A DNA stretch of 64,000 bases, taken from contig QKMZ01000001.1 of NCBI GenBank assembly GCA_003242885.1, forward strand, positions 310,001-374,000, in the 5' to 3' direction. Made by a program: the position numbers and the translations under genes. The notes beneath the pieces are model-generated. The model did no database searches. It saw only the letters and a list, made by a program, of their open reading frames with translations, and had not been told where the DNA came from. How positions within the stretch are numbered: the first letter of the stretch is position 1; the number at the start of each line of letters is the position of its first letter. This DNA comes from Candidatus Melainabacteria bacterium (GTDB lineage: Bacteria > Cyanobacteriota > Vampirovibrionia > Obscuribacterales > Obscuribacteraceae). Positions 1-64,000 of the stretch are shown here, in pieces.

Positions 1-14
1 TGGCTACCGGCACT

Positions 15-1400
15 ATGCGAATGGGCTTGATCTCTGGCATTCGCGGCGAAGGCCGAATGACTGATTCCGATAAATTTGACCAGTTCAAGGCAGGCATGAT
101 CGATGGAATGATTCTTGCTTCGCCTCTTCTCTTCGGCAGAACCGCGGCTACGGCAGAAGGTGCACCAATTGTTCGTGCAGAGTACACGGCTGGAAAAGAA
201 ATAATACCTGTTGTACCGGGTCGCGTTGTCCAAGCCGAAACGACTGTAGGGCGCGAGGTGGTTCAAGCCGAGGTAACGGCAGGAAAAGAAGTGGCTCAAG
301 TGGTTCCACGCCCAGTCGTTCAGGCGGATGTGACCGCCGGTCGTGAGGTTGTGGGAGCTGAAGTAACAGCGGGTCGCGAGGTTGCAGTTCGACCTGTTGA
401 AGTGAAGAAACCGGTGGTCCCTGAAGTAGTTGACGACGCAGCAGGATTCCGAGTTACAGAAAACGGCAGAGAGCTAAAGATCAGCTCAGTCGATACTCCG
501 GCACAGAGACTTGCCGCTCAGAGAGAAGAAGCTCTCCGACGTGCTACTGCTGAGAGAGAAGCTCTTGCACAGCGAGAAGCACTCGCAGAAAAGGCTGCTG
601 CAGAAAGAGCCGCTGCTGAAAGAGCCGCTGCAGAGAGAGCTGCTGCGGAAAGAGCTGCTGCGGAGAGGGAGGCAACAGAAAGAGCCGCCGCGGAGAGAGA
701 GGCGACAGAGAGAGCTGCTGCTGAAAGGGCTGCTGCAGAAAGAGCCGCTGCAGAGAGAGCTGCTGCAGAGAGAGCTGCTGCAGAGAGAGCTGCTGCAGAG
801 AAAGCTGCTGCAGAAAGAGCTGCTGCAGAAAGAGCCGCTGCAGAAAAAGCCGCTGCAGAAAGAGCCGCTGCAGAAAAAGCAGCTGCAGAGAAGGCTGCGG
901 CCGAGAGAGCTGCCGCAGAAAGATTGGCCATGGAAAGGGCTGCAACTGTGGAGAAGCCTGCTGTCGCCGGAATTACGGCGGATGCTGCACGAGGTCTTGG
1001 TATTCCGGAGGTCGCCATCGCGGCTGCCGCCGGGCGCGTTGTCGACAGGGTAGTAACACCTGACGTGCAGGCAGCAGAACCTGTCGCTGCTGCTACAGCC
1101 TACAAGCCTTCCGCCAAAGTTGCCGAGCTGGCTAGTGTTCGTCGTGGCGAGGGCCCTTGGCAAACAGCCGAAAGAATTCTTGCGTCAGACGGGAAACGTC
1201 ATGGAGTTGATGAAGTTCGTGCTCTCACTAAGGCAATTCAGGCGGCCTACAAAGCTGACAACAACAGCACAGATATGAGTGGTCTGAAGGTTAAGTACAA
1301 CTTCGCGACCAAGTCAGAGCAAACCTTCAACAACATCATCAACAACTGTCAGGACGCCAAAGTTCGAGCCTTGTTGATTTCTCTAGCTGAGAAAGGCTAG
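15..1400 (+). CDS. Ala/Glu-repeat protein with C-terminal LysM-like module (hypothetical)
   Basis: Function not recognised. After an N-terminal segment of short TAGREV/VVQAEV-type repeats (about residues 55-135), residues about 190-310 are an almost pure AAAER/AAAEK pentapeptide array, expected to form one long charged helix or coiled coil. The last ~90 residues carry 'RGEGPWQTAERIL', which recurs at the C terminus of the next gene. Its pattern (KGDTLWxIA-like opening, ending in SGLKV) resembles an enlarged LysM fold, so peptidoglycan binding is a reasonable inference. The reading frame is open to the left edge of the window, so the true start may lie outside. An internal ATG at 57 is another candidate. 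No signal peptide is evident. Many long antisense ORFs here are shadows of the repeat. Confidence 0.75.
   Translation: MRMGLISGIRGEGRMTDSDKFDQFKAGMIDGMILASPLLFGRTAATAEGAPIVRAEYTAGKEIIPVVPGRVVQAETTVGREVVQAEVTAGKEVAQVVPRPVVQADVTAGREVVGAEVTAGREVAVRPVEVKKPVVPEVVDDAAGFRVTENGRELKISSVDTPAQRLAAQREEALRRATAEREALAQREALAEKAAAERAAAERAAAERAAAERAAAEREATERAAAEREATERAAAERAAAERAAAERAAAERAAAERAAAEKAAAERAAAERAAAEKAAAERAAAEKAAAEKAAAERAAAERLAMERAATVEKPAVAGITADAARGLGIPEVAIAAAAGRVVDRVVTPDVQAAEPVAAATAYKPSAKVAELASVRRGEGPWQTAERILASDGKRHGVDEVRALTKAIQAAYKADNNSTDMSGLKVKYNFATKSEQTFNNIINNCQDAKVRALLISLAEKG
589..924 (+). repeat. Coding 15-bp repeat array (AAAER/AAAEK)
   Basis: Over twenty in-frame copies of a 15-bp unit of the form GCTGCTGCAGARAGA, varied at synonymous positions, encode a regular AAAER pentad. 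Units are purely in register with the reading frame, so this is a protein repeat and not an intergenic satellite. Copy-number change by slippage would keep the frame. Confidence 0.85.
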
Positions 1401-1659
1401 TCGTTTCCTGCTGAATCGAACATTAAACAACTCAGTTGTTGACGTGCATGCGTTGAGCCGGGAGTCCCGCAACAATGCCAGGCATCAGATAGGGCATCCG
1501 CTTTGGGACCAACTGGCTAGGGTTTCCCGCTTTTGACACTTCGTCAAACGAATGTCATACCGCCTTGATACTTTATTGTGGCGAACAGCAGAACAGTGTT
1601 CGCGACCCCCCCCCTTGCAATAAAGCTTTTAGCTCCCCCTCCCCAGGAGCCTATTTACT

Positions 1660-4600
1660 ATGGCCGACGTTTCAACAGTAAATCCTGAAGTAAGCGAAAG
1701 CAGCGAGCGCAACAAGGCAGCGTGTGATGCGCTTCGTAGTGATGCATCACTCGAAAGCCCAGCTGCACCAACGACAGATACTTCGTCCGAACATCTGCCG
1801 GCACTCTCCTTGGAAGACTGCTCCGCTGCTGACCCGATGCTCCAAGCAAAGGCGCTGGCCCTCAAAGAGTATTTGCATCCTGGTCACGTTTTTGGTCTCG
1901 GAATACTCCCAGAAAACGGCATAGAATTCACTGATGTCCAAAACATCTTCAGAAGTATGTCACCCGCTCAAATGCAAGATTTTGAGGCTGCGTACAACAA
2001 TTTGCCCGACACTGATGATCTGAGTACAGAACTGAGCCGGCTCCACGATCCCGTGAAGGAAGCCACAATCCATGCGCTCATGGGACGCACCGAGGGGCAG
2101 ACAAACTGGGGTGGCTACATTTCCGTAGCACTCGAAGCCGCTAATAGCGGTGATCAAAATGGCGGCGGCGAACTAATGCGTGCCATTTTTTCAACAATGG
2201 ACAAAGCTGAAATTGATGCGGCAGGGACACAATGGGCCAACGAGCATGGCGGGCAGACTCTAGAGGATGCCATCAAAGCATCCGGTTTGAGCGAAACAGA
2301 CAAAGGTCTTTATCAATCCATTTATATGGGTGGTGCGGACAATCGTGATACTGCGGTGACTGTTCAAGCCGCAAAAGATTACATCTCGTCGCTTGATAGT
2401 GGCTACCCAAGCGATGTGCCTCGCGCTGAATGGCTGCGCAGATTCGGCGACATTGTTTCGGGTGACTCTGCCGCAACATCGGCTTTGTTGGAAGACCCAA
2501 ATTTCGTTGCTCAATATCATCGTGTTTTTGATGGAACCCCTCTGGCTGAGGGGTATTTGAATGAAGGTCGCATCTCACTTACGGATGTGATTTCTCAAAA
2601 CAGAACAGTAATCGCAAAGTTGATGCAAGGGGAAGCTTCTGAAGACTTTGTTGAATCTGCTCTGAGAAACGCAACTCAGGAAGAACGCGTTGACTTTATC
2701 GCTGGGCGCGCTTTAGTCCAGAGTGGTGCTGAGCTGACCACTACCGAAGATAAGCGCAAGGCTGATTACTATAACAACATGATGAGAACGTTCCAGGAAG
2801 CTGGCGGTACCGAACTGGCTGCTGTCTGGGAAGACGTTTTGACTCACGGTAAAAAGACTCTCGTATCGCAAGTCGCAATGATTGATTCCGATTTCGAGAA
2901 GAGCCAACCTGAGCTCATGCACATGATCGAAACAATGAGTGAGGAAGATTGGAATCTCATTCATTCGGCAGATGGCACTCCTACACCTGAGCTGACTGCG
3001 TTAATTGATACCATCGGCAAAGTTGCTCCGGAGTTCGAAACCGAAGCCGTTGCAAGATTGCGTGAGATGTCCGAAGCCGCAACTTATTCAGATGCAAAAG
3101 CTGGAAATTCTAGCTTCGATGAAATCATTGCTCGCAATTCGGATGCTTTTAGTGCTCCGAATGCAGCTGATGTTCTTGAAGCAGTTAAGAACATGACTGA
3201 TGCGGATCGCCAAAAATATTTTTCGAACGATGAGTACCGAGCATCTGTAGACGCTGTGATTTTCCCGAATCATCAGGTCATGAAATCTTTCATTGATAGC
3301 CCAGTAGCGCAAGCACAAATGCTGATGGCGCAATCGATGCTCGGGCAAATTAAAGAAGACGGTAAGGCTCCAGAGATGGGCGTCGTAGAGAATTTTGCGC
3401 AAAAGGTCATTAATGGCGAAATCAACAGCTCGAATCAACTTGCCACTCTTGAATCAGTAGCAACTGATCCTTCACTTCAACAATTGCTCAAAAACTATTT
3501 GCCGATGTACAACGAGCAAATGATGCCTGCCAATTCGTTCGAAGAGCACCTTGATGGCTATGATGCACGCACCACAAGTTTGACTCAACTGCTCATGAGC
3601 CTCGATCCGGATGGTCATAAAGCAAACTTCGGTGCTTTGGTAAATGGTGGCAAGATTTCTGAAGCAACTCAGATGGTTGGCGATCTGGCCCCAGTCCCTG
3701 GATTTAGCACTCTTGCAGATGAGACTACTAACCGTTTTTCACCAGAAGATCCGAGATTCGAAGTAGCGCAAAATGTTCTCGAGCAAAATGGTAAAGCTGA
3801 GCCGGAAGACATTGCTCAAATGTACTTGCTTGGAATGGACTCGCACGCAAATGGCGGCGAATCTTATAACTACCGTGATGTCCTGACGATGCTTGACGCT
3901 GCGGGGCCAGCGGGGCGCTCACAGTTTTACCAATCCATGAAAGACAAATATCAAGTTGATTTTGTTGAAGCATTCAAGAGCCGCGTTGCCAGCGAGAACT
4001 TGGAAGGCGGATACAAGACAATCTTCGATAACGCAGTTGCACAAGGTTTCAATCTCACAACCGCTGATGAAGTTGCCTTGGCAGCCCTTGATGATCAAGG
4101 TGGATACAGAGAGTTCGAAAGCACCTTGGCTGCAATGTCTTTCGATGAGCGCGATCAGATGAAAGCTGAGTTCGCAGCAAAAGGCTATGGCGACTTTGAT
4201 TCCGAATTCCTCGGACTGATTGGTAGCAACACCGCTGAATTGGAAAAATATGGTGCTTTGATTTCTTCCTTCGAGGAAGATCCTTCTTCCAAATTCATTC
4301 AAAGATTGCTCGAGTCCAAAGATGATCTTTCCGGCTGGGATCTCGATGGCACCAACGAAGAGCTCGTTAGATCTATCTTGACCAATCGCGATGTATTAGC
4401 GAAGTACGCGGCGGCTCGTGAAAGCTTGCCCCCGGAAGTGCTTGCTCAAATCGATCAAATGTATGTCGATGCGGTAAACGATAACCGTACTTCAAAAGAA
4501 AATGTCGCAGCAAAAGTAAATGCAGCGGTTGACAGCATTCTGCTGGTTGCAGCGGTAGCCAGTATGTTTCCATCAGGCGGTACAAGCGCAGTAGCTTTTG

Positions 4601-5757
4601 GCGCACTAACAGCTGCTTCTCGAGCGGCATTGATTGACGCTGTTAAAGGCGACGGCATTATGACTGAAGAGGAGCGTCAAGCAAACTTCAATCGTGCAAT
4701 GCTTGAAGCTGGTCTATTCCTGGGTGCTGATGCCGCTGTTCAAGCGTTCAAAGGAGTGAAGGCTCTGGCACAAAATCCAGCAATTCGCGATTTGATTATT
4801 GCCAGCGCAGATATGCCAGAAGTAGCGACTGTGACGAATAAGGCTGCTACAGTTGTTTCCCGCCCTACTGCAGAACAATTGGCAGCGATTAGAAAGGTGG
4901 ATGATGTTGTACCGGAACAAGTGGTTCCTGTCGCAAAGCAACCGACCGCTGAAGAACTGGCAGCCATTAGAAACGTAGATAACGCCGCACCGGAAGAAGT
5001 CGTTGCTACCGTCAAACAACCAACACCAGAAGAATTGGCTGCAATCAGAAATGTAGATAACGCCGCCCCGGAAGAAGTCGTCGCTACTGTCAAACAACCA
5101 ACACCAGAAGAATTGGCTGCAATCAGAAATGTAGATAACGCCGCACCGGAAGAAGTCGTCGCTACTGTCAAACAACCAACACCAGAAGAATTGGCTGCAA
5201 TCAGAAATGTAGATAACGCCGCACCGGAAGAAGTCGTTGCTACCGTCAAACAACCAACACCAGAAGAGCTGGCAGCAATCAGAAACACCGATGGAGTTGT
5301 CCCTGCTAAGCCATCCGTCACACCTGTGAGAAGAGCAACAGCAGAAGAGTTAGCTGCAATTAGAAGTGTGCCTGATGAACTTGTAATTCCGAGAGGGACA
5401 ATTTTCCCAACCACTGCTGCTGAAATCTTGGAGGTTCAGCCGCAAGCAGAACAAACAGATTTCGAGCCACCCACACCGAACGACGCTCTTATCGCCATGG
5501 CGACTGTAAAACGTGGTGAAGGTCCGTGGCAAACTGCTGAAAGAATTCTTGCAGCTGCTGGTGGCGATTACGACGTGATGGAAGTGCGTGCTTTGACTAA
5601 CGCAATCAAGGCAATCTATGCCTCTGACAGCAATAATCCTGATATCAGCGGACTCAAGGTGAATCATCAGTTCATTACTGATGCTAATTTCGAACAATTG
5701 ATAAACAGCGTCAGCAATGAAGACGTGAAAGCAGCTCTCATGGGTTTTGCCGCTTAG
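1660..5757 (+). CDS. 1365-aa helical-repeat protein with tandem 26-aa repeats and C-terminal LysM-like module
   Basis: No family is securely recognised. The start ATG follows a clear AGGAG about 10 nt upstream. Residues 1-930 are alpha-helical and contain several segments of the form LxxM(S/D)xxxRxxFxxxYxxxYGxDF, such as 'LAAMSFDERDQMKAEF', reminiscent of annexin-type repeats (inference). Residues about 950-1030 hold a hydrophobic Ala/Gly-rich patch ('ILLVAAVASMFPSGG'). Residues about 1068-1240 are tandem 26-residue repeats (PTPEELAAIRNVDNAAPEEV). The final ~90 residues match the C terminus of the upstream gene, including 'RGEGPWQTAERIL'. There is no signal peptide. The shared end module and the position suggest the two genes are functionally linked. 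A bidirectional terminator follows. Confidence 0.85.
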   Translation: MADVSTVNPEVSESSERNKAACDALRSDASLESPAAPTTDTSSEHLPALSLEDCSAADPMLQAKALALKEYLHPGHVFGLGILPENGIEFTDVQNIFRSMSPAQMQDFEAAYNNLPDTDDLSTELSRLHDPVKEATIHALMGRTEGQTNWGGYISVALEAANSGDQNGGGELMRAIFSTMDKAEIDAAGTQWANEHGGQTLEDAIKASGLSETDKGLYQSIYMGGADNRDTAVTVQAAKDYISSLDSGYPSDVPRAEWLRRFGDIVSGDSAATSALLEDPNFVAQYHRVFDGTPLAEGYLNEGRISLTDVISQNRTVIAKLMQGEASEDFVESALRNATQEERVDFIAGRALVQSGAELTTTEDKRKADYYNNMMRTFQEAGGTELAAVWEDVLTHGKKTLVSQVAMIDSDFEKSQPELMHMIETMSEEDWNLIHSADGTPTPELTALIDTIGKVAPEFETEAVARLREMSEAATYSDAKAGNSSFDEIIARNSDAFSAPNAADVLEAVKNMTDADRQKYFSNDEYRASVDAVIFPNHQVMKSFIDSPVAQAQMLMAQSMLGQIKEDGKAPEMGVVENFAQKVINGEINSSNQLATLESVATDPSLQQLLKNYLPMYNEQMMPANSFEEHLDGYDARTTSLTQLLMSLDPDGHKANFGALVNGGKISEATQMVGDLAPVPGFSTLADETTNRFSPEDPRFEVAQNVLEQNGKAEPEDIAQMYLLGMDSHANGGESYNYRDVLTMLDAAGPAGRSQFYQSMKDKYQVDFVEAFKSRVASENLEGGYKTIFDNAVAQGFNLTTADEVALAALDDQGGYREFESTLAAMSFDERDQMKAEFAAKGYGDFDSEFLGLIGSNTAELEKYGALISSFEEDPSSKFIQRLLESKDDLSGWDLDGTNEELVRSILTNRDVLAKYAAARESLPPEVLAQIDQMYVDAVNDNRTSKENVAAKVNAAVDSILLVAAVASMFPSGGTSAVAFGALTAASRAALIDAVKGDGIMTEEERQANFNRAMLEAGLFLGADAAVQAFKGVKALAQNPAIRDLIIASADMPEVATVTNKAATVVSRPTAEQLAAIRKVDDVVPEQVVPVAKQPTAEELAAIRNVDNAAPEEVVATVKQPTPEELAAIRNVDNAAPEEVVATVKQPTPEELAAIRNVDNAAPEEVVATVKQPTPEELAAIRNVDNAAPEEVVATVKQPTPEELAAIRNTDGVVPAKPSVTPVRRATAEELAAIRSVPDELVIPRGTIFPTTAAEILEVQPQAEQTDFEPPTPNDALIAMATVKRGEGPWQTAERILAAAGGDYDVMEVRALTNAIKAIYASDSNNPDISGLKVNHQFITDANFEQLINSVSNEDVKAALMGFAA
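4864..5370 (+). repeat. 78-bp tandem coding repeats
   Basis: Six to seven units of 78 bp encode PTPEELAAIRNVDNAAPEEVVATVKQ-type repeats. The three central units are nearly identical at DNA level, including synonymous positions, while the first and the last two are diverged. This is typical of recent internal amplification or gene conversion. There are no spacers, so this is not a CRISPR array. Antisense ORFs over it are shadows. Confidence 0.9.
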
Positions 5758-5844
5758 TACATTTCTTTCATTTTTTGCACAGTAGTTTCGAAGGACATTC
5801 CTCGCAAAACTGATCCAGCCTCAGATTTGCTCCATCGACAAAGG

Positions 5845-5876
5845 AAAAACTCCCGGTTTAGTAGCCGGGAGTTTTT
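5845..5876. terminator. Bidirectional rho-independent terminator
   Basis: AAAAACTCCCGG and CCGGGAGTTTTT flank an 8-nt loop, giving a 12-bp stem with an A-tract on one side and a T-tract on the other. It lies between the convergent 1365-aa gene and the coiled-coil gene, so it can end both transcripts. Confidence 0.93.
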
Positions 5877-5896
5877 AATTGCTTTTGCGTTCGCAA

Positions 5897-6577
5897 CTAT
5901 TGCTGTGGATTTGCACCGAGAAGCGGGCTGTTCAGTCCGGTAACGGACGCTGCGGCTGAGGCGGCGTTCAATACTGGAGCGCCAGGGTGTCGCTTCACTT
6001 GACCGAGCAGACGTTGTCCGTTTCTCACAATGGTTTGTGATTCAACGAGACGTTGCCCGAGGTTTTGCAAATCGGTGTCGATGCGAGTCAGCACAGATTC
6101 GGCATAGTGGTCGGCACCTTCGCGGGTGGCGGCAGCATGCTCTTCTGCTTCCAGGCGAATCTTTTCAGCTTCTGCCAGGGCTTCTCTGCGCATTTGTTCG
6201 ACTTCGGAAACTACCTGCTTGCGGATGCGCTCGACTTCAGCTTGCACGGCTTTGAGAAGCTCAGATTCGTGCAGCATGTTTTCGGCTTGCCGGCGAGCGG
6301 TAGCGATAATTTGTTCGGAGCGACGCTGGGATTCGCCCAGAATTTCGTCGCGGCGCTGAAGGACGTCTCCAGCTTCTTTCAATTCTTCCGGCAAGCGAGC
6401 GCGGGCTTTGTCGAGTACATCAAGAAACTCATCAGCATTGATGAATTTGTATTTGTACACGCCTACAGCGTCATCGATTAGATGCTCAAGCAAGTCGAGA
6501 TGTTTATATATCGAGGTTTGCTTGTAGGTCGCTGCAGTTGCTTGTTGCTGTTGCGGAGATACAGTTAGCGTCGTCAT
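5897..6577 (-). CDS. coaD-linked coiled-coil protein, DivIVA/ATP-synthase-b-like
   Basis: A 226-aa protein of unknown function. After a short N-terminal region with 'IYKHLDLLEHLIDDA', residues about 55-180 form a continuous charged coiled coil rich in EAEKIRLEAEEHA-type heptads, as seen in DivIVA-like and F-ATPase b-subunit-like proteins. The last 50 residues are low-complexity. Its ATG abuts the TAG stop of coaD directly (6577/6578), so the two are almost certainly co-transcribed and translationally coupled. Coiled-coil genes next to coaD are, to my knowledge, seen in other bacteria, but a link to CoA synthesis is not established. No membrane segment is visible, so it may be a cytoplasmic scaffold or peripheral division factor (inference). 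Confidence 0.8.
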   Translation of the reverse strand: MTTLTVSPQQQQATAATYKQTSIYKHLDLLEHLIDDAVGVYKYKFINADEFLDVLDKARARLPEELKEAGDVLQRRDEILGESQRRSEQIIATARRQAENMLHESELLKAVQAEVERIRKQVVSEVEQMRREALAEAEKIRLEAEEHAAATREGADHYAESVLTRIDTDLQNLGQRLVESQTIVRNGQRLLGQVKRHPGAPVLNAASAAASVTGLNSPLLGANPQQ

Positions 6578-7066
6578 CTATTTGGTGCCTCTGCTGAAAT
6601 GCCTCTTCAGGTATTCGTTCACAGGTGGAGGGACAAACTGGGATACGTCACCGCCGAGGCGGGCAATTTCCTTCACAGTGGATGAACTGATAAAAGAATA
6701 CTCGGCTTTTGTCATGAGAAAAATAGTTTCTAGTTCAGGAAAGAGTTGCTTATTCGCCTGCTCCATTCCCAGCTCCGCTTCGAAGTCGGAAATAGCTCGC
6801 AGCCCCCGTATCAGAACTTTGATGTCGTTCTGTTTGGCGTAATCAACCGTAAGCCCCTGAAAAGAACCTACAGAAACGTTTTTCAGATCTTTTACCGCCT
6901 CACTAATCAACTGGGTTCTCACTTCCGGAGGCAGCAGCGGGGATTTCCCCGGATTGCCGACAACTGCCATGATTACTTCGTCGAAGAGCTTGCTAGACCT
7001 CTGGATGATGTCCAGGTGTCCGTAGGTCATGGGATCAAATGAACCAGGATATATAACTCGGACCAT
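6578..7066 (-). CDS. coaD: Phosphopantetheine adenylyltransferase
   Basis: CoaD transfers AMP from ATP to 4'-phosphopantetheine, the penultimate step of CoA synthesis, in the cytoplasm. The 162-aa length matches the family. The N-terminal nucleotidyltransferase signature is complete: 'YPGSFDPMTYGHLDII', with the T/HxGH-type motif reading TYGH. 'LIRGLRAISDFEAE' and the C-terminal 'YSFISSSTVKEIA' motif are also present. The ATG at 7066 begins MVRVIYPGSF, the expected N terminus. The downstream coiled-coil gene starts on the next base after the stop. Identification is secure. Confidence 0.97.
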   Translation of the reverse strand: MVRVIYPGSFDPMTYGHLDIIQRSSKLFDEVIMAVVGNPGKSPLLPPEVRTQLISEAVKDLKNVSVGSFQGLTVDYAKQNDIKVLIRGLRAISDFEAELGMEQANKQLFPELETIFLMTKAEYSFISSSTVKEIARLGGDVSQFVPPPVNEYLKRHFSRGTK

Positions 7067-7307
7067 GATCCTATGTATTCCGGATAGACCAAGAATCGGT
7101 CAAGAACTGTCAACTGACACGGCTTTTGGCCTTGTCAATGGAGCAATGATAACACGGCAATTTCTTGGAAACGCGGCGGGGAGGCCATATATTGCTAATA
7201 ATCCCGCGGTGCGAATGTCAAGCGGAATTAATGCCTACAAAACGCGCGGAGATTCGCCTTTTTACGCGTCGAGTTTCGCGAAGACAGGCAGGTGAGAAAA
7301 AACAAAT

Positions 7308-9302
7308 TTATGAAGCTAGTTCGTGAGAAGCGACATTTGGCTTAGCCAGTGCGTTTTCTTCTGATGCCGTAAGACTTGCTTCTCTGGAATCATCATTCAG
7401 CGGCTCACCATCTTCATACGGATTGCCGGTGGGCAGGAAGAAGGAGAAGGTCGAACCCTGACCCAGCGCCGATTCAACGGTCACCCGTCCTTTGTGCTTT
7501 TCAATAATCTTGGTGACGATGGTTAAGCCCAAACCCGTTCCTTTGATCGTATGAACCTTTCGCTCCACTCTATAGAAGCGGTCAAAAATCTGCGGCAAGC
7601 ATTCCTCAGGAATGCCAATGCCGTTATCTTTTATGGCGACCTGAACCTCTTTGGTTTCCGTAAGGTGATTGATCAGCACTTCGATCGTGCCGCCAGCGGG
7701 CGTATATTTGATCGCGTTGGTGAGAAGATTTATAGCTACGCGTTCAATCGATTCTCGATTCATATATACATCAGGTACGTCCGGACCCTGCGTAACTTTC
7801 AATTCCAGTTCGCGGTCGCGCGCCATTAGATTGACTGAGCGCACAGCTTGCTCGACTGCATCGAAAACTGGGAAAGCAATTAGTTCCAATTCTCTGTCGC
7901 CTTCTTCAATGCGACTCAGCTCAAGTACGTCATTGACCAGATACATCAAGCGGTCTGCTTCGTTATCGATGATGTCTAAGAACTCGCGGTAGATATCAGG
8001 ATCTAATTTCTCGCCGTGATTGCAGAGCGTGTCTACGTAAGTTTTGATTGATGTGATCGGTGTGCGCAACTCGTGCGAAACGTTCGATATGAACTCGTTC
8101 TTCATCTTTTCGAGTTCTGCTTCGCGCGTTACGTCGTGCATGATCATTACTGAGCCAAGAAATTCTTGATTCAAGCTTATCGGTGCAATGTGCATGCGAA
8201 CGGTCAAATCACCCAGGTGAATTGATTGCACGACAGGCTCGAGTGTGCCTGGCGAAACCGTGTCTGTGAACGCCTGGACGATGTGGCAAATTGCCGGAGA
8301 ATCAGGTTCTTCGGTGCAAAAGATGAGAGGTTTGCCCAGCAATTCTTTCGCTTCTTTAGCGAATAACTGCGTTGCTGCAGCGTTGACAATTTGCACTTTG
8401 TTGTCGCGGTCGCAGACGACGACGCCGTCAGCGATTGACATAAGCACTAGTTCTAACTTGTTGCGCTCGGAGATGTATTTGTTTCTCTCTGCCATCAGAG
8501 TGTCGACGTTTTGCTTGTCGTACTGCTGCAGACGGCTCGACATATAGTTGAAAGCATTGACTACATGGTCGATTTCGCGACCTGCTCGTTGTGATTTGAT
8601 CTGGTGGCCAAAACGTCCGGCAGCAATTTCACTGGCACCTTGCGAAAGAATTCTCAGCGGTCGATTGATCAATGCATAGTTAGCCCACAAGCCAAGGGCG
8701 CCCAAAAGCCCTACCAGACCAAATATTGAAACGAGGAAGTTGCGGGTTTCTTTTTGAGTTCCAAGAATTGTGAACGCGTTGCTGTCCAATCCAACCCAGC
8801 ACATTCCGAGCTTTTCGTTGTTTTTCTCCATCGGCACGGCAATATTGGTCACGGGTCTGTAACCGTATGGGCTCGCGTACACGTTGGGCGTGGCGTATTT
8901 GCCGGGCGGTTCTTTAAAGATGGGAAAGAGTGGACGAGTGTCTTTGTTTCTGGACCTCAGCGATTCGCTATCCAGCATCACTTTGCCGGATGCGTCGCAG
9001 AAGACGATATAGACAATTGAAGGAGTCTTCTGGCATTCGGTCAAAATGTAGTATTTGAGCCCTTCCAGGTTGCCGTCATGAGTCAGTGATTCAGCGCCAC
9101 CTCGAGCAAGAGCGTGAGCCAGAGCGACTCCGAATTGCTCTACGGACTGGTTGAGGACGCGTTGAGCGCGGTCGACCCAGACCCATGCTGTAAATGTGAC
9201 GAGTGCAGAGATGCTCAAAATGCCGAGCACGAGCAATTGTTTTTGCGCCGAAACACGCGCCCACATGACTATGAGCTTGTCGACCGTGCGTGGAGCTTTC
9301 AA
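7308..9302 (-). CDS. Membrane sensor histidine kinase (HAMP-PAS-HisKA-HATPase), NblS/VicK-like
   Basis: This 664-aa inner-membrane sensor kinase has one TM helix near residues 23-43 and an extracytoplasmic domain of about 145 residues. A second TM ('VSIFGLVGLLGALGLW') is followed by HAMP (~210-265) and PAS (~285-395). The HisKA motif is 'FISNVSHELRTPITS', with the phospho-accepting His near 405. HATPase_c has an N-box 'NLLTNAIKYTP', 'DNGIGIP' and 'GTGLGLTIV'. The layout matches VicK/WalK and cyanobacterial NblS kinases. The frame opens with TTG at 9302; an ATG 12 codons later is an equally good start and no strong Shine-Dalgarno decides. No response regulator is adjacent. The sigma factor gene lies divergently 200-280 bp away. 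Confidence 0.9.
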   Translation of the reverse strand: MKAPRTVDKLIVMWARVSAQKQLLVLGILSISALVTFTAWVWVDRAQRVLNQSVEQFGVALAHALARGGAESLTHDGNLEGLKYYILTECQKTPSIVYIVFCDASGKVMLDSESLRSRNKDTRPLFPIFKEPPGKYATPNVYASPYGYRPVTNIAVPMEKNNEKLGMCWVGLDSNAFTILGTQKETRNFLVSIFGLVGLLGALGLWANYALINRPLRILSQGASEIAAGRFGHQIKSQRAGREIDHVVNAFNYMSSRLQQYDKQNVDTLMAERNKYISERNKLELVLMSIADGVVVCDRDNKVQIVNAAATQLFAKEAKELLGKPLIFCTEEPDSPAICHIVQAFTDTVSPGTLEPVVQSIHLGDLTVRMHIAPISLNQEFLGSVMIMHDVTREAELEKMKNEFISNVSHELRTPITSIKTYVDTLCNHGEKLDPDIYREFLDIIDNEADRLMYLVNDVLELSRIEEGDRELELIAFPVFDAVEQAVRSVNLMARDRELELKVTQGPDVPDVYMNRESIERVAINLLTNAIKYTPAGGTIEVLINHLTETKEVQVAIKDNGIGIPEECLPQIFDRFYRVERKVHTIKGTGLGLTIVTKIIEKHKGRVTVESALGQGSTFSFFLPTGNPYEDGEPLNDDSREASLTASEENALAKPNVASHELAS

Positions 9303-9586
9303 ATGCTGAGGCGGTTCTTTGGTGCTGATGACCGAATCCTCTATATGGGGGATGCGCGAGTGCCTTGGAATGCGCTATTTCCTGTTATATGCCTCCCCGT
9401 TTTGCAGTTCGGCGCTGACAATGTGAAAACCTTGGCCTAGACCAATTCTATCGGAATTAACCTTCTGCACTCCACAACTGTGGCGAATTCCAAAGCGCCG
9501 GATGGTTTAAATCCTTGTTGTCAGGGGAAAAACCGGAGAGGGGGGTCAAGAAGCGAATCCATAGCCATAGGAACCCATGTATAGAT

Positions 9587-10405
9587 ATGGAAACCTCTTT
9601 TCCCGAGACTAAAACTGCCAGCAAACGCTCGCCAAAGCAGGCTCCGGCCTACCTCAAGGAGGAAGAGACTGACGATTTGGTTCGCCAGTACATGCCTCTG
9701 GTGCGCCAATTCGCACGGCGGTACGCGCAGTTCAATCCTGACTACACCGAAGACCTTACCCAGGTCGGCTCAATCGGGCTCCTCAAAGCAATTAAATATT
9801 ATGATCCGCGCAGAGCGCGCTCTGCCAGCTTCAAAACACTCGCCACTTGCTACATAAGGGGCGAGATTCGCCATTATCTGCGTGATCATTGCTCGCTGGT
9901 TCAGGTTCCGCGTCGCTTGACCGAGATGAATTCCCAGCTGGCTCAACTTGAAGAGAAGTTGACGAAGGTTTTGGACCATGTCCCGTCGGTAAACGAGCTG
10001 GCGATCTACTCCGGCTTTACAGTTCAGGAAGTGCTGGAAGCGCAGCAGTCATGGGAAGCGCGAATTCACTATGAGTCTTTCGATTCTCAGAATGAAGATG
10101 ATGATAGGGAAGACCGCCGCAGCTTGAGTGAAACGGTACCTGACAAACGCTATCAAGAACAATTGTCGTCGAATGAAGAACGTGAACTCGTTGCGCAGGC
10201 GCTTAAGAAGCTGGGTGACAGGACTCGCCAGATTGTCGAGTTCGTCTACTTCTATGATCTTTCGCAGAAGGAAACAGCTACTGTGCTTGGTCTTTCAGAG
10301 ATGGGCGTGTCGCGCGCCGTGCACACAGGACTGAAACGACTGAAGGAAATCATGCAGAACGATGGCGTGATGTCTCAGCGCAAATGCGCTCCGCCGGAAC
10401 AATAG
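9587..10405 (+). CDS. SigB/SigF/SigG-family RNA polymerase sigma factor
   Basis: An alternative sigma-70 family factor that directs RNA polymerase to a stress or developmental regulon. Region 2 shows 'DLTQVGSIGLLKAI' and 'SFKTLATCYIRGEIRHYLRD'. Region 3 follows ('PSVNELAIYSGF'), and region 4 is a helix-turn-helix 'SQKETATVLGLSEMGVSRAV'. The conserved 'VQVPRRL' is present. The order and size fit the SigB/F/G group (group 3) rather than ECF sigmas, and region 1 is lacking. I use the ATG at 9587; the open frame extends to a TTG at 9515. No anti-sigma factor is adjacent. It is transcribed divergently from the histidine kinase, which may share its control region. Confidence 0.93.
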   Translation: METSFPETKTASKRSPKQAPAYLKEEETDDLVRQYMPLVRQFARRYAQFNPDYTEDLTQVGSIGLLKAIKYYDPRRARSASFKTLATCYIRGEIRHYLRDHCSLVQVPRRLTEMNSQLAQLEEKLTKVLDHVPSVNELAIYSGFTVQEVLEAQQSWEARIHYESFDSQNEDDDREDRRSLSETVPDKRYQEQLSSNEERELVAQALKKLGDRTRQIVEFVYFYDLSQKETATVLGLSEMGVSRAVHTGLKRLKEIMQNDGVMSQRKCAPPEQ

Positions 10406-10423
10406 CCGCGATTGCAGCGTATT

Positions 10424-10461
10424 CATGTTGAGGGATTTTCTCAGGTTTTTCCCTCAACATG
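10424..10461. repeat. Hairpin with TGAGGGATTTTCTC core, copy 1
   Basis: CATGTTGAGGGA (10424-10435) pairs perfectly with TCCCTCAACATG (10450-10461) across a 14-nt loop. It begins 19 nt after the sigma-factor stop codon and may act as its terminator, though no T-tract follows. It shares the stretch TGAGGGATTTTCTC with the palindrome 130 bp downstream. Confidence 0.8.
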
Positions 10462-10564
10462 CTTCGAGGAAGAAAGCCACAGGTGGGTCTTGGCATCAGC
10501 GTTGCAAACTTCTGGATGTCCTTGATTTGGCAGAAGCCTCGCCTGCGCTCAAAAAACCTTGACG

Positions 10565-10602
10565 CAGTCTGAGGGATTTTCTCGAGAAAATCCCTCAGAC
10601 TG
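10565..10602. repeat. 38-bp perfect palindrome, copy 2
   Basis: CAGTCTGAGGGATTTTCTC is followed immediately by its exact reverse complement, with no mismatch and no loop. It contains the same TGAGGGATTTTCTC core as the hairpin after the sigma gene. Confidence 0.9.
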
Positions 10603-10661
10603 GAAATATTGAAGTCCAGAAATACATTGTCGTAATTCTTGAATTCAGCTGGATGTCAAGG

Positions 10662-10689
10662 TTGACAACCATTTAAACCCTGCTAACAT
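10662..10689 (+). promoter_or_regulatory. Sigma-70-type promoter for the small downstream gene
   Basis: A perfect -35 TTGACA (10662-10667), a 16-bp spacer and a -10 TAACAT (10684-10689) lie about 100 bp upstream of the small gene's ATG. Confidence 0.55.
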
Positions 10690-10785
10690 TTGGCTTTTAG
10701 AACGGCGGGCTTACATTAAAACCCAGTCCCCAAGCCGTATATCCAGCGGAACCACTTTTACTACATTTTGGGTGAGGAACAGATA

Positions 10786-11172
10786 ATGCCGACCGGCGGC
10801 GAGTCTATAGTGGCACTCGAGCATTTGGATAGCCATATTAAGGCCATATTGAAGCTTAAGCTGCGCGCTTTCGTGCATCTAAATCCCTGCTTCGACAGTA
10901 TGCATTCTATAGATGCAAGCAGGGGACTGACACATACGATGCGCAGTACTATCGAAACACCCGTTCTTTCATCTCCGGCATCGCCGCAAAAGCCACCGGT
11001 GTTGGACTTTCCGCCGATTCCAGAAAAAGATTTGTATTCGGCTGCGCCTGAAATAGCTCAGGTTGAAGAGTTTTCACCAGAGCTGCCTTATTCGATAGAA
11101 ACTATCGCACAACCGGCTGATTGCCGGAATCGCCTTGCTGTTCAGCGGTTCCGCCGGCGCGCCCGCGTTTAG
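10786..11172 (+). CDS. Small hypothetical protein
   Basis: A 128-aa unknown. I place the start at the ATG at 10786 because GAGGA lies 8 nt upstream. The ORF-track start (TTG, 10768) would put that Shine-Dalgarno inside the gene. The protein has a basic N-terminal half ('IKAILKLKLRAFVHL'), a Pro-rich middle and a basic tail ending RFRRRARV. No domain, TM segment or signal peptide is recognised. A consensus-like promoter upstream supports transcription. Two overlapping complementary segment pairs (10874-10924) lie inside it. It could instead be a non-coding transcript. Confidence 0.45.
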   Translation: MPTGGESIVALEHLDSHIKAILKLKLRAFVHLNPCFDSMHSIDASRGLTHTMRSTIETPVLSSPASPQKPPVLDFPPIPEKDLYSAAPEIAQVEEFSPELPYSIETIAQPADCRNRLAVQRFRRRARV

Positions 11173-11222
11173 GAAGAAAGTCAGGAGTTTAGCGCAAGAC
11201 GCCGGCGGTCTCAGTCTGTGAA

Positions 11223-11251
11223 GAAAAGGGGCGGCGCCTGGCGCCGCCCCT
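11223..11251 (-). terminator. Terminator of tRNA-Pro, built from a GTAGGGGCG-type palindrome
   Basis: On the minus strand GGGGCGGCGCC-A-GGCGCCGCCCC is followed by TTTTCTTC, just after the tRNA CCA end. The left arm begins with ATTGTAGGGGCG, the same 12-mer that opens two intergenic repeats at 22.3 and 30.8 kb. Confidence 0.85.
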
Positions 11252-11258
11252 ACAATAA

Positions 11259-11333
11259 TGGTCGGGACGAGAGGAATTGAACCTCCGGCCTCACCCACCC
11301 CAAAGGTGCGCGCTACCCCTGCGCCACGTCCCG
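11259..11333 (-). tRNA. tRNA-Pro (anticodon GGG), CCA encoded
   Basis: The minus strand folds into a full cloverleaf. The acceptor CGGGACG pairs with CGTCCCG. The D arm is GCGC/GCGC and the anticodon stem is CACCT/GGGTG. The loop TTGGGGT gives anticodon GGG with G37, as expected for proline. A 5-nt variable loop and a T arm GGAGG-TTCAATT-CCTCT follow, then A73 and genomic CCA. A strong terminator follows. Confidence 0.96.
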
Positions 11334-11396
11334 CAACGCATCTGAACGCAATTATACTATGATGATTACTTGTTGCCGGAGTCATAACTAAACAAG

Positions 11397-13727
11397 GTGC
11401 AATTTAGCCCAACCGATCTCTTCGCTTTTCAGCTCGACGATTTCCAGCTCGAGGCCATCAAGCATCTTGAGGAAGGCAAGAGTGTAGTTGTCTGTGCTCC
11501 CACAGGCGCCGGAAAGACCGTCATTGCCGAGTACGCAATCGAGCAAGCGCTGAGCATGAACAAGCGCTGCTATTACACGACACCTCTAAAAGCACTTTCC
11601 AACCAGAAGTTCCATGACTTCCGAGCCAAGTATGGCGAAGACAAGGTCGGCTTGTTGACGGGTGACATCTCCATAAATCGCGATGGAAGAGTCGTTGTTA
11701 TGACGACTGAAGTCTTTCGCAACATGTTGTACGGCACCATTCTTGGTGACAAGCGAAAAAACTTGCAAGATGTTTCGTCCGTCGTTTTGGACGAATGCCA
11801 CTATATGAATGACCCCGAGCGCGGCACCGTTTGGGAAGAATCTATCATCTACGCTCCCAAAGATATTCAGCTCGTCGCGCTTTCTGCAACCGTTGCGAAT
11901 GCAGACGAATTGACTACCTGGATAGACGAAACTCATGGACCAACCGCGTTGGTTTTATCGAGTTTTCGCCCTGTGCCACTGCGTTTTTATTACTTTGGCG
12001 ATCGGCGCATCTACCCTCTTTTGAGCCCAGGCAAAGTAGTTAACACCTTGCTGAAAAACAGATTCGGTGCAAAAAAGCAGATGCATCGAGATCGCAAGCA
12101 TCGCTCGATTCCTGCACTGGGAGCGCACCCTGGTGATGTTCTGGGGCAACTGTCCGCCCGCAACATGTTGCCTGCAATTTACTTTCTATTCTCCAGGCGC
12201 GGCTGCGAAGATGCAATGAAAAAGGCGCGCGGCATTCCTCTGCTTTCTAAAGAAGAACAAGCAGAACTCAAGATTGCCGTCGACAAATTTGTCATTGAAT
12301 ATCCCAACCTGAAAAATCACCCGCACCTTCCATATTTATTTGAAGGCATGTCGGTTCACCACGCCGGGATGTTGCCTAGCTGGAAGGCGATGGTAGAAAA
12401 GCTCTTCATTCGCGGATTGCTGAAGGTTGTCTTCGCCACCGAAACACTCGCGGCTGGTATAAACATGCCGGCGCGTACAACTGTCATCAGCTCGATTTCG
12501 AAACGTGCAGACGAGGGGCATCGTCAGTTGCGTGCTTCCGAGTTTCTCCAGATGTCTGGTCGCGCTGGGCGACGGGGAATGGACGAAGTCGGCAATGTTG
12601 TCGTTCTGCATCATCCATTCGAGAGTGTCGAAGATGGCGCTAAGTTGGCGACGGCAGAAGCTGATCCGCTTTCCAGTCGTTTTACTCCATCTTACGGAAT
12701 GGTCTTGAACCTGCTCGAGCGTCATACGCTTGATGAGGCGCGTGATTTGATCGAGCGCAGTTTTGGGCAGTTTCTCATCAACCATCAGTTAGAACCTTTG
12801 TACGAACAAAAGATGGGCTGGGAGAAAGAACTCGAGCGCATGAAAGATCCGCTGTGCCCGGATGTAATCGGCGATTTGCCTCTTTACGCAAAGCGCTTGG
12901 AAGCAATTCGTGCGAAGCACAAACAACTGAAAAGCATGGAACGTGGTCTCAAGCAGGGCAGAGCGCAGGTTGATCCTTCAGCTCAAGAGGCCCTCAACAC
13001 TGTACGCAATGATATTTCCGCGTTGCTTGCTGAAGCTTATGCAATGCCATGCCATGGCTGTCCGGTGCAAAAACCTTGCAGCAAGCAGACTGAGCGTGAG
13101 CGTCAATTGGACCGCCGCATCAAAGAATTCGACAGAAGAATTCAAAGAGAAACTACCAAGTATTGGCGCACCTTTGTCGCACTCACCGACATCTTGCGGA
13201 TTAAAGGATATCTCGATGGTGACAAGCCCACGAAATATGGACAGATGGCTTCTTCCATCAGAGGTACGAACGAACTCTTCCTTTGCGAAGTTGCGATAAA
13301 TGGATTGCTCGATCATCTTAATCCTGCACAATTCGCCGCGATGATGACGGCCCTTGTGACTGAAGAAGGGCGCTTGCACGAACCTATTCGAACACGCGTA
13401 AGTCCTGAAGCAGAGCTTGCCTTTGAAAAGATCGGCAAGCTGGGCAGAGAATTATTCAGAACACAAAGAGATTTCGATGTTGATATTCCGATTTCAATCG
13501 CTCCTACCTTTTCCGGTCTCACGGAAATGTGGGCGCAAGGCGCAACTTGGGAGCAGATGCGATTGGCGACTTCGTACGATGAAGGCGATGTAGTGAGAGC
13601 CTTGAGGCGAACTGTCGATCTTTGTCGTCAATTCAATCGTGCGCCAAACGTACCGGAGAAATTCATGATGATGTGCATGCAGGCAGAGCGTCTGATTGCT
13701 CGCGATGAAGTGAAAGAAGATTTTTAA
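11397..13727 (+). CDS. Ski2/Mtr4-like DExH-box RNA helicase
   Basis: A 776-aa superfamily 2 helicase, presumably an RNA helicase in RNA turnover. Motif I is 'APTGAGKT' (~33-40), followed by motif Ia-like 'TPLKALSNQK'. Motif II is DECH (~131), motif III SAT (~158), and motif VI 'QMSGRAGRRG' (~390). The last two, with 'HHAGMLPSWK', are hallmarks of the Ski2/Mtr4/HelY group. A Cys cluster 'CHGCPVQKPC' in the C-terminal half recurs, as far as I recall, in bacterial members. The start is GTG at 11397, with no strong Shine-Dalgarno. The TAA stop overlaps the ATG of the next TPR gene by one base, implying translational coupling. No exosome component is adjacent. Confidence 0.93.
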   Translation: MQFSPTDLFAFQLDDFQLEAIKHLEEGKSVVVCAPTGAGKTVIAEYAIEQALSMNKRCYYTTPLKALSNQKFHDFRAKYGEDKVGLLTGDISINRDGRVVVMTTEVFRNMLYGTILGDKRKNLQDVSSVVLDECHYMNDPERGTVWEESIIYAPKDIQLVALSATVANADELTTWIDETHGPTALVLSSFRPVPLRFYYFGDRRIYPLLSPGKVVNTLLKNRFGAKKQMHRDRKHRSIPALGAHPGDVLGQLSARNMLPAIYFLFSRRGCEDAMKKARGIPLLSKEEQAELKIAVDKFVIEYPNLKNHPHLPYLFEGMSVHHAGMLPSWKAMVEKLFIRGLLKVVFATETLAAGINMPARTTVISSISKRADEGHRQLRASEFLQMSGRAGRRGMDEVGNVVVLHHPFESVEDGAKLATAEADPLSSRFTPSYGMVLNLLERHTLDEARDLIERSFGQFLINHQLEPLYEQKMGWEKELERMKDPLCPDVIGDLPLYAKRLEAIRAKHKQLKSMERGLKQGRAQVDPSAQEALNTVRNDISALLAEAYAMPCHGCPVQKPCSKQTERERQLDRRIKEFDRRIQRETTKYWRTFVALTDILRIKGYLDGDKPTKYGQMASSIRGTNELFLCEVAINGLLDHLNPAQFAAMMTALVTEEGRLHEPIRTRVSPEAELAFEKIGKLGRELFRTQRDFDVDIPISIAPTFSGLTEMWAQGATWEQMRLATSYDEGDVVRALRRTVDLCRQFNRAPNVPEKFMMMCMQAERLIARDEVKEDF

Positions 13728-14647
13728 TGGCAAGCCTTCGCAATCTTTCTGCTTTTCTGGCAATTGTTCTTTGCCTTTCGATGCCACTCGCTGAAAGTAA
13801 ACATCGGCGTATTGATGCACATGCCGAGCGGATGAAGGAAATTCGCCAGGCTGTGCGCGATGGAAAAGCGCAGTCAGTCATGTACGAACTTGAAAGCATA
13901 ACCAGGGATAACCCAAAGGATGTTGAAGCCTGGGTTTTGCTCAGCAAAGCCTACACCGATCTAGATATGAGCAGCAGTGGTGGCAAGATGATCGGCAAAG
14001 CGATGGATGCTGCAAAAAATGCCGTGGCTGTGGCGCCTACGAATAGCACGGCGTTGAAGAACCTTGCTGAACTTCATGCACAACGCGGTAACTTCAAGGA
14101 AGCGTTGACGTTGATTGACAGGGCTATAGCGTCACCCATTCAAGATCCTTTCGTGTACAAATCGAAGGCGTTGATGCTCAGTGAGATTAAACGAGACAAG
14201 GAAGCCGTAATAGCTTGGAATAAGTTTGCCAGCATTCATCCTGCTGCGAATACCAGTCCAAATCAAATGGATGACGGTGCTTTGATTTACGCTCGTGGTG
14301 GACTGACCGACAAAGCTTGCGCTCTGTACGACAAATTGAATGCGGTACAGCCGAGCGAAAAGTGGATTTTGAAAAAGGCGGAAGCCTACGATATGGGCGG
14401 AAAGACGAAGGAAGCGATAGGTGTTTATACCGAACTCATACGCCTCCATCCGAGTGACGAACTCGCGCTCATGGAGCGCGCAAAATTGAAATCCAAGCTT
14501 GGCAAACACAAAGAAGCGCTGGTAGATATGGACGCGGCGATTAAAGAGATGCCTACGTCGAAGATGTATTTGGAGCGCGCAAGCATTTACGAAAAGCTGG
14601 GCAACGCAAAAATGGCGCAGCGCGACCGAGAGAAGGCTCGCGAGTAA
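13727..14647 (+). CDS. Secreted or membrane-anchored TPR protein
   Basis: A 306-aa protein with an N-terminal signal peptide ('LSAFLAIVLCLSMPLAES') and at least five tetratricopeptide units from residue ~40 to the end. Examples are 'AWVLLSKAYTDLD', 'ALKNLAELHAQRGNFKEAL' and 'ALMERAKLKSKLGKHKEAL'. TPRs serve as protein-protein scaffolds, so an envelope assembly role is likely but the partner is unknown. The ATG overlaps the helicase stop (TAATG), so the two genes form an operon even though one product is cytoplasmic and the other exported. Confidence 0.85.
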   Translation: MASLRNLSAFLAIVLCLSMPLAESKHRRIDAHAERMKEIRQAVRDGKAQSVMYELESITRDNPKDVEAWVLLSKAYTDLDMSSSGGKMIGKAMDAAKNAVAVAPTNSTALKNLAELHAQRGNFKEALTLIDRAIASPIQDPFVYKSKALMLSEIKRDKEAVIAWNKFASIHPAANTSPNQMDDGALIYARGGLTDKACALYDKLNAVQPSEKWILKKAEAYDMGGKTKEAIGVYTELIRLHPSDELALMERAKLKSKLGKHKEALVDMDAAIKEMPTSKMYLERASIYEKLGNAKMAQRDREKARE

Positions 14648-14772
14648 AGGTAGCGCAACTCTGTGTTGATCGGATATCGGGCTGCAACACTACCACTCGT
14701 TGAAAACGGTTGAAAAATTCGCTAAAGTTTCGTTTTCGAAACTATGAGCCGACCGTGAGAAGGAGTGTAACC

Positions 14773-15492
14773 TTGAAGTGGAATCGCCAGACTGCAACCC
14801 TACTTGTCTTGACGTGTTCAGCTACCGCGGCCTTGGCTGCTGACGCCAATGCCGAATGGGCGCAGGCACAGCAGCTTTTTCAAAGTGGGGACTTCAATCG
14901 GGCTTTGCCAGCTCTACTTTCTCTCGATAAGGCGTTTCCCAGCAATGTCAAACTGCACTACATGATTGGCATGAGCTACAAAAATATCGGTAAGCCTGCT
15001 CAAGCTGAGCGTGAATTGGGTTGGGTTTCCTCCTATGCGCAGGATGCGGCGCTTAAACAGTCAGCTCTCACGGCGCTTTCGGAGTTGAAGTCGAATGCGG
15101 ACTTGGCTCGTGCAAAAAAGAGGGAAGAAGAGAAGGCTGCAGCTGCGACGACAGCCGCAGCGGGCAAGAAGTCATCAAATCCGCTGGAAATTTTTGCAGG
15201 TGGATTGCCGCCTTCCAAGGCTTTAGTCCATGACTCTGTCGGTGCAACGGTTCAAGAAGCCTACAGAAAGGGTTGGAAACCTTGCACAAATTCGCGTTGC
15301 TTGAATTACTCAAAACCTGGATGGCAGAAAATGAGTGTGGCAGGGCATCCCGATACCGATATTTGGATGAGTTTCGGACGAATGGCGTTTAGTCAAAATC
15401 ATATCGGCGACATTATTGACACCGCAGGCGGAGACGCGCGCGACACCGGTCCTTGCATGACTTGCCTGGGTACGGGCTGGGTAAAGAAGTGA
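14773..15492 (+). CDS. Exported TPR-containing protein
   Basis: I choose the TTG at 14773: AGGAG sits 7 nt upstream, and the product then begins with a clean signal peptide (MKWNRQTATLLVLTC..., cleavage after ALAAD). The ORF-track start at 14710 would bury it. The mature protein has a TPR pair ('AQQLFQSGDFNRALPALLSL', 'LHYMIGMSYKNIGKPAQAE'), then an Ala/Lys-rich linker. A C-terminal domain has paired Cys motifs ('CTNSRCLNYS', 'CMTCLGTGW') that could bind metal or form disulphides. A small hairpin AGTTTCG-TTTT-CGAAACT lies 30 bp upstream of the start. Function unknown. Confidence 0.8.
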   Translation: MKWNRQTATLLVLTCSATAALAADANAEWAQAQQLFQSGDFNRALPALLSLDKAFPSNVKLHYMIGMSYKNIGKPAQAERELGWVSSYAQDAALKQSALTALSELKSNADLARAKKREEEKAAAATTAAAGKKSSNPLEIFAGGLPPSKALVHDSVGATVQEAYRKGWKPCTNSRCLNYSKPGWQKMSVAGHPDTDIWMSFGRMAFSQNHIGDIIDTAGGDARDTGPCMTCLGTGWVKK

Positions 15493-15629
15493 GTGCTTCT
15501 GAAAGAAATTGAGAAGCATCCTTGCGGTGCAAGCTTTGCCCGCTCTTTCGCCATTGCATGCCAACAGGATACAATTTCCAACCTGTTTGTGTCCGTTTGG
15601 ACGGGCGTTTTGGGAATTGGTTCTAAGCG

Positions 15630-16868
15630 ATGACCTGGGTCGACAAGATACGATCGAATCCGTGGATGGTGCTTTTCGTCTGTTCGTTCGGACTTTTTCA
15701 GGAAGAATTCCTCTACGGCATGGTTTGCCCGCTGACGCCTGAGGCGCCCGCGCATATTTCTGATGAGCACGTCATCAGCACTTTGTACGGTGCCTATGCT
15801 CTGGGCATGTTCATTGCGACGCCGATACTAGGACTTGTCACAGACCGGCTCGGTCGTCGCAAACCTATGATTATTGGCGGTGTGCTTTTGGGTATCGCTG
15901 CGATTCTATTTGCCATCGGAACCAGTCGAGAAATGCTGTTCGTCGGACGAGTCTTTCAAGGTGCCGGCGCCGCTTGCAGTTGGACTGCTGGGTTGGCTCT
16001 GGTGGCGAAATATTGTTCGAAGCACCGTGTGCGCGACATGGGCTATTGCATGTTGGGAGCGACCACAGGCTCGGTCGTGGGACCTTGGGTGGGCGGTGAG
16101 TTATTCGATCGGTTCGGCTATCTGGCGCCGTTTTACTTCGCCATTGGTCTGGTTGTAGTCGATTTGATTTTGCGAGTAGTTTTTACTCCTTCAACTACGA
16201 ATCCAGATAAGCAGCCACCTTGGAGCGAAACGTTCAAAGAATTGGGCGGTATTGTCACGGACAAACGAGTATTGTCCGCAGCCTTTGCTGTGGCGCTGGC
16301 CGCGGCTAGTTGGGCGTTGATGGAACCACTTTTCCCCATGCATGCTATACGAATTGCCAATGCTTCTCCTGCAACCGTAGGTGGTATCATCACCGGATCG
16401 AATTTACTCTATGCGTTTCTTGCACCTGCCGTAAGTATTGTGTGTGATCGCATAGGTGTGAGGACGACAACGGCTCTAGGTCTGGCGATGACCGCAGTGT
16501 TCTTGCCCTTGTTGGCGCTTACTCCTAATTTGTTCTTTGCCGGATCTGTTTTGTGGCTAATAACCATTTCTTACGCGTTTACCATAAATCCTACTTCTGC
16601 AGAACTCGGAGACGCTGTTGACCAGAGGGGCTCGACGTCATATTCCGTCGCCTATGCCGTATACAATCTTGCCTACGCCATAGGCATGATTAGCGTCGAT
16701 TCTTACGTAGAGTTTGTCACTGACTCAGCGCATCACCTTCAGTTGTTGCATATTCTGCTTATCGTGAGCGGGTTATTTGTCATTTGCATTCCGCTGTTTC
16801 TGGTGAAGCCGCAAGTGTCCGAAACAGCGCCGCCTGCGGAAGCAGAGACACCCGCTTCAACCGGTTAG
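15630..16868 (+). CDS. MFS transporter, drug-efflux (DHA) type
   Basis: A 412-aa, 12-TM major facilitator protein of the inner membrane. Motif A lies between TM2 and TM3 ('GLVTDRLGRRKPMI'), and an antiporter motif C-like segment follows ('GATTGSVVGPWVGGELFD', TM5). Both favour proton-coupled export of a small molecule. The substrate cannot be told. It appears monocistronic, separated by 137 bp from the TPR gene. Confidence 0.9.
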   Translation: MTWVDKIRSNPWMVLFVCSFGLFQEEFLYGMVCPLTPEAPAHISDEHVISTLYGAYALGMFIATPILGLVTDRLGRRKPMIIGGVLLGIAAILFAIGTSREMLFVGRVFQGAGAACSWTAGLALVAKYCSKHRVRDMGYCMLGATTGSVVGPWVGGELFDRFGYLAPFYFAIGLVVVDLILRVVFTPSTTNPDKQPPWSETFKELGGIVTDKRVLSAAFAVALAAASWALMEPLFPMHAIRIANASPATVGGIITGSNLLYAFLAPAVSIVCDRIGVRTTTALGLAMTAVFLPLLALTPNLFFAGSVLWLITISYAFTINPTSAELGDAVDQRGSTSYSVAYAVYNLAYAIGMISVDSYVEFVTDSAHHLQLLHILLIVSGLFVICIPLFLVKPQVSETAPPAEAETPASTG

Positions 16869-16901
16869 CTATGACCCCACGGAAGTGATTTTGCTGGTGT
16901 C

Positions 16902-17314
16902 TTAGTTATCACTGACCAGCGCTGTGATGTTCAGGCTAAAACGTTTTGCAAGGCGTTTCGCTTGTTCTATGCTAAGGTTACGTTCACCCTTCAGAAACTC
17001 GCACACCCGATTTGCTGAGCCGAATTCGGGTATCAGGTCTTTCTGTGATAGGTCGTTCTCTGTCATCAGATATTGGATCAACTCACGCGACGAAAAATGT
17101 GCGATATCACTTTCCCATTTCGATTCGTACTTTTCGATAAGGTCTATGAGAACCTCAAGATGGTCTTTTTCTGCCTGATTTAATTCTTCAAGTCTTGCCG
17201 TGAGTGTGTCGCAAATCTCGAAATCTCGGCTGCTCGTTCGTTTTGCGTATCATTGCGAATTGGGCGAAGCGGAAATCGCTTGTTTAATTGCTCGTATATC
17301 TTCGTATCGTTCAT
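16902..17314 (-). pseudogene. HigA-type antitoxin (HTH) gene, frameshifted by an 8-bp tandem duplication
   Basis: Starting at ATG 17314, with GAGGA upstream, the frame reads MNDTKIYEQLNKRF...PLRPIRND...AAEI and then shifts. A second frame continues 'LEELNQAEKDHLEVLIDLIEKY', then a HigA-like helix-turn-helix 'LSQKDLIPEFGSANRVCEFL' and 'ERNLSIEQAKRLAKRF', to a TAA at 16902. The shift is at a tandem 8-bp duplication (aaatctcg twice, 17213-17228). Deleting one copy restores a single 134-aa ORF with the N-terminal 'RPIR' and C-terminal HTH of the HigA family antitoxin/regulator. The ORF track misses it because both pieces fall below its cutoff. No HigB toxin is recognised beside it. An assembly error or phase variation are alternatives to true decay. 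Confidence 0.75.
17213..17228. repeat. 8-bp tandem duplication disrupting the higA-like gene
   Basis: AAATCTCG occurs twice head to tail. Removing one copy fuses the two halves of the HigA-like reading frame exactly. Confidence 0.85.
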
Positions 17315-17340
17315 TTCAAATCCTCGATCATCGAAAACGT

Positions 17341-17544
17341 TTAGGGCCCAATGTCAGTTCCAGCAGAATCGAAACCTTTGTAGTTGTCTGTTTTTCCCTT
17401 TAGAAATCCTTGGAGGGTTGAAGATTCAGCCTCTTCGAAAGCTTTGATAATCGCACTCTTAAGAGAAGGAAGTGCAGCGAAAAATGCTATGCACGTCAAT
17501 AAGAATAAGAATCCCGCAGATTTAACCATTGGTCGAACTTTCAC
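17341..17544 (-). CDS. Small membrane or secreted protein, unknown
   Basis: A 67-aa ORF on the same strand, 26 bp upstream of the broken higA-like gene. The GTG start at 17544 follows a purine-rich AGAAGGGGGA; an ATG five codons later is the alternative. Residues about 9-28 are a hydrophobic helix ('AGFLFLLTCIAFFAALPSL'), followed by a polar tail of about 38 residues. It sits where the HigB toxin gene is expected but bears no resemblance to the HigB fold. It could be a membrane peptide or a simple exported protein. Coding status is moderately supported. Confidence 0.45.
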   Translation of the reverse strand: MKVRPMVKSAGFLFLLTCIAFFAALPSLKSAIIKAFEEAESSTLQGFLKGKTDNYKGFDSAGTDIGP

Positions 17545-17672
17545 TGAATTAGTCCCCCTTCTCCAACTTACCTTTGTCGATTCGCATAGTCAAGAAGTTC
17601 GAATCTAAGTGAAAGCGCGCTGGATTTTAGTATGCTTTTCCGGCTGGCAAAACGAGCCGGGGGATACCAGAC

Positions 17673-19145
17673 ATGTCACGTTCTTTTCTTTCAGACCTAA
17701 GCCAGAGATTCCTTTCAAAAGAGGAGCGTTTTTCGCGCCGCGAGATATTGAAGGGCATGATGGCGACGGCAGCAGGTTTGATGCTAAGCAGTGCGCTGCC
17801 AGGTAGTACGTTTGCCAAAGATGGACGGCGCGTAATCGTCATCGGTGCGGGCTTTTCGGGGCTAGCTGCTGCATTCGAGTTGTCTTGCGTCGGTTATGAC
17901 GTTGTGGTGCTGGAGGCGCGCGATCGTGTTGGTGGTCGTGTGCACACTCTGTACGATTTTGTTCAAGGAAAAACAGTTGAAGCCGGCGCAGAATTGATTG
18001 GTGCCAATCATCCGACCTGGCAAGCGTATGCCAAACGTTTCAAACTGGAGATGTTGGAGCGCACAGACTATCCTGACAGCGCCAAGCCTTGCTTCTTGAA
18101 TGGAAAATTGCTCAGTCCAAAAGAAGCTGAAGCGCTCTGGCATGAGGTAGACGAACAGCTCAACCTTTACAACGCTCTTGCTCAGAAGATCGATCCCATT
18201 CAACCCTGGAGAAGTCCAAACGCGCTCGCGCTCGATAACAAAACAGTCGATAGTTGGATCGATGATTTGAAGTGTTCTGAAGTTTGCAAGCGAGCGATCC
18301 GATTGGCAGAACGCTCTGATGCAAATGATCCGGGATGGGAGAGTTTGCTCGGGCGCCTTTGCATAATCAAAGGCGGCGGGCTGGAGAAGTACTGGACAGA
18401 CACCGAAGTTTATCGCTGCAAAGGTGGCAATCAGCAATTAGCTGAGAAGCTTGCGGATGCGGTAGGGCGAAACAAAATTCGGTTGGAAACACCGGTGGTC
18501 GCTGTTGATATTTTGGACGACAAGGTAAAAGTCGAATTAGAGAATGGAGAAGTTCTGGAAGCAGATGATGTGATACTAAGCGTGCCACCAGGCACGTGGA
18601 AAAGAATTACATTCACTCCTCCATTCCCGCCACAATTGTCGCCACAGATGTCGAACCAGGTGAAGTTTCTCTCTGAGGTCCGGAGCAGGTTTTGGGAGCA
18701 AGACAATCTGTCACCAGACTCTCTGAGCGATGGACCTGTTGCGGAAACTTGGGATGCAACAGATAAACAAGCAGATGAAGGACACGCTTGTTTGACAGTT
18801 TTTGCTGGTGGAAATGCGGCCGACAAAGGAAGAGGTTGGACACATGATCAGCGTATGGCTCATTACGCTCTTGAACTGGAGCGGATTTACCCACGCTATG
18901 GGCAGAATTTTATCAAGGGAATATTTGTTGATTGGCCATCGGATCCCTGGTCCCAAGCTGGTTATTCTGCGCCTGCACCGGGTCAGATTATTACTTTGGG
19001 TCCGATTCTCTATGGTGGTCTTGGGCGTTTGCACTTCGCAGGTGAACATACCAGTTTTGCTTTCCAGGGCTACATGGAAGGTGGATTGCACTCAGGCGCT
19101 TCTGTAGCGAAGCGCCTAGCACAGCGCGATAAGGTGGTGTCATGA
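17673..19145 (+). CDS. Tat-exported flavin-containing amine oxidase
   Basis: A 490-aa FAD-dependent oxidase of the monoamine oxidase/L-amino-acid oxidase family, likely oxidising an amine with release of H2O2. A twin-arginine signal 'SRREILKGMM' (R22, R23) followed by an Ala/Leu-rich stretch predicts folded export. The dinucleotide-binding motif 'VIGAGFSGLAAAFEL' and the 'EARDRVGGRVHT' motif bind FAD. The C terminus has the flavin-site signature 'LHFAGEHTS...GYMEGGLHSG'. The stop codon overlaps the serpin start by 4 nt (ATGA), so the two are translationally coupled. Substrate unknown. Confidence 0.92.
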   Translation: MSRSFLSDLSQRFLSKEERFSRREILKGMMATAAGLMLSSALPGSTFAKDGRRVIVIGAGFSGLAAAFELSCVGYDVVVLEARDRVGGRVHTLYDFVQGKTVEAGAELIGANHPTWQAYAKRFKLEMLERTDYPDSAKPCFLNGKLLSPKEAEALWHEVDEQLNLYNALAQKIDPIQPWRSPNALALDNKTVDSWIDDLKCSEVCKRAIRLAERSDANDPGWESLLGRLCIIKGGGLEKYWTDTEVYRCKGGNQQLAEKLADAVGRNKIRLETPVVAVDILDDKVKVELENGEVLEADDVILSVPPGTWKRITFTPPFPPQLSPQMSNQVKFLSEVRSRFWEQDNLSPDSLSDGPVAETWDATDKQADEGHACLTVFAGGNAADKGRGWTHDQRMAHYALELERIYPRYGQNFIKGIFVDWPSDPWSQAGYSAPAPGQIITLGPILYGGLGRLHFAGEHTSFAFQGYMEGGLHSGASVAKRLAQRDKVVS

Positions 19146-20326
19146 GCAGTTATGTAACTGAACCTAGCGAGACAATGAAGTCGACTGGCAAGATTTGCTT
19201 TCGATTGTTGAATGCGTTGTCTGGCAGCAACGAGAATGTTTGCATATCGCCCTTGAGCATTAGCATTGCAATGCAATTAGCACTATCTGGTGCCGCTGGC
19301 AACACGCTTGATGAAATGCTGAACGCGCTGGATATTCATTGTGCAGGGCGTGATGCACTCGCTAACGATTACTACAATTCAATGACTCAGCTTTTGGGGC
19401 AGCCGGTTCGTGGATTTGAAGGTCCTGGCGCGAAGCTGGAGTTTAGTGTCGCGAACTCATTGTGGTCGCATGAGTCGGTTCTTCTGCATCCGGGCTTTGT
19501 TGACTATCTTCAGAGATATTACGCTGCAGAGGCGTATAGTATGAATTTTGCAAATCCGCATACGGTCAACGCAATAAACGCCTGGGTTTCAGCAAAAACC
19601 AACGGTAAAATCCCAGCGATAGTGTCAGATCTTGTACCAGAGCATTTTCTTCTTCTTATCAATTGCGCATACTTTAAGGCTCGCTGGGCCGCACAGTTTA
19701 ATAAGTTCGATACCATTCAAGACAACTTTTTCTTGTATGGCGAAAGTCCGGTAGAAGTTGCGATGATGCGGATGAATTCTACGCTGGCATATTATAGGGA
19801 CCAGAACTGCGAGATAGCAGCATTACCCTACACTGATAAGCGCTTTTGCATGTATGTGATTCTGCCTGCAAAAGGCACATCGCTAAAACATTTTGTTGCA
19901 AGCTTCAGCCAAGAACAATATTGGAGGTCGATTGCTGCCATGACTGACCATCAAGGTCAATTCTCGATGCCACGTTTTAAGTTTCAGTATGGCCAATTCA
20001 TGCGGTCTCACCTCGCGCAGCTCGGCATCAAGGAAGCTTTCTCGGAGCAGGCTAATTTCTGGAATATGCTTTCACCCAACCAGCCGAAATTGCCATTTTT
20101 CAAAATTGATGAAGTTATTCACAGGACCTTTATCGATGTGAATGAAGAAGGCACGGAAGCTGCCGCGGCCACTGCGGTCATGATGTGGGGAGCAGCTGCC
20201 AGACAGGCACCGCCACCGTTCCAGATGGTAGTCGACCGGCCCTTTATGTTTGTCATTGCAGAAAAAAAATCTGACGCGATTCTATTTGCAGGCAGCGTTC
20301 AAGATCCTCGGCATCTCGGCGCGTAG
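19142..20326 (+). CDS. Serpin (serine protease inhibitor)
   Basis: A 394-aa serpin, a suicide inhibitor that traps serine or cysteine proteases. The N-terminal 'NVCISPLSISIAMQLALSGA' and central 'LLINCAYFKARWAAQF' are classic serpin signatures. The C terminus has 'FIDVNEEGTEAAAATAV' and 'DRPFMFVI'. The hinge GTEAAAAT is all small residues, as in inhibitory members. The reactive loop (AVMMWGAAARQAPPPF) is about five residues longer than in alpha-1-antitrypsin, so P1 is uncertain: Ala would suggest an elastase-like target, Arg a trypsin-like one. No signal peptide is seen. It overlaps the amine oxidase gene by 4 nt. Confidence 0.95.
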   Translation: MSSYVTEPSETMKSTGKICFRLLNALSGSNENVCISPLSISIAMQLALSGAAGNTLDEMLNALDIHCAGRDALANDYYNSMTQLLGQPVRGFEGPGAKLEFSVANSLWSHESVLLHPGFVDYLQRYYAAEAYSMNFANPHTVNAINAWVSAKTNGKIPAIVSDLVPEHFLLLINCAYFKARWAAQFNKFDTIQDNFFLYGESPVEVAMMRMNSTLAYYRDQNCEIAALPYTDKRFCMYVILPAKGTSLKHFVASFSQEQYWRSIAAMTDHQGQFSMPRFKFQYGQFMRSHLAQLGIKEAFSEQANFWNMLSPNQPKLPFFKIDEVIHRTFIDVNEEGTEAAAATAVMMWGAAARQAPPPFQMVVDRPFMFVIAEKKSDAILFAGSVQDPRHLGA

Positions 20327-20336
20327 ACGCTCAAGA

Positions 20337-21518
20337 TCAGAAATCTGTTGTTGCGGGTGAACGTTTTGCGCCCAGTGCTAAAACAATAGGCAGCATGAAA
20401 AATGGCGCCAATGCGCTAATTGCTAGTCCCCAGCTAAGCGATGAGTGGTCGGCAATCACGCCGACTGCCCAGGGCATAAATATTCCTCCGGCGTTTCCAA
20501 ATGCAGCTAGCGCACCGAACATGGTGGCACCACCATTTGGGTACTTGTCTGCAGTTATCGCCAGCATGGTCGGCCATAGACAGCTGCCGGTAAGACCCGC
20601 CAGTACACAAGCGCCCAAGGCAATCACTTTGATAGGAAAGAAAGAACCTAGTAGGAAGAGGACGACAGATATCCCGCATCCCCAGGCCATGATAGTTACT
20701 GGATCAAGTTTTTCACTAAGTGCACCGATGCCCATTCGACCTATCGCCATGCAGATAGAGAAGAGAAATAGAGCAGTGCCACCAACCCATTGCGGATATT
20801 TCAGCGCTAGTTCGGCGTAGGCCGGAAGCCATTGAGCCATGCCGAGTTCTGTCGCACCGCCCAAGAAAATTGCGACTAGCGCGCCGAAGAACCAGATGTC
20901 CGTGACAAGCTTGAGGAACGGGGTGCGCGCCGCACCCTCCTCTGTAAGAGAGGGAAACTTTTGCGAACCAAGCGCAAATATGAGCAAGATTGGCAGTGGA
21001 ATGAGAATGAGACATGCCGCGCGCCAGGAGATATTGCACTGTAAGGCGGCAGTTCCGGCAAGTACCGTTACGGTTGCACCGACACAGTAGAAAGAATGCA
21101 GCCAATTCATTGAAGCAGAACGATTTTCTGGATTAATAGCCGAGACAACAGGACTCAGCACCATGTCGAGAACGCCGGCGCCCACACCCATGATAAAGTT
21201 TGCAACCAGCAGTACTGTGTAATTGGGCGACCACGATGTTATCGCTAGACCTGTAGCTAATAGTAAATTGCCTGCGATGGCAAATGATTTTGCACCGATT
21301 CTGTCTGCCAGTGGACCGGTTACCAAAATCGCTAAGGTCAGGCCGATGAATGCGAGCGAGCCAATGCGACCAAGCTCTTCTTGTGTTAAACCCGTCCCAC
21401 TTGCGCCAGGAAATGAATGTTGTATTGACACAAGAAAGATCGGCAATAAATTGATGCCGATTGCCAGGCTCATCATCGCGCCATAGCAGAGGTATGTAAG
21501 TAGTCGCGCTTGACTCAT
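20337..21518 (-). CDS. MFS permease, sugar-type
   Basis: A 12-TM major facilitator. Motif A is reduced ('GPLADRIGAKSF'), with 'GVGAGVLDMVLSPVVS' in TM4-5, as in FucP-like and other solute permeases. I start at the ATG at 21518 (MSQARLLTYL), with GGAA upstream. The ten extra codons from 21548 would be encoded by an intergenic CATGGCAT repeat-like sequence. Its position last in a minus-strand set with an aldolase, a D-lyxose isomerase and a HAD phosphatase suggests a sugar or sugar-alcohol substrate (inference). Confidence 0.87.
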   Translation of the reverse strand: MSQARLLTYLCYGAMMSLAIGINLLPIFLVSIQHSFPGASGTGLTQEELGRIGSLAFIGLTLAILVTGPLADRIGAKSFAIAGNLLLATGLAITSWSPNYTVLLVANFIMGVGAGVLDMVLSPVVSAINPENRSASMNWLHSFYCVGATVTVLAGTAALQCNISWRAACLILIPLPILLIFALGSQKFPSLTEEGAARTPFLKLVTDIWFFGALVAIFLGGATELGMAQWLPAYAELALKYPQWVGGTALFLFSICMAIGRMGIGALSEKLDPVTIMAWGCGISVVLFLLGSFFPIKVIALGACVLAGLTGSCLWPTMLAITADKYPNGGATMFGALAAFGNAGGIFMPWAVGVIADHSSLSWGLAISALAPFFMLPIVLALGAKRSPATTDF

Positions 21519-21580
21519 GATTTCCGTGGAAACGGCAATGCCATGCATCGCCTTGTTCTCGATTCCTTATTTAGCAGAGC

Positions 21581-21610
21581 GTAGGGGCGATACATGGCAT
21601 CGCCCGGTTT
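21581..21610. repeat. GTAGGGGCG palindromic repeat, copy between HAD and MFS genes
   Basis: GTAGGGGCGATACATGGCATCGCCCGGTTT. The arms GGGCGAT/ATCGCCC form a hairpin. The terminal CGGTTTA supplies the stop codon of the HAD gene on the minus strand. Confidence 0.85.
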
Positions 21611-22292
21611 ACGAATGAGCTTTCTCTGGGATTGGGCAACCTTGAGCCAGCCACTCGCGAACATGATGCAGTGATTCGAAAACACCTTCTGCGATACTGC
21701 GAGATTCATCGGATGCTGGAAGTAAATCCGGCACGAGGCACGAACGCATTCCGCCGGCGCGCGCTGCCATTAGCCCGCTGTGAGCATCTTCTAAAACCAG
21801 GCAATTGTCGGCTGTGAGCTTCAGCTCTCCTTGTGCTTTCAAGAAAATATCCGGGTTTGGCTTTCCGCGCTCGACCATATCGCCGCCGATGACGACAACA
21901 AAGTAATCGAAAATTTCGTGGTGCTTGAGACGTTCGATTGCTTCTTTTTGGACGGTCGATGTTCCAACCGCGCAAGGAACATTGTTTTCCTTTGCCCAAA
22001 CTAGAAGCTCTCGCACTCCGGGTTTCAGAGGAAGGCCTTCTTTCTTGTGCAGCTCTTCATAAAGATATGCGGCGCGGTCATGAAACTTCGCTTTGTCGAA
22101 GCCAATGCCGAATTCTTGCGCAAGAACTATCTCGGCGTCGGCCACGGTAATTCCGATGAGCTGCAGGTAGAGTTCGTCCGTCAGGTCGAACCCCATTTCT
22201 TTCGCAGCCTGAGTCCAAGACCGCTTGTAGTGCAGCTCGGTGTCAAGCAACAAACCGTCCATATCAAAAATCAAAGCATGAGGAGTGCGCAT
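21609..22292 (-). CDS. HAD superfamily sugar-phosphate phosphatase or phosphoglucomutase-like
   Basis: A 227-aa HAD subfamily IA hydrolase of the beta-phosphoglucomutase/sugar-phosphatase type. Motif I is 'FDMDGLLLDTE' (nucleophile and acid-base Asp), with a cap domain at ~18-90. Motif II is 'GTSTVQKEAI', motif III Lys is in 'RGKPNPDIFL', and motif IV is 'LVLEDAHSG'. It most likely dephosphorylates a sugar phosphate in the cytoplasm. It is followed by the MFS gene and preceded by the D-lyxose isomerase gene, with repeat elements on both sides. The exact substrate cannot be read from the sequence. Confidence 0.88.
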   Translation of the reverse strand: MRTPHALIFDMDGLLLDTELHYKRSWTQAAKEMGFDLTDELYLQLIGITVADAEIVLAQEFGIGFDKAKFHDRAAYLYEELHKKEGLPLKPGVRELLVWAKENNVPCAVGTSTVQKEAIERLKHHEIFDYFVVVIGGDMVERGKPNPDIFLKAQGELKLTADNCLVLEDAHSGLMAARAGGMRSCLVPDLLPASDESRSIAEGVFESLHHVREWLAQGCPIPEKAHS

Positions 22293-22305
22293 TTTCTTTC
22301 CTATT

Positions 22306-22335
22306 GTAGGGGCGATGCCGTGCGTCGCCCGGTTT
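22306..22335. repeat. GTAGGGGCG palindromic repeat, tandem copy 1 (isomerase-HAD junction)
   Basis: GTAGGGGCGATGCCGTGCGTCGCCCGGTTT. GGGCGATGC pairs with GCGTCGCCC with one G-T wobble and a 3-nt loop. It lies 13 bp upstream of a second copy. Confidence 0.88.
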
Positions 22336-22348
22336 TAGTTTTTGTCCT

Positions 22349-22377
22349 GTAGGGGCGATGCCATGCATCGACCGGTA
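22349..22377. repeat. GTAGGGGCG palindromic repeat, tandem copy 2 (isomerase-HAD junction)
   Basis: GTAGGGGCGATGCCATGCATCGACCGGTA. The same element as copy 1, with one arm mismatch. Confidence 0.88.
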
Positions 22378-22421
22378 TAAGACTCACATCTTATTTCAGA
22401 CAATCAAGTTCAGAAGGAAAC

Positions 22422-22985
22422 CTAGCAGCAAGGAGTCAGAACCTTTTCGTCCGCTTCTGGAGCTTGGAAAATGTCGATCTTCTTGTTGGCGAATACGTTG
22501 TCGGTTTCCTCATTGCAGTAGGTGCTCACCTCACCAATCAACGCGGGGCCACCGACTGGTGCGAATTCGTGCCAGACGCCTGAAGTCAGTGTGACTCTTT
22601 CGCCTTCGCTCAATTCAAAAGGTTCGCCGGATTTCTTGGTTTCCATCTTGCGATTGATTTTGATTTCAACCGTTCCTTCCGCTTTGTGTTCTTCCGGGTT
22701 CTTATTCCAAAGCGTAAACTTCACTCTGCCGTGGCGAACGATGATGTCTTCTTTCTTTTCATAGTGAGTGTGGCAAGGCGTCACCATGTTTTCTCGCGCG
22801 TACATGATCTTTTCGCAGTATTCAGGCTCGTTGCACAAAAGGACTTCAACCAGACCGGCTTTCTCGTATTCGCCCAGTCCAAAATCGGTTGCGCACCACT
22901 CTGGTTCTGGCGGAAGTTTCCAGTTGTGTTTTTTCAAGCACTCTGCGGCTTCTTTCAGGAGCATATTGATTTCGCTCTGCTTCAT
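22422..22985 (-). CDS. D-lyxose ketol-isomerase (cupin)
   Basis: A 187-aa cupin of the D-lyxose isomerase family, interconverting D-lyxose and D-xylulose (or D-mannose and D-fructose in some members) with a divalent metal. The metal site is readable as 'CHTHYEKKEDI' (two His and a Glu) plus the second-motif His in 'SGVWHEFAP'. N-terminal 'EPEWCATDFGLGEYEKAGLVEVLL' is family-typical. The ATG at 22985 is preceded by GGAGAAAG. Its neighbours, an aldolase upstream and a HAD phosphatase and MFS permease downstream, support a small catabolic set for an unusual sugar (inference). Confidence 0.9.
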   Translation of the reverse strand: MKQSEINMLLKEAAECLKKHNWKLPPEPEWCATDFGLGEYEKAGLVEVLLCNEPEYCEKIMYARENMVTPCHTHYEKKEDIIVRHGRVKFTLWNKNPEEHKAEGTVEIKINRKMETKKSGEPFELSEGERVTLTSGVWHEFAPVGGPALIGEVSTYCNEETDNVFANKKIDIFQAPEADEKVLTPCC

Positions 22986-23079
22986 TGTCTTTCTCCTGTT
23001 TTCGCTTTCGAATGAATTCTCATTTCGGCTGCGAATTTAGATAGTTCTGGATTTGGATGCTCTTCGGTTTACACACAGC

Positions 23080-23110
23080 TCAGGGCATGGCATCGCCCAT
23101 CGCCCTTACA
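23080..23110. repeat. Degenerate GTAGGGGCG repeat (aldolase-isomerase junction)
   Basis: The minus strand reads CTGTAAGGGCGATGGGCGATGCCATGCCC, a diverged copy of the family found at the other junctions of this cluster. Confidence 0.6.
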
Positions 23111-23123
23111 GGGAAGACTAGTT

Positions 23124-23969
23124 TTACTTCACTGCCACGCCTTCGCGAATGTGCTTAAGTGCAGTCTTGGCGCTTTCACCGTGGTGAAGAACAGCTTGCA
23201 ATGCTTTGGTCATGCCAATCGGATCTTCGTGCTGAATGATGTTGCGCCCGTAGATAAGACCAGCGACGCCCTCAGCAACGAGCTTTTCAGTGTGCTCCAA
23301 AATAGCTTGGTTGGAAGCACGCCCGCCGCCGCGCACGCAGACCGGAACTCCCGACGCTGCTTCAATGACTTTGTCGAATTCTTCTTCTGGATCCGTCGGA
23401 TCTGTCTTGATCAAGTCAGCGCCAAGTTCTGCAGCCATGCGCGCCAGAGTCACTACGCGAGCCGGAGTGAGATCGCCTTCCATATCGCCTTTATTGTTGC
23501 GGCGGAATGACAATGGCTCGATACCCATGGGCATACCATAACGGTCGCAGATGTTTTTCAAGCGAAGGATATTGCGCACACATTGCTCAAGCATCTCAGG
23601 GAATTCGTCCACTTGCAGAAGATTGAGCAGTATGCAAGCAGCATCGAGCCTGACCGCCAGTTCGACGGCACCTTCATAAGCTTCGCAAAACAAGCGTGAT
23701 GACGGCAGCACATCGTTGTAGAAATTTGCCGTGTCCGCGCGCAGCATAAGCGCCGGTTTGGTTCGTCCTGGCAACTTTTGTAGATGTGGCGCTTCGCCTG
23801 GTGATAACAGCATGGCGTCCGGGTTAGCTTCAGCCAATGTCTTCACCACCTTGTCCATGTTTTCAATGCCATCCAAGAAGGCTGCATTGTTAAACAAAGC
23901 GTGGTCAATAGCCACAATCATTGTGCGCTTGGATTCAGGGTGGAAAAGGCGGTTTAAACGATAATGCAT
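23124..23969 (-). CDS. DeoC/LsrF-type class I aldolase
   Basis: A TIM-barrel Schiff-base aldolase of the DeoC/FbaB/LsrF family, 281 aa from the ATG at 23969, which has AGAGGA 7 nt upstream. The ORF-track start at 24170 adds 67 residues without family character. 'TMIVAIDHALF' is the conserved N-terminal strand. 'GADLIKTDPT' carries the probable Schiff-base lysine. 'PVCVRGGG' and 'GLIYGRNIIQHEDP' form the phosphate-binding end. It cleaves or forms a ketose phosphate in the cytoplasm; the substrate is unknown. It appears to be the first gene of the minus-strand sugar cluster. Confidence 0.88.
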   Translation of the reverse strand: MHYRLNRLFHPESKRTMIVAIDHALFNNAAFLDGIENMDKVVKTLAEANPDAMLLSPGEAPHLQKLPGRTKPALMLRADTANFYNDVLPSSRLFCEAYEGAVELAVRLDAACILLNLLQVDEFPEMLEQCVRNILRLKNICDRYGMPMGIEPLSFRRNNKGDMEGDLTPARVVTLARMAAELGADLIKTDPTDPEEEFDKVIEAASGVPVCVRGGGRASNQAILEHTEKLVAEGVAGLIYGRNIIQHEDPIGMTKALQAVLHHGESAKTALKHIREGVAVK

Positions 23970-24292
23970 CAAAATATCCTCTGAAGTTTTCAACAGTTCA
24001 GACGGGGCGCCACATGCGTTGGCAGATCTTAACACGCATAATGCGCGATTCTGCGCCTGCACAATACTTTCCAGTTTTCTCCGGAAGTTAATCCTTATGT
24101 GACTCATGCGGTTAACCAAGAATACGAAAGCAGCTTTTTCGCCCTGTCCAATTGGCAACCGCCGAAACACGCGGGGCGACCGTTTTAACGCAAAAGTGAG
24201 AGTCCATCGGTTATCATCCTTTCTTTCAGATCTTTCTGTTCTTTCAATTAGGATGGGCGACTTGATGCGTTGCCCGGCGTGGGGAGAGTTCT
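23970..24292. other. Divergent intergenic region, aldolase / Rieske genes
   Basis: About 320 bp without a credible gene. It should hold both divergent promoters. The only clear element is a degenerate GTAGGGGCG-type repeat at 24249-24280, immediately before the Rieske gene's Shine-Dalgarno. Confidence 0.5.
24249..24280. repeat. Degenerate GTAGGGGCG-type repeat before the Rieske gene
   Basis: TTAGGATGGGCGACTTGATGCGTTGCCCGGCG. GGGCGAC and the inverted TGCCC arm plus terminal CCGG match the family only loosely. Confidence 0.5.
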
Positions 24293-25402
24293 ATGCAGCA
24301 AGTCGTCAATAAAGCCAGCGAGCTACTGGCAGGGTTGGAGCGCGGAGAATCATTGCCGTCGAGCTGGTACACCGACCCGGAAATGACGGAGCAAGAAATT
24401 CACAAGATCTTCCGCAAGGCTTGGCAATATGTGGGGCCCACGCAAAAGCTCAAAAACATCGGCGACTTTATCACTGGTTATGTCGGTGGAATTCCCGTAG
24501 TAGTTGTTCGTAACGACCAGGGACTTCAAGGATTCGTCAATGTTTGCCGCCATCGTCGCCATGAGGTGATGAAAGACTGCGGCAACGCGAAGATAATGCA
24601 ATGCCGCTACCACGCTTGGACGTATGATCTGTGCGGTGAATTGAAAGCAGCGCCTCGCTCTGATCGCGAGCCGAATTTTTCAGTGTCGGACTATCCGCTT
24701 TTGCCAATCAAGGTAGAAACGTTGGGTCCGTGGGTGTTCGCAAATGCTGATCAGGACAGCAAGCCGCTGGTAACTTATTTCGGGCCATTGTTGGACATTA
24801 TCGCTGAATCCGGTATCGATTTGGATTCGCTCGAGCTCTGGAGTCGCGATGAATGGGATGCGCGCGCCAACTGGAAGACGATGTTGGAAAATTATCTCGA
24901 GTGCTATCACTGTCCGGTCGCGCACCCTGGATTTAGCGCTGCGATAGATGTAGACCAAGATAGTTACAAGCTTACGCCGTACGAATGGTTTTCCAGTCAA
25001 GTCGGTTATGTTCGCCAGTCAGCCTTGGAAGGCCAAGCGAAGGTCAAAACCTATGATGCAAAAGGTTCTGTGAAACAAGCTCAATACCATTTGCTCTGGC
25101 CGAATTTCACTATTAACATCAATCCTGGATTTCCCAATCTTTCAATTGATGTTTGGTTGCCCAATGGACCAAACACTGCCAAAGGTTTTTCAGAACAGTA
25201 TTTTGCCCCAGGTGTCGACAAAGCATGGGCCGAAGAACTCATTCACTTCAATACTGAAGTCGGTTTAGAAGATGACGTGCTGACGAATTCTGTGCAGCTT
25301 GGATTGATGGGTGGCACGCCGAGCGTGGGGCGCTTTCTCACGAACAGCGAACATCTATGCATTCACTTTCAGAAGCTTGTCGTCAATGCGATGTGCGAGT
25401 AG
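24293..25402 (+). CDS. Rieske non-heme iron oxygenase, alpha-subunit type
   Basis: A 369-aa aromatic-ring-hydroxylating or choline-monooxygenase-like oxygenase. The Rieske [2Fe-2S] site is 'CRHRRHEV' with 'CRYHAWTYD' (CxH...CxxH). The catalytic domain has the mononuclear iron motif 'NYLECYHCPVAHP' (two His; a C-terminal Asp/Glu is expected further on). A reductase partner is not adjacent, so electrons must come from a protein encoded elsewhere. GGGGAGAG precedes the ATG. It lies 55 bp upstream of a GH63-like glucosidase in the same direction, so the two may share a transcript. Substrate unknown. Confidence 0.92.
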   Translation: MQQVVNKASELLAGLERGESLPSSWYTDPEMTEQEIHKIFRKAWQYVGPTQKLKNIGDFITGYVGGIPVVVVRNDQGLQGFVNVCRHRRHEVMKDCGNAKIMQCRYHAWTYDLCGELKAAPRSDREPNFSVSDYPLLPIKVETLGPWVFANADQDSKPLVTYFGPLLDIIAESGIDLDSLELWSRDEWDARANWKTMLENYLECYHCPVAHPGFSAAIDVDQDSYKLTPYEWFSSQVGYVRQSALEGQAKVKTYDAKGSVKQAQYHLLWPNFTININPGFPNLSIDVWLPNGPNTAKGFSEQYFAPGVDKAWAEELIHFNTEVGLEDDVLTNSVQLGLMGGTPSVGRFLTNSEHLCIHFQKLVVNAMCE

Positions 25403-25457
25403 AAGACTTTGATTTAAAGCGGGCTTAAAACTAGGAAACAAGGAAACTGGCAGCAGC

Positions 25458-28172
25458 ATGTTACAGGTATACGACAGTCAGGAGACTCGCCGACTTGAGG
25501 AAGATCGGCTAAGGCAGCGCAACTGGAAGCGCTGGGGACCGTATCTGTCGAACCGGCAGTGGGGCACAGTCCGCGAAGACTATTCAGCGGGCGGCTCGTG
25601 TTGGGACTATTTCACTCACGATCATTCGCGCAGTCGCGCCTACCGCTGGGGTGAAGATGGATTGCTCGGAATCACTGATCGCGAGTGCCGTTTGTGCTTT
25701 TCTCTCTGCTTGTGGAATGGCAAAGATCCGATTTTAAAAGAACGGTTGTTTGGACTGACAGGTCCCGAAGGAAATCACGGCGAAGACGTCAAAGAAAACT
25801 TTTACTACATAGATTCGACGATTACGCACTCGTACATGAAAGCGCTGTATAAGTATCCAGCTAACGAGTTTCCTTATGACAGTCTCGTCAAAGAAAACAG
25901 AAATCGTAGTCGCTCAATGCCAGAGTTTGAGCTGTATGACACAGGTGTTTTTGACAAAGACGAATACTTCGATGTTTTCGTCGAGTATGCGAAGAACACT
26001 CCGAACGACATTCTCATCAAGGTTGTGATTAACAATCGTTCGTCTGAAACGCGTCAGATTCACTTCTTGCCGACGCTGTGGTTTCGCAACACCTGGAGTT
26101 TCGGATCCGCCTACGATCGTGTCACCACACGACCAAGCATGAAATTTGAAAAGCCTGGATTGATTTCCACTGAGCACGAGACGCTCGGGAAGTTTTATTT
26201 CGCATATCAAACACCATCCTATGCAAAGGCTGAGCCGACGCCGCTTTTTACCGAGAATGAGACGAATCACGAACGTCTTTTCGGACTCCCAAATTCGGTT
26301 CCGCATGTGAAGGATGCCTTTCACGAGTATGTAATCGGTAAAAAGGAAGATGCTGTAAATCCAGACCGCGTTGGCACAAAATTTGCGCCGCATTATGTTT
26401 TGGAGATCGGTGCAAAAGATTCATGCACAGTCAATCTGCGCCTGTTTTCAGAGGCTGAGCAGCCCAGCGAGACTTTTGACACGGAGTTCGACAAACTATT
26501 TTTGGTGCGACTGGCTGAAGCCGACGATCTCTACTACAAAGATGGTGTCATCCATCCTTCGTTAACCTCTGAAGAAAAACTTGTGGCGCGTCAGGCTTAC
26601 GCTGGACTTCTTTGGACGAAACAGTTTTATCACTACGTCATTCCGGATTGGCTTGATGGAGATGTGAGCCAGCCCGCGCCACCCGGGCAGCGCAAGCACG
26701 GACGTAACAAAGATTGGAAGCATGTCTACAATCGCGACATTATTTCTATGCCCGACAAGTGGGAATACCCTTGGTTCGCCGCCTGGGATCTGGCATTCCA
26801 TATGATTCCTTTTTCCGATATGGATTCATATTTCGCCAAAGACCAAATGATTCTTCTCTTGCGTGAGTGGTATATGCACCCTAACGGGCAAATTCCTGCG
26901 TATGAGTTCAATTTTGGTGACGTCAATCCGCCCGTTCATGCGTGGGCGGCGTGGCACATATACAAATCCGAACGCTATACCGGCGTGCCCGATCGCGTTT
27001 TTCTTGAAAGCATCTTTCAGAAGCTGACGCTCAATTTCACATGGTGGGTGAATCGCAAAGATTTGGAGGGAAACAATCTCTTCTCTGGCGGGTTCTTAGG
27101 ATTGGACAATATCGGTGCATTTGACCGATCGCAAAAACTGCCCACGGGTGGAGTTCTCGAGCAGGCTGACGGAACTGCCTGGATGGCATTCTTCTGTCTC
27201 AACATGTTCCGTATGGCGATGGAGTTGGCACAAGAGAATCCCGTCTATGAAGACATGGCGTCCAGATATTTTGAACATTTTGTTTCCATCACGGACGCGA
27301 TGAATTGCCTGGGCGGCAACGGACTCTGGCATGAAGAAGATGGCTTTTACTACGATCAAATTCATGTAGACGATCATTACATGCCACTGAAGATCCGATC
27401 TCTTGTCGGATTACTGCCACTAATTGCGGTGCACACATTCGATGAAAGTCAGCTTTCCCGGATGCCGAATTTCTACAAGCGCATGGCGTGGTTTCTCACA
27501 TACAGAGCGGATTTGTCGAAGTCTATTACGTATGCTGCTGAAGATCATGATGTGCGCATTCTAGCGATTCCATCTAAAGAGAGATTGGAAAGATTGCTTG
27601 CCTATCTTTTGGATGAGGAAGAATTTCTTTCTCCATACGGCATTCGCTCGCTGTCTAAGTATCACGAGAAGCATCCATATTCGTTCTTCGCTGGTGGCAA
27701 AGAGCATCGAGTCGAGTACATGCCGGACGAAAGCGATACTGGCATGTTTGGCGGCAATTCAAATTGGAGAGGACCGATTTGGTTCCCACTCAATTATTTG
27801 ATTGTTGAGGCGTTGCTGCGCTACTACCATTTTTATGGTGACTCTTTCCTTGTCGAATGTCCGACAGGCTCCGGCAATATGATGAATCTCGAGCAAGTTT
27901 CGCAGGAGATTGCTCGCCGCCTTTCATCAATATTTCTACCCGATCAAAATGGTGTTCGCCCCTGCAATGGGCAGCAAACAAAATACGCTGATGACCCGAA
28001 TTGGAAAAATTTGGTTCTCTTCTACGAGTATTTCAACCCTGAGACAGGCAGGGGGTTGGGAGCCGATCACCAAACTGGATGGACGGCTCTTGTCGCTGAC
28101 CTGCTCGCGCGCGAAAGATGGGATAAACTTGTCAATGGTACAAGGGTTGTTTTAGATGTAGCGCGATCTTGA
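25458..28172 (+). CDS. GH63-like glucosidase (MGH1-type glycosidase)
   Basis: A 904-aa cytoplasmic (alpha/alpha)6-barrel glycosidase. The N terminus 'WKRWGPYLSNRQWGTVREDY' and 'SRAYRWGEDGL', with 'RLFGLTGPEGNHGEDVKE', are the conserved signature of proteins annotated glucosidase / mannosylglycerate hydrolase-like. The barrel part shows 'WEYPWFAAWDLAFHMIPF' and 'NSNWRGPIWFPLNYL', as in GH63/GH15-like enzymes. The probable substrate is an alpha-glucosyl or mannosyl compatible solute or oligosaccharide (inference). Full length is present. The next ORF starts 1 nt after the stop. Confidence 0.88.
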   Translation: MLQVYDSQETRRLEEDRLRQRNWKRWGPYLSNRQWGTVREDYSAGGSCWDYFTHDHSRSRAYRWGEDGLLGITDRECRLCFSLCLWNGKDPILKERLFGLTGPEGNHGEDVKENFYYIDSTITHSYMKALYKYPANEFPYDSLVKENRNRSRSMPEFELYDTGVFDKDEYFDVFVEYAKNTPNDILIKVVINNRSSETRQIHFLPTLWFRNTWSFGSAYDRVTTRPSMKFEKPGLISTEHETLGKFYFAYQTPSYAKAEPTPLFTENETNHERLFGLPNSVPHVKDAFHEYVIGKKEDAVNPDRVGTKFAPHYVLEIGAKDSCTVNLRLFSEAEQPSETFDTEFDKLFLVRLAEADDLYYKDGVIHPSLTSEEKLVARQAYAGLLWTKQFYHYVIPDWLDGDVSQPAPPGQRKHGRNKDWKHVYNRDIISMPDKWEYPWFAAWDLAFHMIPFSDMDSYFAKDQMILLLREWYMHPNGQIPAYEFNFGDVNPPVHAWAAWHIYKSERYTGVPDRVFLESIFQKLTLNFTWWVNRKDLEGNNLFSGGFLGLDNIGAFDRSQKLPTGGVLEQADGTAWMAFFCLNMFRMAMELAQENPVYEDMASRYFEHFVSITDAMNCLGGNGLWHEEDGFYYDQIHVDDHYMPLKIRSLVGLLPLIAVHTFDESQLSRMPNFYKRMAWFLTYRADLSKSITYAAEDHDVRILAIPSKERLERLLAYLLDEEEFLSPYGIRSLSKYHEKHPYSFFAGGKEHRVEYMPDESDTGMFGGNSNWRGPIWFPLNYLIVEALLRYYHFYGDSFLVECPTGSGNMMNLEQVSQEIARRLSSIFLPDQNGVRPCNGQQTKYADDPNWKNLVLFYEYFNPETGRGLGADHQTGWTALVADLLARERWDKLVNGTRVVLDVARS

Positions 28173-28173
28173 A

Positions 28174-29616
28174 ATGCTAAGCGGCATGCGGAGCAGTTTT
28201 AGAAACAAAAATCGAAGTGCGAGCCAATGGATTGTTATGGCGCGTAAACTTGCTGCTGTCGTGCTGAGTCTGCAAATTCTTACCTGCTCGAGCGCTTTTG
28301 CGCTGCAGCCACTTGATGAAGAACGCCAGATTGATGCAATCACAAACCAGATCTTGCATCGAGAGATTGATTTAGAGCGGTACTATCTGCAATACCGTGT
28401 TTATGGCACGAAAATTCCTAAGACCCAGCGTATTCGATTTGCCGCTGGTCAAATCGCCTCTGCTGCCGTGGGTTTGGCGTCCAGTATTTGGCTGGTCAAG
28501 ATTTCCGGCGCCAATATTCACCACCCTGAAAAAATTACAGACGGAGAAAATCGTCGCGCCATAAGAGTCGGAATCGTCGGAATTCTCCTAGATGGCGCCA
28601 GCGTCGGCTTTGAGTTTGGCGCGAACGGTTGGACTGCTATGAAGAACATCATTCTAAAAAAGAGTCCAGGTGCTGCTGTAAAGGAAGTAATAAAACGCGT
28701 ACAAGAAATTGATGCATTGCGCGCTGAAAGAGACGCGCTTGTGGCGAAGTTTCCAGATTCTGAACTTGGTGGCGTGTATCGAGCTGAAGGCCGCGTGTTG
28801 AAGCACTTTCGCGATTGGTGTCTATCGGAATTTGCGGATGTGTATTCCGATATCAAGGCTCTTCAGTCTAGTTACAACGTTTACTATGCGCTCGACCTCG
28901 CCGCCGATGGTCTCTATTTGGCGTCATATTTGCTGGGCATGCAATCATATAAAAGCGATCGCTTTACGAAGCCTTCGGTGGTCACGGGCATTGTAGGAGA
29001 TGGCTTCGGTATTGCCAGTGCGCCGGCCAGCTCCCGGTCTTATTATTTGCTTGCGAAATTCTGGCGCGGTAGATTGAAGAAGAAGTTTCAAGAGTCTCTA
29101 AAAGATGCTGAGGCTGATGCGAAAGTGGCGATGGCTGACTTGAGTAGAGAACTTTCGACAAAGGACATCACACTATTGGAGGCGACTCCGTCCGTCCAAA
29201 ATCGGACCTCTGCGTATGCGCTTTGGTCCGCACGTTATGACCGAAGTATCGACGAGAGCCTGGAAGATTTGCGCCACAACAATAAAGTTGCCTTGCAGGG
29301 AGAGCTGACTGGTCCTCTGATTTCGGGGACATATTTGAATCAGGATATCTTGGGTATGGTCAGCCTAAGCAGTCGGCTGCGCAACCGCGATAGAGCGCAG
29401 AACAATCTTGCGCTGGCAGGAGCAATTGGTTCAACAGCCGGTACTGGGTTTTCTCTTGGACTGACTACTTACTGGCTATATGATGATATCCGTCATCGAA
29501 CAAGAATGAGAAAGAAAGACGAGCTGCCCGAGCAGATTTTGGCGAGACGATTGAAAACTCTCGATGAGCTCGATTCGATGTTGATTTCGTCAAATAAGCC
29601 GCAACCTATTCAGTGA
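28174..29616 (+). CDS. Hypothetical exported or membrane protein
   Basis: An unknown 480-aa protein. The frame opens with an ATG 1 nt after the glucosidase stop. A second ATG at 28237 (MARKLAAVVLSLQIL) would begin directly with a signal peptide ending near 'SSAFA' and is the more natural start. Three or four hydrophobic patches ('IASAAVGLASSIWLV', 'AIRVGIVGILLDGASVG', 'NNLALAGAIGSTAGTGF') separate helical, charged stretches. No domain is recognised. Its stop codon lies inside the first copy of a 23-bp tandem duplication that also encloses the next gene's start. Co-transcription with the glucosidase is likely. Confidence 0.7.
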   Translation: MLSGMRSSFRNKNRSASQWIVMARKLAAVVLSLQILTCSSAFALQPLDEERQIDAITNQILHREIDLERYYLQYRVYGTKIPKTQRIRFAAGQIASAAVGLASSIWLVKISGANIHHPEKITDGENRRAIRVGIVGILLDGASVGFEFGANGWTAMKNIILKKSPGAAVKEVIKRVQEIDALRAERDALVAKFPDSELGGVYRAEGRVLKHFRDWCLSEFADVYSDIKALQSSYNVYYALDLAADGLYLASYLLGMQSYKSDRFTKPSVVTGIVGDGFGIASAPASSRSYYLLAKFWRGRLKKKFQESLKDAEADAKVAMADLSRELSTKDITLLEATPSVQNRTSAYALWSARYDRSIDESLEDLRHNNKVALQGELTGPLISGTYLNQDILGMVSLSSRLRNRDRAQNNLALAGAIGSTAGTGFSLGLTTYWLYDDIRHRTRMRKKDELPEQILARRLKTLDELDSMLISSNKPQPIQ

Positions 29617-29651
29617 AACGGTCGAAATCTATTCAGTGAAACAGTCGAAAT
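29606..29651 (+). repeat. 23-bp tandem duplication at a gene junction
   Basis: CTATTCAGTGAAACGGTCGAAAT is followed immediately by a second copy with one substitution. Copy 1 contains the upstream gene's TGA stop; copy 2 contains a possible GTG start of the GNAT gene. Confidence 0.9.
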
Positions 29652-30811
29652 CCATGAATGATTACTTTCTGAAATCGGAGCGCCTCCGTTTTCGCTGGTG
29701 GCACGCGGACGATGTGAAACTCGCCTGGAGCCTTTGGGGAGACCCCGAAGTGACAAAGCTCTTTAGCAAAGAACCTCTAACACGTGGAGCCGTGGAGAAG
29801 CGTTTGGCGCACGAGATTGAACAGGGAAATAAGTTCGGAATTCAATATTGGCCGCTCTTCACTCCTGACGGCGATTTCGTCGGCTGCTGCGGTTTAAGAC
29901 CGAAACCTGTGAGCACCGGTGGCTGCGGTTTAAGACCCTATGCGAAACCTGGGAGCGCCGGCGGCTCGCCGGCTTCGGTCGGCTTGGATGCCGCCACTGC
30001 AGACTCTGAAGATGACAAAGGTTCTGACGAAAGAGTTTCTCTTCACTCAGACTTAGACCTTCATTCGTGTGCGGAAATTGGTTTTCACCTCCTTCCGAAC
30101 CATTGGGGAAAGGGTTATGCAACTGAGGCTGCAAGGGCAGTTATAGATCATGCGTTTTCAACCCTGAAGATAAAAACTTTGTTCGCTGGTCACCATCCTG
30201 ATAACAAGTCCTCACGAAGTGCTTTACGTAAATTGGGTTTCATCGGCGCTTCTGCAGAGTTTTATGAACCAACAGGATTGCATCATCCATCGTACTTGCT
30301 TTATCGAGATGATAAACCCTGTCGATTGCGTCTTGCTCAACAGGCTGACTCATATGCTCTTGCCGCGGTTCATCACGATTCTCTAAAGGGAACATTTGAC
30401 GACCTTGTGCCTGTTTATGCCAACTCTAGATCGTTGGATGACTTTGAACATTTGTGGAGTGGCAGGTTCGATGATCCGCTTTGTGTGACGAGCGCGCTTG
30501 TGCGCGGCGAACAGATTGTTGGACTTGTGTCGGCATCTGCGCCACGCGATGATGATTCCGATGGAACATTCGGAGAAGTTGGTCGTATTTATTTGCACCC
30601 TTCCGTTTGGCAGAGAGGGCATGGAAAAACACTCCTGACGTGGTGTGAAGAAGAGCTTGCCAGGACGGGTTACCTGACGTCGAAACTCTGGGTGTTCGAA
30701 GTAAACGAACGTGCAAGACGTTTTTACGAAAGAAACGGATACCGATTGGACGGCAAGGCGAAAGAAGAGTTCGGAACGCGTTTGCTCCGCTACGAAAAGA
30801 ACTTATTGTAG
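29636..30811 (+). CDS. Tandem GNAT acetyltransferase (two domains) with internal duplication
   Basis: A 391-aa fusion of two GNAT N-acetyltransferase domains. Domain 1 (~10-215) is RimJ/RimL-like ('LRFRWWHADDVKLAWSLWGD', acetyl-CoA loop 'HWGKGYATEAARA', 'NKSSRSALRKLGF'). Domain 2 (~225-390) has 'VWQRGHGKTLLTW' and 'NERARRFYERNGYRLDG'. Domain 1 is interrupted, between 'GCCGLRP' and 'CAEIGFHLL', by about 50 extra residues. These comprise an imperfect duplication (GCCGLRPKPVSTGG / GCGLRPYAKPGSAGG) and an Asp/Ser-rich acidic stretch. The start is GTG 29636 or ATG 29654, with no Shine-Dalgarno. The stop TAG is the TAG of a GTAGGGGCG repeat. Substrate unknown. Confidence 0.87.
   Translation: MKQSKSMNDYFLKSERLRFRWWHADDVKLAWSLWGDPEVTKLFSKEPLTRGAVEKRLAHEIEQGNKFGIQYWPLFTPDGDFVGCCGLRPKPVSTGGCGLRPYAKPGSAGGSPASVGLDAATADSEDDKGSDERVSLHSDLDLHSCAEIGFHLLPNHWGKGYATEAARAVIDHAFSTLKIKTLFAGHHPDNKSSRSALRKLGFIGASAEFYEPTGLHHPSYLLYRDDKPCRLRLAQQADSYALAAVHHDSLKGTFDDLVPVYANSRSLDDFEHLWSGRFDDPLCVTSALVRGEQIVGLVSASAPRDDDSDGTFGEVGRIYLHPSVWQRGHGKTLLTWCEEELARTGYLTSKLWVFEVNERARRFYERNGYRLDGKAKEEFGTRLLRYEKNLL
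29884..29963 (+). repeat. Imperfect ~40-bp direct duplication inside the GNAT gene
   Basis: Both copies contain CTGCGGTTTAAGACC and GAAACCTG followed by GAGCRCCGG. The second has a 6-bp insertion that keeps the frame. A GCCGGCGGCTCGCCGGC palindrome follows directly. Confidence 0.8.
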
Positions 30812-30836
30812 GGGCGATGCCATGCGTCGACTGGCT
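30808..30836. repeat. GTAGGGGCG palindromic repeat after the GNAT gene
   Basis: GTAGGGGCGATGCCATGCGTCGACTGG, preceded by ATT as in the copy at 22306 and the tRNA terminator. The TAG of GTAGGGG is the GNAT gene's stop codon. Confidence 0.85.
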
Positions 30837-30911
30837 TTGGTAGAGGTTCATCGTATGAACTCTTTTGAAACTTTAGAAAGGCGCACGCATTGCGCCACTA
30901 CTCGTTCAAAC

Positions 30912-31595
30912 TTACGCGCGTTTCGAATTTAATCGATATCCTTCTTTCGAAAGGTTTTCAATCACGGTTCCTTCGACGTCTCCGATTTTCTTTCTTACAC
31001 GCTTAATCGCAGAGCGGACAGCTTCTTCCGACGCCTCTCCATCGTCACCCCATGCGCGCTGTGCAAGTGCTTCGTAACTAAACACATCATCCGGATGCTG
31101 CATCATAAATTCGAGCAGCGCAAAATCTTTCGGCGAAAGGTGCACGTTCATACCGTCTACAGTTAGCTTTCTGCTTGCTGCTGAAAGTTCTAAATTCCGC
31201 ACTTGTATGGTGACATCGCCTTCCGGAAAATCGTAGCTGCGTCGCAGAAGCGCACGCAATCTTGCTGAAAGCTCGGTCAAGTGAAACGGTTTGCTCAAAT
31301 AATCATCGGCACCCATATCGAGACCCGATTCTTTGTCGGACAAACCGCCGCGACCAGTGAGCATTAAAACAGGCGTTCTGCCTCCGCTTGAGCGATAGTT
31401 CTTGAGCACATCCAAGCCGGACATTTTAGGCAAATTCCAATCAAGCATGATCAAATCATATTTGAAAGATGACAGCCGAAAGTTAGCTTCCGCGCCATCT
31501 CCGGCATGTTCGACTGTGTATCCCTCGTGCTCGAGGAAATCACTCATCGTGCTCGTCAGGTCGATATCGTCTTCAACCAGTAGAATTTTCGCCAT
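30912..31595 (-). CDS. OmpR-family response regulator (distal of two)
   Basis: A two-domain transcription factor: receiver (1-120) with Asp pocket 'LLVEDD', phospho-acceptor D52 in 'MLDWNLPKMSG' and Lys in 'DYLSKPF'. A winged-helix C terminus follows ('LSPKDFALLEFMMQHP', 'VRSAIKRVRKKIGD', 'GTVIENLSKEGYRL'). I start at MAKILLVEDD (31595), since the upstream 11 codons from 31628 are not family-like. The gene lies 88 bp downstream of a paralogue and after a histidine kinase, so it may be part of a three-component set. Target genes unknown. Confidence 0.92.
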   Translation of the reverse strand: MAKILLVEDDIDLTSTMSDFLEHEGYTVEHAGDGAEANFRLSSFKYDLIMLDWNLPKMSGLDVLKNYRSSGGRTPVLMLTGRGGLSDKESGLDMGADDYLSKPFHLTELSARLRALLRRSYDFPEGDVTIQVRNLELSAASRKLTVDGMNVHLSPKDFALLEFMMQHPDDVFSYEALAQRAWGDDGEASEEAVRSAIKRVRKKIGDVEGTVIENLSKEGYRLNSKRA

Positions 31596-31683
31596 GGCAA
31601 CCGCTTGTTTTATCTGTGCATGATACAAGTTGCATCATAGTACCGGGCTCTTTCCAATTTATCTACCCGGGCTAATCGCCGGA

Positions 31684-32355
31684 TTAATCCGGAAAGAATC
31701 CGTAGCCGTGCCCGTGTACGTTTCGCACAACATCATTCTCATTCTCTGCCGCCAGTTTTTGCCGCAAGCGTTTGACGCATGACCGAATCGCCATATCCGT
31801 AGATTCCGAATCTGTCGGCCAGACTCTGTTGAGCAAAGTGTCTGGAGAGAAAAGCTCGCGAGGATGTTTCATCAGAAATTCGAGCAATGCCAATTCTTTC
31901 GGCAAGAGTGGAACCTTCTTATTTCCGATACGAAGCACGCCTGCTTTTCTGTCCAGCTCGAAGCGGTCGTGCTTGGGATTGTCGTCTTGCACGTGCGGGC
32001 GACGCAAGAGCGCTGAAATACGTGCAGTCAGCTCGCGTGCGTGGAAAGGTTTGGTCAGATAGTCATCGGCTCCGGTGTCGAAGCCGGTTACCTTGTCGGC
32101 AATGTCGGATCTGCCAGTGAGCATGAGAATGGGCGATGTACCCCCTGCATTCCGATACTCCTTGAGAATGTCAATTCCCTTGCAACCAGGCAATTCCCAA
32201 TCAAGAATAATGATGTCGTAGTCGTAAGTCTTCACGCGCGTGCGGGCGTCGGTGCCGTCGTTCACGACTTCGCACTGGTGCTTCTCTCTGGTTAGCCACC
32301 CCTGGATGATTTCTGCAAGGGCGGTATCGTCTTCTACGAGTAGTATTTTGGCCAT
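31684..32355 (-). CDS. OmpR-family response regulator (proximal to kinase)
   Basis: A 223-aa receiver plus winged-helix regulator. Like its neighbour it begins MAKILLVEDD and has D52 in 'ILDWELPGCKG'. The Lys is in 'DYLTKPF', and the DNA-binding domain shows 'LLPKELALLEFLMKHP' and 'AIRSCVKRLRQKLAAE'. It starts 37 bp after the histidine kinase stop, so it is the most likely cognate partner. The two regulators are clearly paralogous and probably arose by tandem duplication followed by divergence. Confidence 0.93.
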   Translation of the reverse strand: MAKILLVEDDTALAEIIQGWLTREKHQCEVVNDGTDARTRVKTYDYDIIILDWELPGCKGIDILKEYRNAGGTSPILMLTGRSDIADKVTGFDTGADDYLTKPFHARELTARISALLRRPHVQDDNPKHDRFELDRKAGVLRIGNKKVPLLPKELALLEFLMKHPRELFSPDTLLNRVWPTDSESTDMAIRSCVKRLRQKLAAENENDVVRNVHGHGYGFFPD

Positions 32356-32392
32356 GGCAAGAGGTTCAATTAGCTATCAAATGATAGCTTAC

Positions 32393-34174
32393 TCAAGCCT
32401 CGTCGGTATTGAGGGTAAACCAGAAAGTGCTGCCCTTGCCTTCCTCTGAATCCACGCCGATTTGCCCATCGTGGGCTTCTACAATTGCTTTGCAGATGGA
32501 TAGCCCGAGCCCGAAGCCTTGTTTTCTGCCATCAGTGCTGCCGACCTGGCGAAAGCGGTCGAAGACGAATTTCAAGTCTTCGGCAGCAATTCCGACACCT
32601 TCGTCTTTGATGCACACTTTGCAAGTGTCGCCATTTTTTTTAAGTGAGACAGTTACTGTAGATTTGGCTGGTGAGAATTTGACCGCATTGGTCAGGATGT
32701 TGGTTGCTACTTGCATCATTCTGGATTTGTCGATGTTGGCCAAGACTTCATCAAGCTCCGCTTTCAGTTCAATGTCTTTGGGGATTGCCAGCGCTTCCAC
32801 CTGGGCCATGCTGTTGCGCAGGAGCTCCGCCAAATCAGTTTTGTTGCGGTCGAGAGAAATCGTGCCGGCATCCAAGCGTTCCATTTCCAGAAGGCTGTTA
32901 GCTAAGGTAAGCATCTCTTGCGCAGAACCTTTGGCACGCTTTACAGATTTCAAAAGATTGGGTGGCATTTGCTCACCCATTTCGATTTCCAACCAATCAA
33001 GGACCATTTGTACGGATGTAAGCGGAGTGCGCAAGTCGTGGTTGACCATGGCGAAGAAGTCCGACTTGATGCGCTCAAGCTCTTTGCGTTCGCTGATATC
33101 CTGGACAATGCAGTAGAGGGAGCTTTCTTCTTTTGACCAGGAAACGCTCCACGAAGCGTCCACCAATTCACCATCTTTGCGTTTGATTTTTGTCTCTGTG
33201 CGAAACTCAGTGTCCGAGCCGACCACCTGCGAAAGTTCTGCACCAAATTTCTCTTTGTATTCATCGGCGATAAGTTCAACAACGCGCCGCGCTAAAAATT
33301 CTTCGCTCGAATATCCCCAGAGTTTTTCCGTTGCTGGATTGACGCTGGTAAAGCTGAGACCCGCATCAAGTGAGCAAATCGCCTCGGCTGCGTTTTCCAG
33401 CATTGCTCGTTCGTGTTTGCGCAAAATTTCAATTGCGTCGTGCATTTGGTGATAAACCAAATCGATTTCGGCTAGTTCATCACCACCTCTAATCGGCGCA
33501 AGAGGCGCAAGTCCAGCGGACATCCGGCGGGTGTTGTCCATCAGAATGTCGAGGCGCCTTTTGAAATTGACGTTGACATACACTGCCGCTGTTATCGCGA
33601 TGCCGACGATTAGAAGAAGCAGAATGCATAGAATCCGGACGGAAAGTTCGTTGTTTTCTGTGAGTTGCCTCTGCAATTCAGTTTCGTTGGAATTCTCTTG
33701 CCGAACAACGTCGTTGACCAAGGAATAGAACTTGTTGATTCGGGCGCGGCTGCGGACAATCAATTGCATGGCGCCCATCTTGTCGCCTTCGTAATATCGG
33801 CTGCGCAATTGATCGAAATCTTCTTGCACCCCGTAGATAGTTCGCGTCAACTGAAGCCACTGTGATTGCTTTGTTTTTGTGTGCGATGAAAGCTCTTCAA
33901 TGACTTTTACTTCAGCGGCTGTGCGAAAGTTGAGCTCGCGAATTTTGCTGTCGTCTTTCGGAATCAGCCCTGCAAATTGTAAGAACATCATTTGTGTTCT
34001 TTCCAGGTGCATGGACAGCAGAGCGTTGATGTGCCCCACCATTGTGCGCGATTCAATGAGCTGAACTCGCGCGTCTTCCGATTGCGTGAATGTATGCAGC
34101 AGCCAGCCCACTAAGCCGACTTCCAGGACGACCGGTGCGGCAACAAGAATTAATATCTGTTTGGTAAGTTTGAT
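32393..34174 (-). CDS. Membrane histidine kinase (HAMP-PAS-HisKA-HATPase); start codon unclear
   Basis: The ORF track starts at GTG 34111, but the open frame continues upstream to a TGA and encodes 'ILILVAAPVVLEVGLVGWLL', an obvious first TM helix. No ATG, GTG or TTG lies in that extension. ATC at 34174, with GAAGG about 10 nt upstream, or ATT/ATA further in must serve, or there is a sequence error. After it come an extracytoplasmic helical sensor (~150 aa), TM2 ('ILCILLLLIVGIAITAAVYV'), HAMP, PAS, HisKA 'FFAMVNHDLRTPLTS' and HATPase ('NILTNAVKFSP', 'DEGVGIA', 'FGLGLSICKAI'). It is followed by two OmpR-type regulators. Kinase identity is secure; the start is not. Confidence 0.88.
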   Translation of the reverse strand: MKLTKQILILVAAPVVLEVGLVGWLLHTFTQSEDARVQLIESRTMVGHINALLSMHLERTQMMFLQFAGLIPKDDSKIRELNFRTAAEVKVIEELSSHTKTKQSQWLQLTRTIYGVQEDFDQLRSRYYEGDKMGAMQLIVRSRARINKFYSLVNDVVRQENSNETELQRQLTENNELSVRILCILLLLIVGIAITAAVYVNVNFKRRLDILMDNTRRMSAGLAPLAPIRGGDELAEIDLVYHQMHDAIEILRKHERAMLENAAEAICSLDAGLSFTSVNPATEKLWGYSSEEFLARRVVELIADEYKEKFGAELSQVVGSDTEFRTETKIKRKDGELVDASWSVSWSKEESSLYCIVQDISERKELERIKSDFFAMVNHDLRTPLTSVQMVLDWLEIEMGEQMPPNLLKSVKRAKGSAQEMLTLANSLLEMERLDAGTISLDRNKTDLAELLRNSMAQVEALAIPKDIELKAELDEVLANIDKSRMMQVATNILTNAVKFSPAKSTVTVSLKKNGDTCKVCIKDEGVGIAAEDLKFVFDRFRQVGSTDGRKQGFGLGLSICKAIVEAHDGQIGVDSEEGKGSTFWFTLNTDEA

Positions 34175-34245
34175 AGAGTTTCAGCCTTCAAAAGCAACCT
34201 TTGAAACCTGAATTAGTATAGCAATGCAACGCCAGCATGCAGCAA

Positions 34246-34272
34246 AGGCGACCTCCGGTTTAGTGGTCGCCT
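34246..34272. terminator. Hairpin between kinase and small ORF, possible terminator
   Basis: AGGCGACC and GGTCGCCT enclose an 11-nt loop. On the minus strand it is followed by TTTGCT, a weak T-tract, about 30 bp after the small ORF's stop. Confidence 0.4.
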
Positions 34273-34304
34273 GCGCTGTGGTCCTTCTCCAAAAGGTTTT
34301 TTCG

Positions 34305-34511
34305 CTAAATCTTCCTGGTTCTGGGAGGGTTCAATTGGCTGATGAATCGATCGAAGCGCCGTTGCAGTGCAAACAGCTCGGCGCTCGTGATCGGTTCACG
34401 TGATCGCGACTCAACTTGCACCGGCATTCTACGAATAGTTTTTTCCGGCACAAACGCGAAGTCTGCGATACCCTGCAAATGAGTATTCGAACTGGCTGAG
34501 GGTTCAAACAT
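34305..34511 (-). CDS. Small hypothetical protein
   Basis: A 68-aa ORF with ATG start, no TM segment and no known domain. The C-terminal half ('TSAELFALQRRFDRFISQL') could form an amphipathic helix, and the tail is basic and Pro-rich. It lies between cmk and the two-component genes on the same strand. Support is limited to length, ATG start and a hairpin after it. Confidence 0.35.
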   Translation of the reverse strand: MFEPSASSNTHLQGIADFAFVPEKTIRRMPVQVESRSREPITSAELFALQRRFDRFISQLNPPRTRKI

Positions 34512-34630
34512 CGTTGTGCAAAGTCTCCAGCAGCAGGGAAGCGAGGGATGCTGAGAAGATAACCCTGTAGTTTGGTCAAAAGTTGGGCACTAATATTAAA
34601 CGACAAGGTCCGCTCTATTTTTATTGCGCT

Positions 34631-35356
34631 CTATATAAGTTCGCGGCGGGAGCGCTCTTGAACTTTAGTGTTGGTGCAAAGAGAGAGGATTTTGTCGACG
34701 ACCTCGGCAATAGACATTCCGTCGGTAACAATTTCGTGTGCATCAACGGCTTTCTTTAGTGGCGCAATTTCTCTTGTAGAATCACGCTTATCGCGCTCGA
34801 TCATTTCTTGAAGGACAGTATCGTATGCGACGCTTTCGCCGCGCGCTTCAAATTCGTGCATCCTGCGTTTGGCTCTTTCGGCGGCGGACGCAGTTAGGAA
34901 AATTTTGACCTCGGCGTTCGGAAGCACCACGGTGCCTATGTCCCGACCGTCCAGCACAACGCCACCATTTTGTGCCAGTCGTCTTTGCTGCTCTACCAGC
35001 GAGTCTCTGACGGGTCCTATTGTTGAAATCGGGCTGACCATAAGGCTCACTTCCCGAGAGCGAATCTCGTAAGTAATGTCTTCTTCGTCCAAGAAGACCT
35101 TCAGAAGCGGACTGCCATCGGCATTAATTGAGGGCACGAGATCGATTTTTGCCTGGGCCACGGCTTGTGCTATTTCTTCAGGCTCTTCCATGCTCAACCC
35201 TTTTCGTAAGGCAAGCACGGTTGCTGCTCTGTACATCGCGCCGGTGTCTAAATACAAATAGCCGAGTTTTTTCGCCGCCAGCTTGGCGACGGTGGATTTA
35301 CCGGCGCCTGCCGGACCATCAATAGCTATTTTCAACGCCTGCGCGGTCTCGATCAT
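34631..35356 (-). CDS. cmk: Cytidylate kinase
   Basis: (d)CMP kinase, transferring phosphate from ATP to CMP/dCMP in cytoplasmic pyrimidine nucleotide synthesis. The P-loop is 'IDGPAGAGKSTVAK'. CMP-binding motifs are 'YLDTGAMYRA' and 'VVLDGRDIGTVVLPNA', and the lid has 'FLTASAAERAKRRMHE'. The length of 241 aa is slightly above the usual ~225 because of a C-terminal basic tail. The ATG start at 35356 has no strong Shine-Dalgarno. It starts 13 bp after the DUF4388-like gene, indicating an operon. Confidence 0.96.
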   Translation of the reverse strand: MIETAQALKIAIDGPAGAGKSTVAKLAAKKLGYLYLDTGAMYRAATVLALRKGLSMEEPEEIAQAVAQAKIDLVPSINADGSPLLKVFLDEEDITYEIRSREVSLMVSPISTIGPVRDSLVEQQRRLAQNGGVVLDGRDIGTVVLPNAEVKIFLTASAAERAKRRMHEFEARGESVAYDTVLQEMIERDKRDSTREIAPLKKAVDAHEIVTDGMSIAEVVDKILSLCTNTKVQERSRRELI

Positions 35357-35368
35357 GTGTCGAGAATA

Positions 35369-36124
35369 TCACTTGATGAAATAAAGCGCGACTCCAATTG
35401 CAATTACCACAAGCACGAGTATCGCTGCTGCAATAATCGGCATTTGTGAATTGGCCCCTTCGAGTTTGCCTTTGGAGAGGTATTCGGATTGTCTGAGTGC
35501 CGGAGAGCCAGTCAATGTTTTCCTGGGATTGCGGCTCTGTACAGCATTCTGTACGTCGTCTGCGCTGACTACGCCGGGCGGATAAGATTCGTTGTCGATG
35601 AGCGGTTGCATGAGTGCCCATGCAGCTTTGTCCGGAATTTTGTGGGTCCCGGAGAGAACCATTGGTGGAGGAATTGGCTCTTCTTCATCTTCGTCTTGCA
35701 GTGCAGGTAATTCACCCAGTGTGAAGTCCTGCCCGAAGACTTTGTCCAGAAGTGCTCTTTCGTCAAAGAGTTTAGCCGGAGAGTCGGGAAGGTGTGGCAT
35801 CGTCTTCACAAGCTGATCGATTTCAATATGAAGATTGGGCTGCAATTCAATTGAATCGCCCGGCATTGCATTAAGCAGAGCGAAGTTTCCCTCGTCTATC
35901 GAAAGCAGTAGCCTGAGCGCGGAATAGCCTGTTTCAAAACTGTCGATTACTGAAGCCGCGGTCACGTATTTGCCGCCTTCTATTGCAATTTTGCCGTTCA
36001 ATCCATCGCGTTGCCTGTTGATTCGCAAGATCTTGAGACCCGGCACAGGAAGCGCTTTTATGCGCAGCAAAACATCCTTCATCGCAACCTGATCTGACAA
36101 TCGACCTTCGAATATCAGATCCAC
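35369..36124 (-). CDS. DUF4388/PATAN-like protein with C-terminal membrane anchor
   Basis: A 251-aa protein starting at GTG 36124 after GAAGGA. The N-terminal ~100 residues ('GLNGKIAIEGGKYVTAAS', 'GYSALRLLLSIDEGNFALL') have the strand-helix pattern of DUF4388 (PATAN-like) domains found in bacterial signalling proteins. An acidic linker 'QDEDEEEPIPPPM' follows. The C terminus is one hydrophobic helix ('MPIIAAAILVLVVIAIGVALYFI') ending two or three residues later, so the protein is probably tail-anchored with its domain in the cytoplasm. Function unknown. It lies directly upstream of cmk, likely co-transcribed. Confidence 0.75.
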   Translation of the reverse strand: MDLIFEGRLSDQVAMKDVLLRIKALPVPGLKILRINRQRDGLNGKIAIEGGKYVTAASVIDSFETGYSALRLLLSIDEGNFALLNAMPGDSIELQPNLHIEIDQLVKTMPHLPDSPAKLFDERALLDKVFGQDFTLGELPALQDEDEEEPIPPPMVLSGTHKIPDKAAWALMQPLIDNESYPPGVVSADDVQNAVQSRNPRKTLTGSPALRQSEYLSKGKLEGANSQMPIIAAAILVLVVIAIGVALYFIK

Positions 36125-36189
36125 GACGATGCCATCCTTCTATCTGTCATCAGCGCATCAAGCGCTTTATTTTGTGCTGGCGATGTATC

Positions 36190-36531
36190 TTATTGGGTTT
36201 TTGGCTCTTTGCGGGTCAAGAAACCTTTTAGCCATTCTGCAAAGGAGATTCCTTTTGCAGATGAGGCTGCGGTCTGCTGTGCCTCGGAAAGGGACGAACC
36301 ATTGGCGACCAGATGAATGATTTTCGCTACTTCATCGTCTTCTGGAAATCTACCAAGCTTGCTCTTGGAATAAATGAGCACACCCTTGTCTTCAATTTCG
36401 AATACGCCGCCGCTTGATTTAACAAGCTCTGATTCTTCGGAAAACTGACTTTCTAATTCCGCTGCCAACCTGACAGCTCTAGCTTGATAGCCTCAAGCTC
36501 CGCAGTAGGTGATTTTAAATCTCTTTGCCAT
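36190..36531 (-). CDS. SelW/Rdx-family selenoprotein (in-frame UGA = Sec13)
   Basis: The ORF track lists only residues 22-113, from a TTG. The real start is ATG 36531 with AGGAGGG 4-5 nt upstream, reading MAKRFKITYCGA-UGA-GYQARAVRLA, then 'AAELESQFSEESELVKSSGG' and 'VLIYSKSKLGRFPEDDEVAK'. This is the thioredoxin-like SelW/SelT/SelH (Rdx) family, whose redox motif is CxxC or CxxU. Here it is C10-G-A-U13. Total length is 113 residues with Sec, normal for the family. A hairpin with AGGUU loop starts 15 nt after the UGA, as required of a bacterial SECIS. A promoter and palindrome lie upstream. The role is probably thiol/peroxide redox. Decoding requires selA, selB, selC and selD elsewhere; none is in this window. 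Confidence 0.93.
36461..36495 (-). promoter_or_regulatory. Sec UGA codon and bSECIS-like hairpin
   Basis: UGA occupies 36495-36493. After 15 nt, GCUGUC (36477-36472) pairs with GGCAGC (36466-36461), with one G-U, around the loop AGGUU. The loop begins 21 nt after the UGA, inside the 16-37 nt range known for bacterial SECIS elements. It resembles the AGGUCU loop of E. coli fdhF, whose G-U contacts SelB. Confidence 0.82.
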
Positions 36532-36552
36532 AAACCCTCCTTGATTCCAGTT

Positions 36553-36568
36553 GTGTCCGTTCGGACAC
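36553..36568. promoter_or_regulatory. Palindromic operator-like element upstream of the selenoprotein gene
   Basis: GTGTCCG-TT-CGGACAC, a perfect 7-bp inverted repeat. It lies about 10-25 nt downstream of the predicted -10 box and just 5' of the Shine-Dalgarno, where a repressor or an mRNA hairpin could act. Confidence 0.5.
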
Positions 36569-36577
36569 CATCATGTT

Positions 36578-36606
36578 ATCTTACCGCCCTTGAAACGGAC
36601 GTGTAA
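36578..36606 (-). promoter_or_regulatory. Predicted promoter of the selenoprotein gene
   Basis: On the minus strand TTACAC (36606-36601), a 17-bp spacer and TAAGAT (36583-36578), each a partial match to the sigma-70 boxes, sit 47 bp upstream of the ATG. Confidence 0.4.
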
Positions 36607-36670
36607 GAAAAGCCATCTAACAGTTGAAGACTGGCTTGTTTGAGACCGGTTCCAATTGAGGCGCACAAAC

Positions 36671-37456
36671 CTACGGAAAGCTGCGGAACAAGCGTTTCCA
36701 CCAGGGCAAACTCAAGTACGCCTCGTACTGCTGTTTGAAGGCGACCATTTCGCGTTGAGCGCTGACCAGCTCATCCTTGAGCATTTGATTGTTGTGCTGG
36801 TTGGTTTCAAGCAGGCGCATCGAATTCGTCATTTCGTTCAGCATGCGGAGGTCTTCAACGTGCTGGCGTGTCTCATCTGCGAGGGCTTTGTGCACTTTGA
36901 CCAGCTCTTTGAGCAGTTGCTCGACTTCTTCGGAGCGGTCGATGATGATGGTTTGATTCTCCAGCCCGTCTTCTGAGGGCTTCACCACAAATGCTTCTTT
37001 CGGCTTGCTGTTAGGCAGAGCCAGATTCAACGCTTCTTCCAGTAAATTTGGTATCAAGTCGTCACCTTCTGCTTCTCTTGCCTGTTCTTCGTCTTTCGAG
37101 CGATGTCTGACCTTAAAACTGTCGGGCGGTATAACACGCCACTCATCGTTGCCGTCGATGCGGATCTTCTTTGCTATCCAGCCATCCGGGAGCTTGTTGC
37201 CCCAGCGACCCAGGATACTGCGCTCGAGTGCTCGCACGGAGCGTCCTAAAAGAGATGAGGCTTCTTTGATGGTGAGCGCCGGACGTGCCAGCTCCTCTTC
37301 CGTCATTAAGTCAGAAATTGATTCCGAGTCTCCGTATTCATCGCATTCATCGCATTCTTCAGCGCCTGCTGATTGCGTGTCCGGATTGCTTTTCAGTTTG
37401 ATTTCCTGCTCGATTTCCGCGGGTGCTTTTGTTTCCAACTCGGTAGTTTCGACCAT
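36671..37456 (-). CDS. HTH / coiled-coil protein with C-terminal amphipathic tail, unknown
   Basis: A 261-aa protein from ATG 37456 (the track adds four codons). The N-terminal ~60 residues are acidic and Cys/Asp/Glu-rich ('EECDECDEYGD'). Residues ~62-100 contain an excisionase/MerR-like helix-turn-helix ('TIKEASSLLGRSVRALERSI'). A long coiled coil follows (~150-245, 'EEVEQLLKELVKVHKALAD'). The last residues 'LPWWKRLFRSF' form a Trp-rich amphipathic end as in membrane-associating helices. It may be a DNA-binding protein tethered to the membrane (inference). No neighbour clarifies its target. Confidence 0.7.
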   Translation of the reverse strand: MVETTELETKAPAEIEQEIKLKSNPDTQSAGAEECDECDEYGDSESISDLMTEEELARPALTIKEASSLLGRSVRALERSILGRWGNKLPDGWIAKKIRIDGNDEWRVIPPDSFKVRHRSKDEEQAREAEGDDLIPNLLEEALNLALPNSKPKEAFVVKPSEDGLENQTIIIDRSEEVEQLLKELVKVHKALADETRQHVEDLRMLNEMTNSMRLLETNQHNNQMLKDELVSAQREMVAFKQQYEAYLSLPWWKRLFRSFP

Positions 37457-37662
37457 CTTCGCCCTCAAATCTTCTCAACAACAAGTTTTGCCGCATTTCG
37501 CTCTGAATTCGAAACGCAAAGTTGCCGGACCCTATTTTAGCCCGTTTGTCATGAGGAGCGGCTCTCTATGAAGCGCATCTGTATAGAAAGTTTCTCATAA
37601 GAAAACCTGCAAGAGCCCACGGCTCTGGCGATTGTGCTTCCCGCGTGAGTCCGTAGAAACCA

Positions 37663-37689
37663 AAGGGAGGCGGATCAACCACCTCCCTT
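37663..37689 (-). terminator. Terminator after the superoxide dismutase gene
   Basis: AAGGGAGG and CCTCCCTT pair across an 11-nt loop. On the minus strand the stem ends in CTTTGGTTTC. It lies about 45 bp after the sod stop codon. Confidence 0.7.
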
Positions 37690-37731
37690 CAATGTCTTTC
37701 AGCTCTGAGAGCTGTTTTTCAAGGATTGAAT

Positions 37732-38346
37732 CTACTTGATCAATCTTGATTCAACAGCTGCCCAGTCGATATTGCTGAAGAATGCTTCGATGTATTTTGG
37801 TCTTTCTGCCGGTTTGTAATCCAGCAAGAAAGCATGCTCCCAAGCATCCATTACGAGGATCGGCTTGAATCCGGCAATGTTGCCTTCTTCGTGCAAGGTG
37901 ACCCAGTGGTTGGAAAGCACTTTGGTGTCTGGATCTTGGAACAGGATAGCCCAGCCCACTCCGCGCATCGCGCCTACTTTCATGAAGTCATTTTTCCATA
38001 CTTCGTAAGAAGAATAGGTGTCGCAGATTGCTTTGCCGATTGCACTGCTTTCTTTCGGTTCGTCGGATCCACCGGATTTGAGGTTGCCGAAATAGTATTC
38101 GTGCAAAACTTTGCCGTTGTATTCGAAGCCGTAACGACGCTTCAATTCGGCGTATTCCGGAGTGCCGCTTTTGCCGGCTTCGGTGAGTTCAATGACTTTC
38201 TCATTGAGGGTATTGGTGTTGGTTACATAACCACCGTACAAGGCAAAGTGAATTTCCAATGTCTTGTCGGAGATACCATTCAAATTCTTGAGATGGGAGA
38301 AGTCTTTCTTCTCGTAGGTTTTGTATTGAATTTTTGTTCCTTGCAT
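37732..38346 (-). CDS. Superoxide dismutase, Fe/Mn family
   Basis: Converts superoxide to H2O2 and O2. The four metal ligands are visible: H33 in 'LEIHFALYGGY', H82 in 'VLHEYYFGNL', and D167 and H171 in 'VMDAWEHAFLLDY'. The length of 204 aa matches cytoplasmic Fe/MnSOD and there is no signal peptide. The ATG at 38346 is preceded by GGAGAG. It differs from the commonest SOD in having 'HFALYGGY' where 'HHxxHH' is typical, so it belongs to a diverged subfamily. Metal preference cannot be assigned. It is monocistronic with its own terminator. Confidence 0.92.
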   Translation of the reverse strand: MQGTKIQYKTYEKKDFSHLKNLNGISDKTLEIHFALYGGYVTNTNTLNEKVIELTEAGKSGTPEYAELKRRYGFEYNGKVLHEYYFGNLKSGGSDEPKESSAIGKAICDTYSSYEVWKNDFMKVGAMRGVGWAILFQDPDTKVLSNHWVTLHEEGNIAGFKPILVMDAWEHAFLLDYKPAERPKYIEAFFSNIDWAAVESRLIK

Positions 38347-38613
38347 CGCGCTCTCCTATGCAACACAGTAAGACCATAAAGATCTTGTGGACATCTGTCT
38401 CTCGTGGCTGTCATTCATACCATAAATCCTTTTTCAAGAAGGGCGATTGTTCATTAAACAGCAGTTTTTTGCAACCCAAACATATTGTTCTGGCCGCTTT
38501 TTATCCCGCGGGAAGCCCAGTATTGATGCGATTTTGAGCGTTGTGCGATTCTAAATTTAGAACGACACCGTATGTGGTATCGCTGGAAGTTTGTCGCTTG
38601 TTGCTGCTGAAAC

Positions 38614-40362
38614 TTATGGAACCAAGTCTGCAAGCCGTTTGCGTGGCTTCTGTCCTTCATCGCCTGGAGCCGCGTCTGCCGGTGCTTCAGCCGGTTGTGC
38701 AGCTTGGACCGGTTGGCCTGTAGCGGGATCGATTTGCTGCTGCATCTGTTGCGCTGCTGCTTGTTCTTCCGGAGTCGGTGCCGCCGGCGCCGGAGGAGGA
38801 GGTGGTGGCATAAAACCTTCCGGTGGGACCCCTGCTGCTTCGGCTGCAGGAGCAGGTTGTGCTGCTTGCTGAACCTCGGCAACTTGTTGCTCGTAAGCAT
38901 GCTGCATTTGTTCGTAAGCTTGCTGTTGCGGCGCCTGTGCTGCAGGTTGTTCGTAGGCCTGCTGCTGCATTTGCTGAATTTGTTGTTGCTGTTCTGCCAG
39001 TTGCTCTGGTGTTAGATGCAACTCTGCGGGTGTAACCGGAGGCAATTGCGCTGTGGCATTTGGGTCAACTGTCGCGTGCGAATAACCGTCGGCCGCCGAG
39101 GCCATATCGACAACTGCCGCAGCCAAGGTGCTGCCGGTACCTGTGCCTGCTGCGCTTTGAGTTGTGTAGCTATTGTAAGGTTGATTCAAGAACCAGCCCA
39201 TTTGAGCGAAAGCATCTTCAAGTGAAATTTGATTGCTAATGCAATAGTTGAGCGCAACGATTGCCTGTTCAACACTAACTACTCCTTTAGCCATGAAATC
39301 ATTCAAGGCAAGCGATACACCCATTTCAAACTCACCGATTGCGCCCACTTTGTGCAGCATCAATCCCATGATTTGAGCGTCGCGAGTGCCGTTTCTCACT
39401 GCTTCTTCAATTTGCTGTGGAGAAATTCTTCCGGCCAGCTGCAAGAATTGATAGAGCGGAACAGTTTCAACAACCGGCTCTTTCTGCGGTTCTTGGGCTT
39501 TTATGACTTCTTCGATTGTGGTACCGCCACTGGCCACCATGTTCAAAACCAGCGCTGCTTGATCGCCGATTAAAGAACCAGCCGCGACCATCCTCTGCAA
39601 TTCGAGAGCATTGTTGAGAATATGCTCGTTGATAGCGCCTTGTGCGATAAGAATCTGTCCGAGCGGTTGTTCTTGCACAAGACCCATTTCGACATAGTCC
39701 ATCAAATTGGTGTCCGGCATGATGCCGGCTTTGACAAGCAATTCACCCAATCGGATTGTATTGTGCAGAGGCAATTGCAAACCTGTTTCGGCAAGCGATT
39801 GTTCTAGCGGAATCTGTCGCTCACGCGCAGCTCTGAGCCCCTGCAGGGCTTGTTCGCGGGTGATCTTATGGTCGCGCACCAATACCTGCGCGTTTAGAGC
39901 AGAGGAGAGAAGTGGCTCGACCACCGCTCCGGTAAGAATCAAAATACGACCGAGTGGCAATCCGCTCTGAGTAGACTGCGCCAATGCCTGGTCGAGAACT
40001 TCCTTGGTAATCATTTCGGCTTCGACAAGCAGTTCGCCCAATTTGTTGGTGGGCTGACTTTGCTGCACTTCCAATCCGAGCTGTCTGAAGGCGTCTTCGA
40101 GCGCCATCTCTTCTCTGCCGACAATAGCCAGCGCCTGGAGCACTGTTTCTAAACTGATGACACCGTCTTTCAGCAGGGATTGAGCCTGGACAGCAGCTCT
40201 CAGTTGACCGTCGGAGAGAAACCCCGACATGATCAAAACTCGTCCCACCGGCAGGGATTGATGTTTGGCGATTTGCATCGCTTCACGAAGTTCTTCCGGT
40301 CTGAGGAGGCCAGCCTGAGTCAACAGATCGCCCAGACGAACTCCACCTGCTTCACTTGTCAT
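38614..40362 (-). CDS. Tandem MshEN/T2SSE_N-like repeat protein with Gln/Pro/Ala-rich tail
   Basis: A 582-aa protein. Residues ~7-375 are four ~75-residue units of the form RLGDLLTQAGLL..., KLGELLVEAEMI..., RLGELLVKAGIM..., PLYQFLQLAGRI.... Each ends in 'LPxGRILIxxG' or a similar segment. This is the pattern of MshEN (type II/IV secretion ATPase N-terminal) domains, some of which bind c-di-GMP. No ATPase domain follows. Instead the C-terminal 150 residues are a Gln/Ala/Pro-rich low-complexity tail ('EGFMPPPPPPAPAAPTPEEQ') ending in a basic KPRKRLADLVP. It could be a second-messenger-responsive adaptor (inference). ATG start at 40362; no TM or signal. Confidence 0.75.
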   Translation of the reverse strand: MTSEAGGVRLGDLLTQAGLLRPEELREAMQIAKHQSLPVGRVLIMSGFLSDGQLRAAVQAQSLLKDGVISLETVLQALAIVGREEMALEDAFRQLGLEVQQSQPTNKLGELLVEAEMITKEVLDQALAQSTQSGLPLGRILILTGAVVEPLLSSALNAQVLVRDHKITREQALQGLRAARERQIPLEQSLAETGLQLPLHNTIRLGELLVKAGIMPDTNLMDYVEMGLVQEQPLGQILIAQGAINEHILNNALELQRMVAAGSLIGDQAALVLNMVASGGTTIEEVIKAQEPQKEPVVETVPLYQFLQLAGRISPQQIEEAVRNGTRDAQIMGLMLHKVGAIGEFEMGVSLALNDFMAKGVVSVEQAIVALNYCISNQISLEDAFAQMGWFLNQPYNSYTTQSAAGTGTGSTLAAAVVDMASAADGYSHATVDPNATAQLPPVTPAELHLTPEQLAEQQQQIQQMQQQAYEQPAAQAPQQQAYEQMQHAYEQQVAEVQQAAQPAPAAEAAGVPPEGFMPPPPPPAPAAPTPEEQAAAQQMQQQIDPATGQPVQAAQPAEAPADAAPGDEGQKPRKRLADLVP

Positions 40363-40556
40363 CGAAGTTACCTACTCCATAGTCTTTGTAGATTCTAAAG
40401 CAAAATCTTTCATATCTTTATGCATTCTGCCCGTTGGTAGCGCATCTTAATTTGTGCGGTCGCAAAGAGGGTGTAAAACTCCCGGCTTTGCAAAGATGCA
40501 AAAATCCCGCCGGAGCCGCAAAGTCCCGCTGTGCTTAATTTTTCATTTTAGGGACG

Positions 40557-41540
40557 CTAGACTGCGTCCGGAGTCAGACGTGATTCCATGTCGGTCAACT
40601 TTTCGAGGGCTGCGACCGGACCTTCGATGTTTTCCATTGCTGCAGGGCGACGATTTTTATCGGAATCTGACGTTGAAACACCGCCTGTGACCAACTCCTG
40701 CTTCTTTGGCAAGCGTATGTCTTTTGCCAAACCAAGCGCCTTCATCAAGAGAATTGCGTACCAGGAGATGTCGAACTCTCTCCAGCTCAATCCGTGGCGG
40801 GCGGACTGAGGGAAGGCGTGGTGGTTGTTATGCCAACCCTCGCCGCAGGCAAGCAACCCTACCCACCAGACATTGCGGCTGGCATCGGCCGTTTCAAAGT
40901 TGCGGTAGCCAAATCGCGGAATGTGGCAAACGGAATTGACCAAAAATGCGGCAATAAAAATGGTTGCGGCCCCCAACAGATTGGCAACAAGAGCCACAGG
41001 TCCCAGCAAAGCCAGGATTAAGAGACGAAAAACTACACAGACAGTGAGGCAAATCAGCCACTGGGTCTTGGGATTGGACGGATCCAGGGCGCGGTAGACC
41101 GGGTCTCTCAAAAGGTCTGGAACGACGACAGGGAACTGTTCTTTTGGGGTTTTGTATTCAGGAGAAAACAGCCAACCAGCAAAAGAATGCCAAAAACCGT
41201 TGCGAGGAGAGTGAGGATCGCCCTCTTTGTCAGTCAGCTTGTGATGCACTCGATGAGTCGCGACCCAGGCTATCGGCGAACCTTCAAAACATAGGTAGCC
41301 GCCCGAGACAATGAAATATTCCAAAAATCTCGGAATCTTGATGGAACGGTGTGAGAGAAGTCGGTGATAGCCGATAGTGATGCCAAGACCGTGATAGAGC
41401 CATGACGCGACAAAAACTGTCAGGAAAAGAAGCATGGGTATACTCGCAGGATCCTTAGCCCGGCAATCGTCTTGGGGAAGAAACCAAAAACGCCGGACCG
41501 CCTGTAGTTTACCTCTGATGTCCCTCTTTTGAAAGTGCAT
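40557..41540 (-). CDS. Acyl-lipid/acyl-CoA fatty acid desaturase (delta-9 type)
   Basis: A membrane di-iron desaturase introducing a cis double bond in fatty acyl chains. All three histidine boxes are present: 'HRLLSH', 'HRVHH' and 'HNNHH'. They sit among four TM segments ('PMLLFLTVFVASWLYHGLG', 'LLILALLGPVALVANLL'). I start at ATG 41540 (MHFQKRDIRG). The upstream TTG at 41657 adds 39 residues without family similarity. The C-terminal ~50 residues are extra and polar. The last codons and the stop lie in a small palindrome (AGGGACGC...GCGTCC). It is monocistronic and probably adapts membrane fluidity. Confidence 0.93.
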   Translation of the reverse strand: MHFQKRDIRGKLQAVRRFWFLPQDDCRAKDPASIPMLLFLTVFVASWLYHGLGITIGYHRLLSHRSIKIPRFLEYFIVSGGYLCFEGSPIAWVATHRVHHKLTDKEGDPHSPRNGFWHSFAGWLFSPEYKTPKEQFPVVVPDLLRDPVYRALDPSNPKTQWLICLTVCVVFRLLILALLGPVALVANLLGAATIFIAAFLVNSVCHIPRFGYRNFETADASRNVWWVGLLACGEGWHNNHHAFPQSARHGLSWREFDISWYAILLMKALGLAKDIRLPKKQELVTGGVSTSDSDKNRRPAAMENIEGPVAALEKLTDMESRLTPDAV

Positions 41541-41670
41541 GACATCTGTGGGTTTGGTCACGGGCAAGTTAATTGCGCTTGTTGTAAGTAAGAATTTTTG
41601 GTGCGGTATCGAATATGGTGCGCAGAACCTTGTCGATGGTTTAAACCGTGTTTTCAATAAATAACTCTAA

Positions 41671-41700
41671 AAACGAGACCAGGCGCTCGAAAGCGCCTGG
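41671..41700 (-). terminator. Rho-independent terminator (minus strand)
   Basis: CCAGGCGCT and AGCGCCTGG form a 9-bp stem with a 4-nt loop. On the minus strand it is followed by TCTCGTTTTTAG. It lies 27 bp after the 83-aa ORF. Confidence 0.75.
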
Positions 41701-41726
41701 CGAATTTCTCATGGTTCCTTAGAACC

Positions 41727-41978
41727 TCACCATCTTGGTGTTATGGTGCCCCCGTGGGGGCGGTTTTCAACTAGGTTGTGTTCAATTGTCAAAGACGCTT
41801 GCTCTAAGGATGTCCTCCGGGAGCGAAGTTCTGACTCTTTCATAATGCCCTCGAAAATGCGCAATCTAACCTCTTTTTCGCGCAGATTCGAAAGTTCTTT
41901 TGTTTTTGTTGCGCAGGCAACAATGTCGCTTGGAATTTTGTTATTGGCAAAACAAAATTCCAGAAAAATCACTATCAC
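41727..41978 (-). CDS. Doubtful small ORF
   Basis: An 83-aa ORF with a hydrophobic start ('MIVIFLEFCF') and a charged middle ('LREKEVRLRIFEGIMKES'). It has no domain and no clear Shine-Dalgarno. The only support is the strong terminator placed right after it. The transcript may equally be non-coding or a thioredoxin-gene readthrough. Confidence 0.25.
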   Translation of the reverse strand: MIVIFLEFCFANNKIPSDIVACATKTKELSNLREKEVRLRIFEGIMKESELRSRRTSLEQASLTIEHNLVENRPHGGTITPRW

Positions 41979-42070
41979 TCAGTGTGGCGTCACTCACCTG
42001 TCGTAGCGATAGGTCACGCGGCACCGTATATGGTGCGGATATGCGCGCTTGGTTGAATTAGTTCGTAAAT

Positions 42071-42106
42071 CAGTGAATCAATCAGTGAATCAATTAGTGA
42101 ATCAAT
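42071..42106. repeat. Three 12-bp tandem repeats over the stop codon of the thioredoxin-like gene
   Basis: CAGTGAATCAAT, CAGTGAATCAAT, TAGTGAATCAAT. On the minus strand each unit reads Leu-Ile-His-stop, so the stop of the upstream gene is followed by two reserve stops in frame. Confidence 0.9.
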
Positions 42107-42639
42107 TTGAGCGCCGGCAGTTTTTTTGCTGCAATTTGCGAACTGCTTTCGTCATCAGAAGGTGGCTCTGTTATAAGCCTGGAGATTGACTTTGCCAGTT
42201 CTTGCCGATTGTTTTCTTTGTAAGTGACATACCGCTCTTCCAGGCACCCGTCTTTGAACAGCAGGACAGCGGGCACTTCGGGAACATCATATTTGTAACT
42301 CAGCCCCAGATTCTTGTTGAGGTCGAGCCTTACGTAATCGACCTTTCCGCCGAATCTCGATACCAACTCGACAATCGATTTGGCTGCCGGATCGCAAGCT
42401 GGGCAAGTGGGCAGCGAAAATTCGACCAAAACAATTCCTCGTCTTGCCAGCACGCGCGTACGAAACTTCAATTCCTGCTCGTTTTTCAAAGTGCGAGCGA
42501 GGTGTTCGTTGTGTTCGGCTTTATTGCCGAACGGTACAAAGGTGCCCAGCTGGTCGACTCCGATTTGTGCTGCGCACGGCAAAACGTTTATGCAGACAAG
42601 CAACAAGATTGATACGCATCTAGCGAAAGACAAATTCAT
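42094..42639 (-). CDS. Secreted thioredoxin-like protein
   Basis: A 181-aa protein from ATG 42639 (the track's TTG adds three codons). A signal peptide ('FARCVSILLLVCINVLPCAAQ') is followed by a ~45-residue polar linker and a thioredoxin fold. The fold has active site 'CPAC' in 'VLVEFSLPTCPACDPAAKS', 'YVRLDLNKN', and the cis-Pro loop 'YDVPEVPAVLLFKDG'. It probably acts in thiol-disulphide exchange in the envelope. The C-terminal 30 residues are Ser/Glu-rich, and the stop lies in a 12-bp tandem repeat. The function is redox, but oxidase or reductase direction is unknown. Confidence 0.85.
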   Translation of the reverse strand: MNLSFARCVSILLLVCINVLPCAAQIGVDQLGTFVPFGNKAEHNEHLARTLKNEQELKFRTRVLARRGIVLVEFSLPTCPACDPAAKSIVELVSRFGGKVDYVRLDLNKNLGLSYKYDVPEVPAVLLFKDGCLEERYVTYKENNRQELAKSISRLITEPPSDDESSSQIAAKKLPALKLIH

Positions 42640-42953
42640 ATGAACCAATCGGGCGGTCGGTGTTTAGTTTACCGGACCTCGCCAGTTGCAGAAGTGATGA
42701 ATTTTTCTTGCGGTGCTACCGGTGGCGAGTCAGTCAGTGCCAAATTTTGCTCACTGTTGTCTGAATATTTCGGCTTCTTCACGAAGAGCCTCCCGGAATC
42801 ATCGGCCATGCGTTCCCTCAATGGCAAGTCGGACAAGCTTTAAGGGAAAGCCTGTGCAGTTAATCTCGCGTGCTCAGATCTACATAGTGGATATACGTAT
42901 GTACTTTTAATGAAACGAATGTTATATCCATCTCAATATCGAGGACTGCTGCC
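42640..42953. other. Divergent intergenic region
   Basis: About 310 bp between the thioredoxin-like gene and the two-TM protein gene, expected to contain both promoters. I see no RNA gene, repeat or long palindrome. Confidence 0.4.
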
Positions 42954-44192
42954 GTGCAAAGACGCATGTCTGGACAGAATCTTGGACCAGAGTCGGGACT
43001 TAAGCCGGGAATGGGCATGGGTCTGAAGCCGCAATTGGATCATGTCATCGTTTCTCTGAAGAAACGGATCCTGATTCCTGTTCTTATTCTTGTTGGCGTT
43101 TTGATCTGGTTCAGCCTTTGTAGAGCCTTTTATGAGAGCTATTGGACAGGTACCGTCCATCGCGTTCAAACCGTCGACTTCAATATTTTGCACCACACGC
43201 TGCCCAGTACCCTTTCTCAGCTGATTGTTTCTGGTCGCGACGACCAAATTCAGCGCGTACTTGATTCCACTTATGGCCTGTTTGGGCTGGTGATCACCGA
43301 TCCAACGGGCAATTCTATTCTTTATCAAACCGACAAGGTCTATCGGCGCAAGTCCTGGCAGAAACGCCTCAGCCCAGAGAATCTGAAGACAGAGGCGGAG
43401 CCTTACGACCTGCTTACGGACCCGCCGCCCATCAGTGCTGCTTACGAGCACAAATCACCGAGATCTTCAGGCGCCGTGAAAGTGGAAGGCGAAAGTCAGC
43501 CTGGTCGCGTACTGGGACGCATCTATTACATGCGCTCTTACCCGCCAACATTGCTTGAAGATTTGAATAATTTCCTGACGACCGGATTCTGGGAATTGTC
43601 CGGCTCCAAGCGCGGATATCTCTTCATCACTTTGTCGTCGATATTCTTCTGCCTGGTTGTCGTGCTGCTCATCTGGTTGAGGCGCCGCGGCATAGAGTTG
43701 AAAGAGAAGGAACTCGAGCATATTCAAAAAGAGCTTGAAATCAGACAACGCGCTCTTGCTCATTTATCGGGCGAACTGGCAAATCAGAAGACCAGAAAAG
43801 CTTGGTTGGAAAAAGAAGCCGAACAATCATATAAGCGTGCTCTCGGACTAAAACAATCTCTGGAGCGCTTAAGAGACTCACTGGCATTGGTCAGCGGGCA
43901 GCAAATCACAGTCCAGCAGGCGGAAAACCTTGATCCGCATCAAATGGTGAAGGTCCGCCCTCCTGTGCATCCGCCCAGCGCTTTGCTCGAGGAAATTGAA
44001 CTATTGATTCCGGCGCTTTCCGACAATGCCAAGGCGCTCCGCTCACAAGCAGGTTTGTTGCAAGACTATTGTCAGATTCTCGAGAACAGACAGGTTGAGA
44101 TGCACCAGCTCGTGGAAAACGCTTACAACAGAGCACAACAAGTTTCCGAACGATTTATTGACATGCGTCCGGGAACGACCGTTAACAACTAA
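42954..44192 (+). CDS. Two-TM sensor-like protein with cytoplasmic coiled coil
   Basis: A 412-aa protein, GTG start. TM1 is at ~38-58 ('ILIPVLILVGVLIWFSLC'). An extracytoplasmic domain of ~150 aa has a receptor-like 'GLFGLVITDPTGNSILYQTD'. TM2 is at ~215-237 ('YLFITLSSIFFCLVVVLLIWL'). A long coiled coil follows ('LKEKELEHIQKELEIRQRAL') to about 320, then a helical tail. The topology is that of a histidine-kinase or chemoreceptor input module without an output domain. It may partner another signalling protein or the cell wall. No family recognised. Confidence 0.72.
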   Translation: MQRRMSGQNLGPESGLKPGMGMGLKPQLDHVIVSLKKRILIPVLILVGVLIWFSLCRAFYESYWTGTVHRVQTVDFNILHHTLPSTLSQLIVSGRDDQIQRVLDSTYGLFGLVITDPTGNSILYQTDKVYRRKSWQKRLSPENLKTEAEPYDLLTDPPPISAAYEHKSPRSSGAVKVEGESQPGRVLGRIYYMRSYPPTLLEDLNNFLTTGFWELSGSKRGYLFITLSSIFFCLVVVLLIWLRRRGIELKEKELEHIQKELEIRQRALAHLSGELANQKTRKAWLEKEAEQSYKRALGLKQSLERLRDSLALVSGQQITVQQAENLDPHQMVKVRPPVHPPSALLEEIELLIPALSDNAKALRSQAGLLQDYCQILENRQVEMHQLVENAYNRAQQVSERFIDMRPGTTVNN

Positions 44193-44442
44193 GAACGGCG
44201 GGCACTTAAATACTGTAACCGCGTATGTCTCTTGATTTCGTGTTGTTGCTTAGTATTTGGCTGACTATAAGTAGGCCATGATAAGCTAATGGCTGTGGGA
44301 CTAACGCCGCCCGCATCCTGTGATGTATATAAGTGGGATGGGTAGGTGATTTAGCATGTAGCCCGCGCAATGCGAGCTTTTTCTGGCCGACTCGTTTTAG
44401 AGTCCCGGAATAACCCTGGAGTATCTGGAGCAAGAGGAAATA

Positions 44443-47400
44443 ATGAAACCAGCCTCCGGTAAGAAATTGACGCTTTCGCTGAATTCCTTGCAGGAATCGA
44501 GCAGCGAGCCCGTCTATCGCCGTGGTGTGCAGTATTATCGCCGCAAAAAGGTTCTTAAGTACGAAGAGACTGAGGGCGGTCAAAAGATTGATGCTCTCGT
44601 AATTGGCTCGGAGCCGCAGCCGTATAAAGTTCATGTCGAGATCGAGTCGGAAGAAGTTTTCAAAGCCGAATGCTCCTGCCCGTATTTCGAGGAAGTCTGC
44701 AAGCATTCAGTGGCAGTTATTCTTACGCATATTGCTCGAGGCAATCCCGGCATAAGATTTGATCTGGCGGAAAACGACAGAGGGCGCGACAACCAGCAAG
44801 AGCGGGCGCCGAAAGCCAAGGATATGCTCGATGACGCCAAAGGCGCCGAGCCTGATCCTGATGATCAGCGCCATCAACTTGGCGTTTTGGTTTTGGAAAA
44901 ACCACTTGCTTTGATCGTCGGAACCGTCCCGCAAGAGAAGCAAGGCAAGGTCAACATTCTCAAAGTGCCACCTGAGTTTTTGAATGTTCTCGAGCCTGAG
45001 TCCAGAATATATCGTCTCACAAAATATTTGACCCAATTGCCTCAGACAACCAAGGGTATTGCGGGTGGGCATCGCATTCCTCGTGGCGACGAAGGCACCG
45101 TGATCGGACATTTGAGCCTGTGTAGCAAGCTCGTTAACACCGCAGACGGAAGCGAAGTAAGTTTTTCAAACAAAGTAATCAAGCCGCTTGCCGTCCTTTC
45201 CGAGACTGAAAGCGGTGAATTGCTGTTGAAATTAGAAGCACGCGATGAGGAAGGCAATTCGCTTGAGCATCCGGTGTTTTTCCTTGGGCAAAGCAGTTGG
45301 GTAATGTCCAAGCATACCTTTTACAGTATCGATTTAAGCGCTATCCATCGGCTTTTCCAATTCTTCGACGCACACGGTCAAATGACGGTGAAGTTGGAGA
45401 TTGTTCCGAAATTTCTGGCTGTGGATCTGCCGATTTTGCAAAAACGCATGGACGTGCGACTTGACGAAACCACTGCGCCGTTTCCTGTTGCTGTCACAGA
45501 TGCACCTCGCGTCGTTATCAAGCTCGGCGAGCGCAAAGGCGTCCCGACTACAGCGATCGGCAGTGGCCCTAATGATGTGTCGCTTGAAGTCTCGCTTTCA
45601 TTTGGATATGGTGCGCTTGTTTTGCCATCGCGTGATGAGACAAGTGCAGTAGAGTCCGAACTCTATACCCGTACGATGTCGGAGACAGGACAGAGCGTTT
45701 GGGTGAAACGTCAATGGGAGTTGGAACACCAGGTGCGCCGCTTCTTGAGCAACTTGCAGCCCACTCGCACGATTGCAGATCGTTTCTTCTTTGCTGACGA
45801 AGCAGCGCTGGATGCTCTCTATTACTTGTCCTCCGAGCAGTGCGCGGAGTGGGAAGTTGCCGGCATCGATGCGCTGAAAAATTACAAGGTCCGCAAAGAG
45901 CCGCTTAAGCTCAAAGCGAAGCTGTCACTTAAAAAGGACTCCTTCAAATTCGACTTCGATCTGGATTGCTCTTCCAATGGTGAAGCGATTCCATTTCCGC
46001 TGGTTATCGAGTCACTTTTCCGCAACCGCAATTACCTGAAATTGTCTTCCGGCGAATGCGTCAGGTTGCCGATGACGACGCTTTTGAGTCTGCTCAAAAC
46101 CATCGGTCAGAGCAAGGATACATCGCGTCCGCTCTACCAAGCCTTGCCGATTGCGCACGCACTCGAGACGCATGAAATTGAAATCGATGCAGATCAAGGT
46201 TTCCAAAACTTTCTGCAGAAGATTCACAATTTCAGAGAGCTTGAAGGAATTGAGCTTCCTGAGTCGTTTGATGGTGAGTTGCGGACGTATCAAAAGGAAG
46301 GCTTCAACTGGCTTTCATTCCTTCGCGAATACGGACTGGCTGGAATCCTCGCTGATGACATGGGTCTTGGTAAAACCGTTCAAGCACTCGCGTTGCTTCT
46401 CGATCACCACAAAGACGGCAAGAAAAAAATGCCATCAATAGTGGTGGCGCCCACATCAGTTGTGTACAACTGGTTGAGCGAGGCAGAACGCTTCACGCCC
46501 AAACTTAAAAAAGCGCTTTTTCTTGGTCGCGATCGTGGCGAACTTTTGAAAACACTTCAAAAAGACAATGCCAAAAAGCCGGATGTGATCTTCACCACAT
46601 ACGGTATCATCCGTCGAGATTATGAAACGCTGAAAGATTTGCAATTCGAGTTCCTTATTCTCGACGAAGCGCAAAACATCAAGAACCCGGAATCGGTTGG
46701 TGCGATTGCCGCGAAGAGCTTGAAGTCCTTCCACCGATTGGCACTTTCCGGTACGCCTGTTGAGAACAGACTGAAAGAACTCTGGTCTCTGTTCGACTTC
46801 CTGATGCCGGATTTCTTAAGTACCTACAAAGACTTCAACGAAACTTTCGAGCGCCCGATCGAAGCAGGATTGGATGGGGCCGGACAAAAACTTAGAAAGA
46901 TCGTTCACCCATTTATTTTGAGAAGGCTGAAGAGCCAGGTCGAGAAAGAACTTCCGGATCGTACCGATATCATTCATCTTTGCGAACTGGAAGACGATCA
47001 GCGTTCACTCTATCTCGACGTTTTGGACGAATGCCGTCAGAAGGTCTTCAACGAGATTGCTTCTCGTGGCATCAAACGTTCGCAGATTTCCGTGCTCGCG
47101 GCGTTGCTTAGACTACGTCAGGTATGTTGCGACCCACGTTTGCTTAAGAATCGCGGTGATGCTCCTGCAGCTGCGTCTGCGAAGCTGTCTGCTTTTATTG
47201 CCATGATCGACGAAATCATCGATGAAGGTCACAAAATTCTGGTCTTTAGTCAGTTCGTCGAAATGCTCACTCTCATTCGAGCCGAATTGGAGAAAGCTGG
47301 TATCGATTATGCGTACATCGATGGTCAGACGCCGGCGAAAGAACGTCTTGATCGCGTTAATAACTTCAACGCCGATCCCAAGCTGCCGATATTTCTTATC

Positions 47401-47691
47401 AGCTTGAAGGCAGGCGGTACCGGTCTCAACCTGACTGGCGCCGATTACGTTATCCATTACGACCCCTGGTGGAATCCTGCGGTCGAAAATCAGGCTACTG
47501 ACCGGGCGCACCGTATCGGTCAGACGAGACATGTATTTAATTACAAGCTGATTACACGTGGAACAGTAGAAGAGAAAATTCTGGCCTTGCAAAAGAAGAA
47601 GAAAGAACTCGCAGAGCTTGTTATGGGTGGCGACGAAAGCGTCGCTAAAGAACTCACGAAAGAAGATCTTGAATATCTCTTCTCCTTCTAA
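44443..47691 (+). CDS. SWIM-domain SNF2-family helicase
   Basis: A 1082-aa bacterial Swi2/Snf2 ATPase (RapA/HepA-like group). The N-terminal SWIM zinc finger is C77-x-C79-x6-C86-x-H88 in 'CSCPYFEEVCKHS'. The middle ~400 residues are of unknown fold. The helicase core starts at ~620: motif I 'DDMGLGKTVQAL', motif II 'DEAQNIKN', motif III 'LSGTPVENRLKELWS', motif V 'LKAGGTGLNLTGAD', motif VI 'QATDRAHRIGQTR'. It translocates on duplex DNA and remodels protein-DNA or transcription complexes. The ATG has AGAGGAA 6 nt upstream. A CCCCC-TTGT-GGGGG hairpin follows the gene. Confidence 0.93.
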   Translation: MKPASGKKLTLSLNSLQESSSEPVYRRGVQYYRRKKVLKYEETEGGQKIDALVIGSEPQPYKVHVEIESEEVFKAECSCPYFEEVCKHSVAVILTHIARGNPGIRFDLAENDRGRDNQQERAPKAKDMLDDAKGAEPDPDDQRHQLGVLVLEKPLALIVGTVPQEKQGKVNILKVPPEFLNVLEPESRIYRLTKYLTQLPQTTKGIAGGHRIPRGDEGTVIGHLSLCSKLVNTADGSEVSFSNKVIKPLAVLSETESGELLLKLEARDEEGNSLEHPVFFLGQSSWVMSKHTFYSIDLSAIHRLFQFFDAHGQMTVKLEIVPKFLAVDLPILQKRMDVRLDETTAPFPVAVTDAPRVVIKLGERKGVPTTAIGSGPNDVSLEVSLSFGYGALVLPSRDETSAVESELYTRTMSETGQSVWVKRQWELEHQVRRFLSNLQPTRTIADRFFFADEAALDALYYLSSEQCAEWEVAGIDALKNYKVRKEPLKLKAKLSLKKDSFKFDFDLDCSSNGEAIPFPLVIESLFRNRNYLKLSSGECVRLPMTTLLSLLKTIGQSKDTSRPLYQALPIAHALETHEIEIDADQGFQNFLQKIHNFRELEGIELPESFDGELRTYQKEGFNWLSFLREYGLAGILADDMGLGKTVQALALLLDHHKDGKKKMPSIVVAPTSVVYNWLSEAERFTPKLKKALFLGRDRGELLKTLQKDNAKKPDVIFTTYGIIRRDYETLKDLQFEFLILDEAQNIKNPESVGAIAAKSLKSFHRLALSGTPVENRLKELWSLFDFLMPDFLSTYKDFNETFERPIEAGLDGAGQKLRKIVHPFILRRLKSQVEKELPDRTDIIHLCELEDDQRSLYLDVLDECRQKVFNEIASRGIKRSQISVLAALLRLRQVCCDPRLLKNRGDAPAAASAKLSAFIAMIDEIIDEGHKILVFSQFVEMLTLIRAELEKAGIDYAYIDGQTPAKERLDRVNNFNADPKLPIFLISLKAGGTGLNLTGADYVIHYDPWWNPAVENQATDRAHRIGQTRHVFNYKLITRGTVEEKILALQKKKKELAELVMGGDESVAKELTKEDLEYLFSF

Positions 47692-47829
47692 GTTTCTCGA
47701 AAGTAAAAGATAGACATACCGCGGTATCAAGACTTTTATTAAATGTCGGAATTTTAGATGTTTGAAGTGTTTTCAGCGTTACCCCCTTGTGGGGGGCGGG
47801 AATATTTAACTTGACATCATGCGGCCTAT

Positions 47830-47945
47830 CGCCGAAATACCGGCGAAATGACCATTAAGTAAGCCGTCCTGCAAAGAACGGCCACAAGGTCAAAAATTAG
47901 AGTCATGTGCTGAACTCCTGCAACGTGCCTGGAGGCGTTCTTATT
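47830..47945 (+). promoter_or_regulatory. Structured 5' leader with Shine-Dalgarno-sequestering stem
   Basis: Three stems precede the TadE-like gene: CGCCG/CGGCG (47830-47845); a nested pair TGACC...GGTCA enclosing GCCGT/ACGGC (47849-47892); and GAACTCC (47912-47918) pairing with GGAG plus TTC (47931-47940), which covers the Shine-Dalgarno GGAGG. A TTGACA box lies upstream at 47811. It matches no riboswitch class I know. Confidence 0.5.
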
Positions 47946-48590
47946 ATGCGTAAATCAAAACTCCAAAGACGGAGCCAAACCGGCAGTATTGCTGAGTTTG
48001 CACCTGTCTTGTTCATTTTCTTTATGATGATTCTGTTCCCGCTCATAAACTTGATCGGCTACGGTACTGCCTGCGCTACGGTTCAATTCATTGGGACCAA
48101 TTGCGCCACTGCTGCTCAAAATGCCGCCAGTTATGCTGATGCCTTAACAGCAGTTGAAAACATGTCGAAAGGATTGACTAGCTCTGGATTTGGCAAGTTT
48201 GCAAATTTGAGCCCTCAAGGCGGCTACAAGAACTGCGGAGTCGACCTTTATCTAATCGAAATCGACTATTCGAATAACAATCGTCAGACCTACGGACCGA
48301 ACACCGAATTGCCTCACGCTTACGATTCGAGCAAAATCTACGAATACCAAGCTCGTTGCAATTTCCAAATCAATCCGTTTTTGAACCTCTCAGGGGTGCC
48401 GGGAATAGGAAGTGTTCCTATCATTGGCAAGCCGAGTGCAATGGCATCTAATGCGTGCCGCAGCGCAGAGCATCCGGAAGGACTTAGCTCGATTGCTGTT
48501 GCTCCACCGAACCAGCAAAACCCACCCCCGACTAATCCACCTACCAATGGTAATCCGGCCAATTCAGGCAACATAGGTGGCTTGCACTAA
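47946..48590 (+). CDS. TadE-like pseudopilin protein
   Basis: A 214-aa protein, starting at ATG 47946 with GGAGG upstream. The GTG at 47907 lies inside the leader hairpin. The N terminus has the TadE-type signature: basic residues, then 'GSIAEFAPVLFIFFMMILFP', with Glu in the hydrophobic helix as in Flp pilus minor pseudopilins. The remainder is an exported domain with several Cys and ends in a Pro/Asn-rich tail ('NQQNPPPTNPPTNGNPANSG'). The role may be in a Tad-like pilus or secretion machine, but no TadA ATPase or Flp pilin gene is nearby. A convergent TadG-like gene follows. Confidence 0.7.
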   Translation: MRKSKLQRRSQTGSIAEFAPVLFIFFMMILFPLINLIGYGTACATVQFIGTNCATAAQNAASYADALTAVENMSKGLTSSGFGKFANLSPQGGYKNCGVDLYLIEIDYSNNNRQTYGPNTELPHAYDSSKIYEYQARCNFQINPFLNLSGVPGIGSVPIIGKPSAMASNACRSAEHPEGLSSIAVAPPNQQNPPPTNPPTNGNPANSGNIGGLH

Positions 48591-48630
48591 CGAACGCACG
48601 TTCACACGACATCTAGTTTTTGATTCTTTG

Positions 48631-48665
48631 CACCAGCTCGCGTTTTCTACGCGGGCTGGTTTTTT
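48631..48665 (+). terminator. Rho-independent terminator of the TadE-like gene
   Basis: CCAGC-T-CGCG and CGCG-G-GCTGG form an interrupted stem with a TTTTCTA loop, followed by TTTTTTA. The T-tract overlaps the last codon of the convergent gene. Confidence 0.9.
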
Positions 48666-49575
48666 ACGGAAGTCTTGTTGTCGCACCGGGGCTGGCAGCG
48701 GTTATTGAAACACTCATGGGAGCGCTGAGCTGATTGCCGCTGCTTACTTTGGTGGATGAGACAATTTGTACTGCCGAGGGCAAAAACTTGCACTTAGTGA
48801 AATCATTACCGGCTTCCGGACCAGCGGTCATCAGCTTTTTGAAAACACTATTGGAAGTCAATCTTGCTGGCGCGACGGTATTTTTTGCAGCGGCAGGCAG
48901 CGAGCAAAAACTGAAGTTTAGATCGTCATCCGGAGCAGGAAGTTTTGCGTTGATGTTTGGCAGGTAGACAAAACTTTTTTGTGTGATGTACTTCTCTTGC
49001 TGATCGTATTCTCGCAAGTCCGGTAAACCTTCAGCAGAAGTGAGATTGGTTAGAACTCCGTCAATGTAGCCTGCATCTACATTTTTCAACTGTGTTGCGT
49101 CCGCGCTGACACCGGGAAGTCTCATTCCAGGTTTGCTTGATGCTGCATCGGCTACGTCGTTGGATTGCTTTTGCAAGTCTTTCATGATCAGAACCGTCAA
49201 TTCTCTTCTTTCTGATTCGATCAACTCTGCCGATTGTCTGGCTTCATCCATTAGTTGAAGAGCCAGTGGACGCATGCGCTGGTGGTGGGCGATGGCTTCA
49301 TTCAATGCTGACCGTGATGAAAAGACTAGTTCTCGTGAATACTCCGTCATGCTATTCATCTGACCAACCCAGTCGTCTTTGTTGATGCCCGTCGCCATCT
49401 GCAGAGATAGCGTCTCTATGTCACTTTGTGTCCGTTTCTGAGACATCATCATCATGGACACAACTATGCCTATTCCAAGAACTGCCACTATGATGATCGC
49501 AACTAGGACAACGACCGCAAGCATGTTGCCTCGCGTCGTTCTCATAGTTGGAGTTCTTGATGCTAATCTGGTCAT
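48664..49575 (-). CDS. TadG-like membrane-anchored protein
   Basis: A 303-aa protein with a short basic N terminus and one long TM helix ('MLAVVVLVAIIIVAVLGIGIVV') starting close to the N terminus. A mostly helical extracytoplasmic domain follows. The Gly-Asn before the helix ('RGNMLAVV') recalls TadE/TadG and pilus-assembly proteins with N-terminal anchors. The ATG at 49575 or M11 (49545) could be the start. It is 2 bp from the upstream exported-protein gene, so both form an operon. Exact function unknown. Confidence 0.6.
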   Translation of the reverse strand: MTRLASRTPTMRTTRGNMLAVVVLVAIIIVAVLGIGIVVSMMMMSQKRTQSDIETLSLQMATGINKDDWVGQMNSMTEYSRELVFSSRSALNEAIAHHQRMRPLALQLMDEARQSAELIESERRELTVLIMKDLQKQSNDVADAASSKPGMRLPGVSADATQLKNVDAGYIDGVLTNLTSAEGLPDLREYDQQEKYITQKSFVYLPNINAKLPAPDDDLNFSFCSLPAAAKNTVAPARLTSNSVFKKLMTAGPEAGNDFTKCKFLPSAVQIVSSTKVSSGNQLSAPMSVSITAASPGATTRLP

Positions 49576-49577
49576 TA

Positions 49578-50210
49578 TTACATTCCATAATTCATGAGTT
49601 GCTGTCGACCTGCTGGTTCTGAACGAATGCTCAAACTGGCAACGCTCTGCGTCAATTGCCCGGGCATTCTGGTGACAGTGCGAAAACCGTGCCGCTGTAA
49701 TTCTTGGATGAATGCATCAAATGCGTCTTTCTGAACAACAATCGATCGCAAAGGCATCTTGTTTAAATACAGATCCAAATAGATTCTGACGACAGCACCG
49801 CCGGCAGCGTTTATTTCTTCTTGCCTATATGATGAATTGCTGATCGCTACTTTGATAATGCCTGTGGTGCCAGGTTTTACGTCCAGCTGTTTGTATCTTC
49901 GCATTCCAACTGTGCGAAGGTGGCTTGAGTAAAGGTATTCATACAATGTCTGAGGAATTGCGATGTCTGGCTCTGCGCCACGCTTTTGCAGCTCTTTATC
50001 AATTTCGCTTGTTTCTAGAACATTCTGCTCGAAATAAATGGACGACCTAATCAGTGGATTTAGTTTTGAATTAGGGTAATTCAGGCATGGTTCCACGACC
50101 TTCGTGTTTATTGTTATGACCCAATCGGCCGTAGCAGCCATTGCTCTAGCGGTGCACAATGCAAAGCTAAAACAGAGGATCAAAACGACGAAAGCCGTAA
50201 AACGGAACAT
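49578..50210 (-). CDS. Exported protein of unknown function
   Basis: A 210-aa protein with a signal peptide ('FRFTAFVVLILCFSFALCTARAMA'). The mature part begins 'ATADWVITINTKVVEPCLNY' and contains mixed alpha/beta sequence without a recognised domain. Its stop is 2 bp from the TadG-like start, indicating one transcript. Together with the TadE/TadG-like genes and the upstream subtilase it may belong to an export or pilus-related surface system (inference). Confidence 0.65.
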   Translation of the reverse strand: MFRFTAFVVLILCFSFALCTARAMAATADWVITINTKVVEPCLNYPNSKLNPLIRSSIYFEQNVLETSEIDKELQKRGAEPDIAIPQTLYEYLYSSHLRTVGMRRYKQLDVKPGTTGIIKVAISNSSYRQEEINAAGGAVVRIYLDLYLNKMPLRSIVVQKDAFDAFIQELQRHGFRTVTRMPGQLTQSVASLSIRSEPAGRQQLMNYGM

Positions 50211-50310
50211 ATTTTGCGCAATCTCATCACTACTTGCGTGTCAAGTTTACACGAATATAGTGACCTACAATCCGGGTTTCTATCTTGATGAATTGGCTTT
50301 GGATTGCTCT

Positions 50311-51588
50311 TTACCACCAACCGAATAGAAGTGCGTTTACAAGCGCTCGGTTGAAGTTTGGAATTTTATTGCCTTGTGGGGTGTCATCACAGGTTCTGTA
50401 GATGATGCTATCCAGTCTGACCGGGTTAGACCATGGGACGAAGCTTTGTAGAAAAGCAATGCCACCTGCCCAGAAAGGGCCGGAGAATGAGGTTCCATCC
50501 CCGTGATAGATTTGCGCCGGATTTCCGGCCACTACGGTGATATTTACACCTGGAGCACCGGCTTTGAAGGGTCCTGTATTTGAGAAGGCCGCAACCTGGT
50601 TATTTTCGTCATAAGCCATAACTCTTCTCAGATACTGCTCTGGACTCGGATCTACGATTCCACTGTTACCTGAACCGTTTACAAACAAGTCGCCTTGCTT
50701 GCGAGCGGCTTTAGCAATCTCTTGCACAACGGACGAACCATTGTAAGTCGGCAGGATGGAAGAGTTGATACTGAGGTTTATCGCTCCAGGGCCACCTCGT
50801 AACGCTTGGTTGTCTACGCACCATGTCATCGCGCGCAGCACATCCATCGTGTCGATCGTTTCGCCATCATTTGTGACCCGGCAAGCAACTACTTTCACCG
50901 GGAGATTATGTGAAGCCGTCCCTGCTATGAAGGTTGAGTTATTCGTTTTGCAGGACATGATTGACGACACCGCTGTGCCGTGAACGCCGGAGTCGAAGGG
51001 TGCTTCTGCAACACCGTTAGCTCCGCCGGCGAAATTAAATTGCCGAACCTGCGTCATTTCCTCGCCGGCTGTTACAAGATTGTGTCCGGAATCGATTACC
51101 GTGATGCGAGGATAAGCTCTCTGACCCATGCCTAACAACCTGAGTGTGCAACGGGCGTCATTCCATTGCATTGCCGGCAATGCATACTGATCCGGGTAGT
51201 CTGGGTCATTGGGAACGCATGAGGGTCTTGGCGGCCAATTGAACCATCCGCTTAATTTAGACTGAAAACTTGCTTCGGCTGAGAGAATATTTGCGTCTAC
51301 CTTTCCATTGAATTTCGCTACTGCTCCAGCGACGTCTCCATTGTTGGGGCGAACGTGCAGAATTGAGAAACCGCCCGTCTGACACGGAATCTCGGCTAAA
51401 ACAGTGCAACCCGCGTCAGTAAGCGCTTGCTTCGCGGCGGCAACGTCTCCACCAGCTTGAGTACAAACTAGAATTGTTCCGTTCGCCGCTTGCGCGCTCG
51501 GCATTAATGGAAATGCGCTTAACAGCAGAACCGCTGATACCTTTATGGCGGTTTGTCTAAATCTCTTCCACGAATTTGCATTCAACAT
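50311..51588 (-). CDS. Secreted subtilisin-like serine protease (S8)
   Basis: A 425-aa exported protease. A signal peptide ('VSAVLLLSAFPLMPSAQAA') is followed by a ~75-residue pro-region resembling an inhibitor I9 fold. The catalytic domain has Asp in 'ITVIDSGH' (~165), His in 'SGVHGTAVSSIM' (~204), the oxyanion Asn region 'VNGSGNSG' and the nucleophile Ser in 'GDGTSFSGPFWAGG'. Several Cys pairs are present. It lies 100 bp upstream of the exported-protein/TadG-like pair on the same strand and may mature or degrade surface components. ATG start, 51588. Confidence 0.92.
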   Translation of the reverse strand: MLNANSWKRFRQTAIKVSAVLLLSAFPLMPSAQAANGTILVCTQAGGDVAAAKQALTDAGCTVLAEIPCQTGGFSILHVRPNNGDVAGAVAKFNGKVDANILSAEASFQSKLSGWFNWPPRPSCVPNDPDYPDQYALPAMQWNDARCTLRLLGMGQRAYPRITVIDSGHNLVTAGEEMTQVRQFNFAGGANGVAEAPFDSGVHGTAVSSIMSCKTNNSTFIAGTASHNLPVKVVACRVTNDGETIDTMDVLRAMTWCVDNQALRGGPGAINLSINSSILPTYNGSSVVQEIAKAARKQGDLFVNGSGNSGIVDPSPEQYLRRVMAYDENNQVAAFSNTGPFKAGAPGVNITVVAGNPAQIYHGDGTSFSGPFWAGGIAFLQSFVPWSNPVRLDSIIYRTCDDTPQGNKIPNFNRALVNALLFGWW

Positions 51589-52028
51589 GATCTGCTACTC
51601 CGCATAGGCTTCGCGTTTCCGCTAGGCTACTTCGCCGCGTTAGGAACTGGTTTCAAAAAGCCAAAGTAAAAGTACTTTTTGACTGACCTGAGTCAGGCGG
51701 CTCTTTGACTTTCGTGCCAAATGTTAGTAACTGAGGAGACTTAGCGGTTCAAAACGCTAATGTGGAATCTTGTCCGCAACTCTCCACGTAAAACGATTTT
51801 AGAACGTCACGGGGGAGTCATCAAGATACTGAATTTCGGCACGGCTGACAGGTAATGTTATTACCTATATGCGACTATGCCCATGCAAAATGAGGCGGTA
51901 TCGGTTTCGTATCAAAAAGGCGAATATCAATCTTGGATTTAATATCCAATCTTCCCGGATCGGATTTAACCCATTATTCGCTGATTTAATGTGGGAATAA
52001 GGTCAGTAGCCTCAAACGTGCCAGATCT
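51589..52028. other. Long divergent intergenic region, subtilase / Ser-Thr kinase
   Basis: 440 bp with no credible gene. It is the shared control region of two divergent genes. A CTGAC-CTGA-GTCAG hairpin (51683-51696) and a TTGACT box at 51705 are visible, the latter with only a weak -10. No repeat family is present. Confidence 0.45.
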
Positions 52029-54860
52029 ATGCAAAAGCCGAGACACAATGTTGATTTAGCGAAAACCGCGGAAGAAATTCGGTTGACCACCGGATTGGAC
52101 GAACCTACGCAGCAAGAAATTATTGTGTCCGCAAAAGCCGAGCAGACTACCAGGCAGGAGTTTCGTGTCAGTACTCAAACCGACATGGAAGCAGGTTTGG
52201 AGAGCGGTTACAGCTCTGACCGCATGTTTGATTCGCTTATCGATACTCAGACCGGTACATCAACCCAAACCGAATCACATAACGATACCCAATCAGACAC
52301 TCGTCATAAAACGGCGTCTGGCGAATTGTCCTCTCTTGAAAAACACCACGACCCTGACGGGACTATGGGTTGCAATACCTGCCAAGGTGATCTGATAGAG
52401 GCGATTGCCGATGAATGTCGAATAAATGTAGGCGACGTAATCGCATCTCGCTATGAGATAAAGCAGTATCTGGGCGAGGGTGGCATGAGTGCCGTCTATG
52501 CGGCCACCGATAAGGTTATTAAGCGCGATGTGGCGCTAAAGATTTTGCATCGCGATTTGTTGGTTCGCGGTAAGGGCTCTTTGCTGAGGTTTCAGCGTGA
52601 AGCGCAAGCGCTTGGAAATTTAGACCATCCGAACATAGTAAAGATCCATCATTTCGACGCTGACGAGAATGCGCAGCCGTACATAGTTATGGATATCGTC
52701 AATGGCGAGTCCTTAGCACGACGTCTGGTGAAAGAGCCAGAAGCTGGAAAAATTACCGATATCATCGACATCTTTGTGCAAGTTTGCGACGCGCTGGCTC
52801 ATGCGCATAATCGAGGTGTTGTACACCGAGATCTAAAGCCGAGCAATATTATGGTCGTCGGTAATCAAGTCAAAGTCCTCGACTTCGGCATCGCGAAGTT
52901 GATGAGCGAAGACAGCGACCAAGAATTGCAACTCACTCGCACCGGCGAGGTATTTGGAAGCCCGCTCTATATGAGCCCCGAGCAGTGTCGTGGTTTAAAG
53001 CTGGATTTCCGCTCGGACATCTATTCAATCGGCTGCGTCATGTATGAAGCCTTTACCGGAAATCCTCCATTCACCGGAAACTCGCACATCGACACCATGC
53101 TTAAGCATGTAAATGATTTGCCTGCTTCGGTTGTGTCTTCTATGTGTGACGCGCGCTATGCAGAAAAGGTTGATGCTATCTTGCTTCGATGCATGGCGAA
53201 GAATCCTAACGCTCGCTTCCAGTCTATGGAAGAGGTTAAGGATGCTCTGCTTGAACTCGAACGTGATACTAAAGGTCCGCTAGAACAACTAAAACGAAAA
53301 CTCGAGCTAATAAGACTGAGGATTGGCGCTCAGGGTAAGTTCACGAAGAAGATGATAGCTGCCTACTGCGCTGCAGGTTTGGTTGTTTCTGGGCTTGGCG
53401 CGGTGGCTGTAATTCAACACAACAATTCTGAGCAACATTATTCATTTAAGAACGCTAGCATCGAACAGTGGAAAGAACTAAACGAACAAGGCCAAGCTGA
53501 TTTTAACAACGGAAGATTCGCGAAAGCCGAGGCCATTTTCAAAGGCGAATCAGAGATGGCTCAGAAGCTTGGAAATAAGCAACTCAAACTGGCAAGCTAT
53601 ACCGAATTGCTCGACGTAATGAAAGCTCAGGAGGTCCTCAACCCGGAGTTAACTAAGGACGAAAAATTTCAAAAGCAGAAGCAAAAGATTTCATCCGACA
53701 TAAGTGTTTTAGATAAGGATGAGAATGCCGAGCTAGCGAAATTGAAGAGAGAGCTTTTAGGGACGATGGCACCTGCTCAAAGAGAAGCGCTGTGCGATCA
53801 AGCTGCGGACTTTGGTTTGGCGTTAAGTGATCGTGGTCGCCATAAAGAAGGTATTGATCTTTTACAGCATGCCTTGCGAGTTGCTCAAAAAACCAAGAAT
53901 GAGATTTTGCTTGGCAAACTGCATTGCAATCTAGGTCGCGCTTATTCCAATGATCGCAACATCAAGGACGCTCGGGTTCACTTCGCTGAATCCTTGAAAC
54001 TGCGCGAAAAAGTATTGCCTGGTACTGACGTTGATATTGCCAGGACTGCTGCCGGTTTGGCTGGTGTTTCACCACCGCAAGACGTAGCTCGATTGTTGGA
54101 CCAAGTTCGAAAAGTTTGCGCTGCATCATTTAGTCAAAATAGTCACCAAGTTGGTTGGGCTGATTCGTTGCTTTCCAGGCACGCATACGAGATAAAGGAT
54201 TACACTTCTGCGAAGCAAAAGGCAGATTCTGCAGTATCCAAATGCAAGGCGGCGATTGAAACACAGCTCTCGGTTGAAGAGCAAAACCGCGCCAAGCTAA
54301 CGCTTGTCAGAGCACTTTCTTATCGTGCAATGGCCAATAGGGAATTGCTGGACGCGGAATTGAAAAAAGGTGGAAAGGTTGTAGACAAAGATGCAAGGGA
54401 GGCTGCAATATCAGCCGATTATGCGGAGGCTCTGCAATATGTGCAAGAATTGAATCCGAAGCCGAACGCGCGTGAAGTCGATACAAATACTGCGTGGCTG
54501 CTGACAGAAGATGCTATTGCGCTGAAGAAGCATTACGACTTTGCGATGTCCAAGGGAGACAGTTTGCCAAACGACGATTCTGGCAAACCCGCCTTACTCA
54601 ACCAAGCCAAATTCCGGGTGGCTCGTGCACTCGCTATAAATGATAGATTGCCCTCGGCGGAGGCGAAAGTCAAAGCTGCGGATTATTACTTGTGGTTGGC
54701 ACGCATTGAGCGCTCTCTCTCGGATCTTCCTGCCTCAGAGCGAGCATATCGCTTGGCGAAACAAAACAGCGATGCTGCTAACGGTGTGAGCAGCGCACTC
54801 AGCGGACTAATTCAACAAGAATTGGACGCAGTTAGCAGAGATTTGGGAAAAGATAATTGA
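52029..54860 (+). CDS. PknB-type Ser/Thr protein kinase with TM and TPR sensor region
   Basis: A 943-aa receptor-like kinase. The N-terminal ~110 residues are polar Thr/Gln-rich linker. The kinase domain (~140-410) has glycine loop 'LGEGGMSAVY', Lys in 'DVALKIL', catalytic 'HRDLKPSNIM' (~264), 'DFG' (~284) and the APE-like 'GSPLYMSPEQ'. A TM helix at ~440-460 ('MIAAYCAAGLVVSGLGAVAVI') separates it from an extracytoplasmic TPR region ('GRFAKAEAIFKGE', 'LLGKLHCNLGRAYSND'). This resembles TPR-sensor kinases of large-genome bacteria. No phosphatase is adjacent. ATG start; weak Shine-Dalgarno. Confidence 0.92.
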   Translation: MQKPRHNVDLAKTAEEIRLTTGLDEPTQQEIIVSAKAEQTTRQEFRVSTQTDMEAGLESGYSSDRMFDSLIDTQTGTSTQTESHNDTQSDTRHKTASGELSSLEKHHDPDGTMGCNTCQGDLIEAIADECRINVGDVIASRYEIKQYLGEGGMSAVYAATDKVIKRDVALKILHRDLLVRGKGSLLRFQREAQALGNLDHPNIVKIHHFDADENAQPYIVMDIVNGESLARRLVKEPEAGKITDIIDIFVQVCDALAHAHNRGVVHRDLKPSNIMVVGNQVKVLDFGIAKLMSEDSDQELQLTRTGEVFGSPLYMSPEQCRGLKLDFRSDIYSIGCVMYEAFTGNPPFTGNSHIDTMLKHVNDLPASVVSSMCDARYAEKVDAILLRCMAKNPNARFQSMEEVKDALLELERDTKGPLEQLKRKLELIRLRIGAQGKFTKKMIAAYCAAGLVVSGLGAVAVIQHNNSEQHYSFKNASIEQWKELNEQGQADFNNGRFAKAEAIFKGESEMAQKLGNKQLKLASYTELLDVMKAQEVLNPELTKDEKFQKQKQKISSDISVLDKDENAELAKLKRELLGTMAPAQREALCDQAADFGLALSDRGRHKEGIDLLQHALRVAQKTKNEILLGKLHCNLGRAYSNDRNIKDARVHFAESLKLREKVLPGTDVDIARTAAGLAGVSPPQDVARLLDQVRKVCAASFSQNSHQVGWADSLLSRHAYEIKDYTSAKQKADSAVSKCKAAIETQLSVEEQNRAKLTLVRALSYRAMANRELLDAELKKGGKVVDKDAREAAISADYAEALQYVQELNPKPNAREVDTNTAWLLTEDAIALKKHYDFAMSKGDSLPNDDSGKPALLNQAKFRVARALAINDRLPSAEAKVKAADYYLWLARIERSLSDLPASERAYRLAKQNSDAANGVSSALSGLIQQELDAVSRDLGKDN

Positions 54861-54879
54861 TGCCGTTTTGGCGGATCTG

Positions 54880-56739
54880 CTATGTAAGTGTTTCGGCATT
54901 GAAAGCCAGTGTTTGATCGTCGACAAGTGATTCGTCAAGCATAGTGCGTTTTTGAATCTCTGCAAAATTGGGATGGTCGGTTGCAACGTTGTTGAACCAG
55001 AAGAGTGGAACGCCTCTGTTAATGAGCTGTTCCTGTAGTGAGCGAACCGCGTCAGGTGAGTTTACGATTTCGCTCGGCGCGATGTTGTTTTTCAAAGCAA
55101 AAATTGAGAGTGTCCCTTGCGCCTCTCCTATCGACCATTCGATCGGATGAAGTCTGTATGAGCCGTTCGTCACGTGCGTCGTGCTGATGTTTTTGCACGC
55201 CGGCAAAAGATTGGTTGCGTCTTGGGGGATAAGCGCACCAAGTGGAATTTGGAAGGGCTTAGTATGTTGCGCCGCGCCCGGAACATCTTGTTCTCCGTGA
55301 ATATCCACCGGGTAACGACCAATTCCTACGGAATCTGAAAACAGGTGCGCACGTGCTCCGGGATTTGTCGCGACAACAATTTCTTCTTCGACAATTGTGT
55401 GCTGACCAACGATGCGGCGCGACTCTCGGATGTATGGATACTTTGAAAGTCCGTCTTCTGTTCCCAGCACATCTGTTCGTAAGTAAAATTCCGGGTAGCC
55501 GAAGCCCCCATCATCACGTGGTGCTTCAGTTTGCAACCAGTAGAGAAAACCGAGACTCAGAGCCTTTCCCAGAGCCAACCGTTCTGCCTGTGTAATTGCG
55601 TCTACATCAATAATGTTTTGCATTCGTAAATCGTTGCTGTTCCAATTGATCATTGCAACGTCGAAAGGATAATCATCGGATTCGAATAGTTTTGAAGAAA
55701 TTAGCCTGCGATATTCCCAGAATGGCAGCTTCTCGATGCGCATCTCATCGCCTTCGCCTTTGAACTTGCATGCAAACATTGGATAGCCTTCCAGGGAGAA
55801 TTTCCCTGACGCCTTGAACTCATCGTAATGAGGCGGTTTTGCAATTACGTTCTTAGTGCCTGGTCTGTGTTCAATGACGAATGGATATGTGAAGTCTTGA
55901 ACATTCTCAGGACGAGCTTTTTCCGGTGCATGTGCTTCACCGGTTTCATCCTTTGATTCTGCACCGCTTCTGTACTTGACTCCGACCAGTGGGAGCAAGT
56001 CACCGAGTTCTGTTGCATCGATGACAATTTTTGCTTTGATTTCCGTACAAGTTTTTCTCTCGAAATCGTACAGGCCTATTGATGTCACTTTCTTTTTCGA
56101 GATTGCTGATGAAGTCTCAGTTTCTTCAGCTTTTGCGAAAATAGCTTTGGTTCTCAATTTGATGGTTAACTGGTGACGCTTTTCATATGGAGAAAGAAGC
56201 TTCTCAATTTCATCAACTGCAAATTTAGGTTCAAACGCAAGCCAGCTCACCCAGCAATCACCTGGGTTTAGCCAGGGCTCGGCGGCGGCCCAATCAACTA
56301 ATTTGAAATCTCTTTTGTAGCGAGCGCGAATTTCATTTCTGAAATGTTGATAGCTTCTTGCTGCGCCGCTGATTTCGACTAGGTGATTCTCGTCCAGTGC
56401 CGACACCCCTTGCGAAGTCATTTGACCTCCAAGCCAGTCTGTCTCTTCTGTGAGAATTACCAACGGTTTTTTTTCAGTGGAAAAACCTAGCTCATCCGCA
56501 GCTTTCAGTGCGGAGAGTGCTGCTGAAACTCCGCCCATTCCGCCACCGACGATGAGAATGTCGCATTCAATATGTTCAATTTGAGTTTCGTCGACCTCAA
56601 TTGAAATTACCGCGCTGCGTGGTGTTTCTATATTGACCTTCAAAGGGTCAACGATTGAAAAAACTTTTTGAGCTGAATTTGTTTTGTCCGGCAAGAATTG
56701 ACACCAGTCGAAATCCTCACAAATTCTATCTTCTTGCAA
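54880..56739 (-). CDS. FAD-dependent oxidoreductase
   Basis: A 619-aa flavoprotein of the FAD_oxidored type. The N-terminal FAD motif lies at ~60-80 ('DILIVGGGMGGVSAALSAL'), followed by 'LTEETDWLGGQMTSQGVSA', the second conserved segment of this family. A C-terminal flavin-contact region reads 'LPACKNISTTHVTNGSYRLH'. The first ~55 residues are an extra N-terminal extension without a signal peptide. The substrate is unknown; relatives act on small metabolites. It converges on the kinase gene, ends 20 bp from it, and is preceded by a terminator of the Spy-like gene. Confidence 0.87.
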   Translation of the reverse strand: MQEDRICEDFDWCQFLPDKTNSAQKVFSIVDPLKVNIETPRSAVISIEVDETQIEHIECDILIVGGGMGGVSAALSALKAADELGFSTEKKPLVILTEETDWLGGQMTSQGVSALDENHLVEISGAARSYQHFRNEIRARYKRDFKLVDWAAAEPWLNPGDCWVSWLAFEPKFAVDEIEKLLSPYEKRHQLTIKLRTKAIFAKAEETETSSAISKKKVTSIGLYDFERKTCTEIKAKIVIDATELGDLLPLVGVKYRSGAESKDETGEAHAPEKARPENVQDFTYPFVIEHRPGTKNVIAKPPHYDEFKASGKFSLEGYPMFACKFKGEGDEMRIEKLPFWEYRRLISSKLFESDDYPFDVAMINWNSNDLRMQNIIDVDAITQAERLALGKALSLGFLYWLQTEAPRDDGGFGYPEFYLRTDVLGTEDGLSKYPYIRESRRIVGQHTIVEEEIVVATNPGARAHLFSDSVGIGRYPVDIHGEQDVPGAAQHTKPFQIPLGALIPQDATNLLPACKNISTTHVTNGSYRLHPIEWSIGEAQGTLSIFALKNNIAPSEIVNSPDAVRSLQEQLINRGVPLFWFNNVATDHPNFAEIQKRTMLDESLVDDQTLAFNAETLT

Positions 56740-56756
56740 ACGTTTTCAACCAACGC

Positions 56757-56786
56757 AAAAGCAGGGCGGATGCCCGCCGCCCTGCT
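56757..56786 (-). terminator. Terminator of the Spy-like gene
   Basis: GCAGGGCGG and CCGCCCTGC form a 9-bp stem with a 7-nt loop. On the minus strand it is followed by TTTTGCGTT, 60 bp after the Spy-like stop. Confidence 0.85.
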
Positions 56787-56846
56787 TGCTCCTGCGTATG
56801 GAAGCTGGGGCAGCTTCCTGGTCGCTCGGTTAAAACGAAATGTCCT

Positions 56847-57281
56847 TTAGTGGTCTAATCCAAAACCATTTGCAATGCCAAACAATCCGCGAATCTTATT
56901 GAGTTTCATCTTCGCGCGTTGTTCTGGCGTAAGAATCTTCGCGAAAGCGATTAGATGCTCAACGAGAACGTCTGTTAGCTCTGATTTCTTGCCGCGGATT
57001 TCATCGGTGATGTTCCAAACCTGCTTTTCGTCAATTGCTGGCTTAGCCAACTCTTTGAAGAGTCGCTTATATAGATCGACGATATCGACTTTTCCGTGGC
57101 CGAACTTACTAAAGGCTTGTCCCTTGAGTTCTGCGAGTTTTTCCAATTGATCGTCTGTCAGATCAATACCGGAGAAAGGCGAGCCACAACCGTGACCGCC
57201 AAACGGCCCATGCATTCCGCCGTGCATTCCGGCAAACTTGCCAAACATGCCCTGGGGACCACAATTTCCAAATCCGAACAT
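56847..57281 (-). CDS. Spy/CpxP/ZraP-like protein with Gly/His/Met-rich N terminus
   Basis: A 144-aa helical protein. The N-terminal ~38 residues are 'MFGFGNCGPQGMFGKFAGMH...' with repeated GMHG and GHGCG, giving five or so His/Cys in a short glycine-rich tail that could bind metal. The rest is a helical hairpin with the Spy/CpxP-type 'LTDDQLEKLAELKGQAF' and 'ILTPEQRAKMKLNKIRG' (LTxxQ). Spy-family proteins are envelope chaperones and ZraP binds zinc, but no signal peptide is present here, so it is probably cytoplasmic. It is divergent from a TetR-family gene that shares the His-rich character, with an inverted repeat between them. Confidence 0.78.
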   Translation of the reverse strand: MFGFGNCGPQGMFGKFAGMHGGMHGPFGGHGCGSPFSGIDLTDDQLEKLAELKGQAFSKFGHGKVDIVDLYKRLFKELAKPAIDEKQVWNITDEIRGKKSELTDVLVEHLIAFAKILTPEQRAKMKLNKIRGLFGIANGFGLDH

Positions 57282-57344
57282 AAAACCTCCTATCGTCAGG
57301 GCGAAAAGCCCTGCCGCTCGTATAATTTGAAGGAATATCCAAAA

Positions 57345-57376
57345 ACTGACTATCAGTATAAAATTATACCGTCAGT
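57345..57376. promoter_or_regulatory. Inverted-repeat operator between Spy-like and TetR genes
   Basis: GTATAA-AA-TTATAC forms the core, flanked by ACTGAC on the left and GTCAGT on the right. This imperfect dyad lies just upstream of the TetR start, in the shared divergent region, where TetR autoregulation is typical. TATAAT occurs at 57321. Confidence 0.65.
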
Positions 57377-57381
57377 CGGTT

Positions 57382-58032
57382 TTGTGTCAAGGCGATCAAA
57401 AATTGGGACGACGAGAAGAAAAACGAGAAGCAACCAGGCAGGAAATACTGACTGCGGCGAGGTCCATGTTCCAGCAGAAGGGGTATGACGCGACGTCGGT
57501 CGATGACCTCGTGCTGGCTGCGAATGTAGCCAAGGGGACGTTTTACTATCATTTCAACTCGAAGGATGAGCTACTGCATGCTTTGCAGGAGATGGTCATT
57601 GATGAGTTTGCCACCCAAGCGCGCACAAAGTTGACTGAGGGGGTCTCTCCATTAAAGGTACTGTCAGAGTTCGTCTCTGAAATGGCTAAATGGAACGAAG
57701 CTAACTCAGACCTGTCACGCGCTGTATTTGCAGAGAAGTTCACGCGCTTTTCGCAGGGGCATGGTGGACACGGCAGCCATGCCAGCCACGGTAATCATTG
57801 CTCTGTAGAAGAGAAGAAGCGGAAATTCGTTAATTTAATTGCGGAGCTGATCGCGCTTGCGCAGAAGGCAGGCGAGATCCGAGCAGATGTAGAAGCTGAT
57901 GATTTGGTTCGTGTGATCTTGCCGCCAATTATGTTTACGACTGCAACCTGGTTGTTCAATCCTGAAGGCTCGCTGTCAGAGCGCCTAGAACGCAGTCTCA
58001 AGCTTGTTTTGGAAGGCGTCCGTCCTCAGTAA
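57382..58032 (+). CDS. TetR-family regulator with His-rich insert
   Basis: A 216-aa TetR-type repressor. The N-terminal DNA-binding domain reads 'TRQEILTAARSMFQQKGYDA' and 'VAKGTFYYHFNSKDELLHAL'. The ligand domain contains the insert 'GHGGHGSHASHGNHC' (~133-147), five His and one Cys between helices, which looks like a metal-sensing loop. The track's TTG start at 57382 can be replaced by TTG 57403 (LGRREEKREA). An inverted repeat at 57345-57376 is the likely operator for it and for the divergent Spy-like gene. Metal sensing is inferred, not shown. Confidence 0.88.
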   Translation: MCQGDQKLGRREEKREATRQEILTAARSMFQQKGYDATSVDDLVLAANVAKGTFYYHFNSKDELLHALQEMVIDEFATQARTKLTEGVSPLKVLSEFVSEMAKWNEANSDLSRAVFAEKFTRFSQGHGGHGSHASHGNHCSVEEKKRKFVNLIAELIALAQKAGEIRADVEADDLVRVILPPIMFTTATWLFNPEGSLSERLERSLKLVLEGVRPQ

Positions 58033-58171
58033 ATGATGAGCGCCATTACACCAACATGGCTTGAAAAGCCTGATATCCTATGGGCGAAGTTGCCGGGCGC
58101 TCAATGCGCCTTTCTGGCAATTGGCGGCACACTCTTGTGTAGTGCCTGAACACATCTTGTGGGGCAAGAAT

Positions 58172-58771
58172 ATGAACGGTAATAATCTCGACGTCAACTA
58201 TGATTTGCTCAGTGCGGACATAATCAAGCGCGCTGAAAAAATTGCGCTTATTCTTATGGATGTTGATGGAGTGATGACTGATGGCACGCTCTATTACTTG
58301 CCTGGTGCGAACGGCGAAGCTGTTGAATTCAAAGGTTTCAATTCGCATGATGGTTTGGGATTACACTTCTGTCACGCTGCCGGTATCAAAACTGGCGTGA
58401 TTAGTGGAAGAGATTCTTTTGCGACGACAGAACGTGCGCGTATGCTCAAGATGACATACGTGTATCAAGGACATTTGAAGAAGGTTCCATCATTCGAAGA
58501 GATCCTTCAAGATGCCCAATTGCCCAATGAAGCAGTTGCATTTATTGGTGATGATTTTACTGATGTGCCTTTGTTCAACCGCGTCGGACTTGCGTGTGCA
58601 GTAGCAAATGCGAGGCCGGAAGTTAAGGAGCAAGCACACTACATTACTGCTCAGAGCGGTGGCAACGGTGCGGTTCGAGAAGTGGTCGAGATAGTTTTGA
58701 AAGCGCGTGGCTTTTGGCCACCTATTCTCAAACAGTACGAATTGATCGAAGCGGCGAAAGTAACCACCTAA
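58172..58771 (+). CDS. KdsC-like HAD phosphatase
   Basis: A 199-aa HAD protein from ATG 58172 (MNGNNLDVNYD). The track start at 58061 adds 37 unsupported residues. Motif I is 'LILMDVDGVMTDGTLYYL', with 'FNSHDGLGLHFCHAAGIKTG', 'SGRDS', Lys in 'HLKKVPSFEE' and motif IV 'FIGDDFTDVPLF'. This is the capless, C1-type KDO-8-phosphate phosphatase (KdsC) family, which removes phosphate in KDO synthesis for LPS. Other KdsC relatives act on different sugar phosphates, and no kds genes are adjacent. The C terminus of about 20 residues ('FWPPILKQYE') is usual. Confidence 0.87.
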   Translation: MNGNNLDVNYDLLSADIIKRAEKIALILMDVDGVMTDGTLYYLPGANGEAVEFKGFNSHDGLGLHFCHAAGIKTGVISGRDSFATTERARMLKMTYVYQGHLKKVPSFEEILQDAQLPNEAVAFIGDDFTDVPLFNRVGLACAVANARPEVKEQAHYITAQSGGNGAVREVVEIVLKARGFWPPILKQYELIEAAKVTT

Positions 58772-58995
58772 TTATTGAATCAACGGAATTTTCTTTATTT
58801 GAAACAGTTGCGCTCACATTGCGCCTATATATTGTTGGGTTTGTCACTGAGCGTTGCTCCTTGTGACCGAGAACGTCTGCTTGGGTGGACTCTTCAAAAA
58901 AGTTTCGAACTTAAGGAAAAACTCAGCGGAAAAATTGAACTCTTTTCCTCTTGGTTTCGTCTTTAAAGTTAGAAGCAACTTTTGGGAGAGTTTTT

Positions 58996-59802
58996 ATGAA
59001 TAAGGTGACCTTGATGAGCTTTTCGCTCGCTCTTATCACCGGCTCAATAGTCGGCATTTTGCAACCCGCTGAAGCAAAGAATTGGGGCACGGGAGTAAAT
59101 GGAAGGCAAGCAAGGCAACACTCGCGCATCAATAATGGAATCGGCAACGGTTCTCTGACTGGTCGCGAAGCGCGCCGCTTGAATATGCAACAAAGAGCTT
59201 TGAACAAGCAGGAGCAGTTCTATCGTTCCACTGGCGGCGGTCTCAACAACTGGGAGCGCAACAAGCTACAACGAGAGCAAAATCAGCTAAGCCACAATAT
59301 CTACAATCAAAAGCATGATGGACAAGATAGAAATCCTGGTCCCGGCAATGGCTGGGGCAACCCTCCAGGTCATGGTATCGGCAACCCACCCGGAACAAGT
59401 TGGGGCAATCCTCCTGGACGCGGTCCCTGGAATCCACCCGGCACCAACTGGGGCAATCCGCCAGGGCATGGACCAGGCAATCCTCCCGGCACTAGCTGGG
59501 GCAATCCGCCCGGAGTTGGTCCGTACAATCCACCTGGTACCAACTGGGGCAATTACAGGGGCGTGAATGCACGTCAGGAAAATCAGCAAGAGCGATTAAC
59601 CAACGGATTGCAAAACGGCTCGCTCACACAAAAAGAATATGATCGCTTGCAAAAGCAGCAGAATAGCCTCGCCAACTTGGAAGCGAAATATCGTGATTCC
59701 GGCAACGGACTCAATCCATATGAAAGAGCGCGTTTAGATGCCGCGCAAGATTCCCTCAGTCGCAACATCAACCGACAAGCGCACGACGGTCAGCACAATT
59801 AG
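58996..59802 (+). CDS. Secreted protein with WGNPPG repeats between two related helical domains
   Basis: A 268-aa protein from ATG 58996 (GGGAGAG upstream), preceded in the track by 15 unsupported codons. A signal peptide ('FSLALITGSIVGILQPAEA') is followed by a helical unit 'RINNGIGNGSLTGREARRLN...QLSHNIYNQKHDGQ'. About 65 residues of Gly/Pro/Asn/Trp repeat (WGNPPGHGIGNPPG...) follow, then a second copy of the helical unit ('RLTNGLQNGSLTQKEYDRLQ...SLSRNINRQAHDGQ'). The helical unit resembles short repeats of unknown function in exported bacterial proteins. Likely extracellular or surface; function unknown. Confidence 0.75.
   Translation: MNKVTLMSFSLALITGSIVGILQPAEAKNWGTGVNGRQARQHSRINNGIGNGSLTGREARRLNMQQRALNKQEQFYRSTGGGLNNWERNKLQREQNQLSHNIYNQKHDGQDRNPGPGNGWGNPPGHGIGNPPGTSWGNPPGRGPWNPPGTNWGNPPGHGPGNPPGTSWGNPPGVGPYNPPGTNWGNYRGVNARQENQQERLTNGLQNGSLTQKEYDRLQKQQNSLANLEAKYRDSGNGLNPYERARLDAAQDSLSRNINRQAHDGQHN
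59353..59553 (+). repeat. WGNPPG-type coding repeats
   Basis: Seven or eight imperfect units of about 24 bp (TGGGGCAAYCCNCCNGG...), in frame, give the Pro/Gly linker. Antisense ORFs over it are shadows. Confidence 0.85.
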
Positions 59803-59893
59803 CCCCTCTAACTAACAGCCGTCGTCCGTGCGAACGTGAAATTCAACCTCGAGAGTTTCGCGTTGGCGATAGATTTGGGCGCGTTCTACCCCG

Positions 59894-59914
59894 AAGAAAG
59901 AGCGCGCTCTTTTC
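59894..59914. terminator. Bidirectional terminator
   Basis: AAAGAGCG-CGCTCTTT, a perfect 16-bp palindrome flanked by A-rich and T-rich tracts. It lies between the convergent WGNPPG and 736-aa genes. Confidence 0.8.
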
Positions 59915-59951
59915 TATCACCAATAACTTGATTCAACCAATGAAGAAGTGG

Positions 59952-62162
59952 TTAAGCAGCGGCACTGAATCTGAATTGCATTTTCAGTTCTGGTTTATAA
60001 CCGTTGGAGAAGCTTACAGTTTCTGGTTTCACTTTATTGGTGGCGAGTGCCGCGTCGCGAGTGGCTCTGAGTGCTGTGTTTGCTGCGAAGCTTGTTCTTG
60101 CATCGTTGCGAGCGCCTTCCAATGAAGCCATTACCCCAGCAAGTCTAGCTCTAACGGCATCATTGCCAGAAAACAATTGCATCAAAGCTCCGACTTGCGA
60201 AATACTGCCTTCTAGCTGGGCGATCAGATCGAGGCTGATCAAGCCGCTTGCAGCTTTCGCTTTGGCCGCTTCGGCTACAGCTTCTGCGTTGCGCAGTACC
60301 GTAGCTGCTTGCTTTATTTGCTGCTCTTGAATGTCCGCTGCCAATTTTGCATTGTTTCCAACAGTCACTTCGCCACTTGCATGGAAAACAGTGCCGTCTG
60401 CAAAACTGACATTGCCTTGCAAATCAAAGTGTGTTCCATCAGCCATTTTGACTTCGAGTTGATGGCTGACGAAATCGCCGGTTGACTTGAGTGTTGTGCC
60501 AAGCCTATCGGTGTGGACTTCAGGCGTGTCAACTTCCTCTTTGACGGCGTTGACAGTGGACTTATTGTTTCCTTCGCCGATTGTAACTTCGTTAGTAAGT
60601 GGGTTGACGACTGATACCGGTCTATCCGGCATCTTCAGTGACAGCCCACCTCGACCGGCTATCAGTGCCGTGTTGTCTTGGGTAGTTACGTTGATGCTGC
60701 CATCATTTCCTTTTTCGAATGTGACACCATTGCGTGTGAATTTGTTTTCGTTTGCCCAGGTCTTGAGCACTCCCAACATTTCGCGAGCTTGTGATTCAAT
60801 CTGTTTGCCGCTTGAGCCATCGAGAATTTCTTGCGGCGCTTTTCCTGCTTCGATGATGAAGTATTTGTCGCTGGCATTTTTCCAGATTTTCTCGCCTGTG
60901 GGCAGTTCAAAAAAAGCGTTGCCGTCAGTTTGTAAAACAGTAAACGACCCATCTTTGTCGCGCATGAAGATGCCGTCTTCTGCCGCTCCCAGAACCAATC
61001 CGGAGGCGCTTCTATCGGCTTTGCGATTGGCTCTCCATTGTTTGAGTCTTTCGCAAATCTTGCCGTCTGGTCCGGTAAATCTAATAATTTCGTCGTTGCC
61101 TTTGTAGTCGGTTACTTTGTCTTTGTCGATAGTTTGAATCAGATTGTTCGAGCGGTCGTAGACGTTATAAGTGTGCGTGCCGATTACTCTTTCAACCTTA
61201 AAACCGTTTGCAACATCCCAGACTTGCTTGTTGTCGACGACGCGATAGCCTTTGCCTTTTTCCGTCACTTCGACTTCGCCTGTGCTGCGATTGGCGCGAA
61301 CTTCTGTTTGATGCTCGGCGCCAAATGCGCGAAAGCTTTGTTCTTTTGCATTGAAATCTACGACGTTGCCTTTCTTATCATCGTGTGTCACCCTGTCTTG
61401 CCCGACTTTGACTTCAGCTTCTACAACTGTTTCATTACCTGATTCCGGTGTGTGCGTTGCTCTCACTACGATGGCGTCGCCATCAATTGTTGCTTGCGGA
61501 AGAGAAGTGTTGTCTTTGCTGTCGTTGAAAATTCGATTCCACTGATCTTGGTCGACATGAGCAGTGAGTTCGTTGTTTTTTCCGCCATGGAAAGAACGGT
61601 TGTCGTTTTGCGATCCTGGCAGCGCGCTAAGAAGTCTGTCTGTATTTATAGAAGGGTTGGTGGAAGTCGAAGTCTTCGAATCCGCACTCTGTTTTAACGC
61701 TGATGCCCAGGCCGAGTCTTCCAGTACTGAGGTAATGCTTTTGCTTTTGTCTAGGATTTGAACTCTATCGCCGGTCTCTTTGTTTTGGTAAGTGTTGTTG
61801 CCCAAGCTGATCAATTTAGATGCGACAACAGCGCCACCGGCGACAGGACTTAGCATTGCGGCGTAGGTGCCGAGCGCGCTGGTCATTTCGGTCGTCTTCT
61901 TCCAGGCGTACGCAACCTTGTCTGTGAAAGACGAATTGACGCCTTGAACTGTGGTTGAGAGGGACGCCGGCTTGGGTGCTTCCTTGACCGCGGTCGAGAT
62001 GAGCGGACTGGCGACTACTTCGGCAGTTTTCACAACCGCATCTTTGGCCGCTTCAACGGCCTCTCCGACCATTTTCTTGCCGGCTTCGGCTTTCTCTGAC
62101 GCCCAGTTGAGAGCGTCAGACAAACCCATGCGAATGCTATCGCCGAATCCCACAATATTCAC
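59952..62162 (-). CDS. 736-aa hypothetical protein
   Basis: Not recognised. The N-terminal 70 residues are helical and Ala/Lys-rich ('NWASEKAEAGKKMVGEAVEA'). Around residues 95-115 a small hydrophobic stretch ('YAAMLSPVAGGAVVASKLI') is present. Residues 220-580 are beta-rich with short repeated turns ('FFELPTGEKIWKNASDKYFI', 'GRGGLSLKMPDRPVSV'), and the C-terminal 130 residues are helical. There is no signal peptide. It could be a structural or surface-associated protein, with its beta repeats suggesting a cell-surface fold, but I see no evidence for a specific function. ATG start at 62162; GGAA upstream. Confidence 0.6.
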   Translation of the reverse strand: MNIVGFGDSIRMGLSDALNWASEKAEAGKKMVGEAVEAAKDAVVKTAEVVASPLISTAVKEAPKPASLSTTVQGVNSSFTDKVAYAWKKTTEMTSALGTYAAMLSPVAGGAVVASKLISLGNNTYQNKETGDRVQILDKSKSITSVLEDSAWASALKQSADSKTSTSTNPSINTDRLLSALPGSQNDNRSFHGGKNNELTAHVDQDQWNRIFNDSKDNTSLPQATIDGDAIVVRATHTPESGNETVVEAEVKVGQDRVTHDDKKGNVVDFNAKEQSFRAFGAEHQTEVRANRSTGEVEVTEKGKGYRVVDNKQVWDVANGFKVERVIGTHTYNVYDRSNNLIQTIDKDKVTDYKGNDEIIRFTGPDGKICERLKQWRANRKADRSASGLVLGAAEDGIFMRDKDGSFTVLQTDGNAFFELPTGEKIWKNASDKYFIIEAGKAPQEILDGSSGKQIESQAREMLGVLKTWANENKFTRNGVTFEKGNDGSINVTTQDNTALIAGRGGLSLKMPDRPVSVVNPLTNEVTIGEGNNKSTVNAVKEEVDTPEVHTDRLGTTLKSTGDFVSHQLEVKMADGTHFDLQGNVSFADGTVFHASGEVTVGNNAKLAADIQEQQIKQAATVLRNAEAVAEAAKAKAASGLISLDLIAQLEGSISQVGALMQLFSGNDAVRARLAGVMASLEGARNDARTSFAANTALRATRDAALATNKVKPETVSFSNGYKPELKMQFRFSAAA

Positions 62163-62356
62163 TTCCGTAAGCCATTCCGGTCCGTATATATGCGGCAGGC
62201 TGGCGTTTTGGACAAAATTCCACGATTTTTGGGGAAATTGAAGGACAGACTACAAGTTTCGCCCTGGCCTATTTTTTGCACCTGTTGGGCTTCTGGGCTT
62301 TTAGGGCGGTCGAATTTTGGCTGGTTATACTAAAGTTAGAGGAAATTAGGATTCAA

Positions 62357-63475
62357 ATGTCTGAGAGAGACCATAAGACTCACACTTCAGAGGCGCTGAT
62401 CGGCAATTACCCCGGTCGGTATTGGCATGAGCTGGAGGAGGAAGGCAAGATATTTTGCGACCTTTGCCCGCGCGCTTGCGTGTTGAAGGAAGGCGATCGC
62501 GGCTTTTGCTTCGTTCGGCAAAATGTGGACGGGAAGATGGTTCTGACCACATATGGTCGAAGCACGGGCTTTTGTATTGATCCTATTGAAAAAAAACCGC
62601 TCAATCATTTTCTGCCTGGCTCTAGCGTGCTGTCTTTTGGAACAGCCGGATGCAACCTGGGCTGTCAGTTTTGTCAGAATTGGTCAATTAGCAAATCCAG
62701 AGAAATTGAGCAGCTGAGTGAAGTTGCGACTCCGGAAGATATTGCTCAAGCCGCATTGCGGATGGGTTGCAAGAGTGTCGCATTCACTTACAATGATCCG
62801 GTGATTTGGGCCGAGTATGCAATTGACACCGCAAAAGCCTGTCATGAAGTGGGTTTGAAGGCAGTCGCCGTCACAGCTGGATACATCACACCGCAGGCCA
62901 GACCGGAGTTTTATTCGGTTATGGACGCCGCAAACGTTGACCTGAAGGCCTTTACCTCACAGTTTTACAAGCGCCTTTGCTTGGCTGAACTAGCGCCTGT
63001 AATGGACACACTCGTTTGGCTTAAGAAGGAAAGTGAAGTCTGGTTTGAGATAACGAATCTCATGATTCCCGATGAGAACGATGGGGATGACGAGATAGAA
63101 CGAATGTGCGACTGGATTTTGAAGAATGTCGGTGATGATGTGCCAGTCCATTTCACAGCTTTCCATCCGGATTTTCGACTGCACAAGCCTTCTAGTACTC
63201 CGGAGAAGACCCTTCGACGCGCCCGTGACCAAGCCCTGAAAGCCGGAATCAAGTACGTCTATACCGGCAATGTCAATGACGCGAAGCGCCAGAGCACTTA
63301 CTGTCCGAACTGCCAAGAACTACTCATCAAGCGCGATTGGTACGAACTGGGAACCTACAAAATGAAAGGAAATCGCTGCAGCAAATGCGATTATGTTATC
63401 GCAGGCGTATTTGATGAGGGCAAAGGAAGCTGGGGACGTAAGAGAGTGCCTGTTTCCATTGAGCGCCAAAGCTAA
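62357..63475 (+). CDS. amrS: AmmeMemoRadiSam system radical SAM enzyme
   Basis: A 372-aa radical SAM protein. I start at ATG 62357, with TTAGGA upstream. The track start at 62276 adds 27 hydrophobic residues with no family match. The [4Fe-4S] motif CxxxCxxC is C99-N-L-G-C103-Q-F-C106 in 'FGTAGCNLGCQFCQNWSIS'. An N-terminal Cys pair ('CDLCPRAC') and a C-terminal zinc-ribbon-like pair ('CPNCQELL', 'CSKCDYVIAG') are present, as in AmrS. The family is usually encoded near AmmeMemoRadiSam genes amrA and amrB; neither is visible here. The reaction is unknown. It is monocistronic. Confidence 0.88.
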   Translation: MSERDHKTHTSEALIGNYPGRYWHELEEEGKIFCDLCPRACVLKEGDRGFCFVRQNVDGKMVLTTYGRSTGFCIDPIEKKPLNHFLPGSSVLSFGTAGCNLGCQFCQNWSISKSREIEQLSEVATPEDIAQAALRMGCKSVAFTYNDPVIWAEYAIDTAKACHEVGLKAVAVTAGYITPQARPEFYSVMDAANVDLKAFTSQFYKRLCLAELAPVMDTLVWLKKESEVWFEITNLMIPDENDGDDEIERMCDWILKNVGDDVPVHFTAFHPDFRLHKPSSTPEKTLRRARDQALKAGIKYVYTGNVNDAKRQSTYCPNCQELLIKRDWYELGTYKMKGNRCSKCDYVIAGVFDEGKGSWGRKRVPVSIERQS

Positions 63476-63621
63476 TAGGTCCGGTAATCTATGACGGGAA
63501 ACTTGTCAGAGCCACGGAGCTTTGTTGGTCTTGAAGTCTTCACATCCGGGCTGAAAAGTCTACAATCGTAAGGGCGGTGAATTCACCGTATGCAGGTCTG
63601 ATGGGTGCAGAGAGGGAAGCC

Positions 63622-64000
63622 ATGTCTGGACGGCGGTTTTATAAAAACCTATCTCGGACTGGTATTGCAGCATTTGCGATAGTTTTGTTTACTCAGCTAT
63701 TGCCGCTGCCTTTGAATGTGGCCCTGGCCGAAGAGGCGCCAAGCCCGGATACCCCGGTTTCTTCAGACGGCTCAGTAGCGCCGGGTATTTCGGCTTCCGG
63801 TTCGTCTGGCAGTTCGCCGCCGTCGAAGGGTACCGGTGCCTCGGACAGCTCTTCTGGCGATACTTCCAGCAGCTCATCCGATAGTGCATCCGAGAGCTTG
63901 AACATCAAGAACGCAGCATCAGGTTCTGTGTCACCTGATTCAACTGTCGCAGAGATCGGTTCTCAAGTAAGCTCGCAAGTAAAGACAGTAAAAACAACTG
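63622..64000 (+). CDS. Ser-rich exported protein, 5' part (runs off window)
   Basis: The open frame from ATG 63622 (GAGGGAAG upstream) runs to the window edge, so it is missing from the track. A signal peptide ('IAAFAIVLFTQLLPLPLNVALA') is followed by a Ser/Pro/Gly-rich low-complexity region ('SSSDSASESLNIKNAASG'). The antisense ORFs at 63689-63908 are shadows. A CGGTGAATTCACCG palindrome lies about 35 bp upstream. Likely a cell-surface or wall-linked protein; function unknown. Confidence 0.75.
   Translation, partial: MSGRRFYKNLSRTGIAAFAIVLFTQLLPLPLNVALAEEAPSPDTPVSSDGSVAPGISASGSSGSSPPSKGTGASDSSSGDTSSSSSDSASESLNIKNAASGSVSPDSTVAEIGSQVSSQVKTVKTT

Follow-up and report, generated by a model that had tools for sequence, protein, structure and literature searches.

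A gene for a short Spy/CpxP/ZraP-fold protein without a signal peptide and a tetR-family gene stand back to back in a Candidatus Melainabacteria genome (G000; 6.73 Mb, 17 contigs), and a 42-bp dyad between them overlaps the spy-like promoter. The pair, its orientation and this candidate operator are conserved in seven genomes from four genera of Candidatus Obscuribacterales/Melainabacteria. From these features we have high confidence in an architecture of repressor, operator and target, and we give roughly even chances to the fuller proposal that the TetR protein represses its own gene and that of a cytosolic Spy-like protein until a transition metal or thiol stress acts as inducer. Repression, the identity of the inducer and a chaperone or buffering activity of the product are what we infer from this anatomy.

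The gene pair and its intergenic region

The window, by which we mean the whole 64-kb stretch of DNA analyzed (G000:C9:310001-374000), carries the two genes on opposite strands with a 121-bp gap between them (Table 1). Such a divergent Spy-like/TetR pair had been claimed by the initial annotation, and both reading frames were found at the positions it gave, each passing its Pfam cut-offs: Metal_resist PF13801 (33.4 bits, cut-off 29.2) and LTXXQ PF07813 (25.3 bits, cut-off 24.3) for the Spy-like protein, and TetR_N helix-turn-helix (69.8 bits, cut-off 24) and the "SbtR-like" TetR_C_43 (39.5 bits, cut-off 27) for the TetR protein. The genes adjoining the pair include no recognizable metal transporter or other metal gene, which weighs against metal sensing; no lipid gene was recognized as paired with it, and no sensor kinase/response regulator pair was seen beside it within the window. 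A tblastn search of plasmids with the Spy-like protein returned zero matches, and a literature search did not find a TetR/LTXXQ pair described. Elsewhere in the window, one reading frame encodes a protein whose N-terminus is signal-like and which contains WGNPPGxGxxNPPGT-type repeats in tandem, and a large one appears, by eye, to encode a Ser/Thr protein kinase that continues into a long, repeat-like region at its C-terminal side.

Table 1. Coordinates of the features discussed (window positions unless a locus is named)
Feature	Position	Strand	Remark
Spy/CpxP/ZraP-fold (LTXXQ, Metal_resist) protein	56847..57281	-	144 aa, no signal peptide
Shine-Dalgarno AGGAGG of spy-like	57286..57291	-	4 nt before ATG 57281
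Hairpin in spy-like 5' UTR	57294..57316	-	
Near-invariant GTATAATTT block	57320..57328		possible tetR -10 on +, or part of spy leader on -
Candidate operator, 42 bp	57342..57383		arms 57342-57361 and 57364-57383 (20 nt each, 80% complementary), 2-nt center
Smaller dyads, one in each arm	57345-57357; 57368-57380		ACTGACTATCAGT; ACCGTCAGTCGGT
Sigma70 promoter of spy-like	57363..57390	-	TTGACA 57390-57385, 16 nt, TATAAT 57368-57363; 12/12
TetR-family repressor (predicted)	57403..58032	+	209 aa from TTG 57403; longest ORF from TTG 57382
His/Cys segment GHGGHGSHASHGNHC	57757..57801	+	residues 119-133, 5 His and 1 Cys; alpha6-alpha7 loop
Repeat protein with signal-like N-terminus	58951-59802	+	
Kinase/repeat reading frame	52029-54860	+	by eye
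Exported Spy/TetR pairs	L003 (G000:C13:146455-147946), L028, L084, L085		TetR clade without His tract
Signal-peptide-less Spy/MarR-type pair, G037	L049:1396-1953; L049:2015-2818	-; +	
Globin-like gene and short spy-like gene, G040	L042:805-1359 and 1486-1968		same strand
Junction of FAD and HAD genes, G004	L069 (G004:C120) ~1442-1517		

The AlphaFold2 model of the Spy-like protein is a helical hairpin preceded by a disordered N-terminus (residues 1-32), and its best PDB matches are CpxP, ZraP (3lay), Spy and CnrX, with a Foldseek probability of ~1 and weak E-values (0.008-0.2); a PDB search by sequence gave chance matches only. Residues 1-32 are also the Met/His/Gly/Cys-rich segment that had been described as a GMHG/GHGCG tail; the segment itself is real, and it lies at the N-terminus, not in a C-terminal tail. 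C7 of an MFGxxxC motif in this segment is aligned in register in six of the seven orthologues; in the remaining one (G008), the Cys stands a few residues later. The translation start can be regarded as fixed, since the Shine-Dalgarno/ATG arrangement is conserved in the orthologues and no in-frame ATG, GTG or TTG lies upstream within the leader.

From this start, the protein lacks the Sec signal peptide of periplasmic Spy/CpxP/ZraP proteins: a hydrophobic core is missing from its N-terminus (the 13-residue Kyte-Doolittle mean peaks at 0.35, against 0.1-1.0 in other members of the short class and 1.8-2.6 in five exported paralogues), and the protein is predicted to be cytosolic. A signal peptide hidden upstream was considered and rejected; the codons there read as hydrophobic in the window's genus and not in other genera, and because they contain no in-frame start, this reading does not amount to a signal peptide. 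We also looked for a cytosolic Spy beyond the host's family, but the homologues recovered from 17 distant genomes of the phylum all begin with export-type sequences, and neither a TetR nor a MarR gene adjoins them within the fetched flanks. The cytosolic form thus looks derived within the host's family.

On the other side of the gap, TTG 57403 is the most likely start of the TetR protein: the sequence that is conserved between genera begins there, at (M)GRRE. The initial annotation had placed an inverted repeat between the genes, and this proved to be the larger 42-bp dyad, which none of 2,000 dinucleotide shuffles of the 121-bp gap equaled and whose degenerate pattern matches once in 64 kb (0 expected). 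A smaller dyad is nested in each arm, which would allow two dimers to bind. As is typical of TetR-family regulation, this predicted palindromic operator lies in the adjacent promoter region, where it spans the -35/-10 region of spy-like; the intergenic alignment retains a footprint of the form AAAACYGACTRWCRGTATAA / AA / TTATACCGTCAGTCGGTTTT-like, together with the overlapping promoter, across four genera. In a half-site search of nine genomes, the window's own genome had two opposed copies at this locus alone. A wider regulon was accordingly discarded, as the half-site with up to one mismatch matches nowhere else in the 6.7-Mb genome, which points to a local switch.

The spy-like leader carries a near-invariant AAAUUAUAC followed by a hairpin just upstream of the Shine-Dalgarno sequence; this hairpin folds in all seven orthologous leaders (including L008-L013), and its arm sequences differ between genera. 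No Rfam family matched the leader at E<=1, and a known riboswitch was therefore rejected, as was a recurrent leader motif, ATTATAC-(18-36)-RGGAGGT, which found just this locus and one other match, of unlike sequence, in the genome, about the frequency of the control pattern.

Conservation of the pair and other Spy/regulator pairings

Adjacent and divergent tetR and short spy-like genes occur in G000, G002, G003 and G005, which represent the window's genus, and in G008, G014 and G032, which represent three other genera. The genes beside the pair, for a FAD oxidoreductase and a HAD-type phosphatase, are common to the window's genus only and are not shared by the latter three genomes; since these neighbors change beyond the genus, the pair and its operator form the conserved unit. 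Conserved pairing, footprint, overlapping promoter and single genomic site together give good support to the earlier proposal of a repressor/Spy-like pair with a shared, predicted operator. In the congeneric G004, these two flanking genes (FAD and HAD) adjoin with only one half-site-like sequence between them, and the pair has probably been lost; four other genomes of the genus gave zero matches at orthologue level, indicating that the module is dispensable. Beyond the order, TetR relatives (27-33% identity) lack both a Spy neighbor and a His loop.

Related pairings were found with exported members of the family. Exported Spy paralogues are divergent to TetR genes in G001, G002, G005 and the window's own genome, which thus holds a second Spy/TetR pair (on C13) with a TetR of a different clade, and are divergent to MarR genes at L116, L122, L130, L131 and others; none of these TetR or MarR partners has a His-rich segment. 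The TetRs of exported and cytosolic Spy proteins fall into two separate clades (100/99 and 99/94, respectively), with the TetR partners of cytosolic Spy in the latter, and given this separation, the Spy/TetR pairings either arose separately or are old.

A parallel involving another regulator family was observed in G037, where a signal-peptide-less Spy and a MarR-type regulator, whose long N-terminus is rich in His (GEHGHGEHGHG-type), are encoded divergently; in the congener G043 (L047), the His-rich MarR is reduced to a fragment. Further short Spy-like proteins (L041, L042, L044 and L046) have no TetR or MarR gene within the fetched flanks, and the Spy/regulator pairing is therefore frequent and not universal. 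At L042 (G040), the short spy-like gene lies downstream of a gene that by eye is globin-like, on the same strand.

The Cys/His loop of the TetR protein and its possible inducers

The AlphaFold2 model of the TetR protein (pLDDT 85) has nine main helices in the TetR fold and gives 477 PDB matches at E<=0.001. Residues 120-139 form a disordered loop between alpha6 (102-119) and alpha7 (140-155) in an otherwise confident model, and this loop corresponds to the TetR insert of the initial annotation. The segment GHGGHGSHASHGNHC is indeed present; its His content varies among the eight orthologous TetRs (5, 3, 3, 2, 2, 2, 0 and 0, the last two in G014 and G027), a set that includes G027, whose TetR sits at a contig end with its neighbor unseen. 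One Cys (C133) is found in all eight and is the sole invariant loop residue. The annotation had named absence of the insert from orthologues as evidence that would count against it, and the outcome is divided: the loop is kept, and the His tract is lost in two of the eight. At least two His together with the Cys occur in 6/8 paired TetRs and in 0/23 other TetRs of the host's family (Fisher P = 3.8e-5, indicative only, being uncorrected for phylogeny), some of which have longer loops. The G014 orthologue (L012 / L142), with its Cys and no His, also has an early stop near the C-terminus and is possibly decaying.

The place of this loop can be compared with TetR proper, where His100 is a ligand of the Mg in the Mg-tetracycline complex and induction rearranges residues His100-Thr103 together with the alpha6/alpha7 loop (PMC8326586). 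Since TetR induction uses this element, a metal- or thiol-reactive segment here could couple to DNA release. As both partners carry metal-type Cys/His segments, the pair has the look of a small module for metal or thiol stress, and a "metal-sensing" TetR is plausible. The loop need not be a metal site, because two orthologues have no His in it and several unpaired TetRs of the host's family have a Cys at about the C133 position.

We therefore propose, conditionally, a two-gene, autoregulated, one-component stress switch. The TetR protein would bind the 42-bp double dyad over the -35/-10 region of spy-like, repressing that gene and probably also its own. A transition metal (of the Cu, Zn, Ni, Co or Cd class) or thiol-reactive stress would act on C133 and the neighboring His residues, and this reaction in the alpha6-alpha7 loop would release the repressor; the cytosolic Spy/ZraP-fold product might then buffer metal through its disordered Met/His/Cys/Gly N-terminus, protect cytosolic proteins, or do both. 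Metal or thiol responsiveness through the TetR loop is the single best account of the data, and we give it roughly even odds.

A purely thiol-based, redox or electrophile sensor, in which DNA is released once C133 forms a disulfide or is alkylated, the His residues are an ornament peculiar to the lineage and the Spy-like protein guards cytosolic proteins from oxidative unfolding, would fit the invariance of C133, the His-free loops of G014 and G027 and the Cys of unpaired TetRs. In Thermus SbtR, from the matched C-terminal-domain family, a Cys at another position links the subunits through a disulfide (PMC4948773). Such a sensor leaves aside the two to five His beside the Cys in most paired TetRs and in none of the 23 others, the His/Met/Cys-rich Spy N-terminus and the comparable case of another cytosolic Spy with a His-rich MarR as its neighbor, and we consider it rather unlikely. 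These matching His/Met/Cys contents on both partners, with the MarR parallel, place metal somewhat ahead of thiol as the inducer.

The closest folds of the TetR protein, Thermus FadR with lauroyl-/dodecyl-CoA and Bacillus FadR, and a weak NCBIfam similarity to FadR suggest a lipid pocket and count against the metal/thiol account. FadR-like lipid sensing is thus possible: the pocket would bind an acyl-CoA, xenobiotic or other lipid-like ligand, the loop would be a non-sensing disordered linker, and the Spy-like protein would be induced by membrane or lipid stress. However, this fold similarity is general to the TetR family, no lipid gene pairing was recognized, and both the clade-specific Cys/His loop and the His/Cys-rich Spy N-terminus would be left unexplained, which makes an acyl-CoA or xenobiotic repressor unlikely. 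Neutral low-complexity drift of the His tract in a tolerated, non-sensing loop would accord with the predicted disorder and with the strong variation of loop length (22 against 14-16 residues in the compared segment) and His number even between congeners, but is improbable given the invariant Cys of the paired clade and the lack of such a His/Cys combination in the other family TetRs, longer loops included.

Metal or thiol responsiveness therefore remains our preferred reading, and a broader version of it can be put forward tentatively, as one that we doubt more than we favor: the cytosolic Spy/ZraP branch may be an intracellular metal buffer or metallochaperone set by at least two unrelated one-component families (TetR and MarR), each having acquired a His/Cys-rich metal-sensing segment, in TetR at the alpha6-alpha7 induction loop.

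Relation to known Spy-family and TetR-family systems

The known setting of Spy, CpxP and ZraP is the cell envelope, with two-component systems in control. The parallel drawn earlier with ZraP holds for the fold and fails for the place and the logic: enterobacterial ZraP/ZraSR shares the Spy-superfamily fold, metal-type residues and a proposed regulated stress role, but ZraP is periplasmic and under two-component control, whereas the protein described here has no signal peptide, is predicted to be cytosolic and is paired with a one-component TetR regulator. Spy and CpxP likewise share the helical hairpin and the LTXXQ profile; they are exported, and their usual regulators, Cpx and Bae, are two-component systems. 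The CnrX/NccX metal sensors (PF13801) share the Metal_resist profile and fold, a likeness drawn at the level of profile and model, and CnrX acts with an anti-sigma factor and an ECF sigma factor in a membrane-anchored system.

Among TetR-family regulators, SczA of streptococci responds to Zn and targets the Zn exporter CzcD, a system that, unlike the present one, is not known to have a Spy-like partner. ComR of the E. coli ComR-ComC system is a TetR-family repressor that copper releases from DNA (PMC10141476); its target is an outer-membrane-permeability protein, it reportedly does not control its own gene, and its likeness to the TetR protein here is at the level of the family. SbtR of Thermus shares the TetR_C_43 C-terminal domain and a palindromic site rich in TGAC/GTCA, but its site, TGACTGGCCAGTCA, is a single 14-mer (PMC4948773), as opposed to the double dyad of 42 bp here, and no description of a His loop was seen for SbtR.

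Each kind of component is thus already known, and what appears new is the combination of TetR one-component regulation with a Spy-superfamily stress protein and its move to the cytosol. If true, an export-less Spy branch with a dedicated one-component repressor would extend the Spy family into the cytosol, and the TetR loop would be a natural example of sensing installed at the known induction element of its family. The host group comprises little-known non-photosynthetic relatives of cyanobacteria, and the pair would provide, from this uncultured lineage of the cyanobacterial phylum, a metal- or thiol-responsive switch that is both compact and testable.
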